Origin: Boletus sp. NGJ
Lineage: Eukaryota; Basidiomycota; Agaricomycetes; Boletales; Boletaceae
Assembly (NCBI GenBank): GCA_019096195.1
Contig: JAGTXK010000127.1
Span: forward strand, 50,412 to 114,411
Length of the DNA stretch: 64,000 nt
Reading direction: 5' to 3'
The notes under the pieces are model-generated. The model worked only from the letters and a program-made list of their open reading frames with translations, had not been told where the DNA came from and made no database searches. Numbering within the stretch: the stretch's first letter is position 1; each line of letters begins with the position of its first letter. The translations under genes and the position numbers were made by a program. Shown here piece by piece: positions 1 to 64,000 of this stretch.

Positions 1-2990
1 AGGTGCATGATGTCAGTAGTCATGGACAAGGGGATGCCAAGGGAATGAGAGGGTAGGAGACCTAGGATCAATGGAGGCTTCATCAGACCTGTCTCAGTCT
101 TTGTCTTGTCCCATTGAGTGGGATTATGAACAGCGACAATTTTGGTAAAATTATCAGCATAGCCAGTGGAACCGCCTGGGGGCAGCTTGAAGACATCGAT
201 ATCTGAATGGTCACTGCCATGAACAACATGATCATGAGGAGATAAAAGTGCAGGATAGTAGTGTTTGCTGCCTTCTTTTTGGCATCCCAGAACACCACAA
301 TAAAGGTGGCAGCCATTTTTTCCACTATGGCCAACCATCCCATCCCAGTAAACCAATCCAGGACCATCAGTGGTGGTGAAGACGAGATAGGGTGGGAGGT
401 GTATGAAGTATTGGTGAATGAATTCCAGATTGGCAAACCTTCTTGTTGTAAAGCAGCAAGATGGTACATCCCTGGAAAAAAATGAGTTGACATGTTTATG
501 GTCAAAGCGGGAGGGAGATGATACATTCCTGGGAATAGAAACAAGTCGACATTCTTGGGTTTGTTAGGTCCAGGGATAAGTCCACCAGGGAGGACATAAA
601 GCTTGCGATAATGTTTGTCTGGGGAAAGATTCACTAGAATCCAAATGTACATCCAACAGTCAGACTCCTTATTACTATGTAACTGTGCACCATCAAGGGA
701 AATCATGAGTACAATGTCGCTCTCTTTAATATTGCCACTAAGCACAGCACCAAGAAAGTCCCAACCAGCTATGATATCATCAAGGATAGGAATGGTTGCA
801 TTGCATCAAGGGTGATTGTATTGTTCAAGGTCATCTAGAATGGCCTGGGCACGATCCCAGAGATAGCGCATGTGTTACGCTGGGTAACAATGTGACACGT
901 TCCTGTATAATCCCCCTGTTGGATTATAGGACTAGCAGGACTTGAGGGAGTTACTCAACCTCCAGAGGCCCAACGGTTTCCTCTGACTAGGGACCAACTG
1001 CTAGCTTTACATAGAGTCCTCTCGTTACCTCTACGACCAATGGTGGAGTCTCGGATTTACCACGGAATCCCAATCCTATAAGAAGGGTGGGCAGACCGGT
1101 GCGCAGGCCTAGGAGCAGTAGCCTTCTGTCTGCTGATTCCTAGGGCTTACTGGGCCTAGTATCGGTGGCGGAGTCCCGATGTACGAGTGCCGGTGGCGGA
1201 GTCCTGGGCTTGCTGGATCAGTGGCAGAGTCCTGACCAATGACAACCAACCTCTGTTGGTCGTTGGAGTTGCTGAAGCTTTAGGAGCCTGTTACGGCAAT
1301 GACAGCGCACAAGTGCGAGGTGATGAGAAGGATTATCACAAGCACGAGGGCAAGCACCTCCAGATCGTGGGAGAAGGCTTCTGAGGTGAAGTGGAACCTT
1401 TAGCGGGAGAAGCAGTAGATTACACAGGAAGGAGTGTAGATCTAGGTTAAGGTTACATGAAGGGCCCGCGTCCCTATTTATAGGCCTTGCCTATCTAGGG
1501 CAGGCTTCGTGACGAATATAGTAATGTTTAGTCGCAGACGAAAGATTACTATAAATGGATCAGGCATGAGTCAAATGGGGAAAGTAGGAATACTGGGCTA
1601 TGCGCGAGAGAACATAGCCAAGGAGGCAATGTCTATGATCGGGTCAAAGAGAAAGAAGGCATGTATCAAATGAAATAGGAAGGCGGTGTCCATACCAAAC
1701 GGGTAGGTTCCTAAAGAGAAAGTTATGAATAACTTCCTAGAAAGGTAGTTCCGGATGGGGCAATGCCTGGGTTGGTGTCGCGGGGGAATCCCAGGGGAAT
1801 CCCTGGTCAGAGTCAAAGAATAGGTCGTCCCATAGTCCTATAGGGGGAGAAGGAAGGGGAAAAAATGTACCCCCTTCGGTAACCGTAACAGCATGTCTTT
1901 GGCACTCTCTGGATGGCGAAAACGAGTCTGGAGCTGAGGACCAAGTGGAATTGTTGTGAATTGTTGTGTAGGGACTTTGACGTGATCGTTCGAGCCCTGG
2001 AGAGTCTCCTTCCACCTAGACTTACCACACTCAGGATATTCATCAAGGGAAGCAAATGGACCTGTAAATGCCATACATGTGTTGGAACACATGTTGTGTG
2101 TGAGTGGTTCAATGCCAGTGTACATCTGGATGGTTTTCTCAACTGCATGAAAGGACAAGAAGTTGTTAACAGCTAGAAAGTGTTGTTTGAACAAACGAGC
2201 AATACAAGCATAGGCATCCTGAGAAGCGTGCTCAAGTGCAAGATAAACAGAGAGACTGAAGCAGAGACCAAGGTCATTGACAATAAGTGGAGTACGAGGT
2301 GGATCATGGAGCCGGAGTAAAGCATCTGGGTGAAGCATAGAAAAAGATTTGATGGTGGAAGCATTGCGGAGCATTTGGATAAAATGGAGAGATTCTACCA
2401 TGGGTGCAAATGTAGCGTTGCGACAAAGGTTTTCGATGTCAATAATAGGGGGTTGTCTATGCTGATAATCAATTCTCCAGTGACATGGAGATTCCAGAGA
2501 TGAAGTGGAGGGACCTAAGGGTGGTGAAAAAGGAGGTGGCAGGGGCGGATAAGGAGGATCAAGGGGTGGTGCAGGGAAGTCCTCACATTCTGGGGAAGGC
2601 AGAGGAAAAATGGGAGAATCTGGAGGGGATAATGGAGACAGATCACAAGCTGGAGGAGGTGGAGGAGAGTGGTGATGGTGTGGAGACTAGAAAAAATAAT
2701 TAAGTCACAGTCGATCCAAATAACCAGTGACTTACCTGCTGACGGCCTTGCTTGGGGTGGGCAGGCTGCCTTCGTGGTCCAGTACCTCTAGATGGTTGAG
2801 GTAGGCCTTGATACTTGGCTTCACGAATATGCTGACGCTCTTCTTCAGAACTGGCTTGGTTGAGATGCCGATGCTAGGCCAACGATGAAACAAAATGAGG
2901 TAGACCAAAGTTGTGCTTGATGCAGATGCAGTTGTAGCATATGGAGGGCATGAAGGCTTTGCAGAGGGCTGTACATTCAAGAGGATACGT
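1..2990 (-). pseudogene. Plavaka-type DNA transposon transposase, decayed and interrupted
   Basis: Read on the minus strand this is a relic of a Plavaka (CACTA-like) transposase of the kind common in Agaricomycetes. From N to C terminus I see a Cys/His-containing start near 2950-2880, a Pro-rich stretch (2700-2480), a region ending in a 'TTIPLGPQ...RHPESAKDM' type motif (2100-1895), then after an insertion 'LWDRAQAILDDLEQ' (871-820) and the family hallmark 'VLMISLDGAQL' followed by 'LIPGPNKPKN' (745-560). The final stretch reads 'GIPLSMTTDIMHL' and runs off the window at base 1. The frame is broken at about 800-815, at about 83, and by the LTR at 873-1890. Terminal repeats of the element are not visible. 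Family assignment rests on remembered motifs; confidence in 'dead transposase' is high. Confidence 0.82.
873..1890. mobile_element. Solo LTR inserted in the Plavaka relic, 5-base target duplication
   Basis: A 1,018-base segment starts TGTTAC and ends GTAACA, the inverted TG...CA ends of an LTR. It is flanked on both sides by GCATG (868-872 and 1891-1895), a 5-base target-site duplication. Removing it rejoins the transposase reading (…ESAKDM on one side, …RYLWDRAQ on the other). Both ends also carry short inner palindromes (GTTAC…GTAAC). A TATTTATA box lies near 1471 on the plus strand. There is no internal coding region, so this is a solo LTR left by recombination of a Ty3/Gypsy- or Copia-type element; which superfamily is not determinable here. 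Confidence 0.85.
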
Positions 2991-2999
2991 GGCTGCCTG

Positions 3000-3920
3000 A
3001 TGACAATACTGGTAATACTAGCAACATAGCTTTTTACGACGTACTAAGTACATTTCAACTAGGACAACTCGACCAAAAATAATGCAATAAGGATATTTAT
3101 TCTGTGGAGGAGACTATTGAGTTTGGTGATGTGCCTTGTTCTGTGCAAGACGAGTAGTTAGCAGAGTTTACAACATTGGATTCATAGCCATAACTTACAA
3201 TTGTAGCGATTGATGCTAGGATTTCTGAATTGCTCTTGGGCTCAGTAGTGTCCAGGTCATCTAGCATAGCTACGTCAAACAGCAGATATGGTAATAGAAA
3301 AATGTAAACATACCTGGTGATGATTTTCTCTTCAGCTTGCATGGTTTGATGTTGGATTGAGCAATGAGCATCTTGTCAGCATCCTTGGCTGGTGCGCAAG
3401 GTAAATCTACAAGGATGAGTGGAGTGAATACTTTAAATAGCACTTACTGAGTTCTTGAACAACATCACGGAGTTGTTCTGTGTAACCAGTGAAGTCTCAG
3501 ACAGCTGCTTGTAACACATTCTGATTTTGTTGTGCAGAGACAGTACTGCCCAGGGTTGGCGATGGTCTGACCTCAATGGTCTGTAATATATACAGTACAT
3601 GTTTCGTTAGTGGAGAGGCATTATCTAACCGAATCACAACTTACCAAGGGGCCAGGAAACTCAGAAAAATAGGTGAAGCGGTATACCTCTTGGTGTTTGA
3701 GAGGTAACTCGATGCATATCATATTCTCGTCTCGAAAGAACTTGGTAAGGGCAGCATGCACCATGGGGTAAAGGCAAGAGATTAGCTGCACATGACGAGG
3801 AAGTGGAGGAGCATTGTCGCAGCCACCCGCACATGACAGTGGCATGTACAAGTGGCATGTACATGCACCATCCATGCCATCCATGCTATAGGTGGCATGT
3901 GGCACGAGAATTCAGGCTTG
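3000..3920 (-). pseudogene. Unrecognised multi-exon reading, probably decayed
   Basis: On the minus strand a series of exon-like readings can be joined across good introns: one ending '…FTYFSEFPGPL' (to about 3648, donor GTAAGT), one with 'TIEVRPSPTLGSTVSAQQ' (about 3582-3452), one with 'APAKDADKMLIAQSNIK' (about 3405-3330) and one with 'MLDDLDTTEPKSNSEILAS' (about 3270-3200). The second contains an in-frame TGA at about 3498-3496. I do not recognise the family. It could be cargo or an accessory ORF of the neighbouring transposon, or an independent dead gene. Confidence 0.3.
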
Positions 3921-5246
3921 GACACGTCAGACATAGATTCACAGATTGCGACATAGAAACATTGTGATATCATGAATAAACAGAGATAAACATTATTCTG
4001 CATGACTAGTTTTCACTGGGCATGAATTCTGCACCCTGGGAATCGAGGCAATTAACGATCCCTATAGGCTGGACAATGTGAGGGAGCCATTTCATACTCC
4101 GATCAAGTCTTCGAAATTTCCCTCATGCCCACACCTGTACTTGTACACGAGTAATGTCAATGACCCCGTAGGTGGGTCAGTTTCGTCTCACAGGCCCTTG
4201 AGGGCGGAAGCAAGATAACGGAAGTCATAGAACCAGGGAGTGAGAGTTCAAGTGCGGATATCACCTTCGAATGAGTGTCTGGGTCACATGTTTCAAGCAC
4301 CGGTGGCATCATAAGTGGCTGCATTGGCAAATGCTTATATGCCCTATCTAATGGCGGTACACTTTGACAATGTACTTCCAACAAGATAATAAATTTTAAT
4401 TGTGTGTAATTGGATTGTAATGGTATATCACAGGACAAATTATTTTTCACTTCTTGCAAATATTTGCCCCACCTATGAGGGTCTTATAAGCCCTCATAAG
4501 GGCTTATAATTCCTTGGCAACATATATCGGGGCGACTCAACTGTCCTTTTGAATATCGGGGACCTGTACTTTTCCTGACGTACGTAGGATACCAGCTACT
4601 GACCTGCGAGAGGACGAAATGAAAAAACTTGAAGGTGGGCCACTCCGCAAGTTCTCACGCATAGACTTAGACTAAATCCTACGCGCCTCCCACTGGTTCC
4701 AATCCACTTGTGATGATGGCCTGGTTGCTCCTGTCCCTCAGTTGTTGACTGTAGAGCTTGAAGTCTCGGATTCTCCAATTCGACTCCTGGACCAAACCAC
4801 TGTGACTGAATGTGGTGAGATTCCAACAGCAGTCCACGCGGCTATTCACTGGATAATCTCTTTCCACCCCCCGAACAGCTGTCGCTTCGACTCCCCTTCC
4901 ATGCATATGGCCCGTGGCGGAATGCACTTGGGGCTTTGGCCATCGACTCACTGGCATCCCTGTGAATAGGCTATGTATTTGAACAGATCTTCCACGACTG
5001 TTCATCGTCAACTGAGGTGGGTGACGTGGCGGGCTCCGCTTCAAAGCATGCAAGCGAGGGTTGAACGAGGGTTACATCACGATCCTGTGCAATCCCCAGG
5101 CCAAACGATAGTGATCTTCAATGTGTATGCACATGCGCATGGACCAACTCTCCGCTCCCCTGACGACTCGTCACTCCACCATATTGTTCCGCTCACAAGC
5201 GCCAATACCGGTGCTTTCCACGATCCATATGACCAGAGATAGAGTC
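3921..5246. other. No gene recognised
   Basis: Short overlapping ORFs exist on both strands but none shows family motifs or a convincing exon chain. Near 3840-3900 there is a small cluster of GTGGCATGT-like direct repeats. The stretch 4990-5246 is loosely similar to 5660-5900 and forms the left end of the duplicated unit described next. Confidence 0.5.
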
Positions 5247-6210
5247 CATAGCCTCGACTATGATCGGACCTGTTCACAGCGCGGACCTTTTTTTGCCATC
5301 ACAACACCGCCTCCCAGCATTTGTGATGGCAAAAAAAGGTCCGCGCTGTGAACAGGTCCGATCATAGTCGAGGCTATGATGTCACAAATACACTCCGTGA
5401 AACCTCATTCTCTTCATTTTCCCCGCCAGATACGAATTCGGGGTTGGTCCCCCAGGGTCAACTTGTAATATCAGTCGTGGCTGGGGCTCAAGACGCCGCC
5501 AGGGGAGGGGACGCAGAGGTGAGCATCTTTATTCTCTTCCGTTCGTTGTTCTAGCCATCGGAGGTAATCTTAATTTATTTGAGCTGAACCCGTCCTACCA
5601 ACACCATCACATCGGCCCTTGCCGCCCCCCTGATTGGCTCTCACGGATCTTAGGGAATTTTGCACTGGCACCATTCCTGTTCAGAATCCTGTGCAATCGC
5701 AAATGGTACTCGGGCATATCTTGCGTTACCTGCAATTAACCCGAGTCAGGGCTTATTGATTCTATGTACGGCCAACACCGCTCCATCGTCTGTTGGGACA
5801 TGGGTATGGAGTGACTCTGGCTCCACGTCCGACTGCCCCACAAACACCCATATCATCGCTTACCGTTATCCATATGACCTGATGCGTCATAAAACCCGTC
5901 CCCCTAAACAGGCGTCGACTATTAATAAGTCCATTCATATTATGGACCTTTTTTGCTGTCACAAGGCCCTGAGGAGGCTCAATTATGGAGTTCAGATGCG
6001 TAACAAATACGGTAAGTTCTCGATCGAGATCCTGGGTTTTAGACGTCGTATTTCGTCTAATACCCAAAAACAAACTCCGCGAATTTGTAACGTCCTTCAT
6101 TTCCCCATCCGCTTCGAATTCGGGGGTTGGTTCTCGTGATGGAGTGGGACTGAATGCGCCGCTAGGGGTGAGCACATCTCCATGATCTTTCTCTCCCTTC
6201 GCCTTTCTAG
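5050..6210. repeat. Diverged tandem duplication (two units of about 0.6 kb)
   Basis: Two stretches, roughly 5050-5560 and 5660-6210, align in the same order with clear divergence. Shared landmarks are 'ATCCTGTGCAATC' (5080 and 5688), 'GATCCATATGACC/TATCCATATGACC' (5222 and 5868), the 'GGACCTTTTTTTGCCATCACA' block (5284, and 'GGACCTTTTTTGCTGTCACA' at 5944), 'ACGAATTCGGGG/TCGAATTCGGGG' (5432 and 6115) and 'TTCTAGCCA(T/C)CGG' (5548 and 6207). The shared blocks alternate with GTGAGC…TAG-like stretches, so the unit may once have been an exon-intron segment. No protein family is recognised on either strand. Confidence 0.55.
5247..5378. repeat. 57-base perfect inverted repeat with 18-base spacer
   Basis: Bases 5247-5303 are the exact reverse complement of 5322-5378, separated by 18 bases. 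Transcribed in either direction this would fold into an uninterrupted 57-bp hairpin. The left arm lies in a context shared with the neighbouring duplicated unit (5944-5965), whereas the second unit has no right arm, so the inverted arm was probably added after or during the duplication. Confidence 0.95.
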
Positions 6211-7172
6211 CCACCGGCAGTAAAGTGGTGAACGTTGTTACGCGACACACCGTTCTGGCTGAACTCAGCCAGCCACCGTCACGTTGGTCCGCCCGCGGAT
6301 CACACAACGACCGACGGCCACCATGCTCCATCAATCTCAGCACATCTAGAGATCGACTGCCCCTCCTCGGTTACCAGGCACAGTCCAATCTTTGACGCGT
6401 CGCTTTCGTGTATCCGTACGTACGCCGTGTTGACGTTCATGTGGCCAACGCCGATCGAACCGGGGCATTCTGAAAGGTGCTCCTCTAAGCCCGCCCAATC
6501 TGATGATGATCATAATGAAGCCACTCGTTCGTAATCTACATTCTCCACCGGCAATGCTTGGCGTCGGTCCGCTGCTGCGGATCACAAGCAACGCGACAAT
6601 CTTACCACGACAATACTGTACGCATCTCAACTGCAGAGATCAAACACGATCGGAGATGTCGACATGAACTTTCAACCCATCCGTCCCAATCGGAACTGCT
6701 CGTCGACGGATTGGGTCATACTTATCGTCGCACTGTGAGCAGTCGTGTTCAGAAATAAGTGCGCAGTGAGCACGACGAGCCCGATTTAATCGCCCCGACG
6801 TCGACGCTCGGGAGAACGTGGAAATGGTACCTTTTTTCAAACTTATCGCGCCTGTCCTCGTACGCTTGATTATTTTTTTGGGGGGGTAAACTGCGTCTCG
6901 TCTGGGGTGTGATGACAAGGTCCCAGTCACTCGGTGACGTGTCAAATTGCGAGGGGGGATAGGATGCAGCACATCCATTGAATTTTGCTCTGGTGCCGCG
7001 CGCCAGAGGGAGCTCCATGCACAGTAGTCTGTATCGATCATCGTGTGACGACAGACGGGAAACCCCCGAGTCTCCCGCACAAAAGATTCAATACACGTCC
7101 CATTTATCTATTGGTACAATCAACACGTCTCGCACGAACATACACCAAAAAAAAAAATCTTCCAGACCGACA
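6211..7172. other. No gene recognised; downstream of zinc-finger gene
   Basis: ORFs here overlap in several frames without motifs. Faint repeats of 'GGTCCGC…GCGGATCACA' (6289 and 6576) hint that the duplication to the left extends into this stretch. The segment from 7110 to 7172 probably holds the 3' UTR of the minus-strand zinc-finger gene. Confidence 0.45.
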
Positions 7173-7700
7173 TCACACACCCTCTACACACGCATGCCCC
7201 GTCCCCCTTCTCGAAAACACCTTGCCACACACCTCACACCGCCACCGCAACAGCCCCAAATGCACCGTCAACACGTGCCTGACGACGCTCCCTCGCAGCA
7301 TCGGTGGGACACGGCAGTCGCGCCAGTGACAGTCGACGTGGACTTTTTCGTTGCCACGGACGTCATGGGCGTAGCGGAAATGGTCGCAGGCGAGTTTAGG
7401 GTCTTGGGAGAGGGGAGCACCGCAGATGGAAGGGGATTCGTCCGGGGAGACCCATTGGCAGGCCAGGTAAGGTTTGGAGACGGGGGTGGTGGCGGTGACG
7501 GTGACGGATGGGGATAGGGACGGGGACGGGGACGTATGGGTGGTGATGAGGGTAGGCAGGACATCTGGTATGTCGGCGAGGAGCTGCGCAAGGAATTCGG
7601 CGCTGAGAGATGAATGCGTCAGCCCCTCATGGACATCAACGGTAATGACATACAGTGGATCGGGCGTGTTTTCTTGTTGATGAGCGTGGTCGTCGCACAT
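7173..7700 (-). CDS. Small C2H2-type zinc-finger protein (paralogue A)
   Basis: A two-exon gene, 7654-7700 and 7173-7602 on the minus strand, joined across a 51-base intron (GTATGT…CTCAG) to give 158 residues. The C-terminal two thirds carry Cys/His pairs: a degenerate finger 'CQWV…CGAPL…HFRYAH', a second 'CHWRDC…RHVLTVH' and a third 'CEVCGKVFSRRGTGHAC'. The middle is Ser/Pro/Thr-rich. The intron falls in the same codon (phase 2, after 'NTPDP') as in the second copy at 36369-36942, and reading through it would give a less conserved segment, which supports the splice. Likely a nuclear DNA- or RNA-binding protein; its target is unknown. Confidence 0.75.
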   Translation of the reverse strand: MCDDHAHQQENTPDPLYVITVDVHEGLTHSSLSAEFLAQLLADIPDVLPTLITTHTSPSPSLSPSVTVTATTPVSKPYLACQWVSPDESPSICGAPLSQDPKLACDHFRYAHDVRGNEKVHVDCHWRDCRVPPMLRGSVVRHVLTVHLGLLRWRCEVCGKVFSRRGTGHACVEGV

Positions 7701-10496
7701 ATTTAGCGAGATTGTATTTCGACGACTGAAGGTCTCTCAATCGTTTCCACAGACGGGGAGGGGGTGAGGGACGAGGGGGTGAACACAGCTGGCTTTTAAA
7801 GCACACACCAAACAGTGGATCGGAATGCTCGAGTGCGTTCGAAGCTTCCTCTCGCCTCTCCAACAACCGGAAGTCTGCGATACGTTGCACAGCACTGCGA
7901 GCCCCCACTCGTACGCTGATTTATCGATCAGATCCCCGTCACACGCTAGCCAACAAAAATCGCCACGTGTGGAGCTGTTGATGGACAGGTTAGCACACCG
8001 AGAGGGTTTGATCTGACGCACCCCTGATGACAATGAGGCTTGGCAAAACGCATTCGCTAGCCGCGCTATTGAATTCCTTCCCTCGATGGTGCAGTCGCAT
8101 CCAGGATGGGTATCTTGATCAGACGGGGTCTTCATCGCCGACAGGGGAGTTCACGACAGCTGCTGTTACTATCGACGCCAAACTGTACCCTTCCCGGAAA
8201 CCGTGTCGTAAGTCACAATGATGCACCTCCGATGATTGGACCATCTGGACACGAACACGGGTGGTCCTGAGCTGCTAGCAATCGCAACAACGTCATGCCC
8301 AGCCCAATGTGGAGATAAGGCATGCTGTCAGAATATGCTCGATCCAACCACGTCCATGAACGACACGCACAGCGGATCTGGGGTGCTGGTGTAGGGTGTC
8401 AGCGTCTGAACGGGAGAGGGGCGATGTGAGGCGACAAACGAAACAATGAGGTATTCATTTCCGTTCCGATGATACGTCACGCGAGACGAAAATATGCCAT
8501 CCCCACTCAACTCTCGCAAAGTCGGGCGACCCAGGAGCGACCAAGGGCCGTAATAGTAGCCAACCTCCATTAACCCTTTCAGGCGCAGGCTGTCCAGCGG
8601 CACTGTTAGGTTTCGAAAGACGAGATCGGTGACGCTAGCCTATTTGGGACCCACCCGCCCAAGCTACATCCGCAGTGTGCCCATCAAGCCGACTTGGTGG
8701 CAACATAGCCAGTCAATCACCACGCGCAAATGCGATGACCCTACGCACATCAGCATCAATGGAATTCATCCGAGAAGCGGGGGAATATATCCCGTCCGTC
8801 CCGGATATTGCATGCCTCGTCTTTTTGTTCAGGTGGATGTCAACATATCGGCGTAGTCGGATGGAGCGATCCGATGCGGTTAAGTACTGCAGCTTGTCCA
8901 GGGTCAGGTTTAGAAATCAATATCCGAGGGCCTGGCGGGGGATAAGGCGGACACGACCATCGAGGCTGTTCAGACTAAGCGTTAAACAGATAACCTACCC
9001 GATCGTGTTGGGTGCACTCTGATGCGCCACGACGGATGTCGATGACATCGCCAGGCACTGACGCTAGCACGGTGCCTGGCAAAAAGACAAATGAGCGCGA
9101 TGCGGGGAGGAGGGGCCTATCGGGCCGTCATCTCTCCGCCTGGACGTCTTTTTTTTTCCAAAACATGCAACGCTGATCCCCTCGCGCGCGATGCTTGCCA
9201 TTTTTCTGACGCTTCGCGTGAGAAGACGCACACCAAAAGGTTCTCCCGGACGGAGAGGGATATGAAACGACGTTAGAGGGATCGCATCGAGGGAGCTGGC
9301 GGGGGAAGGAACACTTTTTTTTTTTTTTTGATAACACCCGCGTGTTGTGCCTGACGCGCTTGCAGGGGTTAGGAGTACACGCACGAATGGGACTCTGATG
9401 GTTGACAAATGAAGGAATGGAAGTTCCAGTTAAATATCGAGATAGATTCCACGAGGTAGTGTCTAGGCTGAATGGCCGAGGGCTTTCAGGTGTGGTGGTG
9501 GTCGTGTCAGGTTAGAGTAGCTGGGAACCACTTGAGAGTTCCGGGGTTGAGGGACTCCGAAATGTGTGTCGTGCGACGCTCCGGCCTGGTCTCAATCACA
9601 TCGTTTGCAGCTAGTGCTGCATTCGAAGTGAACCTAGTTCGTTGAATGTGGCGTTGAAACGGTCCAGGTGACATAGTGACATAGAAATGAGTAATCTTTT
9701 CCCATCTGCAAGGCAACTTCGAGGAGTCGGCCAACGCGCGTCTTCACACCGCCAGTTTTATTCAATAGCTGTAGCCTCAGCCTGTAGGTACCGGAAAACG
9801 ATATTGTTGCTCCAGTCTCCTCATTCGCGGAAGAACACTGAACAGTGGGTAAGATACTTTTCAATGAGTTTATTGTCGCATGACCATACGCTAGTTGTCA
9901 AGCACGAGTGACTACGGCACTATACCACCCTTGTGTAAAATCAACCAGCAAATTTTGTAGATGACTGGCTCCGGCGAGGCTGTCGGTGCTGCAGACGTCT
10001 GTGGACCGTGGACCTCCATGTATGAATATATGAATAGGGGATCCGACCAAAAATGGTAGGAGGAAGCGATATAAGCTTTCTCAGAGAGTACTGTAGTACG
10101 CTCAGAAGAGTCGTCCCAGACAAGATAGCGTCACGAGTCTGGGTATTGAGCTCCGGGTCGTTGGCGTTGGACCTCAACCGTGTATGATCTGAATCGCCAA
10201 GTGGGCATCGACAATGACATGTTGGGCATGGGTGACTATTCCCGCTTGAAAGACGAAGACCAAGCCACAGCAGAGCGGGGATGAATATTTGAATTCTGAA
10301 TCCAAGTACAGCCCTCTGAGTCGACCGTAGTTGGACCAAGTAAAACGACCTGAATTTCGGGGTGGTTCGTGCAAGAAAGCAGTGCCGATCAGTTATTACT
10401 TTCACACCGAGCCGCGGCAACATGTCGACGCGTGTCCGCTCGGAACCAGAAAATACAAACAATAACCACCTTAGCTTCGATCTCTGTTCCTTCCTA
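7701..10496. other. Long stretch without a convincing gene
   Basis: Several ORFs of 60-200 codons occur on both strands. The most protein-like is on the minus strand at 8328-8603, containing 'VGYYYGPWSLLGRPTLREL' and 'TYHRNGNEYLIVSFVASH', but it lacks a recognisable domain and a clear upstream exon. Homopolymer runs lie at 9149-9158 and 9317-9329 (T). The last 400 bases contain the presumed promoter of the OPA3-like gene. Confidence 0.4.
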
Positions 10497-11340
10497 ATGG
10501 CCACCGTCAAACTCGCCACCCTCGTCATCCGTGTACAGTTCATCCCCTCCCTTGAAACTTTCCCTCTCACTCACCAACACCCCCAGACCATCGCCAAACC
10601 CATTTCTGCCCAGCTCAGAAACCAAGCGAAACAGTACGTCTCGCTCGTCTTGCTCACCCTCGTCACCAGCAGCATAGAATGACACTGCACACTACCCCAC
10701 GTACCAATCGCACGCACCCGAACCCACGCATCGCATCCACACCCACACCACAGACACGACACCTTTCGCAACCTCTGCATCTCCCTCGCTCAAAAAATGC
10801 ACACCGCCGAAATCTCCCTCCGGACCAACATCCTCGGTGAACCCGCCCGTCACCACATCCGACCCTTGTCCGAAACAAAGTACGTCCCCCCTTACCCCAT
10901 TCCTCACTCACTCACTCACTCACTCACTCACTCACCACGCCACGACCCACAGAGCCATCGAAAACGGCGCCAACGCACTCGCCGAATCCTTCCTCTTTGC
11001 CGTCGCCGCCGCCCTCATCCTCGGCGAAACGTACCGTACGTCTTCTAAACAGTCCAAACGCCGCGACGATGTCGACGAGAAACTCGATAATCTGCTTGGT
11101 GCCGTCGAGAGGTTGCAAGAGGCGACGACGGCGGTCGAGGGCGCGTTGGAGGGGGTGAGGGAGGAGGTCGAGCGGGAACAGAAGCGGAGGGAGGCGTTGG
11201 AGAGGGTCGTGGAGAGGTTGGTGGGGTTGGGGAAACGAGGTGGCGGGTTGGGAGATGCGTCGGTGTGGGAAGGGACGCCATTGAGCGCGCCGAGAGTGGG
11301 GATTGTGCGCAGCCCGGATCATTCGACCTCCTCGTCATGA
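10497..11340 (+). CDS. OPA3-like mitochondrial protein
   Basis: Four exons: 10497-10532, 10587-10633, 10754-10879 and 10953-11340, all GT-AG. The protein of about 198 residues starts 'MATVKLATLVIR', continues 'TIAKPISAQLRNQAKQ', 'FRNLCISLAQ', 'LRTNILGEPARHHIRPLSE' and 'AIENGANALAESFLFAVAAALILGE', which is the OPA3 (PF07047) pattern in order. A hydrophobic segment sits at 'FLFAVAAALILG', followed by a predicted coiled coil (Glu/Arg-rich, about residues 120-175) and a low-complexity tail. OPA3 proteins associate with mitochondrial membranes and influence mitochondrial morphology; the biochemical role is not settled. The start is fixed by the conserved N terminus. The gene converges on the glucosidase gene, their stops being 133 bases apart. 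Confidence 0.92.
10903..10935 (+). repeat. (ACTC)n microsatellite inside an OPA3 intron
   Basis: About eight copies of the tetranucleotide lie in the third intron of the OPA3-like gene, between donor GTACGT at 10880 and acceptor CACAG ending 10952. Confidence 0.9.
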
Positions 11341-11472
11341 CTGGCAAGTGTATTTATCCATATACAACGTTTTACAGTTCGGTATGCTACACGACCAAGG
11401 AAATGCGGCGTCCTTGTAATATCTGTTACAATAAGATATATACCAGCTCTTGCTCACCAGGAATGGATCATT
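11341..11472. other. Convergent 3' intergenic spacer
   Basis: A 132-base spacer between two converging stop codons. It includes AATAAG (about 11431) and ATACAA-type signals usable for 3'-end formation on both strands. Confidence 0.5.
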
Positions 11473-14306
11473 TTACATGATCAGGCATCCCCCCGCACAC
11501 AACCTCTCCACCCACTTCGTAATACCCCGCTTCCTAGTACTCCCCCCACCACCCGCCCTGGCAGCCCTCCGCGTGACCCTCGCCCAATCAATCGCACCGC
11601 CCACCCTCGTCACCTCAATCGACACCTCCTTCTCCCCACCGACCGGCACGTCATAAAACCACCTCAACATCTGCTCACCATCGTCCATCTCCACCCTCCC
11701 CTCCGACACCTTGACCTCCACCGCATACCCCTCCGTCTCTATCTTCTCCCGGCCAGACCCCAGCAATGTCGACGTCGCCAAAGGCAACGTGTCCGTCGAC
11801 CTACTCCCACTCCTCACCGCGTCTGGATCCAACTCGGCTCGCTCCTCACGCGCCCGAACAGCGACAGACCGCTCGACACATCCATCCGACGCAAAATGCA
11901 CCAACGGGATAAAAATCTCCGTCGGGAGCATGCTTTCATGCTTGTTATCCTCGTCCTTGACCAAACCCTCTCCCCCCTCTCCCTCCGTCTCCGTCTGTGG
12001 TGCATCCGCCGGCGTGACGCGAACCTTGACCTTCAACGATGCCTTGCGGATGTCAAACTGAATGTCCACCGGCGTACCGACGACCTTGACGGGATACGGT
12101 CGACAAAAGGCACGTATCGCGCGCGCGCCGTCCCGCAAGAACGCCAAAACCTCGTGTAGCGGCACAGACTTGACAGTCAAAGATGGGCTCGTAGACACAT
12201 AGGGCGACGACGGGACAGGCAGCGTCGCCAACGACGCGCTCGAGGCGCGTGCCGACGCCAGCGACCCAGCCGCTCCGTCATAGTGACCACATTTCCCCGC
12301 GTCGTCCTCGCTCCACAGACTCAAATCCTCGTTGTTCCACCCATCCCCCCACATATGGCTGTTATCCGGACAATACGTCCACACCGTATAGCTCAACGCG
12401 TTTGGCCCGTCCGCCGCGTTCAAGCTCGCGTCCAGCGCACGCTCTTGAGCCGAATAATCACCATAACCCTTGCTCTTCGGATCGTATGCCTTCTTGTTGT
12501 CCATGTCCATCGGCGTCCCAATTTCGCCAATCATGGTCGGGTACCGACGCGGCCCCGGAGCGTCCACGCCAAGCTGCACGCCATCCGACTTTAGCATCCC
12601 AAGCTGACTCTGAAAACTCGCCCGAATCGCCCGGTCCCCAAACTTTGCCGCGAATATCGGACTACTATACTTACCTCTGACGACGCCCAGCGCGTCCGCG
12701 TTGACAAAATTCCAATGACACGTAATGAGCGTCAGACCGTCGTAATAATGGGTCGAGTGGCAACCGCGTCCTTGGAGCAACGATTCCGGAATTGCCGGGG
12801 GGATGGCAAAGACGGGAGCTTGGACGAACGCGATGGCGCTTGGGTGGGCGGTGCGGATGCGGGTAACGTAGTCAGTCAAGTGAGGCAGAAAGAAGTCTTT
12901 GAGAAAGTTTACTGGCACGCCAGTGGCACCGGATGGGGAAGGATTATAACGAAAATAATCGGGTCGTAGCAGGGAACCGGAACGGTGATCCCATACGCCA
13001 TGGAGAGCCCATACACATGTCCCCAGCGTCCATTCGCTCGATCGTTGCCAACCCCACTTGGGATGCACGCCGTCTGGTTCGGTGCTGGGATCCGCCCATA
13101 TGCGAACACCCTTTGGATCAACCACGACAGACCCGCTGCGCGTCGATCCAAACGAACCAAAGGTATAGTTATCCAATACCTGCGCGACGCCCATCCCAAG
13201 CGTGAACGACTGCAGCGGGGTCGGCATGGTCCCCTTTTTCAGCGCCGATCCTTGCACGGTCGGATACACGCTCAGATCCTCGTACCCAATGAACCCCTCG
13301 GAAGGTTCATTCATATTATCCCAGCCAATTACGACGTCGTCCAATAACCCTCCGGCGTCGCGAATCCGATCTGCGAGTATCCCAAAAGCCTTTATGAAAT
13401 GGGACTGAAGGTAATCTTGAATGTTCATCCCGTCGATGATACATTTAGGGGTGTAAACTTTGCCACCGAAAAAGAGGGCAAAGAGGGTTTGGGAGGCGAG
13501 ACGACTATAGTTGGTGGACCAGATCATGGAAGGGAGAGCGGCGGGATCCGGGGTGTCAGAAGAGGGGTTTGCGTATTCGCAGTGTACGATCGCGGCTTGG
13601 GTAGCTGTGAACGCTTCTGGGTCGATACCACACGCTGGGAGGGTCCAGTACGGAGCCCCGGAGCCCCCCGAGAAACGTGACCACTAGAATAATAATAAAT
13701 GAGTGAGAAAAGCGCCAACGGGGACAAAAAGGAACGCATACAATGTCTTGATGCGGGTCCACATAAACTTTGAACCCGTATTCTTTGCATTTATGAAGAA
13801 CGCGAATAGTATAATCCATAAAATCATAATCAAAACGTCCACTAGCACACCACGGGTGAGAACGCGTTGGCGCGCGGAGAGCAAAAGAAAAAAAAAAAAA
13901 GAAAAACTCACGGTCCCTCATGTTCGAGCGCTTCCCAAGGAATGGGATACCGAAGCACGTTGAACCCCCACCCTCTGAGACGGCCTAAATGCGCGTCTGC
14001 AGAACCATCGTCGATATCAAATGGACGACCGAGAAAGCGCTGTCCGCCGGCCTGTGCGGACGACCAAAAGCCGTCGAGAACGTGGGAGGGCTGGCCGACG
14101 GGGGCTTTGGTGGACCCAGAGAGATTTACGCCGCGTAATAACAGCGTGCGGCCGGTCGTGTCGACGAACTGGCCGTTCAGGGTGTATAGATAGTCTTTTG
14201 GAGTCGGTTGGCCTGTCGCCGGGCAAGTTTTAGGTACTTGGGGCATATGGGCCTCGTTGTCGTCGCCGTCGTGCGTGTGGACGTAGAAGTGGTAGTGGTG
14301 AAGCAA
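11473..14306 (-). CDS. GH5_12 steryl beta-glucosidase (EGCrP2-like)
   Basis: Three exons on the minus strand, 13912-14306, 13742-13841 and 11473-13683, with phases that match, give 901 residues. The fold is glycoside hydrolase family 5: 'GRTLLLRGVNLSGSTKAP' at the N terminus, 'GWGFNVLRYPIPWEALEHEG', 'YVDPHQDIWSRFSGGSGAPY', acid/base Glu in 'WDNMNEPSEG', nucleophile Glu in 'MIGEIGTPMD' and 'YTVWTYCPDN'. The order and spacing match the fungal enzymes that remove glucose from ergosteryl glucoside (GH5 subfamily 12), so a role in sterol-glucoside turnover is inferred. A beta-sandwich C-terminal domain and an acidic linker follow. The last four residues, CLIM, form a CaaX-type box. A second in-frame ATG at 14246 is a possible alternative start. 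No signal peptide is seen, consistent with an intracellular enzyme. Confidence 0.93.
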
Positions 14307-14518
14307 GGGAGAGATACGGAAGCGCGGGCATTACTGACATAAATAAACGGCCAGCACACGAGTCGTACCACTTGCACGCTTACCCGAAATGGCCGCACAC
14401 GTTTAGCAGTGCAGCTCGATCGGGTGCAGTTCTCTCTCAGACAAGTGCATATTAATGATGGACGCGGTCTCGAGGCCACAGTCTAATTGTGTATACAATG
14501 TATGAATTCAATGTCATA

Positions 14519-15617
14519 CTACCGAGCAACCTCTGAAATTGGACTCGGAGCCGGTATGGGTCGATTATTCAGAACCGTCGGAATACCGGCCAGTTTCATC
14601 TTGACACCAATCTCGAACAGATAGTCCAGGCACTGTTTTGAAAGTCTATCAACGTCGTAAAATCTAGCATGACACACTTGCCTCGGTCTGCGTTTTCGCC
14701 TTTTGCCAGTCATCCCCTGTTCAAATCGACATCAGAGATTCCCCTTGCCCCCATCACGGTCGCGGGACGTACCCCACACGTAGATCCCATGCCTCCTCAC
14801 CAGGATAGCCGCGGCGTCTGGGTACTTCTCCATCGCCGCTGCCATGCTATCCGTCAGATCTTCCTCGAACGGGGTATTGGGAATGATCGGGACGCGGAGG
14901 GTATCCAAGTACGACATGGCCGAACCATTTCCACCAATCCGAACACCCTTGATCATCTGCCCAACAACTTGTCAGCCACGGTAAATATCACCTTACACCA
15001 CGCGTCCCTTACCTCCTGTATAAAACACATTGAACGACGATTAGCGATCGCGAGGCACTTGTTCTAAAGTGCCACAAAAACCCTACCTGATGCGAAATCT
15101 CAAAAAAGTCACCCTCCCACAACAACGTCGCCATCACCGCATTCTGCGAATGCGTATGAATACAGCTCCCCGCGTTCCGCTTATCGAACGCGTTCCAGAA
15201 CAGCGGCGTACACGCCGACTCCTTGAGGTTCTGTCTCGGACGACGGAGAAAGATCCGATCGGTGTGTGGGGAGGGCGTGGTTTGCGGGTAGGGCAGGACG
15301 AACATGTGTCTGGGTTCGATGCGCTCTTTCTGAACGCCAGACGGGGCGATGTAGACTTTGTCTCTGGTGATAAACAGATCAGCGGAAATCGAATGGAGAC
15401 GACGACGAACGAGGCACACCCAACGCGGATACAGATTCCACCCCCCGTCCCGGTAACCCACCCGAGCCTGTAAAACCCAGCACACAGCTCCGGGATGAGA
15501 TTCGCGGGCTATCCACCGACGCACATCAGCAGCGTCGTCTGCGAGAAATGCAGAAAGAACCGTTACATGGAGGGGATCGTTCGAGATTACGAGGGCATCG
15601 GCTTCGTCGCTGGACAT
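14519..15617 (-). CDS. MDE1: Methylthioribulose-1-phosphate dehydratase
   Basis: Seven exons on the minus strand: 15567-15617, 15420-15508, 15087-15363, 15013-15015, 14773-14956, 14682-14716 and 14519-14632, giving 250 residues in phase. Class II aldolase-like motifs are clear: '[10 protein letters not shown]', '[16 protein letters not shown]', '[15 protein letters not shown]', zinc-binding '[11 protein letters not shown]', 'EMIKGVRIG', '[13 protein letters not shown]' and '[13 protein letters not shown]'. The enzyme dehydrates methylthioribulose-1-phosphate in the methionine salvage pathway, in the cytosol. Two splicing oddities stand out: a 3-base exon (GAG) supplies the conserved Glu before MIKG, and the sixth intron begins GCAAGT (GC-AG class). 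The gene is in the same orientation as the glucosidase and GCV1 genes on either side. Confidence 0.93.
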
Positions 15618-16063
15618 GATGAACCTGAACAGACGAATTGTCGCGTTATCAGCTGGTCGATAACACGGGGGGTCTGTTTCCTGTTATGGTCAAGTCAACC
15701 TCTTGGGCAGAGTTTAGAAAATAAGCCCCTGAGTGTAGATCACAATGTTGTATTCCCGCCGCCCACAGCTAAATGTGCCTTGTACCCATTATACGCGAGA
15801 AACAAGGCAGTTTTAGGGCATCAATGCATCATATGCATACTTGACTGCATGGTCACAAATGTCGACGAGGATATGACGGTGAACCGTCAGAAAAAGGTCT
15901 TGACACAGAATAAGTTAGCTTATTGAATGTACACGACCCACGTTTGATCTCTGATCTCCGGGTCAATACCCTGCCACGTTAAAGTGACCGAGGGAGATGA
16001 CTCGTACGACAGTCCACCGTCAAGGCTGCGCGTCGCCGGGGACATCTCAGAGTACCGCTTCAC

Positions 16064-17808
16064 CTAACCTCTCCAATAATTCGGCTTGACGAACGGCATC
16101 GGCGTCACGACCGCCTTCCGCAATTTATTCCGAACGTCGACCCCGACTTCCGTGCCCTTTTTGTGCCACCCCGATGCTACGTACGCCATAGCGATGTTCT
16201 TTCCCAGCGTAGGTGATGGGATACCCGACGTTACCGCTCCTAAGGAAAGAAAGAGCACATTTAATAAGACAATTTAAAAAAAGAGTAAAACACGAACCGA
16301 TACTCTCTGACTTTGATGGCGCGTACACCTGTGCGCCCTCTACACGCGAATAACGCAATCAGCACAACCATCGTCAATTCACGGCGAGCAGCACTAACGT
16401 CTAGCCGGTGCCCCTTCGACGATCAACCCTACCCGACGCCTCGGAGGTCCTTCTTTTAGATGCTTTAACACGTGTGCTGCACCGATGAAACCGCCCGTTT
16501 CTCTGCGTTCTTTGCCTACAACATGGACATAGACATGGTACGTGTCAATGCATGGACGCCGAACACGCACCGATCAGCCACGTCAGACCTGCCTCGACCG
16601 GCGACGTATTGTCGTCGAGATCATTCCCGTACAAACACAGGCCGGCTTCCAGGCGTAAACTGTCCCGTGCCCCTAGACCAGCGAGTTGGACGGGCGATTT
16701 GGTGAGGAGACGTGTCACTTCAACCGTTTGTGACGGTGGAATGGATATCTGTCAAGCATTTCGTCAACAGATTCCTTTGAGCGGACATCCATCCGACGCT
16801 CACCTCGAAGCCATCTTCGCCGGTGTAACCGCCTCGTGCGACGTGCAGATTGAATCCTTCGACAGGGACATAGGCCGATTTACCAAACGTCAACCCCTTG
16901 AGGTCGAAAGAGGTGAGTCCCTGCAAGTACTGTGCAGCTTGGGGACCTGAGCGGATCGACATGGATATCACCAGCGTGAAGCGGACACAAGCGACACAAA
17001 GGCACGACGCACCTTGCAATGCCACCAGCCCCCAATTCTCCAGTACTTCATGCTCGACAGGTCCCGCCCTCGCCTGCTCGCTCGCGTTCCACTCGGCTAA
17101 TTTGATACGGAACCAAGCGAGGTCTTTATCCCGCGTCCCCGCATTCGTGACGACGTAAAAGGCATCGTCGGAATGTTTGGTGATCATGGTATCATCAATG
17201 ATCCCACCGTGCTCATTGAGGAGCACGGAGAGCGTCGAGGCGTAGGGTGTGAGTGTCGAGAGTGACGACGGCGTGAGCCATTCAAGAAAGGCGGTTGCTG
17301 TCGAACCACGAAAGCTAGATTCGATTCGTTGTCATTACAATGATCCGCGAAAAGCCGGGTTGGTGTACGGTACGAGACACGACATGCACGCACTTTGATT
17401 GAACCATGTGTCCGACATCAAACAAACCGACACTACTACGAACGTGTGTGTGACTGGCAACTGCGGTCGGAAAGTCATTTGGTGGTCAATGACACGAAAC
17501 CTGCTAGGCGGCAAAGTCTCACGACCGACCTTGACCGACAGAACCGTAAGAGAGCGGCATCGAGTATCCCGCAAACGGGACCATCTTGGCACCATGTTCG
17601 ACGTGAAAGTCGTAGAGACCCGTCTTTCGAAGCTACGTGCAGTGGCCCAGGTTGAGACAAAGTGTGGATTTCATCTGACGGAGGTGCGACTTGCCGTTTC
17701 GCTAGACGTTGCGACGCCCCTGGTTAGATTTTGAGTTTGAAGCCGAGCCAATGCATGTCGAGAAGATAGGGATACGAAGAGACGTTTCGAAGATTGAATA
17801 GTTAACAT
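16064..17808 (-). CDS. GCV1: Glycine cleavage system T protein (aminomethyltransferase), mitochondrial
   Basis: Nine exons on the minus strand: 17680-17808, 17530-17632, 17394-17460, 17013-17314, 16804-16946, 16571-16748, 16399-16515, 16298-16339 and 16064-16239. The phases join without error to 418 residues. The first 40 residues are rich in Arg, Ser, Leu and Thr with no acidic residue, a typical mitochondrial presequence. Then come '[22 protein letters not shown]'-type folate-binding motifs, '[11 protein letters not shown]', '[10 protein letters not shown]', '[12 protein letters not shown]', '[13 protein letters not shown]' and '[18 protein letters not shown]'. The protein transfers the aminomethyl carbon of glycine to tetrahydrofolate, releasing ammonia, in the mitochondrial matrix. 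The start is set by the presequence. It is the upstream neighbour of MDE1 with 446 bases between them. Confidence 0.95.
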
Positions 17809-18713
17809 GCTAGTCGTGGAAGGACCTGTTCCGCGTCATTCCGCCTTCTCCGCAGGGTTGATTTGCCGTGACCGGAAGCGGCTTCAAGTGTACATCATTG
17901 ACTTGCAATATGTCCTAACTTACTTGAAACTCGTCCCATTCACTTGCTCGACCGTCAAAATCTTGAAACACGCAGGCGTTTAGCTCTCCCGATACAACCT
18001 CACCTATTTTTTATGTCATGCACATGCACAAGTGTCAAAGGCAATGACGGACGCAACGTCGAGATCAATCATCAATGCATCAATCACGCTTCCTCCACCG
18101 CCGTCTTGGGCGCAACTTACGTTGACGCTTGATCAGAGCAGACATGCTGAATCGACCGTTGGCGGGTATTCCAAACGAAAAGAGTTCTTGGGCCCGCCGA
18201 CGTAAGTGCTCGAAGTGACAAAACACCATTGCGACACCTTCCCATCCTGACTCTCGACAGCGCGGCATAAAAGCAAAACTCTACGTCCAATCTATCTATT
18301 ACGTTCAACTTGGACGACTCGCTTAACACGTCCCCCTCTATCGACGTGAACCAGTTCCACACGCAGGGATCATACCCGCTACTTGCCGACTCATCGCGAA
18401 CGTTCGGAATCGGCGTAACACGGCTGAAGAGGGTTGGATCCGGTCACTCGGTTTCATCATCGAACGATAAGTCGGTAATGTACTGATGACGAGGCTGTTA
18501 AGGATCCACAACAACCACAAGCGGTCCCCTCTTAATTAACGTCTGAGGTCTTGCTCGGATCGGCGTCACTGACTCGGCTTCCTCCTCCAATCACCCTTCA
18601 TCTCGATATCAACGGTGCGTGCGTGTGCGAAACCTCTCAACCTCTCAATCTTTCTCCCTCGTTCTCCTCGTTCCCATCCTCTCTCGCGGCTCTGATTCCC
18701 ACCGTCTCCCTCA
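17809..18713. promoter_or_regulatory. Divergent intergenic region between GCV1 and a DUF6593 gene
   Basis: About 0.9 kb separates the GCV1 start (minus) from the DUF6593 gene start (plus). It should carry both promoters. A pyrimidine-rich run (about 18630-18700) precedes the plus-strand start, as is common in fungal promoters. Short ORFs such as 18117-18362 (minus) have no recognisable motif. Confidence 0.5.
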
Positions 18714-19468
18714 ATGAACTCGGAACTCACTCTCGTGGGCTTCGCCCCACCACCCACACCCTACTATCTGAGTTCGACAGACCTCACAGACGCAGTAATC
18801 TATTCCTGCCCAGAGGAACCCCTCTACAGAGTCACCAGTGATGGCAAACACATAAAGATCTGCGGGGGAACCACCCTCAACCACATCATCGCCGTCCTTC
18901 ACCGCCGAGATCTCCTCTCCGACATGATTTCTTTTCCACAACGGAGTGGAAATGACGCCACGGGCACGCGCACGGGCACTGGGTCACACTCACAGATGAG
19001 CCTCCACCGGTGGCTCAAACGGTCCAAGACATCCGACGGGACGTGAGTAGCCGTTTCGTTTCACTGCGTTGCCATGTTCACCTCGTGATGCATCACGACA
19101 GGCACATCTTCACACTGAATACCACATATGGGCCGTACGTCTGGAAAGTCATGTCAAGATATCGACACAAGGTACGCATCGCTTGACCTTAGCGATGTCA
19201 CTCGACTGATCATCTCACCAATCCCTCGTCTGCATTTTGGGCACGCCCCTCGTCTCGGCGTCTTATACAGGTGTTTGCAGATTACGATCTCGAAAACCCC
19301 GTTGCATCGTGCCACCTCCATCAAACTCTCCCAAGGGGCAGACCTGCATTTATCCTTGAATCCGAAGGCGAACCTCTCCGAGACGACATCGTCGTCGCCT
19401 ACATCGTCCAACGACACCGCCTGCAGATGGAGACCAAGGCACTGGATCTTTTTGTCGGCCCGAACTAG
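18714..19468 (+). CDS. DUF6593 domain protein
   Basis: Three exons, 18714-19042, 19102-19171 and 19271-19468, in phase, give 198 residues. The pattern 'PLYRVTSDGKHIKICG', 'HIFTLNTTYGPYVWKVMSRYRHK', 'VFADYDLENPVASCHLHQ' and a C-terminal beta-rich end is that of the Agaricomycete-specific DUF6593 family, whose function is unknown. No signal peptide or membrane segment is evident. A second member lies at 26992-27838. Confidence 0.72.
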
Positions 19469-20509
19469 CGCAAATGTTGGGCAACCCAGTCCTTTGCCGA
19501 CGCAGTAGTCGTTCTGAAGCGGAGTTGTCGATTTACCGCATTGTTTTTTTTATTTTTATTTTTAGGTTTGCTTTGGATGACAAGGGAGGCTTTTTAATTA
19601 CTAGTAGGCACGCCATCTGACGGTGTCAGATTATGGATCGATAGCCTGGCGGTTCATTTACTCCCAAAAATTTTCCTCTCCTCTTGTTTTGCTTTGCGAT
19701 AGTACGGTCCTTGTATGGTCGAGTCGACTGATCGACGATGCATGACAACAATGCGACCACTAGCCCCACTTATCCTCCTGGGGCGTTAGGGTTGAACCCA
19801 TTTTCAAGCGGGGCGAGGGCGGTTTAATCACACACATGGCACATACGAATTAGTTCGCTTCTATACAGAAAAATGAGCGGTGACCAACGTTCGGCGGGGC
19901 ACGCATTCATGTGAGTGATACGTGAGATTCAGACAGCGAATGGGTACCTTCATTTTACGGGTTATCAACAGCAAATGGAAAACATCATGGCCCTCGGCAG
20001 GGCAGGCAACATGAGTGACTCAGGGACCAAATGCACGCGGGACGTAGGCACAATGAACCCGAGGGATTAGTCGCACACGGTTGACAACAGACCATAGGCG
20101 AGCCTGAGCGAGGAACACGGTATATCTACAAACTTGTAAAAGTGCACGTCACTTTGAACGTTATCGGGTCCGATGGAAACGTGCGCACAGCATTTTCATC
20201 GGTCCTTGATTGTGTGTCTGTGCTCGGGGCGGTAGCTTGCCCCCCCTCCTCGAGAAATGGGTCGGCCTGAATCACATGGCATCGACAGACTATGTACGGT
20301 GGACCAAAAAAATGTAGTTCCCCAAAGTCGGTTGCGGGGGTGATTTTAATTCGTCTCCGTGCAGCTCGGCGCCTGTGCCTGTTTCACGAAGATAGGGACA
20401 GTAATACTGTGGGGAATCTCAGGGACGACGTGGGGTACATACAAATAGGTTCGAGGTATGTACTTACGGTATGGTCAAGGTCATAGCATCATGCAAACTT
20501 TGATGTCCA
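19469..20509. other. Intergenic, no gene seen
   Basis: Begins with the 3' region of the DUF6593 gene (T-rich 19533-19563). No ORF with motifs or exon structure. The stretch borders the foldback element to the right. Confidence 0.5.
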
Positions 20510-20983
20510 TTACTCTCCTTTTCAGCTAAGTTGGCACTGTGTGAAAAATGTCAGAAAACACACAACACCTTCGGCCCACCTATATCACCTCAACATCTGC
20601 TCGGAATTCATCGGAGATGATGCCATTCGACTTGGATGACTTGGGGGAACATTTTCCGAGTTGACCGAGTGAAGAAATGATTTTTGAATATTTCAAAAGA
20701 TTATTCTTATTTTCGGAGATATATCATTCGACTCAGACAAGCCAGTAGAATATATTCCGGCATGGCTGGTGAAGAAATAATAAAAATAAAAAATAAAATC
20801 AATTTTCAAAATATCATCTTTTTCATCGGTCAAGCTCGGAAAATGTTCCCCCAAGTCATCCAAGTCGAATGGCATCATCTCCGATGAATTCCGAGCAGAT
20901 GTTGAGGTGATATAGGTGGGCCGAAGGTGTTGTGTGTTTTCTGACATTTTTCACACAGGGCCAACTTGGCTGAAAAAGAGAGT
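20510..20983. mobile_element. Foldback/MITE-like element with long terminal inverted repeats
   Basis: The left arm (20510 to about 20700) reads as the near-perfect inverse of the right arm (about 20800-20983): both ends carry CTCTCCTTTTCAGCTAAGTTGG versus its inverted, slightly diverged form, then matching blocks through CATTCGACTTGGATGACTTG. Arms are about 150 bases at high identity and continue to about 185 at lower identity; the centre is AT-rich with no ORF. The ends are bounded by TA (TA|CTCTC…GAGAG|TA), compatible with a Tc1/mariner-type target, though TA alone is weak evidence. Confidence 0.8.
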
Positions 20984-21775
20984 AACATATCGAAGGTGAC
21001 GGTATATCTGAGATCGATTGCCACTGATACTCAGCAGTACGAGCGACGAGCGCACCAGGGCAGTGCGAACGTCGTGTCCAAGGGCCAAGCATCAAGACCG
21101 GGGACTTGGCAAACGCAACCCGTCTCGGATACAGCCGCATCAGTTCACGCGCAGTGCGCACTTGTGCACGACCAACCCTGGTGCATGATGAAAACGATGT
21201 GTCAAGCATGAATGCACGTACTGATTGTTCCAATTGCAGTCCAGTCGGGCAGGCGTGGTTACTATGACGTTGCTCGTGAGAACGGCAGGGGTCTCCCTGG
21301 CCAGTCGATGAGCAAGGGGCATCGCGAACGGCGTGGGTTCAAACCTGTTTCGGTCTTAGACAAATGGAACGATGCGTGATCAATGAGACCTATTGTGGTC
21401 AGGTGAGTATATAGTCCGGTGGGACATATTAGTATTATTCTACCTAGACGGAAGGACGAACACAAACAGGACTACAAAGGGTTACGACCCCGTACTGCCG
21501 GGTATGAGTACGCCGCACCAGGGTTTTAACAAGGATGGTCACAGTGTAAAGCGTGAGCTTGAATTCCGTCGTGTACGTAGATTCAAGTAGTCGCCGATAT
21601 TGGGATCGTCGTCACATCACATCAATCAAGCTTCGAGAGCAGTGTACACGTAGTACGATGGAAATGAGATGCCTGAGGGAATGGAAACTTGGAATTGAAG
21701 AGTGAAACGATTCGAAGTTGTTCTGACAAATCGCCACTCGTTTCCTTTTTCGAGGACACCACGAAACCATCAAAA
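20984..21775. other. Intergenic, promoter side of RRP46
   Basis: No gene recognised. The final 100 bases lie just upstream of the RRP46 start; an in-frame ATG at 21689 exists but adds 29 residues without family resemblance. Confidence 0.5.
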
Positions 21776-22552
21776 ATGTCGCTCCCCATCCACATCGCCT
21801 TCGACGCCCTCTCCGGCGTCGACGGGTCAGCCCGCTTCTCGTTCGGCCCAGCAACCGCCCTCGCCTCCGTCAGCGGTCCCATCGCTGCCCGTCCCGCCAC
21901 CGAACATCCCGTGCGCGCGACCATCGACGTCCACGTTCGCCCTCTCTCCTCCGTCCCCGGTACAACCGAAAAACACATCGGGACCACACTCAAAGGGATC
22001 CTCGAGCGCACATGTATACTCGCACAGCACCCGAGGACGCTCATACAGGTCGTGGTGCAGGCGCTCTCGCCGTCGTCTTCACGTTCTGCAGGGATTTGGC
22101 GTACGTCTTTGTCGCACACGAGGGCAGACGGGGATGCGGACGGGGACGTGCTCCTCGCGGCGGAGATCAACGCGTGTAGTCTTGCGCTTCTCAACGCAGG
22201 CTCGATCCCGATGCGAGGAGTCGTTTGTGCCATCGCTGTCGCTCAACCCACCTCTGCGGGCCCACCCCGAATCGTCACGGAAGGCGGTGGTAGCAGTAAC
22301 GCAGAGTACACTGGTTGTTTTGCATTTCTTTTTGGCGTCGACCAAACAGCTATGGACGACGCTGGCGCTAGCGGACCCGTACCGCCCTCCAAGATGATCT
22401 GGACAAACTATCGTGCTAGTCCTGGCAACGCGTTTTCTGTGACAGGGTTGGCAGAGGCTGAAGGGGTTGCATTGGAGGGGGCGACGGCGGTGTGGATGAA
22501 AATGAAGGAGAGTGCGAGTGCGTCGTCATTTGCTGGGGGTGGACTGTCGTGA
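21776..22552 (+). CDS. RRP46: Exosome complex component RRP46 (RNase PH-like)
   Basis: A single-exon reading of 258 residues. The RNase PH fold is recognisable from 'GVDGSARFSFGPATALASVSGPI', 'IDVHVRPLSSVPGT', 'LAQHPRTLIQVVVQAL', 'LLAAEINACSLALLNAGSIP' and 'MRGVVCAIAV', the order seen in RRP46/EXOSC5. The protein is a structural ring subunit of the RNA exosome, acting in nuclear and cytoplasmic 3'-5' RNA decay and rRNA processing; eukaryotic ring subunits lack phosphorolytic activity. Start chosen at 21776 (AAAAATG context) because the fold begins nine residues later; the upstream in-frame ATG at 21689 is possible. Two inserts, around residues 100-120 and 155-175, are longer than usual. Confidence 0.88.
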   Translation: MSLPIHIAFDALSGVDGSARFSFGPATALASVSGPIAARPATEHPVRATIDVHVRPLSSVPGTTEKHIGTTLKGILERTCILAQHPRTLIQVVVQALSPSSSRSAGIWRTSLSHTRADGDADGDVLLAAEINACSLALLNAGSIPMRGVVCAIAVAQPTSAGPPRIVTEGGGSSNAEYTGCFAFLFGVDQTAMDDAGASGPVPPSKMIWTNYRASPGNAFSVTGLAEAEGVALEGATAVWMKMKESASASSFAGGGLS

Positions 22553-22822
22553 GAGGGGTAAAAAATAGTACTGGAATGAAGTTGATGGCGATCGATTGGA
22601 TGAATCGTACTACATATCTCTAACCCGGTAAGTACAGGAGAACCCCTTCATATATAGCTGTTATCGTGCTGAACGATAGATCAACAGCTCCACAATACTC
22701 TATGTCGGCGAGTGTGAGCGGGTTTACGTCCACTCGCCAGAGAAGCTGTGGTGGGCATGCTGTGGTATTGACTGGGACAGGATTCCGTCAATACATCACA
22801 CGGAATCGCAGTGTGATGTAGT

Positions 22823-23178
22823 TTAAGCACGTTGGGTGCAACCGTAACGTTTAATATCCAACAGGTAACCCCCGAAGAAATGACAACCGTGACCTTCGGG
22901 GCTGGCAAGATCCTTGGTAAACTCAACAATCTCCTTGTTAAATGGCGTGATTAAATTATATCGACGCTCCGTGACAAGGCAACGCTGGGCCGTCTCGGCG
23001 TCATCCTCGAGACCGCCTAGGTAGATGTCCGCGAATCCACCAGACGCGACTGAATCGTGGCCGTCTTGAGCTGCCTGAATCATTGGTGAGATCGTTCGGA
23101 AAGCGTTTTCCACGACGATTGGGTTGAGCTCACAGACATACTCTGTATCGGGTTTCGGTCCTTCGTCTTGTAGACAAG
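22823..23178 (-). CDS. Hypothetical protein, possibly partial
   Basis: A minus-strand reading, open from about 23178 to the stop at 22823, contains 'PDTEYVCELNPIVVENAF', 'GGFADIYLGGLEDDAE' and 'VEFTKDLASPEGHGCHFFGG'. The first in-frame ATG is at 23113, but the sense continues upstream, so an earlier exon or acceptor (…CTACAAG near 23180) may exist. The composition looks protein-like and the frame is long for this GC content. I do not recognise the family. Confidence 0.35.
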
Positions 23179-23399
23179 TTGGTGGTTATCACAGTTCGGC
23201 ATGTTAGCTATAACAAGTCATAGGGGTTACCCAAAAAAAGACGATGAAGACCGTCATTGGACAGCTGAGGAACGTTGATGCGATAACGTGTGTCATGGCT
23301 TTCAACCGAAACCGGCTCGTCAGCAGAGCCTTGATACCCATAAAAACGCGATAACAACTAGGTGCCCATGACTCTGTCCGAGTCTCAGGCTCTTCAAGG

Positions 23400-25306
23400 A
23401 TGATCCGCTTCGTTGCTGCCCTCGCTTTGGCAGTGAGACTAGTCTTGGCTTCCGGGCCTTCTGCGAACTGGCGAGAGCATATCAAGAACGTTGTCGTGCT
23501 CGTCCAAGAAAATCGGTGAACGGCACTTTTCAGGATCCGTACCCTAGCGACCACACACTGACTCGCTGCTGCGTCTCGTCAGTTCGTTTGACTCGTTCTT
23601 TGGTGACCTCTCTTACCGGAGCGATATAAACAACATCCGTCATTTGCGCAACAAATACTGCAACCCAGTGTGTTGTTCTTTCCACTTGTATCGCCCGTGC
23701 TAACGGCGCTATAGGCAAATTTCACTTTGACCGAGTCTACGTCGATCTGCGCCGAGCCTACTGGCGGCAACGTCTCTCCCGATGACCCGAATCACTCACT
23801 CACCGGTGTCAACTACCAACTCTTCTCCACTTACCACCCTAACGAATCAGGTCTTCCGGAGGTCGTCGAAGAGCAAGAACGCATGCTGGGTTTCGTCAGA
23901 GAACACCAAGTTACTCATGGCACATATAACCTGACCCGTGCTGCCGATGTCATCCGATACCTTCCCGAGGACATGATACCCGTCTATCGTACGATGGCTG
24001 AGAACTATCTCCTGTTCGACCACTGGTTCTGTGACGTTCCTGGTCCCACCAATCCTAATCGGTATGCCCGTCATGTTCACGTCCATCATGCCCCAGCCAA
24101 CACGCGCTAACGGCTGATGGAGTAATGCAGCGCCTATATGACCTCTGGCACGTCCTACGGACACGGAAGAAACAACCTCACGTTCCATGTCTTTGGTCTT
24201 CCTCACCGTTCCATCTTCCAACAGCTCGACGAAGCTAATATTACCTGGATCAACTACTACAACTCCAGTTTCAACCCGGACGCCGACTTCTACGAGTGGA
24301 CGTATACCAGCGGGAGGTCGGAAACCCACGTCCAGCCAATCGCGCAGTTCTTTGCGGACGCCAAGGCGGGGACGTTACCTCAGTTTACTTGGATCAATCC
24401 CGAGGTGGGGCGGCGTCTACGCCTTCGTCCTGCCAGTTTCTGTGTTCGTCGCTGAACGGGCTTGCTCTTTTCGTGTCCAGTGCTGTTCTTATGACTCAAT
24501 GCATCCTCCTAGCCCCGTCAACATGGGCGAGGCGTGGACGAAAAGCGTTTACGAAGCGCTTCGTAGCTCGCCTCAATGGGATGGCATGCTCTTTTTACTC
24601 ACATTTGACGAGCATGGCGTACGCCGAGAGCTTTCTTCTTGTTTGGCAGAGGCTCATACGCGTTTGGCACTTTGGTACAGGGCTACGCAGACCATGTCTC
24701 GCCACCCGTTGGGGTCCCTCCGGGCGATGATCTGACCTACACAGAACTAGCGCAAGATGGGAAGAACTATACATTTTCCTTTGACAGACTTGGTCTCCGG
24801 TACGTCTGACTCGTGCTCTTGTTACCTTTCTGTCCATAGCTGTACCTTTACAAAACGCTTGGATAGCGTGCCTGCCCTCGTCATCTCGCCCTGGGTCGAG
24901 AAAGGCGCACTCGAGCACTTCGGTACGAATGGCTTGATCTACAGTCACTCTTCCCTTCCTGCGTTCATCAGCAAGGTAAATACCCATTCTTTATTGGACA
25001 CGTCGCAGCCCCCGTTTTGATACATTCACTCATCGTGTCATCTTGGCGTCGCAGCTATGGAACCTTGACGACGGCGTACCGCTCACACCGCGGGTCTCCT
25101 CTGCGGCCACTTTTGAGCATCTCATCACGGACGATTTTCGCACGGACGCACCGCTGGTCTTACCCGAACCGTGGGGATATACGAGAGAGGGGGGTCGGCC
25201 CGAGATCTTGGACGCATCGGCGTCGGCGATGTCTGGGTTGTTGGATAACGTCGACTACTTGGCTAGCACACTTGATTGGAAGGACGAGCATGAGGAATAC
25301 GAGTGA
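23400..25306 (+). CDS. Secreted phosphoesterase of the phospholipase C / acid phosphatase family
   Basis: Eight exons: 23400-23515, 23583-23667, 23715-24061, 24131-24404, 24481-24618, 24681-24799, 24867-24975 and 25055-25306. All are in phase, giving 479 residues. Residues 1-19 (MIRFVAALALAVRLVLASG) form a signal peptide. The phosphoesterase domain (PF04185) follows: 'NVVVLVQENRSFDSFFG' with the metal/nucleophile 'ENRSFD' motif, 'DPNHSLTG', 'LLFDHWFCDVPGPTNPNR', 'YMTSGTSYGHG', 'ITWINYYNS', 'LTFDEHGGYADHVSPP' and 'VPALVISPWV'. These enzymes cleave phosphodiester or phosphomonoester bonds of phospholipids or other phosphoesters outside the cell; the exact substrate cannot be read from sequence. 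The N-glycosylation motif occurs several times (NFT, NYT). Confidence 0.93.
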
Positions 25307-25619
25307 ATGTGTCACTGGATGGCCCGGCTCCTCCTTTCCTTCCAGTTCATTGCATTGCATCAAGGTATATTTTGGCAAACAATATTGCAATATAACCAAA
25401 AAGAGTTCTCTATCAGTGTATCATTATCTGTGTAGCAAGGAACGTGACATGGATCCAAAACTCGCAGTGTCTACGTCGATGTATTTTCAAGACTGGATGA
25501 CGGAGAAAATTAGGCAGTGTGAATGTGTGCTAGACCGTCGACCAGCATTGCGAGTTGTCCATGAAGAAGTAGAGGTATTACAAGGTTGTGCGACACATTA
25601 AATTAACCATGTCCGTCCA

Positions 25620-26514
25620 TCAGTCAGTAAAACTGGACGTCGACCGAGCCAATAAGAGCGAGCGAGTCAATAATGGAACGAATGTGACGATGCCGAGGCG
25701 AAACATACTTGCCTGGTCTAGTACAGCGGTCGAAGACGACACGCTACCCTGCCCTCCGCCAGAAAGACGGTCTTGTTCCTGATGTATGGCGGGTTGACTG
25801 GGCTGGTGTATGTACGTCGTATGCATCAGGACGGCTGGCTGCGGAGACGGCTCACCCCGGCGACCAAGTTGTTTCCTCCCGCAATAGCACCGCTGCCACC
25901 CGCAGAACCGTGACCAAGACCCGTCAGCCCTTCCTCCCTCGGTACGATGTCGATCAAAAAGTCAAACTGATCCGACTTGGCGAGCGCTTTTGCAATATCT
26001 GCACGAGACAACGTGCGGCGTTTATTTGAGTCTGCGATAATGAATGCACGTGCTGTGATTTCGGATATAAAGACTGCGTGCGTGGTCCATCAGAATCGCA
26101 ACATGGGGGAGTGAAAAAGGCTAGGTGAGGGGGTGAGAGGATTTTGGGGTTGGAATACACAGCGCTCGCACGCGTGGGCAGTGCTCGAGTTGGATATGGT
26201 CTTTCAGAACGCGAAATAAAGGATACACACTTTCGCAAGCTTTGCAGAAGAGAATGGGTGCATCCGCAGCGATCATCTACAGATTTCGTGTTGTGAGTGG
26301 TATCAGCAAGGGATTATGTCGGTAGCGTTCATTCATAACATACCTTGACGTCTGGATCGCTCTTCATTACTTTTTTGATCCTCGCCAAAGGGAGTGGCGG
26401 ATGCCTGTAGTCTGGCGTTTCTTGTTCTGCAGCATCGACCTGTCTTTGCCAGAATGAACGTAGAAAGTCGTTGAGGGGCTCCCCGGGCTGGACGTAGGGC
26501 GTCGTTGGCGACAT
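25620..26514 (-). CDS. CCAAT-binding factor subunit HAP5 / NF-YC
   Basis: Exons 26344-26514, 26231-26276, 25856-26073 and 25620-25802 on the minus strand join in phase to 205 residues. The histone-fold region reads '[17 protein letters not shown]', '[19 protein letters not shown]', '[20 protein letters not shown]' and '[14 protein letters not shown]', which matches NF-YC/HAP5. With NF-YB and NF-YA it would bind CCAAT boxes in promoters in the nucleus. The tail is Gly/Gln-rich. The last exon is less certain: a GCAAGT sequence at about 25712 could start another intron, so the C terminus may differ. Confidence 0.88.
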
Positions 26515-26991
26515 GCTCACTGAATCAGATCGTGAGAGAGCGCGACGACGTAGCTGTAGTGCGCGTGAGACAAACGGGAACCCTAACCCTGTTCTGGGGT
26601 TATGTCGATGGATCTGGATTCTGGACTCTCACTCCATGTCGTGCGTGTGGGCTTGGTTGAGGAAAATCATTACTGTCCCTCATGCGACTTGTGCGATTCG
26701 CAATGAACCTCTACCGTTTTACTGATCGACAAAAAAGCAGGTGCATCTCTGGAAACAGTGTTGCTGGCTCGGTTAGGCTTGGAGCAGAATGTCATAATAT
26801 CTGGTATGGGTCTTTGCGTTCGACGCCTCTCGTCATCGTGCACCACACAGCCAGTTTACTTTTGATCAAACGGCACACCCAGGCAACCACGTGCGGGCAT
26901 AGCCGGGCCCATATTTTGAGGTCACTCCAGTACACGACGACTGCGCAACTTGAACGCTCCCATATACTGAACCTCAACGAAACACTTCGCA
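26515..26991. promoter_or_regulatory. Divergent intergenic region (HAP5 / DUF6593)
   Basis: About 480 bases between two divergent starts. It includes 'CTAACCCTG' at 26583-26591, only a single chance telomere-like unit, and no ORF of note. Confidence 0.4.
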
Positions 26992-27838
26992 ATGAACATC
27001 AGTCTGCGTCAGGTGAAGATAGACCCTTCCCAAACAATGTTTATTACCTCTACAGGAACGGTGCTCTTCACCTCATGCACGTTGTATGATCGACACGATT
27101 ACTGGTTGACGACCGTGATCACCTCCTTCGATGACTATGGATCTATAGTCGAAGTCGGACTCATCAAATGGAACGAGAATGCAGTGGACGCGCCATCCCT
27201 CCGTGTGGGGACCGGTCTGATGGAGCTGCGAACCGTCTGGCGAGACGACGCCTGGTAACCCTCTTCAGCCCCTTCCATCGTAGCCCGCTTGGCTCAACAG
27301 CATCTTCTCCTCGGCTCTACCATTTTCCGCGGGAGTGACAGACGAATTTATCGGTGGCGAAAGGCGAACGAACTGATTATCGTAGGTTTTTTCTTCTTTC
27401 CTCCCATTTTTTCCCCCGTCGTCGTTGACAACGCGGGTCGTCCAGCTTTCGGCGGATAGCGCATCCAGCTCTCCAATAGCTATCGCCTACGACGAAGCAC
27501 AGTCCTCCTCGACGGTCATTTCTCCCGGAGCAAGTGTTGTTCTTTATATACAACCGACTGGCTTCCATCTTCTCCAAGAGATCGTCGTGACTTTTATATT
27601 CTTTGAACAATTATGTGGGCGGTATGGCCAAAAGACCCGAGTCACCTCAAGTCCGCACCGGGGTCCGTTCATTACGTCCCTGGTGGAAACCTCAGTGAAC
27701 ATGTTTCCTAGGGAGTCGCATCCTTCCCGGAGAACCTCGAGTCCACCTAGTCAAAGACAGTCATTGGATGTGAGTGCATTCGCACGACATGGGACCAACG
27801 ATACTAACCTCAGTTTTTCGGAGTTGCAGGCAACATGA
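26992..27838 (+). CDS. DUF6593 domain protein, second copy
   Basis: A three-exon model, 26992-27234, 27301-27381 and 27446-27838, gives 238 residues in phase. Diagnostic parts are 'GTVLFTSCTLYDRHDYWLTTV', 'STIFRGSDRRIYRWRKANEL' and a C-terminal 'IVVTFIFFEQLCGRYGQ' helix typical of the longer DUF6593 proteins. The donor of the first intron (GTCTGG) is weak; the alternative GTAACC at 27255 does not keep frame. Function unknown. A Ser/Pro-rich tail follows the domain, and a possible extra intron lies near the stop (27769-27830). Confidence 0.62.
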
Positions 27839-27859
27839 ACTTCCCGCGAGACTAAACGA

Positions 27860-29169
27860 ATGCCAGGACATCACACGGCTTCATATCCCATGGCTGAGAA
27901 CGTCGTACGTTATATCGTAACACATACCCCAATTTCACGTAAAGTGTGGCACAGGGACAGATATGTCACGCGTCCTACCGCCGGCCTCACGGGTGAGCTG
28001 TCGAAGCGGTACAAGTATCCGTCTGCATACGGAGGATTTGGGGAAATGCGACTGGCTGAAAGATTCGAGGGTCATCGAGGTCAGTCGTGTATGTCCTGGT
28101 AAAGCAGTATTGACTTTATAATCCACAGGTCGCCGTCAAGGTGACGAGGACAAACCTAACGGGAGGCAAAAAAGGAACCGAGAGCAAGGTAACATGTTGT
28201 GCTAACGCGGTTGTGTTGTTGATTGACTGCACGGTCCCAGAGGATTAGTCGGGAATTAAAGGTTTGGGTGAGACTGGAACATGAGTGTGTGCTGCCCCTT
28301 TATGGCATCAGCTTCGACTTTGGTAAATTCCCAGCAATGGTCTGTCCTTGGCTCGAAGGCGGGACATTGAGTAAATACCTTGAACATCATGAAGGGCTTC
28401 AATTGGATACCAGGTTACAGTTGGTGAGTGAGCGTCTTTTCCACTGCGTGTCGTCATGGTTGGGCTCACCGGAGGACTGTAGTTGAGCGATATTGCAGGC
28501 GGGCTTCACTACCGTGAGATGAAGCAGTTCGTCGTGTGATAGACAGAAATTGATCGTACTCCTTGGTCCATGGATGCGGCATCGTCCACGGTGACTTGAC
28601 AGGAGTGATTGCTACTCCAATGTCATCATGTTCTCTGTTATTCACCTCTTTTTCGCAGTCGAATGTACTCATCAAGGGCAATGGAAAGGCGTGCCTGTCC
28701 GATTTTGGACTCTCGCGGATCTTCATGGAAGCCACGGGTAGCTCCTACCTGACATCGACTGTCCGAGGAAGCGTACGCTGGGCCGCACCCGAGCAGTTCG
28801 ATGTCGGCGAAGACCATCAGAAAGAGCCCGTGCACGTTTCACCCGACCCCCAGAGTGACATATACTCGTTTGGATCGACCATGCACCAGGTTCGTTACGT
28901 GCTCGTGTGCGATCATGATGTGTCACGCGCGTTCAATGCGTTGGCAGGTACTCACAGGCAAGGTGCCATACCATTACTACAAAAACGACGCACAAGTTCT
29001 TGTTGCGTTGTCTCGCGGCTTGAGACCCGCACGTCCGGACGAGTCGCCCATCCACGACGTTCACTGGGAGTTTATGCAGCGGTGTTGGTCGAGCAAAAAC
29101 ATTCGACCATCTGTCGAGGAGGTTGTCGATTTCTTGTCTGTTGCTCGGACGCGTTGTAGTAAAAACTAG
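27860..29169 (+). pseudogene. Protein kinase (TKL/FunK-type) with two broken junctions
   Basis: Kinase motifs appear in order: Gly loop 'AYGGFGEMRLAE' (28026-28061), 'VAVKV' (28129-28143), 'RISRELKVWVRLEHECVLPL', hinge 'VCPWLEGGTLSKYL', catalytic loop 'GIVHGDLTGSNVLI' with HGD instead of HRD, 'LSDFGLSRI', 'GSVRWAAPEQF', 'SDIYSFGSTM' and 'RPSVEEVVDFL'. Exons 28129-28188, 28241-28423, 28483-28513, 28659-28889 and 28948-29169 are consistent. Two joins fail: no GT-AG intron brings the Gly-loop frame into the VAVK frame, and the segment between 'GLHY' (28513) and 'VHGCGIVHGD' (28566) has an in-frame TGA and no acceptor in the right phase. Either this is a pseudogene or the sequence has errors at these two points. 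Confidence 0.75.
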
Positions 29170-29393
29170 TGGGATGACGAGCCGTTGTAATATCAAGAGT
29201 TCAAGTCGACATAGTCTTTTGCAAAGTCTTTTTGTCCACCTATACTGCACGTCACGTGTCGCACATGGACCAGTAAAGGTGTTGTTGTCCCCGTGACATG
29301 TCGCGTTTCAGTGTCACACGCTAATTTACCAGCGCGCCGCGTCCACACAGCAACTTGAAAATCTGCCCTCCCGAGATTTCTCCAAGAGAAACG

Positions 29394-31683
29394 ATGAGTA
29401 GAAGGAACAACAACAATGTGCGGGGTCCAACATCTGCACTGACAGAGTTTCTTCGAGTGCGTAAATTGTCAATCTATGCCGGCGCTTGTCCGTTCTCAGG
29501 AGCCCTCGACGACACCTAGGAATCTGGCATCAACCCAGCCACGGTTGCGCGCCGCGCCGCGACCAGGGATCAAGCACAAGCACAAGACACCGCTCAGAGC
29601 GTGGAACAAGGCAACAACGTCGACGATCCAAGTCGGGGTGAAAGTGAGACTGCCGCGCCGGCGACAGAGACGGGCCGTCGTGGACGACGTCAAGCAGCCG
29701 CTGTACGTCCCCCTCCACGCCTTTCTCACTCTTTCTCACTCTTTTGTTCATCCTGGCGGTCCGACTGCTAGGATTCGGGCTATGCATCCGATCAACTTGA
29801 CGAAGTGGAGGAAGCGTCGCCCGCGAAGAAACGCAAAGACAAGCGCACTGCGGCGGCCAAATCCAAGGCGAAAAAGAAGGCAGAAGAGGATGGCGAGTAC
29901 GATGGATCGTCCGGAGACGAGTATACGGCCGTCTCGAAGAGCTTGCGGGCCATGGGTGGCGATCCCAAGCCGCCTGTTGGGAGCTTCGAGAATTGTGCTC
30001 GGTGCGAAAAGCAGTTCACGGTGGTAATTATCGTCGAGTTCTTGGTGTGATTGGAGGTCACCTCACCTTTTTTTTCTACCTAGACGAGATACACGCTGGC
30101 AGCGAATCCGCCACCCGGTTACCTTTGCCACCCGTGTGCGAAAGCGTCTGGGGCTGATCCGTTCAAGAAACCGGCGGCTCCAAAGAAGAGAAAACCGGCG
30201 GCGGAGAAACGCGAAGTGATCAACTTTGAAGAACGTCGCTTGCCGACCTTGGCGTCTCTGTGTATCGAGGTGACCACTCAAGCTTGATTCCAGTCTCTTA
30301 GTGTATCCTCTGACTAAATTGTAGCTGATCGGAAAATATATTGACGATGTCGAAGCACTCGGCGACATTGGGTCAGTCAACATGGACGAAATTTCGAAAA
30401 CCCTGGCTCGGAACCGGAGCTTGTGAGTGGTGAATGGTGTTGAAATTCCAGAACTCATACGCTGAAGAGCAGAACGTCCGAAAATGCTCACTTGTTCTAT
30501 GACGTGCAGAACAAGAAACTTCGGTTTTATGATGCTACTAGTGAGCCCACTTTACTTCTTTCACTGTCTCCATACTCAGCTTCGTCGACAGACTTGACAC
30601 CTCCAGCTCTGACGACGCTCGCGAGCCTCAATCCCAATTTGACGCACTTGTACCTTGATTATTGTGGTCGTCTCACTTGTCCGGTTATTACTGCATTTTC
30701 CAAATCGCTTCCCCATCTCACACATCTAAGCCTCCTTGGACCATTCCTTGTACGCGCGGACGCGTGGATCGAGTTTTTCAGCGCCAAGCCAGAATTGCGA
30801 TCATTCCGCATCGTCCAGAGCCCTCGCTTTGACGTCGAATGTATAAATTCACTTGCAGAGAATTGTACCAAACTTGAAGAATTGCAGCTGAAAGAGGTTG
30901 GACTCTTGGATGACACCTTTGTTGAACCACTCTGTGCTTTACCTCCCCTGAAGTCGCTGGATCTCTCCCATCCCGGCATCGGTATTCTTGAAGACGGTTG
31001 GTTGGAGATCCTAGAAAGGCATGGTCCTACTTTGGGGAGCTTTGATCCATCGTGGCATGATGGATTCACCGATGTGGTGCTGGAAAATGGAATCCGGAAA
31101 CATGCACGCGTCATTACAAGCCTCACATTAGAAGGTCTGTCAAGCTTGTCAGACAACGGGGTTGCCCACTTTTTCGAAAATTGGAACAATCCTTGTACAC
31201 GCGACTCGGAAGACTGCGAATCTGGAATGGAGGTGGATTATGAGGACGACCCCGAAGCGTTTACTCCCAATCCACCACTCCGCATTGTGTCCCTCGCACG
31301 AAACCGTGCCCTTTCAAGTGCGACGCTTACGGCTCTCCTTACACACTCTGCGTCGTCGCTCGTATCCCTCAACCTGAACGGCTTGGGTCCGATTTCCTCG
31401 GAGTCGCTCGGACGGCTCAAGGACGCCCTAGACGTGCGCTGGCTGGATGTGAGCTGGTGCCGTGAATTGGATGATTTTATGATGAAGGACGTCGTGTCGA
31501 GCGCGTCGAAACTAGGTGAAGTGAGAGTGTGGGGATGTAATCGCGTGAGGGGAATAGGGTGGGCTGACAAGGTATGATACGCCTCCATCTCGCTCCAAGG
31601 TCGCTTGGTGATCTGATCTGGTGGATGATTCATTGTTTCAGAGGGGCTTGAAGGTCTATGGAATCGAACCAAACGCGGGATAG
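29394..31683 (+). CDS. RAD7: RAD7-like leucine-rich-repeat DNA repair protein
   Basis: Eight exons: 29394-29456, 29520-29702, 29772-30023, 30084-30269, 30325-30422, 30473-30540, 30592-31571 and 31642-31683. All are in phase, giving 623 residues. The N terminus 'NNNVRGPTSALTEFLR' is the conserved RAD7 start. A charged Lys/Glu linker follows, then a four-Cys zinc-binding unit 'CARCEKQFTV…CHPCAKASG', 'INFEERRLPTLASLC' and a run of leucine-rich repeats ('LTHLYLDYCGRL', 'LEELQLKEVGLLDD', 'LVSLNLNGLGPIS', 'VRWLDVSWCREL'). In yeast RAD7 works with RAD16 in global-genome nucleotide excision repair of non-transcribed DNA; that role is inferred by homology. The Cys unit is shared with most fungal RAD7 proteins. 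Confidence 0.92.
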
Positions 31684-32204
31684 CATGACATGGGATTGAT
31701 CAGGCATACTTGCTCGTGTCAAATTGTAACTGCGTGGATTATCGAATGATCCTAGTTTCACGTTCTAGGAGGTATCCGAGTGGCGCAACAACTATCGATC
31801 AAGCAATGATCGTCGTCGTCTAACTTCGCCGACCACCACCTACCTGCTATTGCTTTATCGACTTTGCGGGTACGCGGTCTATCGCCGCACTCACGTGCTG
31901 GTCCGCCACATGAAGAACTTTTTCTCATTGCCGCACCAGCGACCTGGTATGAAAGCAGATTCAATGTGCTTAGCAGGGTCAGATGCGCCACCAGCATGTA
32001 GGCTACTCAACCTCCCTTTGGCAAGAGGTGGCCGACTCCTAACTGCGCGATGCTACCTCTCTTCGATTTCAAGTTAAGGTCTGTCGTGCACGAGTTCCCT
32101 GCTCGAGTCCATTCTCTCGCTGCTCGATTGTTCGGTTGAAATAGTGTCTATATGAGAAGGTTACACCCTCCTCAACGAGGATCATTACACAACATCTCGC
32201 GTTG
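31684..32204. other. Intergenic, no gene seen
   Basis: Downstream of the RAD7-like gene. Only short unsupported ORFs occur; the last 100 bases would be the former promoter of the P450 pseudogene. Confidence 0.5.
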
Positions 32205-33336
32205 ATGCAATTGACTGCTCAGCTCGCGGTCGTTGTGCTAGTATTGATCGTTGCCATAGACGTCGCTCGGCGCCTCATTCAATGCAGACGGCAGAGGAAC
32301 AGCCTACCTTTTTCCCCGAGTCCGACACAGATCCCGTTAATAGGAAACACGCTCGCAATCAACCATGAGGAACCTTGAAAAACTATCATGCGGTGAGCTT
32401 TGTCATCCTTTGTACCGTTGAGTACACCACGGGCGACGTATTTTATCTCCGGATTTTGGATCAGGACGTTATAGTCCTAGGATCGCAGTGGTTGCTGTGG
32501 CGTTGCTGGCGAGGCGTTCTAAGCTCTTTTCAGGTCGTCCGTTTATCGCTAGAGTCGAGCCGTGAGGTGCGTATTTGGACGATTCTTGCACACTCACTTG
32601 TTTCATGGTCTCTGCTTAGGTATGGTGTGGATTGTATATTTCCCTTCACCATTCTATTGTTTTGCACCCTCATGTCTGGAAGCATGCTCAGGCGGAAATC
32701 GATGCGATCATCGGTACTGATCGCCGTTCTAATTTTAGTGACAGCACGGCTTTGCCGTATGTCGATGCCATCATTCGTGAGATTGTTCGATGGAGCCCTG
32801 TGATACCTTTCAGTAAGACGATCATCCAGACTTGCATTCGTTTTATGGAATCTTGACGACTTGATTGTCCAGATTGGCACGCCACATCGGACAGTGATGT
32901 TTACAACGGCAGTTTTCCCTTGTCCGAGATGCATCGGTAACCGGCTCATACCTCTGGTGAACAGGCGCATGCGTGGTTGCAAATGCGTGGTAGGTCTTAC
33001 ATGATCTCGCTGGTGACTGAGTTGATATACCCCCTGTGCCCCCTGTGCTAGGGCCATGTCGCACGACGAGGCTCGGTTCCGAAACGCAGAGCTTTTGTTC
33101 CTGAGAGATACCTCAACGATCAAGGAACGTTGAACGATACTAATCAGATGGATTTCGTGTTTGGTTTCGGACGGAGAATTTGTCGAACACGACCGTATCA
33201 CCATTTATTTGTTGATGCCTACCTCTTTGTATCGGGACGGTATGCCGCAGATGCGTCGCTCTGGAGTGCCGTCGCAACCATGCTTTCAACCCTTGACTTT
33301 TATCCCCCCAAGGTAACGACCTCCCTGTTCGGGTGA
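32205..33336 (+). pseudogene. Cytochrome P450 pseudogene
   Basis: Pieces of a basidiomycete P450 in the right order: an N-terminal hydrophobic anchor then Pro-rich 'LPFSPSPTQIPLIGNTL' ending at an in-frame TGA (about 32374), 'GDVFYLRILDQDVIVLGS' (32438-32488), 'PHVWKHAQAEIDAIIG' (32670-32716), K-helix 'REIVRWSPVIP' with the ExxR motif (32776-32808), 'FVPERYLNDQGTLNDT' (33090-33140) and heme-binding 'FGFGRRIC' (33163-33186). After the heme Cys the expected PGRY is separated by about 55 bases that look like an intron with both splice sites lost, and 'RYAADASLWSAVATMLSTLDF' follows. Most of the middle of the enzyme is missing. It cannot encode a working P450. Confidence 0.85.
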
Positions 33337-36300
33337 CATTGTTGAGTGGTGTCGTTCTGTAAGTCGTCATGTTTGATTGAAGCGTGATTTGACCCAAGGT
33401 CGTTCGAGCAACGTTGACACGATATACAGTCACCCGAATACGTATGTGAGTAGGAGCGGGGGGGTACCCAGTCAACGTCGGTGATATCCTTATTTCTGGA
33501 TCACGCCGAGAGATAGTTTCGATACCACGCAAGGAGGAAGATGATGATCAGTTTTTCCTTCAATGTTCTTTGTTTCAAGGAAATAAATATAGTCCTCAAG
33601 CCAAAAACGGTTCCCTGCCCAACTTTGTTCGGCACGAATTCATGACGATGCCAATCTGGGGGGGCGTAGGGAACATGGGCTCTCCCAAAGGACGACCCGG
33701 GGAATACGGACCGAACCTGATTTCACATATTTGACGAGCGGAACCAATCTTTGTCAAACTAGGCGTCGGTACCTTTTTTAAAAAATCATTCGACGTCGCC
33801 ATCCTTTACAATGATGGGCTGCGGAAATGGCACACCGGCTGCGAACATTGTCTGTAGGGCTGTGCGGGCGGTCAGGCCTCCGGTCCGACCAATTTATGAT
33901 GGTTAGAGCGCATGATTGCAAAAAGTGAAAAAGCGAGTATAAGTATCCGCCGAGCCTCAATTTCAGCTACATTGCGATGCCACAGCCTGTGGTAGGAAAA
34001 AAAAAGATCGATCGAAAACAGAACAATGTTTCATGATTACGAGACGAGGACGTTGAGATCTTGTCTGGTTAACAGCGAGGAAAGCACCGATCTGCTGATG
34101 GAAGCTCAGCACTCAGCTGCGTACAGCCTCATCAGTCTCAGCCAGGTTCTTGATCAGATATCAAGTGAGGGCTCCTCCCGGTTCAATGGGGGCCGAACAG
34201 GAACCAGCGCTATGCTTAATGTTCTAGTTTGGGGAATTTGAGTGGGGTGGGAGAAGGACAAGCGATGCGCCAGCTGTGGACAAACTCATGGCTACTGTGG
34301 CCCAGGCCATCACTGAAACAACAGAAGCGTGATTAATCCATTTTACTTCATTTTACCTTGCAGATAATTACAGATAATCACTGCGCAATGAGCCAAAATG
34401 GACTGTATTCCATTATCATGCCACTTCTCCACAAACTGCGATGGCTGTGTCGTTAAACGATAGTCCCGGCGGCGGAATGAACATCTTAATCGATGGGATA
34501 CGCACTGGGGCTGGGCATGACTGCCAAAGGCAGGTTTAGCTATGCATCTCTGGAGTGCGTTACGAGTGTTACGTTGTGAGGAGCAGCCAAGATGTCTTGA
34601 ATAGAGTTGCACAGATGGCGAGAGTGGCCCCAAGTTTGACGGTAGCCGCGGTGGCCAAGGAGAGAACTTGATTCTTGCAAAGATGATGAGTCGAGAAAAA
34701 GCGACAGCAAGCGAGCAGACGTATTTCGGTCCGCTAATACTGCCGCCGTTTGTCCACCTGGCAATCCAGCCCAAATTCACAAAAGCGCATGGTCCTACAT
34801 GAAACCCACGGTGGTCATTCAACTTGATATCAGTAAACGCCACATCACTCCAGTCCAACTCCCGGACTAGCAGAACTCCGGATTCCTGTGCGAGCAAAGT
34901 ACATCAGACCCGAAACACGGATGCAAATCAATGGCGCTCCCTAACCGTCTGGTTTGCAGCCAATGCCCCCTTATCTGATCCCGTAAGTTTTACGTGAACG
35001 TTTCAACCCTCGTCTTCTCACCCAAAGGAGGAACCTGATGGCAACTTCGAATGGAAGCGCGTCCAGGCGGTATGATCGGCCACTACTCTGAATCCCCGCG
35101 GAAATTCAACTGTATACGTCGTGACAGACCCAACCAGAGTTGCACGCTCGGGTAGGTTATCTTTGTCTCTGTTCCTTGACTGGCGGTCCGCAGCTGAGTT
35201 GTGTTCAATCGTGTTCAATGGAGGTGGCCTTTTTTTGGACTCGGATATCTATCGATCCGTACAGCCATTGACGGTGGAGTTCTGGCTGGTTTCATCCATA
35301 GAGCTGCGCTGAACAGCCATTTTGCGATAGATTGACTCTCTTTTCATAAAGCAACATTTCTTGAATCTGAATCTGCTAACTCGTTGACTTGCCCTGCTAG
35401 GGTCCTCTCTTCAAACGCTGCGCATGCTTCTCGCGTTACGTGATTGAGGCTGCCATGCCGATGTACATTTTCATGCGGATGCAGGTTGGGTGTGGGTCCC
35501 AGTGTCGTGTGTGTTCAACAGTGTCGCCGAAGCAGGTCAGTGAGGATGGGGTGCTTTAATGGCGGTTGGTTGCTCATGGATGCCACATTGGAAAGGAATT
35601 GCATGAATATGCTTTCGGTTTAAGTGCTTAGCTGGAACGCAGGTGAGTTCCCCGAGATCAGGATTGTCTCCCCATGGCCCCTCGCTGGTTTATACGTAAT
35701 AATGTCAACACCACTAGCATCCTAGATCTGCTGCAAGTGTCGTGCATGGACGCTGAAGCGCTGACGGATCAAAGGCTTTGTTATCTCCCGGTGGCCGGTA
35801 GGTGCGGTGACTCTACTATTTCGCTATCCCCGGATACGACGCGGTGATCATACTCCTATCTCAGGATGGCTATATCCATACTACACGGCCCACTCGTCGA
35901 AGATGTGATATCGTCACTTACGGCACAGCTTCGCGAAGTGTAGAGCCTTGCGTTGATACCAATGGAAATATCGTTACGGCGCTGAAGGTCTCGTCCGCTA
36001 TCATCCAATGGGTGTGCCTCCCCGAAAGAGGCGCAAGAACCTGCTTGTTTTTCAAATGACCGAGGAACATCAGTCCATAGCCACCACGAAGCTCTGCAGC
36101 TTTCTAGTAAGTGCACTGGACAAGTCTTGTTGTCATGAGGAATGTGTCAGATGACGGGGATCTGGGGGTGGGTAGATCGAGCGTAAATCGAGCACGCGAG
36201 GAGCTCGCGGTGCTGCGTAGCGCGTCGCTGATCTCGAACTCTCGGAGATTGGCGAGAGGAAACTTTGATGGCACTTTATATTGCATCAGGCATGTGCTTT

Positions 36301-36368
36301 AAAAGCCTCCATGTCCCCCTCCCCTTCCTCACCGGTTTGCGCAACGAAGATCCCCCTTCTGCAGAAAC
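33337..36368. other. Three kilobases without a recognised gene
   Basis: The most protein-like reading is on the minus strand: 'TYTVEFPRGFRVVADHTAW' (about 35140-35080), and after a possible intron, 'ESGVLLVRELDWSDVAF' and 'LNDHRGFHVGPCAFVNLGW' (34890-34750). It might be a two- or three-exon gene of unknown family, but I could not find a consistent start or end. Another minus-strand fragment with 'FPLANLREFEISDALR' lies at 36280-36220. The rest shows nothing convincing. Confidence 0.35.
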
Positions 36369-36942
36369 ATGAACCCGAATCAACCATCGTTGAACGTGTA
36401 CGACGCCCTGCATCAGTCTCAAAATACACCCGATCCGCTGTATGTGTTTCACCATTCACCCCCGACTTTGCAGGATTGGCAGGTGCTACTGACACTGATG
36501 ACTTTTTTTTTCGTTTACAAGGGACGAATTCCTTTCCAGGCTCCTCTTCGACATCCCCAATCCTTTGCCCATCCCCACCCCCACATATGCATCTGCATCT
36601 ACACCGGCACCGGCACCTACCTCCATGCCCACCTCCTTCGCCCACCTCACGTGCAACTGGGTCTCTCCATACCCTCCTCTCATCTGTGGTACACCCCTCC
36701 CACCCAACCCCAAAGACGTTGTTTCACACTTTCGCCTCGTCCACAACGTCCGAGGAAACGACAAAGCCATTGCCGGCTGTCATTGGCACGCATGCCGCGC
36801 CCCGCCGATGCAAAGAGGGAGTGTGATACGACACATACTGACGGTGCATCTGGGGCTGTTACGATGGCAATGTGAAGGGTGCGGGAGGGTATTCTCGAGA
36901 AAGGGGACAGAACATGTGTGTGGTGGGCGGGAAGGTGCATGA
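36369..36942 (+). CDS. Small C2H2-type zinc-finger protein (paralogue B)
   Basis: Two exons, 36369-36439 and 36522-36942, give 163 residues. The intron (GTATGT…TACAAG, 82 bases) sits after the same 'NTPDPL' codons as in paralogue A, and the second exon begins 'DEFLSRLLFDIPNPLP' against 'AEFLAQLLADIPDVLP' in A. The C terminus matches A closely: 'CNWV…CGTPL…HFRLVHNVRGND', 'CHWHACRAPPMQRGSVIRH' and 'LRWQCEGCGRVFSRKGTEH'. The middle is Pro/Ala/Thr-rich and of variable length. It probably binds nucleic acid. The pair is about 29 kb apart and in opposite orientation. Confidence 0.75.
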
Positions 36943-37480
36943 TTGTGGACGCTTGCATTCTATGAATTGCTCTTGTTTCTTTCTAGGTACCTGTTATGGA
37001 CTCGTAACACGCGACTTACGGAAAATTGATCATACCCAGGGGTGGCGAGCCGGCAGGCGAGCCGAGGAGCTACCCAGGGGTCGGCGTCGGAATGCGGAAA
37101 ATCCTACCCAGGGGGCGGTGTCTGGATCTCAGGCTGAATGACCACAGTCCGATTTCGACATAGTACTGGCATAAAAACTATCCAAGGACGACCTGCAAGG
37201 CTGCAACGAGCCATCCGCTCACATCCCTGGTGGTGACCTCGCCATGTTTTCGAACACAATAACCTGCGATTGAGCCGCTATCTCATCTGTGTGGAGCCGG
37301 TGTCTGAGTCGACCGCTACAAACTTTGAGTTGACCGCTGCAAATTCGACCTGCTCCTGGTTGCTCCAGCTGGTATCTATACTATCCTACTTACCTTCAGG
37401 TTCCTGCATACTCATGTTGTGTCAATAGCTGCATTTGTGGTGCTGTGCCCTCACTGTTATCCCAGCCTGAGGTCGCCTAC
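36943..37480. other. Intergenic with short TACCCAGGGG repeats
   Basis: Three copies of a (C/T)TACCCAGGGG motif lie at 37032-37043, 37069-37080 and 37103-37114, each followed by GC-rich sequence. No gene is seen. Confidence 0.45.
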
Positions 37481-38110
37481 TAACCATTAGGTGATCAGGA
37501 TGCTCCTCATCGAACGCAATCCAAATGCATCAAAGGCACCGACTTTCGCCCCACTGTGCGCAAAAATTGGTTCATTGCAGGATTGGATGACCTCCAGCTC
37601 CGTGTGTTCAACCACAACACCCACAAGAACTTGGTCGTCTCATTTGAGGCCCATCCAGATTATATTAGATGTCTTGCAGTGCACCCGACGGTGAGTGTTG
37701 TGTTGAAAGATGCCAACTTCACGATGGATGCTCACGACAAGGGAGTCAATTATGTTGATTTTCACCCAGGGCCTGATGGCACAACTGCGGAAGGCAACCG
37801 CATCCCTCTCCGGATTAGAGAACTCAGCACTACGGAGATCTTCGCAACCAATATGATCCATTCTCCCAGTGGATGTTCTGAGTCGGGACCTGTCTTGTTG
37901 TCAAACAGGCTAGCTGCTATTTTGTCTGGGACTCGGAATAGTGAATGTGTCATTACAGTAATGGATCTGTCTACTAGTACAAAATATAACTTTGAGCCCA
38001 TTCTTTTGCAAGCCGCATCAAGTCACTCAATCAAGGCTGAGTTGTGCCAAATCAGATTCAATCAGCATCAGAGTCTGAGTCCATGTCAAAATCATCAGCA
38101 ATCAGCTATG
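37481..38110 (+). pseudogene. Fragment of a SEC27 / COPB2 (beta'-COP) gene fused to unrelated sequence
   Basis: The reading contains 'CIKGTDFRPTVRKNWFIAG' (37522-37576), 'DDLQLRVFNHNTHKNLV' (37584-37634), 'FEAHPDYIRCLAVHPT' (37643-37690), 'FTM DAHDKGVNYVDFHPG' split across 37717-37770, and 'NRIPLRIRELSTTEIFATN' (37798-37855). These are separate WD40-propeller parts of the COPI subunit beta'-COP, but the segments between them are missing, so this is a deletion derivative. After 'MIHSPSG' (37872) the sequence no longer resembles COPB2; it continues open for about 85 codons as an unrecognised protein segment. The full-length gene must lie elsewhere. Confidence 0.75.
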
Positions 38111-38170
38111 AGACATCCTAGGGCATGCTAGGGTGGGTTCAACCCTTACCCTAGGGTTACCTGAACCCTA

Positions 38171-38780
38171 TTTTAAGGGATCTAATCTAATTGGGTAAGG
38201 GCTACCATAGGGTACAGGTAACATCAACATAGCAAACCACGCACATGCGCCATTGGCGCATGTGCGCGTCCACAACAACATCGCAATAAAACATGAACAA
38301 TCGAGTGTTGATAACGACGACTGCAGCATAAACGATGAACAGATGAAAACGAGGAATATGTTGAGTGTAGTTATACAGCGTGCACATGCGCGCATGGCGC
38401 ATGTGCATGTGAAATAAGCAACAACAACAAGACACATGTTTCACATTTATACGACAAACACGCCGATGCGCCATGAGAGCATCTGCTCAGTTGATAGGTG
38501 TGTCGTACTGAGGTCTTGTTGTTGTTTGTTTCCCGCGCACATGCGCACATGGCGCATGTGCGCGCTGTCTATAGTACGACACACCTATCAACTGAGCAGA
38601 TGCTCTCATGGCGCATCGGCGTGTTTGTCGTATAAATGTGAAACATGTGTCTTGTTGTTGTTGCTTATTTCACATGCACATGCGCCATGCGCGCATGTGC
38701 ACGCTGTATAACTACACTCAACATATTCCTCGTTTTCATCTGTTCATCGTTTATGCTGCAGTCGTCGTTATCAACACTCG
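38171..38780. repeat. Palindromic repeat 'P': 207-base arms around a 65-base centre
   Basis: Bases 38302-38508 are the reverse complement of 38574-38780, apart from rare mismatches. The left flank (38171-38301) is a further inverted match to 40569-40699. The arms contain many GCGCATGTGCG/CGCACATGCGC hairpins. The apparent ORFs in the arms are mirror images of each other and show no protein family, so I regard the element as non-coding. It abuts degenerate telomere-like repeats on its left (38142-38162). Confidence 0.85.
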
Positions 38781-38920
38781 ACAATGGCGTCGTTGTCATC
38801 TGCGCCTGGAATGCATTGCATTCCTCTTTTCACATACATGTCCTGTGTACATTATTTTAGTACCTTATATTTACACTCTGAAGGGTTCAAATCACCTCTA
38901 CGCTCACGTATCATTCCTCT

Positions 38921-38937
38921 TAGGGTTAGGGTTAGGG
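38921..38937 (+). repeat. Interstitial telomere-type repeat (TTAGGG)n
   Basis: Nearly three tandem units of TTAGGG, directly joined to the GGAGCCGAGCC end of the palindromic element. Confidence 0.95.
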
Positions 38938-39123
38938 AGCCGAGCCGAGCCGCGAAGCGGCGAGGCGAGGCGTTACCGGCGGTAAGGCGATAACGCTGTT
39001 GCCTCGGCAAGGGATTACCTTATGGGTCGCACTAGAGATATTGTCTACCGGTCGAGTACCAATTCGCCGGCGGTGTCTAGCCTTAGCTAGCACCCTAGTG
39101 TTTATCTACACTAAAGGCCCGTC

Positions 39124-39176
39124 ATGGGTTTCGACCTTTTGGTCTCATCAGTAGGGGCGCACACCCCTAAACCCAC
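39124..39176 (-). ncRNA. Type III hammerhead ribozyme, copy 1 (minus strand)
   Basis: Exact inverted copy of the motif at 39335-39387. All core bases (CUGAUGA, GAAA, UH at the cleavage site) are present on the minus strand; predicted cleavage lies between 39170 and 39169. Confidence 0.85.
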
Positions 39177-39334
39177 ACCACCTTAGGACATACTAACCGG
39201 CTTATGTACACCTCACCATGATTTTGTATTGTCCTGGGCAGACTGGCTCATGAAATTTCCTTTTCAGGACTTATGACCGCCATACAAAATCATGGTGAGG
39301 TGTACATAAGCCGGTTAGTATGTCCTAAGGTGGT

Positions 39335-39387
39335 GTGGGTTTAGGGGTGTGCGCCCCTACTGATGAGACCAAAAGGTCGAAACCCAT
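39335..39387 (+). ncRNA. Type III hammerhead ribozyme, copy 2
   Basis: Hand folding gives a complete hammerhead. Stem III pairs 39335-39340 with 39382-39387. Predicted cleavage follows 39341 (H17 = U). Stem I is a closed hairpin, 39342-39347 with 39354-39359. The conserved CUGAUGA is 39360-39366, stem II is 39367-39370 with 39375-39378 (loop AAAA), and GAAA is 39379-39382. Stem III is the open stem, so it is type III. Stem III is short (6 bp), as in plant retrozymes that act as dimers. Confidence 0.87.
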
Positions 39388-39589
39388 GACGGGCCTTTAG
39401 TGTAGATAAACACTAGGGTGCTAGCTAAGGCTAGACACCGCCGGCGAATTGGTACTCGACCGGTAGACAATATCTCTAGTGCGACCCATAAGGTAATCCC
39501 TTGCCGAGGCAACAGCGTTATCGCCTTACCGCCGGTAACGCCTCGGCCTCGCCGCTTCGCGGCTCGGCTCGGCTCCCTAACCTAAACCT

Positions 39590-39890
39590 AATTCTCACGC
39601 AGAAGCGCAACCGGAAAGATCCGAGTGACAAACCGGCAAGATCCGGCTTTAATTTCCGCTGCGTAATCTCCGCTCTCCCACGTTTTATTAATGGTCCGTG
39701 CGCGTTCCCTTCCCGTATAAATACAGGTAAGGAACAAGAAATTCTTTTCACTAGTTCGCCAGAGGTCTGATGAGTCCCCGGACGAAATAGGTGGCAATGG
39801 AAGCGGTCGCCCCATCGCCTATTACCTATCTGGCACCATCCCTACACTACCCCCCTCACACTTTTGCTTCGCAAAAGTGTTCGGCCCCCC
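39590..39890 (+). mobile_element. TATA-hammerhead-hairpin unit 1
   Basis: A compact non-coding unit: 5' block with repeated AAGATCCG motifs, a conserved 'TTTCCGCTGCG' and 'TAATGGTCCGTGCGC' block, a TATAAATA box (39716-39723), a type I hammerhead (39758-39834), 'GGCACCATCCCTACAC' and a 10-bp hairpin (39858-39880), ending CGGCCCCCC and running straight into telomere-type CCCTAA repeats. Two further units in the same orientation follow at 40697 and 40942. Confidence 0.85.
39758..39834 (+). ncRNA. Type I hammerhead ribozyme, copy 1
   Basis: Stem I pairs 39758-39766 with 39824-39834 across an internal loop. CUGAUGA is 39767-39773, stem II 39774-39777 with 39780-39783, GAAA 39784-39787. Stem III is closed and runs to U16.1 at 39822. 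Predicted cleavage is between 39823 and 39824. The open stem is stem I, so type I, the kind known from Penelope-like elements and animal retrozymes. Confidence 0.87.
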
Positions 39891-39944
39891 TAACCCTAAC
39901 CCTTCGCGGCTCGGCTCGGCTCCCTAACCCTAACCTAACCCTAA
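39885..39944 (+). repeat. Telomere-type CCCTAA repeats with a short 'T' element end between
   Basis: CCCCCCTAACCCTAACCC (39885-39902), then 20 bases identical to the outer end of the 'T' element, then CCCTAACCCTAACCTAACCCTAA (39922-39944). Confidence 0.9.
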
Positions 39945-40239
39945 GAGGTGTACATAAGCCGGTTAGTATGTCCTAAGGTGGTGTGGGTTTAGGGGTGTGC
40001 GCCCCTACTGATGAGACCAAAAGGTCGAAACCCATGACGGGCCTTTAGTGTAGATAAACACTAGGGTGCTAGCTAAGGCTAGACACCGCCGGCGAATTGG
40101 TACTCGACCGGTAGACAATATCTCTAGTGCGACCCATAAGGTAATCCCTTGCCGAGGCAACAGCGTTATCGCCTTACCGCCGGTAACGCCTCGCCTCGCC
40201 GCTTCGCGGCTCGGCTCGGCTCCCTAACCTAACCCTAAC
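39945..40239 (+). repeat. Third copy of the 'T' element
   Basis: Near-identical to 39293-39590 in the same orientation. It begins just after telomere repeats (truncated relative to the palindrome arm, starting at GAGGTGTACATAAG) and ends CTCCCTAACCTAACCCTAAC. Confidence 0.92.
39983..40035 (+). ncRNA. Type III hammerhead ribozyme, copy 3
   Basis: Identical to copy 2 with an offset of 648 bases. Predicted cleavage follows 39989. Confidence 0.86.
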
Positions 40240-40699
40240 GACAAACACGCCGATGCGCCATGAGAGCATCTGCTCAGTTGATAGGTGTGTCGTACTGAGG
40301 TCTTGTTTGTTGTTTGTTTCCCGCGCACATGCGCACATGGCGCATGTGCGCGCTGTCTATAGTACGACACACCTATCAACTGAGCAGATGCTCTCATGGC
40401 GCATCGGCGTGTTTGTCGTATAAATGTGAAACATGTGTCTTGTTGTTGTTGCTTATTTCACACGCACATGCGCCATGCGCGCATGTGCGCGCTGCATAAC
40501 TACACTCAACATATCCCTCGTTTTCATCTGTTCATCGTTTATGCCGCAGTCGTCGTTATCAACACTCGATTGTTCATGTTTTATTGCGATGTTGTTGTGG
40601 ACGCGCACATGCACCATTGGCGCATGTGCGTGGTTTGCTATGTTGATGTTACCTGTACCCTATGGTAGCCCTTACCCAATTAGATTAGATCCCTTAAAA
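40240..40699 (+). repeat. Second copy of palindromic repeat 'P'
   Basis: Starts immediately after telomere-type repeats. Bases 40240-40565 match 38452-38780 and 40367-40699 match the reverse complement of 38171-38508. It contains its own inner inverted repeat of about 54 bases (40240-40294 with 40367-40421). It ends CCCTTAAAA and joins unit 2 of the hammerhead series. Confidence 0.88.
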
Positions 40700-40940
40700 T
40701 TTCCGCTGCGTCTATCTCCGCCTCCCACGTTATTACTAATGGTCCGTGCGCGATTCTCTCCCATATAAATAGGGTAAGAATCAAGAAAATCTTTTCTTCC
40801 TATCGCCAGAGGTCTGATGAGTCTCCGGACGAAATAGGTGGCAATGGAATGCTGAGGCCCCATCGCCTATTACCTATCTGGCACCCATCCCTACACACAT
40901 CCCCCTCGCTGCTTGCTTCGCTCGCAGCTCGGCCCCCCTA
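40697..40940 (+). mobile_element. TATA-hammerhead-hairpin unit 2 (5' truncated)
   Basis: Begins at 'TTTCCGCTGCG', lacking the AAGATCCG block. TATAAATA at 40764-40771, hammerhead 40805-40882, then 'GGCACCCATCCCTACAC' and a hairpin around 40909-40930 whose stem sequence differs from unit 1 but still pairs. It ends CGGCCCCCCTAACC. Confidence 0.83.
40805..40882 (+). ncRNA. Type I hammerhead ribozyme, copy 2
   Basis: Same fold as copy 1. Stem II has GUCU/GGAC, one G-U wobble in place of G-C, which keeps pairing. The stem III loop is one base longer. Predicted cleavage is between 40871 and 40872. Confidence 0.85.
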
Positions 40941-40941
40941 A

Positions 40942-41230
40942 CCAACCGGAAAGATCCGAGTGTTACCGGCAAGATCCGGCTTTAATTTCCGCTGCGTCTA
41001 TCTCCGCTCTCCCACGTTATATTAATGGTCCGTGCGCAACTCTTTCTTGTATAAATACAGGTAAGAGTTATGAAATACTTTTCTCTATTCGCCAGAGGTC
41101 TGATGAGTCCCCGGACGAAATAGGTGGCAATGGAAGCGGTCGCCCCATCGCCTATTACCTATCTGGCACCATCCCACTCCTATCCCCCTCGCACAGCTCG
41201 CTTCGCTCGCTGTGCTCGGCCCCCCTAACC
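40942..41230 (+). mobile_element. TATA-hammerhead-hairpin unit 3
   Basis: Carries the full 5' block 'ACCGGAAAGATCCGAGTG', TATAAATA at 41050-41057, a type I hammerhead at 41091-41167, 'GGCACCATCCCA' and a hairpin 41191-41215 (GCACAGC…GCTGTGC). It ends CGGCCCCCCTAACC like the other units. Confidence 0.85.
41091..41167 (+). ncRNA. Type I hammerhead ribozyme, copy 3
   Basis: Same fold and same core as copy 1, offset 1,333 bases. Predicted cleavage is between 41156 and 41157. Confidence 0.87.
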
Positions 41231-41640
41231 ACAGCTTGGCTCAGTTTCCTAACCTGAACCCAATTACAAAAAGTATATTAAATCTGCACTAATACTATTG
41301 CTTTTATGTAACTTACTATAGTACACTTTTTAATGCATTTGATTGCTTTCATTGTTTGAATGGTAAAATAGCATGGTAAAAAGATATGGTAAAAGGATAG
41401 CAAAAGGAATAAAACTATGATAAAAGAGCTGAAAAGCATGATTAAAAGCATAGAGATCTGCTTTTAGTACTTTTCATGTGGGTTCATGAAAGCACTGGAA
41501 AGCAACAAAAAGTATGTGAGAAGCAGCACAAAGCAACATGTGAATTTACTGATATAGCCTATTACCTACAGTATCTGGCACCCCATCCCTACACATATCC
41601 CCCTCACAGTGCTTGGCCTCCTAACCCTTCCTCACTAGGG
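41231..41640 (+). other. AT-rich tail and relic of a fourth hammerhead unit
   Basis: 41270-41550 is AT-rich with degenerate TGGTAAAA/AAAGCAT repeats. At 41546-41626 the sequence returns to a decayed 3' end of the same unit: 'CCTATTACCTA' then 'TATCTGGCACC', 'ATCCCTACACATATCCCCCTC' in part, and 'CCTCCTAACCC'. The ribozyme core upstream is lost. Confidence 0.6.
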
Positions 41641-41818
41641 CTGCTACATCCAACAGCCATTTAATGGCCTGGTATGGTCTAGCTAGGGCTAGCTAGATGT
41701 TGGCAATTTTGCTAATGTGCCCACCAACCACTTGCGGGCAACACACCCCGTGTCACGTGAGTCGCGGCTATTCTGCGGTGCGAACTTCGAAGGAGCTACT
41801 AAGTAGTACGTTGACGAG

Positions 41819-44800
41819 ATGGCCGTATTTGATGGGGTGCACTATTCGCTCTCCCTGTCGCTGCCCCCGACACGCAGAAGGGAACTCGCCGCCGTCCTCG
41901 ACCTCAACGGCGCAGCCCCGCATCCGCCCTACACCCACTTCATCGCCCTCCCAGCCTCCCACGCACATAACAATGCCACCAACGACTCCACCGTCAAGCT
42001 TGTCACCGACCGCTGGGTCGATCGCAGCGTCGTCATGGGAAAACGCCAGCCGTATGTATATCTCCCTTTTCCCGTGGCATATGACCGACGCATCCCATCT
42101 CTCAATTCCAGCGAGCAGTATTACTCCCCAGATCCCGCTATGATCTTTTCAGGCGTCGTTGCCTGTGCTACCGACGTGCGTCTCTCTCACATCCTCTTGT
42201 TTGCCTTAGCCTCACATCCCGTTCACCCCAGCTTCCTGTAGCCGACTTGGAGGTCCTCTCGGCAGGCATCACCGCACTTGGCGGTCAGTGGCGTATTGGT
42301 CTCACCCGCGACGTCACCCATCTCTTTGCCCTCCGTACTGGCAGTGACAAGGTACCCATCCCTCCCTCTCACTCGCTGCGCTCACCCCTCAGCCTGCTAC
42401 CCAGTACAATACTGCCCTCCACTTTACACCCCAAACCCACATGTGCATCCTCACCCCACATTGGTTCGACGACGCTGTCCGTCTCGGACGTCGTATCCCA
42501 GAAATACCTTACGCTTGGCCAGATCCACCCGTCTTGCGCCCCGGTATGACCCTCAATCTTAACGACGATCCTCTCGCCACAGAGGGTAGACGCAGACGAA
42601 AACCCGCTGGAGATACAGACGCAGAGACAGGAAACGGCACGAACGTCCTCAACGAAGGGAAACACGTCCGCGTCTGGGCTGGTCGTCGCATTCTCCTCTC
42701 CACCTCGCTCGAATTAGGAGACGGCTCACGAAGCGCAATCAAAGCTGGTATCCAGCGCGCCGGTGGTGTCGTCGTGCCCATCAACGAGAATGCAGACGAG
42801 GAGGTGGAAGAAAAGGCAGTCGATGGATGTGACGTACTCGTCACACGATGGCGGAGTGGCAGATCGTATTTCAAGGTATGCATTTCCGACGTTCATACCT
42901 CACTCTCACCTTGCTCGCGCGTAGGCAGCACGTGCATCCCTTCTCATTGGGACCCTCAGTTGGCTGTTTAGCGTCGAGTCTAGTGGTACGCTCCACTCGC
43001 CCCTCGACTCGCTGCTTTGGTATCCCACTCCAAGGGGCGGCATCCCTGATCTCATGAATTGTGTTCGTAACGTTTCGAGTACCTTAACGTTTCCCCTCCT
43101 GCCCCAGTTAACATTCTTTGCAGGAGATTTCAATTACCAATTACACAGGTGCAGCACGCGATTATCTCAAACGTCTCATTGTGCTTGTCGGCGCTAAGTT
43201 TACGCCGAGCATGAGCCAATCGAACAAGGTCCTCGTGGCAGGTTTGTGAGTATAGTTGCATACCATCATTCACGCGCATCGACGTAATCCCCTTTGTAGT
43301 CAACCGTCACCCAAGACAACCCGCGCACTCTCGTGGTCTATTCCGGTCGTGAACCACACATGGTTAGAAGATTGCTTCGTGGAGTGGCGGTGAGTGCCTC
43401 TGCATGCTCTCTGTATCTTGCTGCTCACACACACCAGCGCACTCACGGTCGGACTGGAGCGTTACATCGTGTATCCCCCCGGTATCGACTTCGGCAAAAT
43501 GTTGATGACACGACACGACGGATGTTTGTCTCGTTCATACCATCCACCTCTTTATTCGCTAATTCTCTTTTTTGTTCGCTTTGCCTTTTTTTTTTGTCTA
43601 CAGCCCCTTCTTCTCAATCCATGTCTACTGCGCGCTTGAATGGCGGTGCCGTACCAGGCAGCCGCGGGATCGGCATCATCGACGTGGAACAGGAGGAATC
43701 GCGCGATGCCGAGTATCGCGATCGTGCACGCTCGGCTGTGGGTGCACTTGACCTATTGACAATGCAGGAAGCTCTTGCGAACGACACAACAATGGATGGG
43801 ATGTCCATGTCCTGGCTAGAGGGCGAGGTACCAACAGAGTCGCGAGCGCGAGCAACTTCGCAGGCGGGGTCAGTGAAGAAGACGCCCTCCTCATCCGTAA
43901 GGGCGAAGCGTGGGTCGATATCGACACCGATGACGGCCTCGGCGACGGGAGCGTTCGTTGACCATTTGATCAAGCTTCCCGCAGATGACGACGAGGACGA
44001 GGACGTAGGTGGCAAACGACGTACCCCAGCGGATGGTAAACAACGTGGGCGGGCATCTTTAATAGGTTCGCGTGCAACATCCCGGAGTGTGTCGAAGCCA
44101 CCGTCAGTGGGTCTCTCTGAGACCGTAAGGGAGGTCAAGGCAGCTGAGCGTAATGTGGGAGGGAGCTCCAAAGATGAGAAGGGAAAAGGAAAAGGAAAGG
44201 AGTGGTGTGGTGTCGACGATACCGGAAAACGGCGAACACGGCCGGCTCGGGAGGCAGAGGGTGAGGATGCTCCCCAGCCAGCGCGCCCTCCAAAACATAA
44301 ACCCCATCTCGTCGAACTCAGATCAGACGTCCAGATTGACCAAGCCGAGGTCGAGGTGGAGAAACAAGCGCCTGCACAGAGGAACAAGCTGCGACGACGG
44401 GCCAAGGGGATGACCATCGGTTCCGATTCAGATTCGCATTCCGATGCAGGCGAAGGCGAGGGGTCGGTGCCGCCCCGGAGGGGGACTGGCGCGGGCGCAA
44501 CGACCCCTGTCAAGTCGGGGATGAAGCCTAGACCAAGATCGAAGTCGCAATCTAGGCCCACGTCGGTGTTGGGCGGGGGGAGTGCGGACGAGGTGAGGGT
44601 GGTAGCTGGGACGGGGAATGAGGGGCTGGAAAGCAATGGGAGGGGATGGGGAAGCCGAGACGCAACGGCGAGGTTGTAACCAAGGAAAAAGAAAAGGGAA
44701 AAACGAAGGAGGGGAGAAAGGAGACGGAAAAGGTCACATCCCGCCTTCGATCACCTACAAGTTCACATTTATCGGCCTCACCCGATGCGAAGAACTCGCG

Positions 44801-46402
44801 TACGCCTAAGCGACAGTTGTCTGTCCTCGTCCCATCTGTGTCCAAGGATTATTTTTCATCACCGAGCGTGGGCCATGCGATAGAGGCGGAGGGCGAAGGC
44901 GATCGACAATACCCAAGTGAGAAAAAGGGAGTGGAAGCCAGTACGACTTTAGGGGCCAGACACAAGCAGCTCGCGCCTGCAGCGTCGATGCGTGCGGTAG
45001 CTGCGGAAGTGTTGACGTCGACGAGTAAACGAGGCAAACCATCTCCTGTAAAAATATCGACCACCGTTACTTCTGGGAAGTCGAGGCCCAAAACCAAGGC
45101 CAATGCCAAATCTAAGCCTGGTGCGTCCATGGAAATGACCAGGACTCGCGCAGATGACAGTGACGACGATACGAATGAAGAGGGAGAAGACAACACCATG
45201 TCCATAATCGTCGACATACCCGTGACATCCCACGAGCGGTGTCGGATCGAAACGAAGTGCAGCAAACAAGGCTACCACGCGGCTAAGGGAGGAGATCATG
45301 CCGGACGTGGTAAGCTTTGAAAGGGAACAGAAACAAGCGAAGCGACGACGGAGTGTGGGTGGGGAGGCAATCGCGTCGTTGGGAGGGGAGGATGAAGAGA
45401 AGGAGGAGAAGGAGAGGGGTGGAAAGAGAAGAAAGGTAGCAACACATGTGAATGAAGAGGAAGAGGAAGAAGCAGAGGTGGAGGACGTAGTGTTGGTGTC
45501 TTCGGTCGAGACTAAACCGAAACCGATTAATGGGAAGGGCAAAGCAAAAGGGACAACGGCTGCGGGCTCCGACGAGGACATGGACAAAGGGCCGGCGAAG
45601 AACAAACCGAGTGAGTCTCATGAAAAGAAGGGCGTTCGTGGGCGGAGGGAAGCATTGGCCGCCATCCGATTGATAACAACTGGCGTGACCCTTTTGGACG
45701 ACGTTATCAAGGTGAGTCTTCCCCCTCAAGTACTTATGGGGCCAATGCTAACGCCGAACGTCCCAATCACACAGCGTCTCGGAAAGCTAGGGGTACAGAT
45801 GACGACGAAACCAACGGATTGTACGCATCTTGTCGCCAAGGGCATCGTTCGGACGGAAAAATTCCTCTGTGCCATGTCTGTCTCGCCGTACGTCCTAACC
45901 GAAGAATGGGCGAATGCGAGTGCCAAGGGTGGCAAGCTTCTTCGTGCGTCCCGAAGTTCAGTCTGAACATTCTCTCGTCGTTGACCGCACCCTACCGTCC
46001 TTTCCAGCTGAAAATGATTACCTATTGTCCGACGTGGCTGCAGAGCGAAAATGGGCGTTCAAATTCGTAGATGCGATGGCGCGTGCAAAGGGACCTGAAG
46101 GCGGTTCGAGCTTGTTCAAGCAAATGACGTTTTACGTGACGCCCAAAGTCTCTGTCGACACCAAGTTGCTCAAAAACGTGGTCTCTGCTGGAGGTGGCCA
46201 AGTTCAAACCTCCACAATGCCAACAGCACGGATTCTAAAAGGGAAGGCGAATCGATACGTCGTTTCGTGTCCAGAAGACAAGGCGGTCTGGCGGCCGTTG
46301 GTGCAAGAGGGTTTCAAAGTTTATTCACCTGAGTTGGTGTTGAGGGGGGCTTTGAGGCAGGAGATCGAGTGGAAGAAGGAGGAATGTCTGGTAGCGTGGT
46401 GA
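41819..46402 (+). CDS. Multi-BRCT DNA-damage protein, BRC1/RTT107-like
   Basis: Thirteen exons join in phase to 1,301 residues: 41819-42051, 42112-42175, 42232-42351, 42405-42875, 42925-43062, 43124-43245, 43300-43389, 43438-43523, 43604-44592, 44634-45221, 45271-45711, 45775-45943 and 46008-46402. Four N-terminal BRCT repeats are visible ('FDGVHYSLSLSLPP', 'IFSGVVACATD…GGQWRIGLTRDVTHL', 'ILTPHWFDDAVRLG', 'LSWSIPVVNHTWLEDCFVEW'), then a long charged Ser/Arg/Lys-rich linker, then a C-terminal BRCT pair ('LGVQMTTKPTDCTHLVA', 'VSPYVLTEEWANAS', 'RYVVSCPEDKAVW'). BRC1/RTT107 proteins bind phosphorylated histone H2A at stalled replication forks. The donors GTTTGT (43524) and GTTCGT (43063) are weak, so those two joins are less sure. 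Confidence 0.87.
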
Positions 46403-46925
46403 CCCCAACGAAGTGCGGGTCTCGGGCAAGATATGGATTGGTAGTTGGCTTGTGCAGCTTTATCCGATAAGCATTGGCGTGCCATGGAGGTTTGGGTCGA
46501 CCTCTATTATCTTGTGTAGGAATGCGTGTTCGCAGGAATGTACTCGATCGAGCTGATTATAGTACACGGTGATCGTAAGTTACCCGCTCCGACACGCCAA
46601 AACTCTCACGAGTCGTGGAACTCACCGATCGATCGATCAACGGCGGCCAGCTGCTGGCACCATTTGGTAACTAGTTTTCCGCGATTTATTGCATGTTTTC
46701 CGCATCATTTATTTATTTGGCTTGCCTCATCATTCACGTTCAGATTTCACCGATGTGTGTTGCGACGGACACAGGAAGAGGCACAACTGATCACACGGAG
46801 CTCAATGCTCCCAGGCTTATTAGCTTGGCTGCTTTGCGCAGCAGAGGTGATTTGGTTTCTTTTCCCCCTGGCGGTTGGCTGAGTCCTATTAGGATCCGAA
46901 TTCCAGTCGGTCGAGTGAGTAAGGG
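46403..46925. other. Intergenic; conserved promoter segment of the DUF6533 copies
   Basis: From about 46740 the sequence matches the stretch upstream of the other DUF6533 copies (52540-52665 and 55650-55777), including 'CTTATTAGCTTGGCTGCTTTG' and 'GGTCGAGTGAGTAAGGG' just before the ATG. It therefore belongs to the duplicated unit. Confidence 0.6.
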
Positions 46926-48680
46926 ATGTCGTTCACGGGCACCGCGTCCCAGCTAGCTGGGCTACAGACATCCAAGGTGAGTCTTCTACTGAGATGTTTG
47001 AGCCCACCTAACCCTTCCCTTTTCTCGCATGCACCACAACTCGGGTTAATGGTATTGACAGTATTTCAACAGTATGTCTTTTGATCCATATTGCTTCTTG
47101 TTTGGCATCGTGCTTACATGTGGACGACCCCCAGTTGCTGGCATGGCGATTCTGGTGAGGAAGATCTGCCTGAGAGGTGGTCAATGCCAATTGAACTGCT
47201 GGTAGATCTTCGACTATGCGATCACCCTCGAGGACGAAGTATGCGGACATGATGGAACTGTCATTAATGCATTAATCCTTTGTTAGGCACGATGGGTGTG
47301 GGGCCGTGGATGGGATGTGACACGAGTCGTCTTTACGGTATCAAGGTATCTACCATTCGCAGGCGCGGGGTTGACTGCATATGGTGAGTGTGCCACATCG
47401 CAAGTTATTTTTTTTGGCTGAAGGGGCTCGGGAAGTTGCCTTGCGCTCAAATTCAGATGTATGTCCAATGTATGATCGAATACGGTGATATTGGTAATAT
47501 CCCCATACCTAATAGCCCTGCGGACCGAGCTTAGAAGAGAACAGTGGGTGGTTGGGTGGTTGACCTCTTGAGGATGCTCGAATTAACACCTCTTTTGCCA
47601 GTCGTTCATATACTGGGTATCATCGCTGCGGAAGGTCCGTCGTCTCGCTTCCCTCCACGAGTATCGCATGAATGTCGTCTGTCATCAAGTGCTTCTGATC
47701 CTACGCACGTACGCATTTTGGCAAGGCGATAAACGGGTGTTATACGGCCTTATTGTATATGCTGCCGTGAGTCGTCTCTTCTTCGTTGTGTTTCTTTTCA
47801 GTTTGCTCGAGCGGACGACGACATGACTTAGCTGACGATCGCTGCGGCCGTTGGTATCAACGTCGTACCAAAGCAACTTTTCCCTGGAGGTAAGTCTCGA
47901 GCTACGTCATCTATCCCTCTCTTGACTCATATGTCCGGTGCACAGCACAAGCTCCTCCGGGTTGCTTTCTGACCGCCGGTCGAAATAGTACTTTGGTATA
48001 TTTAGTCTTATTGCTTTTCGAAATGGGTGAGTACCCTGTCATGTCGATCCGTTACTGTCCATGTTGATTATTGCAGTGATATTGTTTTTAACGGCCTATA
48101 AAGCATTTTCGTTCCTATCGTGAAATAAGGACATCCATCGTGTACACAATCTATCGAGATGGTATGTTATATATCGCCTGCATCATACGTAAGAGAAATC
48201 TTCACGTCCCGTGGAGCCGTTGCTTACTTTAAGGCGCAGTCATCACACTCGCCAACACAATCGTCGACGGTGCATTTCCGGTAAACATTTCTCTCCCATG
48301 GCACGAATCCAGAAAATGCTGACAAGAACGGTTGTTTTTAGTTTCAATTCAGCAACCTCTTGGACCTGTGCGTGACACTACGTTTTTAATGTATTTGCTT
48401 GGCCGATTCCAGCTCTGACGATGGTTGTTCCACCTGCAGACTCCAGATCACGCTCCACAGCGTGCTTGCATCACGCATTATGTTCAACCTACGCAAGAGC
48501 TCCTACTGTCTACAGAAAGGGACGACAACGGATTCGGTCATGTTCGACGATGATGCATTCTACCCGCCCTTGAACTCACAATCTACTAGTGGGTTCGAGT
48601 TGTCTGGAAGCGGATCGCGGGGTTTGACGAGTATCTACGTCAATGTAGACACCAATTTGACTAGGTCCGAACAGTGCTGA
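46926..48680 (+). pseudogene. DUF6533 membrane protein, copy A (frameshifted)
   Basis: Exon-like parts of a seven-helix-type Agaricomycete membrane protein in order: 'MSFTGTASQLAGLQTSK', 'IFDYAITLEDE', 'ARWVWGRGWDVTRVVFTVS' and 'YLPFAGAGLTAY', 'VHILGIIAAE', 'LLILRTYAFWQGDKRVLYGL', 'LTIAAAVGINVVPKQLFPG', 'APPGCFLTAGRNSTLVYLVLL', and 'LHSVLASRIMFNLRKSSYC'. In the helix-6 exon (48090-48130) one extra A after TATAA shifts the frame relative to copies D, E and F, and the C terminus also runs on past the usual stop. Function of DUF6533 proteins is unknown. Confidence 0.75.
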
Positions 48681-49099
48681 GACACCAGTATATCTATATC
48701 GAGGGTATAGACATTATTGCAATGCCTGCAGAATGTCGCTCTTATTCCTACGAGTAAGAACAACCGATGCTTGCTACCATAATGTCGGTGACCTTTCTAA
48801 TTATTGAAAGGGGTTGGACTCGGTATGCATCATCATCACAGGTTGTGATCACTTTCAGCTTTGAATTTGAGCAATGAGAACTCGGCAAAAGCTGGGTCAG
48901 CATGTTTTCCATGTTGCCAGAAGTTCGTTATTTACCATGCTGCATAGACTTAATAACTATATTACAGGGTGTAACACCACTACTTAGATCCCACAATTGC
49001 TAGGAGCCACACTCGTTGAAGGGGACAGCACACTGTCTCGTAATGCACAGTAGTCTCTCGTAATGCCCAGCAAGTTGTTGGGACAAACTCACCTTCACC
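48681..49099. other. Spacer, no gene seen
   Basis: 3' flank of copy A; it resembles the 3' flanks of copies D and E for the first 120 bases and then becomes unique. Confidence 0.4.
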
Positions 49100-49800
49100 A
49101 AATAGGTTACGCAGAAACGCACACCCTATCAGCAGTACTACCATGGGAGGAGTCAGGCGAGTACACCTCTGACAAAGGCTGCAAATGCAACGTCCCCGAG
49201 CGTTCGTCACTTCTTATCACCGACCAATGTTGGAATTTGACATCTGAGCGCGTGGAAGCAAACCTGCTCGTTCCCTGCCCCAATTCACGTCCTAATAGCA
49301 CCCAAAGGATGAGCATCTGCGGTGAAATACACTGCCAACACATTCCACCGTGAGTCCCATGCACTGTTTGGTAGCATTCGCCATCACGGAATACACCGCC
49401 GCTAACGGGACCGCACTGACACTGCTTGATCCCAACGTTACCAAAAGGGTAACCCCACAAAGGGTGAATGGAAGCGCCGACCCGATGATGATCTCGACGA
49501 TGGCGAAATACATTGAGGAGTATCCACGGCCGAGTTGGGCGCACACCAACTTTCCATGGCTGATGACGCGATAACAGATCAGCGATGTCAGCGTCGTGTT
49601 GGACACGACACAGGCAGTGTAATAGGCCAAACCGAGTCTGAAGGCAGCGTCTGCCATATAGCCACCCCCGATGGTGTCGAAGGCCCAGTTCTGTAAAATA
49701 CCGAGAACTCGGTCGGGTATCGGGTGAATGCGAGCCAAGGCATAGGAAGAAAGGGTGCTCACCGAGGGTAACAAACCAGAGAGTCCAGGTCACGATGGTG
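49100..49800 (-). pseudogene. Fungal multi-pass membrane protein, C-terminal part
   Basis: On the minus strand, 'AFRLGLAYYTACVVSNTTLTS' and 'YSSMYFAIVEIIIGSALPF' then 'CGVTLLVTLGSSSVSAVPL' form three hydrophobic segments, followed after a possible intron by 'CISPQMLILWVLLGREL' (about 49345-49295). This is the C-terminal half of a membrane-protein family common in Agaricomycetes and distinct from DUF6533. The join between the two parts could not be made with a standard intron in phase, and the N-terminal helices are not found, so it is probably a fragment. Confidence 0.55.
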
Positions 49801-49974
49801 ACGACACAAGCTTTGTTATATATTACCCAACAGTGGTGGATCTAGAACCAAGGTTATAAAGCGTCAACCCGATATCACGTCCACAGACGGAACACCACGA
49901 GCCGGTCTTACCAATAGGGCGTCTGTCACGAGCTGTAGTATGACGACCGTCACGCGCTCCAAATCCATCCACCA

Positions 49975-50720
49975 TACCGTTTATCGCCTTGCCAATATGC
50001 GTACGTGCGTAGGATCAGAAGCATTTGATGACAGACGACATTCATGCGATACTCGTGAGGGAAGGAAGACGACGGACTTTCCGCAGCGATGATACCCAGT
50101 ATATGAATGACTGACAAAAAGAGGTGTCAATTCGAGCATCCTCAAGACATCAACGACCCATCCACCGTACCCGGTCCGCACGGCTATCAGGGGACAGGGA
50201 TTACCAACTTGAATATCACCATAGTCGATCCTGCGTTGAACTTACGTCTGAGTTTGAACGCAACACAACTTTGCAGCATCTTCAGCAAAAAAAATTTCGC
50301 CACAGCACACCCACCATATGCAGTTAGCCCCTCGCCCGCGAATGGTAGATATCTTGTAAAGACGAGTCGTGGCACATCCCAGCCGCGGCTCCACATACTT
50401 CGTGTCCATATACTTCGTCCTCGAGGGTGATCATGTATACGGCATAGTCGATCTTCCTCACCAGAATCGCCATGAACGCAACTTGGGGTCATCCATATCA
50501 TATATGTACGCACGATGCCAAACAATGAGTCATGTGGATCGCTTGCGAAAGGAAGACATACTATTGAAGTACTGTCAACACCATTAACCCGGGTTACTAG
50601 CGCATACGACAAAAGGGGAGGTGGTGCTTAAACTTATCTCAGTAGAAGACATACCTTGAATTTCTGTAGCCCAACTACCTGACCTGGGATGCGGGGCCCG
50701 TGAATGGCACCCCTCATTCA
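49975..50720 (-). pseudogene. DUF6533 membrane protein, copy B (truncated, start lost)
   Basis: Minus-strand copy containing 'MWSRGWDVPRLVFT', 'RYLPFAGEGLTAYGG' and the segment up to 'TYAYWQGDK' (about 49990), where similarity to the other copies stops abruptly. The aligned start codon reads GTG instead of ATG at about 50707, and the exon 3 segment has small deletions. It cannot encode a full protein. Confidence 0.78.
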
Positions 50721-50939
50721 CTCAACCGAGAAAGAAGGAAAAGAAACCGAAACTATCTCTGCAGCGCAACTTGAAAGCAACCGAGCTAATAAAGTTGGGC
50801 CCTTCTCTTCCACGAAATGTCCCTGTAGTTCACGACGTTTCCGAGGTAGAAAGTGGACACAGAAAACAATGTCTTAGACGAGATAGAGCACTATAGTAGT
50901 GCGTAATTCATATTGCGTGCTGTCGTTGACGCCCGGCTG

Positions 50940-51957
50940 ATGCAGTTCAAGTGAATCGTAACGTCAACAAACGTCCTCATCCACAGGCGCTTCGCCCCCT
51001 CTTGCCCTCTCTTGATGCGTTTGCTCGTCACAACCACTTTAATATCCTTCATCCCATCCTCAGGTAAATTATAATGGTATTATTGGAATAGACTGACTGC
51101 CAACAATTCCTTTAGGCTCATCGCTCTGAGTCTTGAGCTGCCCGAGGAAACCTTGGTGGAGAAACATAATTTCGGCAGACAAGGTGAAACATCGAGTATG
51201 TCTCCCTTATATATTGTATCTCATTCCACGGTTGAATAACTGAGTGTATCATAAGTCAGATTTATGAAATAGTACGTCTCCTTATTCCTCCTGTTCCTCC
51301 GATCAATTGCATTTCGGCATGGCTTCGGTTGTCAGTTATAGGCGCACAGAGGAAGAAGAGGAAAAGTCAAAGAACGTCTGGCTCAAGGGCCACACAGGTA
51401 CGCCGACCTCGCCACTCAGGAAAGTAGACTACAGCGTGTATCATCACAGACATCGGGAGTGTGACGATCCTCTGGAGTCAGCCTGTTGGTGGTCTGCAAA
51501 TCCTGTCCTCCGATGGCATATGGCGTTGGGTCCGACACGTTGACAACGCAGTGGTGCGTTCTCCTCACCGCTTTTCCCTCCTCGTTCTGGTCCTATAATC
51601 CATGATTTCATGACATTGAGTAGAATAACAGGTTATCAATACCGGAGACATGATGGAATTTTTCAACGGCGGATTCTACGAACCCACCATCCACCGCACG
51701 ACCAAAGCGCCTATGACAGACTCGGCGCATTCTACTTCACAATGGGCGACGACGACGTGACACTCTTGCTCCTCGCACACAACCTGGTATTAAAATGGGT
51801 TGGCATGGAGCGACGGTGTCCTGACGCAGAGGCACTTTCGGAAGCGTGGACGAAGGAAAGGACGATCTCGTACGGGCATGTAGCGCTGCAGAGGGGATCG
51901 GTGGATAATACCGAGGAGGAGGTCATTGAAGGGATCGTTGTGAAGCACTACAATTAA
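50940..51957 (+). pseudogene. 2-oxoglutarate/Fe(II) oxygenase (isopenicillin N synthase-like), copy 1
   Basis: Reading across introns gives 'RPHPQALRPLLPSLDAFARH', 'LIALSLELPEETLVEKHNFG', 'RFMKYYRRTEEEEEKSKN', 'VWLKGHTDIGSVTILWSQPV' with the Fe-binding HTD, 'GLQILSSDGIWRWVRHVDNA', 'VINTGDMMEFFNGGFYEPT' and 'IHR' with the second Fe His. Directly after this His the frame breaks: the family sequence 'DQSAYDRLGAFYFTMGDDD' continues in another frame at 51690-51750 to a normal end at 51957. The N-terminal exons are absent because inverted copy B of DUF6533 lies there. Such enzymes oxidise small molecules, often secondary metabolites; the substrate is unknown. Confidence 0.8.
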
Positions 51958-52665
51958 GGCGGACTCGTTGGCCTTCTCACTAGGTGCACATTTTGGTGAT
52001 GCGGCTGATGCGGGCGTGGCAGTGCTTAGCGGCTGTAATGTTCATCTTTTACCTCCTCTTTAACGTTCATATCTGCAGCTGATGCATGATGCGGCGGCTG
52101 GCGTGATGCCGGTGTCCACTCAAGTCGTGTATCGTTTGAACAAGTAGTTTCAATACTGTAATATCACCCGTGCTACACCGGGTTATGTAATAAACTATTG
52201 TATGCGATGTTGGCTTGCGGCGGTGACCGTTAACGTTCTTGTGTCCCCCCATACCATGCGAAATTTCCGTCAATTAAAGCTACTGGCCAGCCCAATTCAA
52301 TGCATCACGGTTTTGCAACGATATAAAGATTCCGTAGACAAGTCCCCCGATCGCCCACTTGACTGAAATCGTCTCAACCGTTGTCCCGGTTCTGAGCATC
52401 GCCACGTCGCTACCAGCATTGGGAAATTTTTTTACTCATACTCACGTCTAGCACAGCAATTAATACTGGTACCTATCATGTAAGTTGCCAGCCTCATCAT
52501 TTAGCATCTGAATCATGATTTAGATTGCACCGACTCCGTGCAGCCAGACGGACATAGAAAAAGTACAATTAGTCACACGGGGCTCAGCGCTCCCAGCTTT
52601 ATTAGCTTGGCTGCTTTGTGGCGCAGATGTAAATTTTCCCTCTTGCTCAGTCGAGTGAGTAAGGG
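51958..52665. other. Spacer of the duplicated unit; DUF6533 promoter
   Basis: Unique spacer, then from about 52270 a stretch also found inverted at 62880-63160, then the conserved promoter segment shared by the DUF6533 copies (52540-52665). Confidence 0.5.
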
Positions 52666-54363
52666 ATGTCGTTCACCGTGTCCCAGCTAGCTGGGCTACA
52701 GACGTCCAAGGTGGGTCGCTTCTACTGATATGTTTGAGCACTCGCCTCACCCGGTTCTCTGTTCTCGCATGCACAACTCGATAATGGTGTTGACAGTATT
52801 CCAATAGTATGTCTTTTAATCCAAATTATTTTTTGTTTGGCATCGTGCTTACACATGGATGACCGCCAGTTGCTGGACTGGCGATTCTGGTGAGGAAGAT
52901 CCGCCTGAGGGTGGGCATTTCTCTGATGCAATTGGACTACTGGTAGATCTTCGACTATGTGATTACCCTCGAGGACGAAGTATGTGGACACGATGGAACT
53001 ATCAGCAGTGCGTTAAATCCTTTGTTAGGCACGATGGGTGTGGGGCCGCGGCTGGGACGTGACACGAGTCGTCTTTACATTATCAAGGTACCTACCTTTC
53101 GCAGGCGAGGGGATGACTGCATATAGTGAGTATCCCACGGCGAGATTATTTTTTTGGCTGAAGGCGCTCTGGAAGTTGCCTTGCGCCCAAATTCAGATGT
53201 ATGTCCAATGCATGATCGACTATGGTGATACTGGTAATATCCCTTGCCCTAACAGCCCTGCGGACCGGGTTTGGAAGAGAACAGTGGGTAATTGACGTCT
53301 TGAGGATGCTCGAATTGACCCCTCTTTTGCCAGTCTTTCATATGCTGGGTATCATCGCTGCAGAAGGTCCGTCGTCTTCCTTCCCTCACGAGTATCGCAT
53401 GAATGTCGTCTGTCATCAAGTGCTTCTGATTCTACGCACGTACGCATATTGGCAAGGCGATAAACGGGTGTTATACGGCCTTATTGTATATGCTGCCGTG
53501 AGTCGTCTCGTCTTCGTTGTGTCTCTTTTGAGTTTGCTTGAGCGAACGACGACATGGCTTAGCTGACGATCGCTGCGGCCATCGGGATCAACGTCGTACC
53601 AATTATAATACCAGACTTGAAGCAACTTTTCCCTGGAGGTAAGTCTCGAGCTACGTCAACTATCGTTCTCTAGACTCATCTGTCCGGTGCACAGATCAAG
53701 GTCCTCCGGGTTGCTATCTGGCCGGCGGTCGAAATGGTACATTGGTATATTTAGTCATATTGCTTTTCGAAATGGGTGAGTACCCTGTCATATCAATCTG
53801 TTACTGTCCATGTTGATTCGTTTCAGTGATATTCTCTTTAACGGTCTATAAGCATTTTCGTTCCTATCGCAAAGTGAGGTCATCCATCGTGTACACACTA
53901 TATCGAGATGGCTTGATGTATCTCATCTGTATCATGCGTAAGAGAAATCTTCACCCCCATAGACCTATTGCTTACATTAAGGCGCAGTCGTCACACTCGC
54001 CAACACAATCGTCGACGGTGCATTTCCGGTAAACATTTTTCTTCCATGTCACGCATTCAGAAAATGCTAACGAGAACGGTTGTTTTTAGTTTCAATTCAA
54101 CGACCTCTTGGACCTGTGCGTGACACTACATTTGTATTTGCTTTGCCGAAGCTCTGACGATGATTTGTTTCACCTGCAGAGCCCAGATCACGCTCCACAG
54201 CGTGCTTGCATCACGCATCATGTTCAACCTACGTAAGAGCTCCTACTGTATACAGACAGGGACGACGATGGATTCGATCATATTCAACGATAACGCATTC
54301 GACCCGGCCTTGAACTCGCAGTCTAATGGATTCGAGTTGTCTGGGAGGGGATCACGAGTTTGA
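52666..54363 (+). CDS. DUF6533 membrane protein, copy D
   Basis: Starts 'MSFTVSQLAGLQTSK' (52666-52710, donor GTGGGT). Later exons read 'IFDYVITLEDE', 'WGRGWDVTRVVFT', 'RYLPFAGEGMTAY', 'FHMLGIIAAE', 'LLILRTYAYWQGDKRVLYGL', 'LTIAAAIGINVV', 'GPPGCYLAGGRNGTLVYLVI', 'VIFSLTVYKHFRSYRKVR', 'SIVYTLYRDGLMYLICIM' and 'LHSVLASRIMFNLRKSSYC', ending at 54363. Unlike copy A the helix-6 exon is in frame, so this copy could be functional. The exons around 53130-53290 are uncertain, and I did not confirm every splice. Likely a multi-pass membrane protein of unknown function. Confidence 0.6.
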
Positions 54364-54659
54364 CGAGTATTTACGTCGATGCAGACATCGATTTGACAAG
54401 GTCCGAATAGTGTTGGAACACCAGTCTATCGAGGTATGGGACGTTATTGCAATGCCTACAGAGTGTCGCTCCTGTTTCTACGAGTGAACCAGAACAATTG
54501 CTTCATGAAAGACATACCACACGCATACTACAGAAGCCAGGCTTATGCACCTGCTTGCTACTAGAGGTAATTCTTCACAGTACTATAAAACAATATAGCA
54601 TCCGCAATAACCGAGTTCATAGACTTGTAGTCATCAATAACCGGCTCACCGCTGCGCTA

Positions 54660-55140
54660 ATTTTTTGATTCATCAGCCTCACCATATGGATGACCCGAAA
54701 CGTGTTGTCGGCTCCTTGAATCTCCTCTTGCTTGGTGCCTTGAGACCCAGTTCCTCTTTATCTACGCAGTTGTGCGATTCCTGGGAGACCTATAAATTCA
54801 ACTGGTCCAAACTACACGTCTGTGTTTATATCTTATCTCAGGAGCTCTTCGCCCCCACTTGGGTCATGTTACCTGCATGAAAGATGCGCCGAGATCGAGA
54901 GATGCTATTCTGCACCTCTTATCTTGGTTCAACACGTTCTTGCCCCTCGCATATCGCCCGGTATCAAAACGGGTCGCCATCGAGCGCCGGTGTCCTGACA
55001 AAGAGCCGCCACTTTCAGAAGCGTAAAGGAAAGGACGATCTCCTAGCGTGTAGCACTGAAGAAGGGGTCGGATGATAATACCTCGGAGGAGTATGTCATT
55101 AGAGGGATCGTCGTGAAGTACTACAACTGCAGTCTGTCAG
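54660..55140 (+). pseudogene. 2-oxoglutarate/Fe(II) oxygenase, copy 2 (remnant)
   Basis: Only the ends survive. 'VAIERRCPDKEPPLSEA' (54969-55022) matches 'VGMERRCPDAEALSEAW' of copy 1 but has a stop and shifted frame behind it, and the stretch to 55140 still ends in a diverged 'VVKYYN'-like tail. The 5' part (54660-54880) matches, inverted, 60395-60600. Confidence 0.7.
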
Positions 55141-55777
55141 AGGCGGACTCATTGCGCTTCTCACTGTGTAAATATGCGCAGCTGTGGCGGCGGTGCGTGG
55201 GGAACTGTTTGAAAAATTGATTTGATCATCATCCCGGGCGACGTTCACACTTACCGGGATTCAAGTTTGTTCAACATGTTGTACTTTGCTCTGAGAACGT
55301 TCCTCACTATCATGATTGGTTTACTTGCGGTGGTGACCAAATGTTGCTGTCCTCCCGCATGGCATTATTAAATTTCCTCAATTCAAGGTATGTACTTTGT
55401 CGACAGCTCAATTCAATCCATTACGGTTTGTGTAAATGCATTCCGTAGACGAGTCCCGTTGACCCAAGCTGGTCGCCTAGTACTTGAGCGAAGTCGTCTC
55501 AACCATTTCCCTTCTGACCCACTGAGCGCAAGGCTTCCCACTACCATCAGCGCTCGAGAAAACTCAGCCACATCAAAGTTCTTCACACCGATACAGTAAG
55601 TTACGTGTCGTTTTTAATTAGCTCACACACATTTAGATAATATTCATAGACGTGTGGTCCTGCGGACACAAGGAATAGTCCAACTGGTCACACGGGGCTC
55701 AGCGCTCAGCTTTATTAGCTTGGCTGTTTTGTGGCGCAGATGTAAATTTCCCTCTTGCTCGGTCGAGTGAGTAAGGG
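55141..55777. other. Spacer and promoter of DUF6533 copy E
   Basis: Aligns with 51958-52665 with deletions; 'TTATTAGCTTGGCT' and 'GGTCGAGTGAGTAAGGG' are conserved immediately upstream of the ATG. Confidence 0.5.
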
Positions 55778-57490
55778 ATGTCGTTCACCGTGTCCCAGCT
55801 AGCTGGGTTACAGACATCCAAGGTGGGTCGCTTCTACTGATATGTTTGAGCACCCACCTCACCCGGTTCCAATTTCTCTCATTGCGCACCACAACTCGGG
55901 TTAATGGTGTTGATAGTATTTTAGCAGTATGTCTTTCTTTCGCGAGCGATCCACATTACTTTTTGTTTGGCATCGTGCTTACATATGGATGACCCAGTTG
56001 CTGGCATGACGATTCTGGTGAGGATGATCTGCCTGAGGTGGATATTTCTCTGATGCAATTGGACTGCTGGTAGATCTTCGACTATGCGATCACCCTCGAG
56101 GACGAAGTTTGTGGACACGACGGAATTGTCATCAATGCGTTAATTCTTTGTTAGGCACGATGGGTGTGGGGCCGCGGCTGGGATGTGATACGAGTCGTCT
56201 TTACAGTATCAAGGTATCTACCATTCGCAGGCGCGGGGTTGACTGCATATGGTGAGTATGCCATGGCGAGATTATTTTTGTGCTGAAGACGCTGCGCGGG
56301 AAGCTGCGTTGCGTTCAAACTCAGACGTAAGTTATGTCCAATGCATGACCGAATACGGTGGTATCAGTAATATCCTTATGCCCTGATAGCCTTGCGGACC
56401 GACTGTGCCACAGAGCAGTGGGTGGATGGTTCGTTGATGTCTTGAGGATGCTCGATTTGACGATTTTCTTTTTGGCCAGTCGTTCACTTTCTGGCACCAG
56501 TCTCTGCAGAAGGTCCGTCGTCTCGCTTCCCTCCACGAGTAGCATGTGAAGGTCGTCTCTTCTCAAGCGCTTCTGGTCCTACGCACGTACGCATATTGGC
56601 AAGGCGATAAACGGGTGTTATACGGCCTTATTGCGTATGGTGGCGTGAGTCGTCTCGTCTTCGTTGTGTTGAGTTCACTTGAGCAAATGGCATGACTTAG
56701 GTGACAATCGCCGCAGCTGTCGGGATCAACGTCGTACCAAACCAACTTCTCCCTGGAGGTAATTCTTGAGCTACGTCAGCTATCCTTTGCTAGACTCATC
56801 TGTCCGGTGCACAGCACAAGCTCCTCCGGGTTGCTATCTGACTACCGGTCGAAATATTACTTTTATATATTTGCTCTTATTGGTTTACGAAATGGGTGAG
56901 TAGCCTAACGTCGTATCGATTCGTCACTGTCTATGCTGATTTATTTCAGTGATATTGTTTTTAACGGCCTATAAACATTTCCGTTCCTACCGTGAAGTGA
57001 GGACACCCATCGTATATACAATCTATCGAGATAGCATGTTTTACATCGTCTGCATCATACGTAAGTGAAATCTTCACATAGACTCGTAGCTTACCTGAAG
57101 GGGCAGTCATCACACTCTCTAACACGATCGTCACCGGCGCATTTCCGGTAAATATTTCTCTTCCACGGCACGCACCCAGAAAGTGCTAACGAGAACGGGT
57201 GTTTCCAGTTTCAATTCAGCTACCTCTTGGACCTGTGCGTGACACTACGTTTTTAATGTATTTGCTTGGCCGATTCCAGCTCTGACGATGGTTGTTCCAC
57301 CTGCAGACTCCAGATCACGCTCCACAGCGTGCTTGCATCACGCGTCATGTTCAATCTACGCAAGAGCTCCTACTCTATACAGGCAGCGACGACGATGGAT
57401 TCAATGATGTTCAGCGATGATCCATTCTACCCGCCCTCGAACTCACAGTCTAATGCATTCGAATTGTCTGGAAGGGAATCGCGGGTTTGA
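55778..57490 (+). CDS. DUF6533 membrane protein, copy E
   Basis: Same exon order as copy D: 'MSFTVSQLAGLQTSK', 'IFDYAITLEDE', 'WGRGWDVIRVVFT', 'RYLPFAGAGLTAY', 'YAYWQGDKRVLYGLIAYGG', 'VTIAAAVGINVVPNQLLPG', 'APPGCYLTTGRNITFIYLLL', 'VILFLTAYKHFRSYREVR', 'IVYTIYRDSMFYIVCII' and 'LHSVLASRVMFNLRKSSYS'. The exon around 56460-56540 is shorter than in copies A and D (the 'GIIAAE' segment is diverged), which may disable helix 4. Function unknown. Confidence 0.52.
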
Positions 57491-58337
57491 CGAGTATCTA
57501 CGTTGATGTAGACATCAATTTGCTTGATACTAGTATATCGCTCGAGGGTATTAGGATGCTATTTACAATACCTACAGAAACTCATCCCAGTTCCTACGAG
57601 TGAACCAGAACAACCAACTCTTGCTAGCATGGTGTTAGTACCCTTTCTGAACCCTGGACCTTTAGCCTTCCGCTGGATCCAGTGACGTGTCGGTCCAGGC
57701 TTGACGGGCCTGTCATAGTAGATCACGGTGATGAAGTGCTTTATGTATATTTAGGGACCAAGTATGTATTCGTCCCGACGAATTGTTTTCTGTACCTACG
57801 CGTTCTGGTGTAAACTAAAGATATTCGCGACAAGGCGAAACGGGGTGAAACACACTCATGTTGTTCGGTTGTTGTACTACATTATAATTCCTGCTCCGCC
57901 AATCTGGATTCAAACAACTCAGGTAAGGCTAGCGCTTTGCCAAGGCAATACAAGTTGACACACTCAACTTGCCTTCGCGGTAAAGCTTCTTGAGTTCGTC
58001 CGGAACAGTCAGTCGAGTAAAACCTGGAGCGAGTGGATACGAGCTACCAGCACACCCAAACGGCACGCAGGCAGACCATCAGCACGGTGCAAATGCACAC
58101 GGCGAAGGCAGCAGCGCGCGAACAGATTGGTCACACCGAGCAGACAGGCACAGAGGGACAGCGCGCAGGTGGACCAAGCCAGGGTAGCACGACGTGATCA
58201 CCCAGCTGTACGTCCAGGAGGTGTACAGATCGAGGGGAGGGAGAAGAGGTCTAGAAACGATCAGCACCCCTTGACGAACTCACCTAGACGACGAAAGCCA
58301 CCTGACAAGCACCCCAGGATGCCCCACGAGCGACAGA
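57491..58337. other. Spacer; no gene recognised
   Basis: The first 130 bases match the 3' flank of the other DUF6533 copies (compare 60870-61000 inverted). The rest, from about 57640, is unique. 57960-58337 is GC-rich and open on the plus strand in places but has no motif. Confidence 0.4.
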
Positions 58338-58880
58338 ATGCAGCGCTTTGACGATACGAGCGCGCTATGTCGAGATGAAGGCCTGGGAGGCGATATGGCC
58401 GAGCAAGTCGAATCAGAGGTCGTCGAGGGAAATCCGGACCGCCAAAGGGTTGTCGACAGCCCCGGATGCGATGGGATAGATCCCAGGAGCGTCGGGAGCA
58501 CGCGCGTCGTCGAAACGAACGCGCTATGTCGAGTTACAGGCCCAGGAGGCCATCTGGGCGAGAAGGTCAAATCGGGAGGTACCAAGGATGAAACGCACCG
58601 CCAAAAGGTTGTCGACGGCGCCGGATACGACGGGAAAGGTCCCAGGACCGCCAGAAACGAGCCCGTCGACGAAACGAACGCGCTACGTCGAGATAGCGCC
58701 CCAGGAGGCCACATCGGCCAGGAGGAGGCGTCGAGAGGCGTTGGATGTGATTGGATGCACCAAAACGACACTGAAGGTGTCCAATGGGATGGGAAAAGGT
58801 GCGGAAGCGATGGCGCAACGAGCAGCGCACGCTACGAGTCGAAACGAGTCGAAACGCAGACCATGACATGTACATCATGA
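58338..58880 (+). CDS. ORF made mostly of three 53-residue repeats
   Basis: An open frame of 180 codons. Residues from about 7 onward consist of three head-to-tail repeats, each beginning '(T/S)ALCRD' or 'NALRRD', then 'GPGGHLGE'-like, then 'RQ(R/K)VVD', then 'GYDG'. The repeat period is exactly 159 bases, so frame is kept. The protein is hydrophilic and rich in Gly, Asp, Arg and Glu. No family is recognised; it could be a repeat-containing gene or part of a mobile element. The opposite strand is also open (58280-58771), so the coding strand is not certain. Confidence 0.35.
   Translation: MQRFDDTSALCRDEGLGGDMAEQVESEVVEGNPDRQRVVDSPGCDGIDPRSVGSTRVVETNALCRVTGPGGHLGEKVKSGGTKDETHRQKVVDGAGYDGKGPRTARNEPVDETNALRRDSAPGGHIGQEEASRGVGCDWMHQNDTEGVQWDGKRCGSDGATSSARYESKRVETQTMTCTS
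58356..58832 (+). repeat. 159-base tandem repeat, three copies
   Basis: Copies start at 58356, 58515 and 58674, each opening ACGA(G/A)CGCGCTA(T/C)GTCGAG. The third copy diverges after about 70 bases. Confidence 0.85.
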
Positions 58881-58940
58881 TATAGTGGGCAAGTGAGTGC
58901 GACACACAGCTCGACGTGACATGGTCACATGGGTGGACGC

Positions 58941-59214
58941 AGCTCGCACAACACAAAAACCAATATTTATGATAGGTCTGAATGTTGTATGAAATGTGAA
59001 GATTGCAGTTAAAATTTAAGCCTGACATTTTCACAGCACTTAAACTTGAAAATTTTGCCTAATCTATATCTAAACTTCAAGCTTTTGCCTAATCTATGTC
59101 TAAACTTCAAGTTTAAGTGCCACAAAATGTCAAGACTAAATTTTAACTGCAATTTTCCCATTTCATACAACATTCAGACCCGTCCTAAATATTGATTTTT
59201 GCGTTGTGTCGGGC
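58941..59214. mobile_element. MITE-like element with ~110-base terminal inverted repeats
   Basis: The left arm (58941-59052) and right arm (about 59103-59214) are inverted copies at roughly 85-90% identity, sharing for instance 'GGTCTGAATGTTGTATGAAAT' and 'TTGCAGTTAAAATTTA'. The centre has two tandem copies of a 27-base TTTGCCTAATCTAT unit (59057-59113). No ORF. Confidence 0.82.
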
Positions 59215-59747
59215 TTATAGTAACAGTGTCCTGATAAAGTCGACGAACGGCACGATTAATAATTGCACCGAGGGTGGTCGAGGTCCTCCACAGGAGTTTA
59301 CCTATACATGGTATCGAAGCTCAGAATTTTGATGGGTCACGTGAGCACGATTGCCCGGCACCAGCACAGCATGTAAGTTTTCTCGATTATAGATACTTAT
59401 GCAAACGCTGCTTCGACCTCAATACACAATATTGTCGGCCCTTGATTCGGAGTTGTCAAGGGGCAAAACGATTCGTTTTCATGGGAGGATGAAAATCTTG
59501 GCAGGATCTGTCCTTGAAGCAAGCATATTAAGTAATGTGAGCGTCCTTTTGCTTACGATCCTTTGTAGTTCGGCTCTCGGGCAATAATACTATCTCCAAC
59601 GACGTCACGAAACCTTGAAAGCGTCTTGTTCACCTCAGGGAAATCCAGCGTTCCAGTTGTGTTTGCAGCTCCGGTTGAATGATGGTATTTATGATCGAGA
59701 AGGAAACTCTCGTGAGCTTCCACTTTTTCACCGCTCGAAGTATCATC

Positions 59748-60093
59748 ATGTCGAACCACAATCCTATAGACTTGATGAATGCATATTACATCGCCATCAA
59801 TTTACAAGACATATTGTATGGTGCGTCGACCGGTTCGCATGGTGTAGTCGTGCAATGACGCTCATCCATTCAGGCGTCGAACTGGTTCTGTATTTCATGA
59901 CCGTACGTGCCGTGCTGATGCGCAGAAGAAAGTGGGAACGCACCGATGTCTTTTGCGTGCTCTTCAGCACCGTCATGCTCTTTTTGATCACTGCCTGGAT
60001 TGCCCTCTCTGCATTGTACGGCCAGGAGACGTGGGTGATACAGAGCGATTATCCCGGTGGTGCCGGTGCATTCTGTGTATCGAATGAAACGGG
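59748..60093 (+). pseudogene. Fungal multi-pass membrane protein, N-terminal part, fused to DUF6533 sequence
   Basis: Two exons, 59748-59820 and from 59874, give 'MSNHNPIDLMNAYYIAINLQ', 'DILYGVELVLYFMTVRAVLM', 'TDVFCVLFSTVMLFLITAW' and 'LYGQETWVIQSDYPGGAGAF'. This is the usual N terminus of an Agaricomycete membrane-protein family (two to three helices). At 60088-60094 it switches without a gap into DUF6533 copy sequence at a shared AAACGGG, so the rest of the gene is lost. It may be the missing front half of the fragment type seen at 49100-49800. Confidence 0.72.
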
Positions 60094-60380
60094 TGTTATA
60101 CGGCCTTATTGTATATGCTGCCGTGAGTCGTCTCGTCTTCGTTGTGTTTCTTTTGAGTTCACTCGAACAGACGACATGACTTAGGTGACGATCGCTGCGA
60201 TTGTTGGAGTCAGCCTCGTACGAAAGCAACATATCCCTGGAGGTAAGTCTCGACCTACGTCAATTGTTCTTCTTTAGACTCGTCTGTCCGGTGCACAGCA
60301 CATGCTCCTCCGGGTTGCTATCTCACCGCCGGTCGAAATGGTACATTTGTATATTTATTCTTTCGAAATTTGTGAGTACC
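60089..60380 (+). pseudogene. DUF6533 internal fragment, copy G
   Basis: Matches copies A, D and E from 'KRVLYGLIVYAA' through 'PPGCYLTAGRNGTFVYL', then ends. It lacks both ends of the gene and forms the right part of the fusion described at 59748-60093. Confidence 0.85.
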
Positions 60381-60394
60381 TTGTCAAAAATGGC

Positions 60395-60600
60395 ATCAGG
60401 TAACATGATCCAAGGGGGGGAAGGGCTCCTGAGATAAGGTAGAAAGGTGTAGTTCGGACCAATTGAACCTATGCGGCTGCCGGGAATCTGGGTCAAGGGA
60501 CTAAGCAAGACTCGGAGCCGATTCAGGGAGCCGACACCACGTTTCGGGTCCTCGATATGGTGAGGCTGATGAATGAAAAGATGAGCGCAGCGGTAGGCTG
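60395..60600 (-). pseudogene. Inverted remnant of the oxygenase copy 2 upstream region
   Basis: The reverse complement aligns with 54690-54880 (for example 'CTCAGGAGC' then 'GGGTCATGTTACCTG' at 54838-54876). It marks the left edge of the inverted block to the right. Confidence 0.6.
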
Positions 60601-61029
60601 GTTACTGACAACTACAAGTCTGTGAATTCGGTTGTGGATGCTGTTTTGTTTTATAGTGCTGTGAACGGTTGCCTCTAGCAGCAAGCAAATGTATAAGTTG
60701 AAGTGTACCTGTAGTATGTACGTCTGCGTTTAGTGAGCCTGAGGCTGAATCTGGTACGTCTTTCATGAAGCCTCTTTACCATACTGATCTACTAATAGTA
60801 CTATAACAGACCCGACACATTACGGGATCCAGCAGCCTAAGGCTAAGGTCCAGAGTTTAAAAAGGTCACTGACACCATGCTAGCAAGCGTCGGTTGTTCT
60901 GGTTCACTCATAAGAACAGGAGCGACACGCTGTAGGCAATGCAAATAACGTGCTATACCCTCAATATATTGGCGTCCCAACACTATTCGGACCTGGTCAA
61001 ACTGATATCTACATGGACGTAGATATTCG
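60601..61029. other. Spacer in the inverted block
   Basis: Inverted counterpart of the 3' flanks of the DUF6533 copies (54440-54650 and 57590-57660). No gene. Confidence 0.45.
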
Positions 61030-62718
61030 TCAAACCCACAAACCCCTTCCAGACAACTCGGATCCATTAGACTGTGACTTGAACGGCGCGTCGAATGCAT
61101 CATCGCTGAACATGATCGAATCCATCGTCGTCCCTGTCTGTATACAGTAGCAGCTCTTGCGTAGGTTGAACATGATGCGTGATGCAAGCACGCTGTGGAG
61201 TCTGATCTGGAGTCTGCACGTGAAACAACCATTGTCAGAGCTTCGGCAAAGCAAATACAAATGTAGTGTCGCGCACAGGTCCAAGAGGTCGTTGAATTGA
61301 AACTGAAAACAACCGTTCTCGTTAGCATTTTCTAAATGCGTGACATGGAAGAAAAATGTTTACCGGAAATGCACCGTCGACGATTGTGTTGGCGTGTGAC
61401 GACTGCACCTTAATGTAAGAAATTGGTCTATAAGAGTGAGGATTTCTCTTACGCATGAGACTGATGAGATACATCAAGCCATCTCGATAGATTGTGTACA
61501 CGATGGATGTCTTCACTTCCCGATAAAAACGAAAATGCTTATAGACCGTTAAAAACAATATCACTGCAATAAATCAACATAGACCGTAACAGATCGATAT
61601 GATAGGGTACTCACCCATTTCGAAAAGCAATAAGACTAAATATACCAATGTACCGTTTCGACCGCCAGCCAGATAGCAACCCGGAGGACCTTGATCTGTG
61701 CACCGGACAGATGAGTCTAGAGAAGAACGGTTGACGTGGCTCGAAAGTTACCTCCGGGGAAAAGTTGCTTTGGTGCGACGTTGATACAGACGGCCGCAGC
61801 AATCGTCAGCTAAGTCATATCGTCGTCCAGTCGAGCAAACTCAAAAGAAACACAGCGAAGACGAGACGACTCACGGTAGCATATACAATAAGGCCATATA
61901 ACACCCGTTTATCACCTTGCCAATATGCGTACGTGCGTAGAATCAGAAGCACTTGATGACAGACGACATTCATGCGATACTCGTGAGGGAAGGAAGATGA
62001 CGGACCTTCCGCAGCGATGATACCCAGTATATGAACGACTAGCAAGAAAGAGGTGTCAATTCGAGCATCCGCAAGAGGTCAACCACCCAACCACCCACTG
62101 TTCTCTGCCACACCCGGTCTGCAGGGCTGTGGGCATGGGGATATTACCAATATCACCGTGTTCGATCATGCATTAGACTTACATCTGAATTTGAACGCAA
62201 GGCAGCTTCCCGAGCGTCTTCAGCCTTCCAAAACAAATCTCGTCATGGCACACTCACCATATGCAGTCAACCCCTCTCCCGCGAATGGTAGATACCTTGA
62301 CAATGTAAAGACGACTCGTGTCACATCCCATCCACGGCCCCACACCCATCGTGCCTAACAAAGAATTAACACATTCATGACAGTTTCATCGTGTCCACAT
62401 ACTTCGTCCTCGAGGGTGATCGCATAGTCGAAGATCTACCAGTAGTTCAATTGGATCAGAGAAATGTCCACCTCTCAGGCAGATCTTCCTCACCAGAATC
62501 GCCAGTCCAGCAACTGGTCATCACGTGTAAGCTCGATTCCAAACAAACAGCAAAGTGGATTCAAAGACATACTATTGGAATACTGTCAGCACCATTATCG
62601 AGTTGTGGTGCATGTGAGAAAGGGAAGGGTTAGGTGGGTGCTCAAACATCTCAGTAGAAGACCCAACCTTGGATGTCTGGAGCCCAAGTTCCTGGGACCA
62701 GGTGCCCGCGAAAGACAT
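61030..62718 (-). CDS. DUF6533 membrane protein, copy F (inverted)
   Basis: Minus strand. Start ATG at 62718 ('MSFAGTWSQELGLQTSK'), then 'FDYAITLEDE', 'WGRGWDVTRVVFT', 'YLPFAGEGLTAY', 'VHILGIIAAE', 'LLILRTYAYWQGDKRVLYGL', 'GPPGCYLAGGRNGTLVYLVL', 'VILFLTVYKHFRFYREVKTS', 'IVYTIYRDGLMYLISLM' and 'LHSVLASRIMFNLRKSCYC', ending at 61030. All checked exons are open and in the same order as copy D, so it may be functional. Its position and orientation mirror copy D. Confidence 0.6.
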
Positions 62719-63675
62719 GCCTTACTCACTTGGCAGACTGTCAGTGGGACTCAGATCCCGGGGAGAAAAAATAATAATTTACCATTTCGGCGCAAAGCAG
62801 CCAAGTTAATATAAGGCTGGGAGCACTGAGCTCCGCATGACCAGTTGTGCTTTTTCCTATGTCCGTCTGACCACACATCGGTGCAATCTAAATCATGATT
62901 CAGATGTAAATGACGAGGTGAGCTACTTACATGGATACGTACCAGTATTCAAGTTGCTGTGCACGGTTAGACGAGATATGAATTTTTCCCAATGGCGACA
63001 TGGCGATGCTCAGAAGGGACAGTGTTGATAAAGAGAACTTGAGACGATTTCAGTGAAGTACTAGTGTACGCGATCGTTCATAAGAAGTTGGGGGGACTTG
63101 TCTATGGAATCTTCATCTCGTTGTCGGTCCGTAATGCATTGAATTGGGCCGGCCTAGTAGCTTTGATCAACGGAATTTTCACGTAATATGGCCCGGGGGA
63201 CACAACAACGTTGATCGACACCGCAAGCCAATACATACATCACGACCCCACTAAAGAATGTGAGAGCACAGTACAACTTGATCTGGAACAGACATACAGT
63301 CAACTCCCTCCTAACGCATACCTGTCGGGAAAGGGCAAAAGCTATATAGGGTTATTACGGAGTATGTACTATCAGAGAGGACAGTGGCTCCAGGCAGTTT
63401 GGCCCGGGGATACCGGAAATTTGTGTGCATTATGTAAGGTGTGCTTTAGGAGGGACTCGGAGTTGACAAAATCGGTGTAAACTCATCGCCAATAGTTTTT
63501 TCAAACAATTCGCCGACAATACACACTGTTGAACGTTGAACCACGACTTGTCAAGACACCGGCATCACGCCGTCTGCCGCACATACTTACTCGTTGAAGA
63601 AGTGAAACATGAACTTTACAACCGCTAGGTCCCATCACCCACATGCACACCCTAGTGAGAAGGCCGATATCCGCC
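62719..63675. other. Inverted counterpart of 51958-52665, with unique inserts
   Basis: 62719-63160 reads as the inverse of the promoter and spacer of copy D. 63161-63640 contains an open plus-strand frame (63211-63480) without motifs. It separates copy F from the oxygenase copy at the window edge. Confidence 0.5.
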
Positions 63676-64000
63676 TTAATTGTAGTGCTTCACAACGATC
63701 CCTCCAAAGACCTCCTCGGTATTATCCACCGACCGTTTCTTAAGTGCTACACGCCCATACGAGGTCGTCCTTTCCTTCCTCCACACCTCCGAAAGTGGTG
63801 CCTCTTTTTCAGGACACCGTCGCTCCATGCCAACCCATTTTAATACCAGGCTGTGTGTGAGGAGCAAGAGTGTCACGTCGTCGTCGCCCATTGTGAAGTA
63901 GAATGCGCCGAGTCTGTCATAGGCGCTTTGGTCGTGCGGTGGATGGTGGGTTCGTAGAATCCGCCGTTGAAAAATTCCATCATGTCTCCGGTATTGATAA
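63676..64000 (-). pseudogene. 2-oxoglutarate/Fe(II) oxygenase, copy 3 (continues beyond window)
   Basis: Minus-strand mirror of copy 1. From the right edge it reads 'INTGDMMEFFNGGFYEPT', 'IHR', then the same frame break before 'DQSAYDRLGAFYF', then 'MGDDDVTLLLLTHSLVLKWV', 'ERRCPEKEAPLSEVWRKERT' and a normal end 'GIVVKHYN' at 63676. It shares the lesion of copy 1 exactly. Confidence 0.82.

Follow-up and report, generated by a model that had tools for sequence, protein, structure and literature searches.

Short units with hammerhead motifs of two topologies and telomere-like tails, probably non-autonomous retroelements, at a Boletus locus

The Coprina elements of basidiomycetes are endonuclease-lacking Penelope-like elements associated with telomeres. 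Elements of the endonuclease-lacking kind occur in selected fungi and prime at deprotected telomeres or double-strand breaks (PMC3846280; this and the other articles are cited for the excerpts available to us, to which our statements about them apply). In bdelloid rotifers, the Terminons, which reach up to 40 kb and encode a reverse transcriptase, expose C-rich telomeric repeats beside a hammerhead ribozyme and form 5'-truncated head-to-tail chains (PMC6431247, PMC12477314), while Athena elements carry short telomeric repeats at their 3' end (PMC8909793). The role of the minimal hammerheads in Penelope-like elements and Terminons has been called still mysterious (PMC7761336). Finally, type III hammerheads are already known from a basidiomycete genome, that of Pleurotus ostreatus, where five matches to the Rfam family Hammerhead_3 were listed, each of 55 nt and three of them on one scaffold (PMC5040776).

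Here, we describe a locus within a 64,000-nt stretch of the genome of Boletus sp. NGJ (contig JAGTXK010000127.1, positions 50,412 to 114,411; hereafter the window, in whose coordinates all positions are given). An earlier reading of this DNA, made from the sequence alone, had linked its hammerhead units to Penelope-like elements and retrozymes, which proved a good lead. As in Terminon and Athena elements, the hammerhead lies near the 3' end, reverse-complement telomeric repeats form the 3' terminus, and the copies are arranged in head-to-tail chains with 5' truncations adjoining telomeric repeats (PMC6431247, PMC8909793). As in animal non-LTR retrozymes, which occur as tandem copies, the units are small (about 300 bp) and include a type I hammerhead with helix III (PMC7229834); one pair of them lies in direct tandem. 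There are also differences. The Boletus units, at ~287 nt, have no room for a reverse transcriptase of the kind that Terminons encode. The Terminon hammerhead lies immediately beside the repeats, whereas here a link and a hairpin separate the type I ribozyme from CGGCCCCCCTAACC and the tail by 47-49 nt, helix III is of the extended form and the locus has another family, of type III. In contrast to animal retrozymes, the host is a fungus, the tail is telomere-like, most copies are single and a circular form is not predicted to be compact. Coprina shares the likely host group and the association with telomeres, but is autonomous. The Boletus elements would thus work like the end of a Terminon placed on a non-autonomous element of retrozyme size, and we assign them to neither class.

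We searched the window with a hammerhead descriptor that covers types I and III and was composed after the sites had been seen. It found six sites, three of each type, compared with four matches, in three shuffles, among 600 whole-window dinucleotide shuffles. The three type I units proposed in the sequence-only reading are present beyond chance. They occupy positions 39609-39895, 40697-40943 and 40944-41230 on the + strand, broadly where they had been placed, except that homology to unit 3 puts the start of unit 1 at 39608/39609 and not at 39590. The common layout that had been described holds for all three, with unit 2 truncated at 40697 and missing ~42 nt from its 5' end. CGGCCCCCCTAACC occurs three times in the window, exclusively in type I units, and sets their 3' limits at 39895, 40943 and 41230; the last bases of unit 1, listed below to 39905, overlap the type III piece that follows. 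TATAAATA, found at 39716, 40764 and 41050 (three of its four occurrences on both strands of the whole window), ends 33-34 nt before the start of stem I at 39758, 40805 and 41091. The features of the type I units are as follows.

39609..39905, + strand: type I unit 1, full length, AACCGGAAAG ... CGGCCCCCCTAACCCTAACCC; from homology with unit 3 (86.9% identity)
39704..39735, + strand: hairpin round TATAAATA, unit 1, GUUCC/GGAAC; -8.2 kcal/mol, z -2.3; covariation
39758..39834, + strand: type I hammerhead of unit 1, with cleavage predicted at 39823/39824; from descriptor and landmarks
39859..39879, + strand: terminal hairpin, unit 1; -9.2 kcal/mol, z -4.8
39882..39901, + strand: CGGCCCCCCTAACC and telomere-like tail, unit 1
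40697..40943, + strand: type I unit 2, 5'-truncated; from alignment
40752..40782, + strand: hairpin round TATAAATA, unit 2, GAUUCU/AGAAUC; -9.9 kcal/mol, z -2.9
40805..40882, + strand: type I hammerhead of unit 2, with cleavage predicted at 40871/40872; from descriptor and landmarks
40908..40928, + strand: terminal hairpin, unit 2; -8.5 kcal/mol, z -1.5
40930..40943, + strand: CGGCCCCCCTAACC, unit 2, directly adjoined by the 5' end of unit 3
40944..41230, + strand: type I unit 3, full length; from alignment
41038..41069, + strand: hairpin round TATAAATA, unit 3, AACUCUU/AAGAGUU; -11.7 kcal/mol, z -4.3
41091..41167, + strand: type I hammerhead of unit 3, with cleavage predicted at 41156/41157; from descriptor and landmarks
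41191..41215, + strand: terminal hairpin, unit 3; -11.9 kcal/mol, z -2.3
41217..41230, + strand: CGGCCCCCCTAACC, unit 3
41554..41630, + strand: fourth type I unit, a decayed 3' piece with the 3' half of the ribozyme, link and tail; blastn 82% over 62 nt, E 9e-11, and alignment

All three type I sites have CUGANGA and GAAA cores, three stems, a NUH cleavage site and a closed stem III. Stem I comprises GCCAGA/UCUGGC, a 2-nt bulge and GGU/ACC, stem II has 3 bp and a loop of CCCG or UCCG, and stem III (helix III) extends over 7 bp and a further 4 bp past a bulge. The stem I bulge and loop II are the parts that might make a tertiary contact between loops 1 and 2. The transcript 5' ends predicted earlier, at 39824, 40872 and 41157, match U17 at 39823, 40871 and 41156. 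The stem II difference of unit 2 (GUCCCCGGAC to GUCUCCGGAC) had been described as a wobble change. Since pairing over 4 bp would reduce the loop to 2 nt, we favour a 3-bp stem, in which the difference falls in the loop; as a single change in one copy at a loop position, it was discarded as covariation.

Matches of the type I sites to Rfam Hammerhead_3 were weak and covered the 5' half (17.6, 23.5 and 21.2 bits for copies 1-3, with E values of 4.6, 0.098 and 0.45, below the gathering score of 48.5); since the output gives the best family per clan, these figures stem from the Hammerhead_3 model and not from a type I model. Folding with ViennaRNA gave -21.6, -23.4 and -21.6 kcal/mol for the native fold and -27.4, -26.9 and -27.4 kcal/mol for the computed minimum, in which the core is disrupted, so that the native fold is 3.5-5.8 kcal/mol the weaker. 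With a minimum-energy fold that breaks the core, self-cleavage of the type I ribozyme would be plausible but not assured. The cleavage triplets are AUU in the type I and GUU in the type III sites. Both are slow hammerhead cleavage triplets.

Interspersed among the type I units are type III units, which were absent from the sequence-only reading. The rows below give these units and their remnants.

38920..39214, - strand: inverted type III unit with a (CCCTAA)n tail; identical to unit b over 285 nt
39123..39177, - strand: type III hammerhead, inverted unit; RF00008 43 bits, descriptor
39297..39589, + strand: type III unit a, with 5' part, hammerhead, structured body, CUUCG hairpin and telomere-like tail
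39334..39388, + strand: type III hammerhead, unit a; RF00008 43 bits, E 3e-7, descriptor
39902..39944, + strand: type III remnant, 5'-truncated and preceded by CCCTAACCCTAACCC; last ~20 nt and telomere-like tail
39945..40238, + strand: type III unit b, beginning directly after CCCTAA
39982..40036, + strand: type III hammerhead, unit b; RF00008 43 bits, descriptor
41234..41265, + strand: decayed 3' tail of a type III unit; from local alignment to the unit a tail alone

All three type III sites match the descriptor, and each scores 43 bits against RF00008 (E 3e-7). As the gathering score is 48.5, a default scan reported none of them. In units a and b, cleavage after H17 would give 5' ends at 39342 and 39990. 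Unit a differs from unit b and the inverted unit by one inserted base before the tail. The Pleurotus ostreatus hammerheads share with these units a basidiomycete genome and the 55-nt span, and may, to judge by description, belong to the same family; their listing, in the excerpt available, gives no element, tail or telomere context. Plant LTR retrozymes likewise carry a type III hammerhead, but no LTR-like pair surrounds the type III units in the repeat list of the window, and each of these units has one ribozyme and ends in a telomere-like tail.

Type I and type III units end alike, in a CUUCG-tipped hairpin, CGGC and the C-rich CCCTAACC, which is the reverse complement of TTAGGG-type repeats. 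The telomeric nature of this tail had gone unrecognised in the earlier reading. Upstream of CTAACC, the likeness of the tails is modest (of 5000 shuffles, 627 scored at least as well for unit 1, 33 for unit 2 and 87 for unit 3), and the similarity of the unit 1 tail to the type III tail does not exceed that of shuffles. The near-identical type III units carry differing telomere-like tails, namely CCCTAACCTAAACCTAA, CCCTAACCTAACCCTAA and CCCTAACCCTAACCCTAA. In a census of nine units or pieces, two of which are decayed pieces included by our own judgement, every one has CCTAACC-type sequence at its 3' end, five are full length, four are truncated at the 5' end and none at the 3' end. The truncation points lie at 39902, 40697, 41234 and 41554, none of them at a ribozyme site. 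Apart from the inverted type III unit, all have the same orientation (eight of nine). Decay is greatest in the two pieces at the right-hand end, as would be expected if the chain had grown outward to the left. Telomere-like matches number 12 in the window with at most two mismatches (2.7 expected), 9 of them within 38920-40238.

We consider it probable that the locus holds two families of tiny non-coding, non-autonomous retroelements, whose hammerheads are of type I in one family and type III in the other, and that both families join DNA ends, telomeric or broken, by means of a 3' CCCUAACC. The element RNA would end in the CUUCG-capped hairpin followed by CCCUAACC, which could pair with TTAGGG-type DNA and so prime copying. 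The reverse transcriptase would be supplied in trans, and we infer that it is most likely an endonuclease-lacking Penelope-like enzyme. Copies would become joined to a chromosome end, or to a broken end bearing such repeats, and the expected outcome would be head-to-tail chains with short telomeric repeats between the units and losses confined to the 5' end. The hammerhead may serve to process multimeric or read-through transcripts. Several observations speak against this reading: the internal site and the inverted unit, the absence of a reverse transcriptase from the ORFs scanned and of further copies from the viral and prokaryote collections searched, the modest likeness of the tails, the cross-pairing of unit 2 with unit 3, the core-breaking minimum folds and the slow cleavage triplets. 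The locus is flanked by gene-like ORFs, and no chromosome end is visible. Together with the unit of inverted orientation, these flanks show that the position is an interstitial one today, perhaps as the result of a fusion or rearrangement, although priming at breaks by endonuclease-lacking Penelope-like elements would also explain an internal position.

The partner enzyme could instead belong to a telomere-directed LINE of the MoTeR or Cnl1 kind. These elements are fungal, insert into telomeric repeats, form arrays and leave relics with variable telomere tracts, much like those seen here (PMC12810828, PMC8381367). They are, however, coding LINEs of kilobase size for which no ribozyme is mentioned in the excerpts available to us, the term "ribozyme" being absent from PMC8381367, whereas hammerheads have been described for Penelope-like elements and Terminons (PMC7761336) and mushroom chromosome ends are reported to carry Penelope-like elements (PMC7473861). 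We therefore regard a LINE partner as unlikely.

A Pfam scan of the 40 ORFs of at least 150 aa in the window (bacterial code, unspliced, none reaching the window ends) revealed no reverse transcriptase family in any of the 40. The same scan showed RTT107-type BRCT and GH5 C-terminal domains among the window ORFs. The best match of the ORF at 11473-13527 was 7lpo (551 bits), a Cryptococcus sterylglucosidase, ahead of sterylglucosidase A, 8exd (372 bits). Such gene content by itself suggests a fungal host, probably a basidiomycete. Intron-like motifs numbered 15 on one strand and 7 on the other, with single-strand shuffles giving a mean of 8 and a largest value of 13, counts that do not decide the matter. 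Rfam matches to miRNA families (mir-942 and others) were set aside; all were under their gathering scores and the longest lay on long inverted repeats. Neither family had additional copies in the viral and prokaryote collections, which is unsurprising for eukaryotic elements. When the pattern for the type III core was relaxed, it matched five contigs of the viral collection, which were dismissed by eye as closed stem III hammerheads unlike the window beyond the core.

Comparing the three type I units with gap columns excluded, we found the ribozyme to be their most conserved long part, and the final 11 bases before the tail end are conserved as well. Units 1 and 3 are identical at 78 of 78 ribozyme positions and at 172 of 204 elsewhere (Fisher P 2.7e-5). 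Unit 2 differs from unit 1 at 4 of 78 ribozyme positions and 46 of 162 others (P 1.4e-5), and from unit 3 at 4 of 78 and 44 of 164 (P 2.7e-5), its four ribozyme differences falling in loop II and at the tip of stem III.

Two hairpins, on the other hand, change in sequence and stay paired. TATAAATA sits in a hairpin loop whose outer stems read GUUCC/GGAAC, GAUUC/GAAUC and AACUC/GAGUU in units 1-3. All 15 cells pair (20-53% in slid versions) and four of the five outer pairs are altered on both sides. In a control of 500 shuffles, 9 equalled the observation by four of the measures used, while by the fifth, which counts further pair types, 155 did so, and 13 of 200,000 random-substitution trials attained the pairing; as the hairpins were chosen after sight of the sequence and only three copies exist, the figures for both hairpins are not clean probabilities. 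The terminal hairpins had been said to differ while keeping their pairing, and they do keep 25 of 30 standard pairs, a value equalled in 82 of 200,000 trials, with folds of -9.2, -8.5 and -11.9 kcal/mol. The z values of all six hairpins lie between -1.5 and -4.8. In both hairpins the 5' arms of unit 2 pair with the 3' arms of unit 3 no less well than with their own (5/5 and 7/10), which means that most of the covariation signal comes from units 1 and 3. Together with the conservation of the ribozyme, the two hairpins support the earlier proposal that the RNA structures are or were under selection.

The sequence-only reading had also named TATAAATA a TATA box. The motif is indeed present in all three units, but it lies inside the covarying hairpin, a point that had been missed; this covariation suggests that the TATAAATA stretch is itself transcribed into the RNA. 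The motif bears on another possibility, that the units are TATA-driven small RNA genes, with TATAAATA fixing a transcription start immediately upstream of the ribozyme, and that self-cleavage frees a ~70-nt hairpin RNA with a telomere-complementary end. The invariance of TATAAATA in three copies at a nearly constant distance from stem I would fit such genes, as would conservation centred on the ribozyme and on the few bases that precede the end of the tail. An inverted repeat that covaries around TATAAATA points instead to structure in a longer RNA, and the truncation and decay of the copies, like their chaining with units of type III, recall mobile elements, which makes small RNA genes the least likely of the readings that we consider.

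Covariation could also arise at the DNA level, by template switching that perfects imperfect inverted repeats without selection, the chain itself being a product of telomere repair or fusion. Inverted repeats are abundant, and two type III units stand head to head in an arrangement resembling an end-to-end fusion. Events of this kind leave both the conservation of the ribozyme and the loss of 5' ends only unexplained, and we judge them quite unlikely as the source of the pattern.

Within the preferred reading of telomere-attaching retroelements, the RNA may have passed through retrozyme-like circles. Adjacent hammerheads would release a 285-nt monomer (40872-41156 fits this), ligation would bring CCCUAACC beside AACCGG, and a single circuit of copying, begun at a telomere end, would yield exactly a full-length unit. 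Units 2 and 3 stand in direct tandem and their ribozyme sites are spaced by 285 nt, which agrees with this sub-version, as does the placement of the TATAAATA stretch within the RNA by its covarying hairpin. The 285-nt spacing falls within the 150-450 bp of retrozymes and, with a type I ribozyme that has helix III, fits the animal retrozymes (PMC7229834). Furthermore, a single cut would part the tail from the body of the element, yet all five full-length copies span their own cleavage site and none of the four truncations stops there, which means that the copied RNA was either uncut, as with slow cleavage, or rejoined from monomers; slow ribozymes account equally well for the intact sites. Two points weigh on the other side. 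The circular fold is ordinary (z -1.3 for the type I monomer, -0.7 for unit 1 and -2.6 for type III; 100 shuffles each), so a compact viroid-like circle is unsupported for type I. Units 2 and 3 are only 85.8% identical and so are not two rounds from one circle, which rules out a rolling-circle origin of the pair from one RNA. Theirs is the one direct tandem, the remaining copies being single in the mixed chain. Circles are possible, though we lean towards a route without them. A still more specific version, slightly more doubtful, is that of a fungal "telomere retrozyme" with both ribozyme topologies and a like telomere-pairing tail, in which the monomer is circularised and its internal CCCUAACC template copied once from the chromosome end; the element would there take the chromosome end as its primer, much like telomerase.

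In the excerpts available to us of the literature on hammerheads, retrozymes, Penelope-like and telomeric retroelements, and MoTeRs, no fungal genome is reported to carry hammerhead elements that end in telomeric tails. A non-coding unit of less than 300 nt that combines a ribozyme with a pair of covarying hairpins and a telomere-pairing tail would offer a minimal system for probing the role of the hammerhead. A similar tail on both ribozyme types at the same fungal locus would point to an exchangeable topology, with the tail as the decisive part. Such elements may also account for the hammerheads of type III that the mushroom listing gives with no context (PMC5040776). If our reading is true, the Terminon principle would extend from rotifers to fungi and to non-autonomous elements.

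Two further repeat features lie in the window.

Repeat features (window positions)
38170-38781 and 40238-40697: foldback element of about 470 nt, two copies
58350-58719: tandem repeat, period 159, 2.3 copies

The arms of the foldback element are perfect over 59 bp, and the element carries repeated ATGCGC palindromes. The miRNA matches that it produced are spurious. A Pfam scan of the ORFs overlapping the tandem repeat returned no match. Elsewhere, at 83-745 on the minus strand, a tnp2-type transposase (PF02992) is matched weakly and below the cutoff (E 0.003).

Strong hammerhead cores were observed in five contigs of the viral collection (L001-L005), matched by a looser type III core pattern. 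Judged by eye, their stem III is closed and they have no resemblance to the window locus beyond the core, which makes them unrelated to it.

At 38920-39589, two type III units stand in head-to-head orientation, with 264-nt arms of perfect complementarity separated by a 52-nt centre. The outer repeats read TTAGGG on the left side and are CCCTAA-like on the right, an arrangement like that of two fused chromosome ends.
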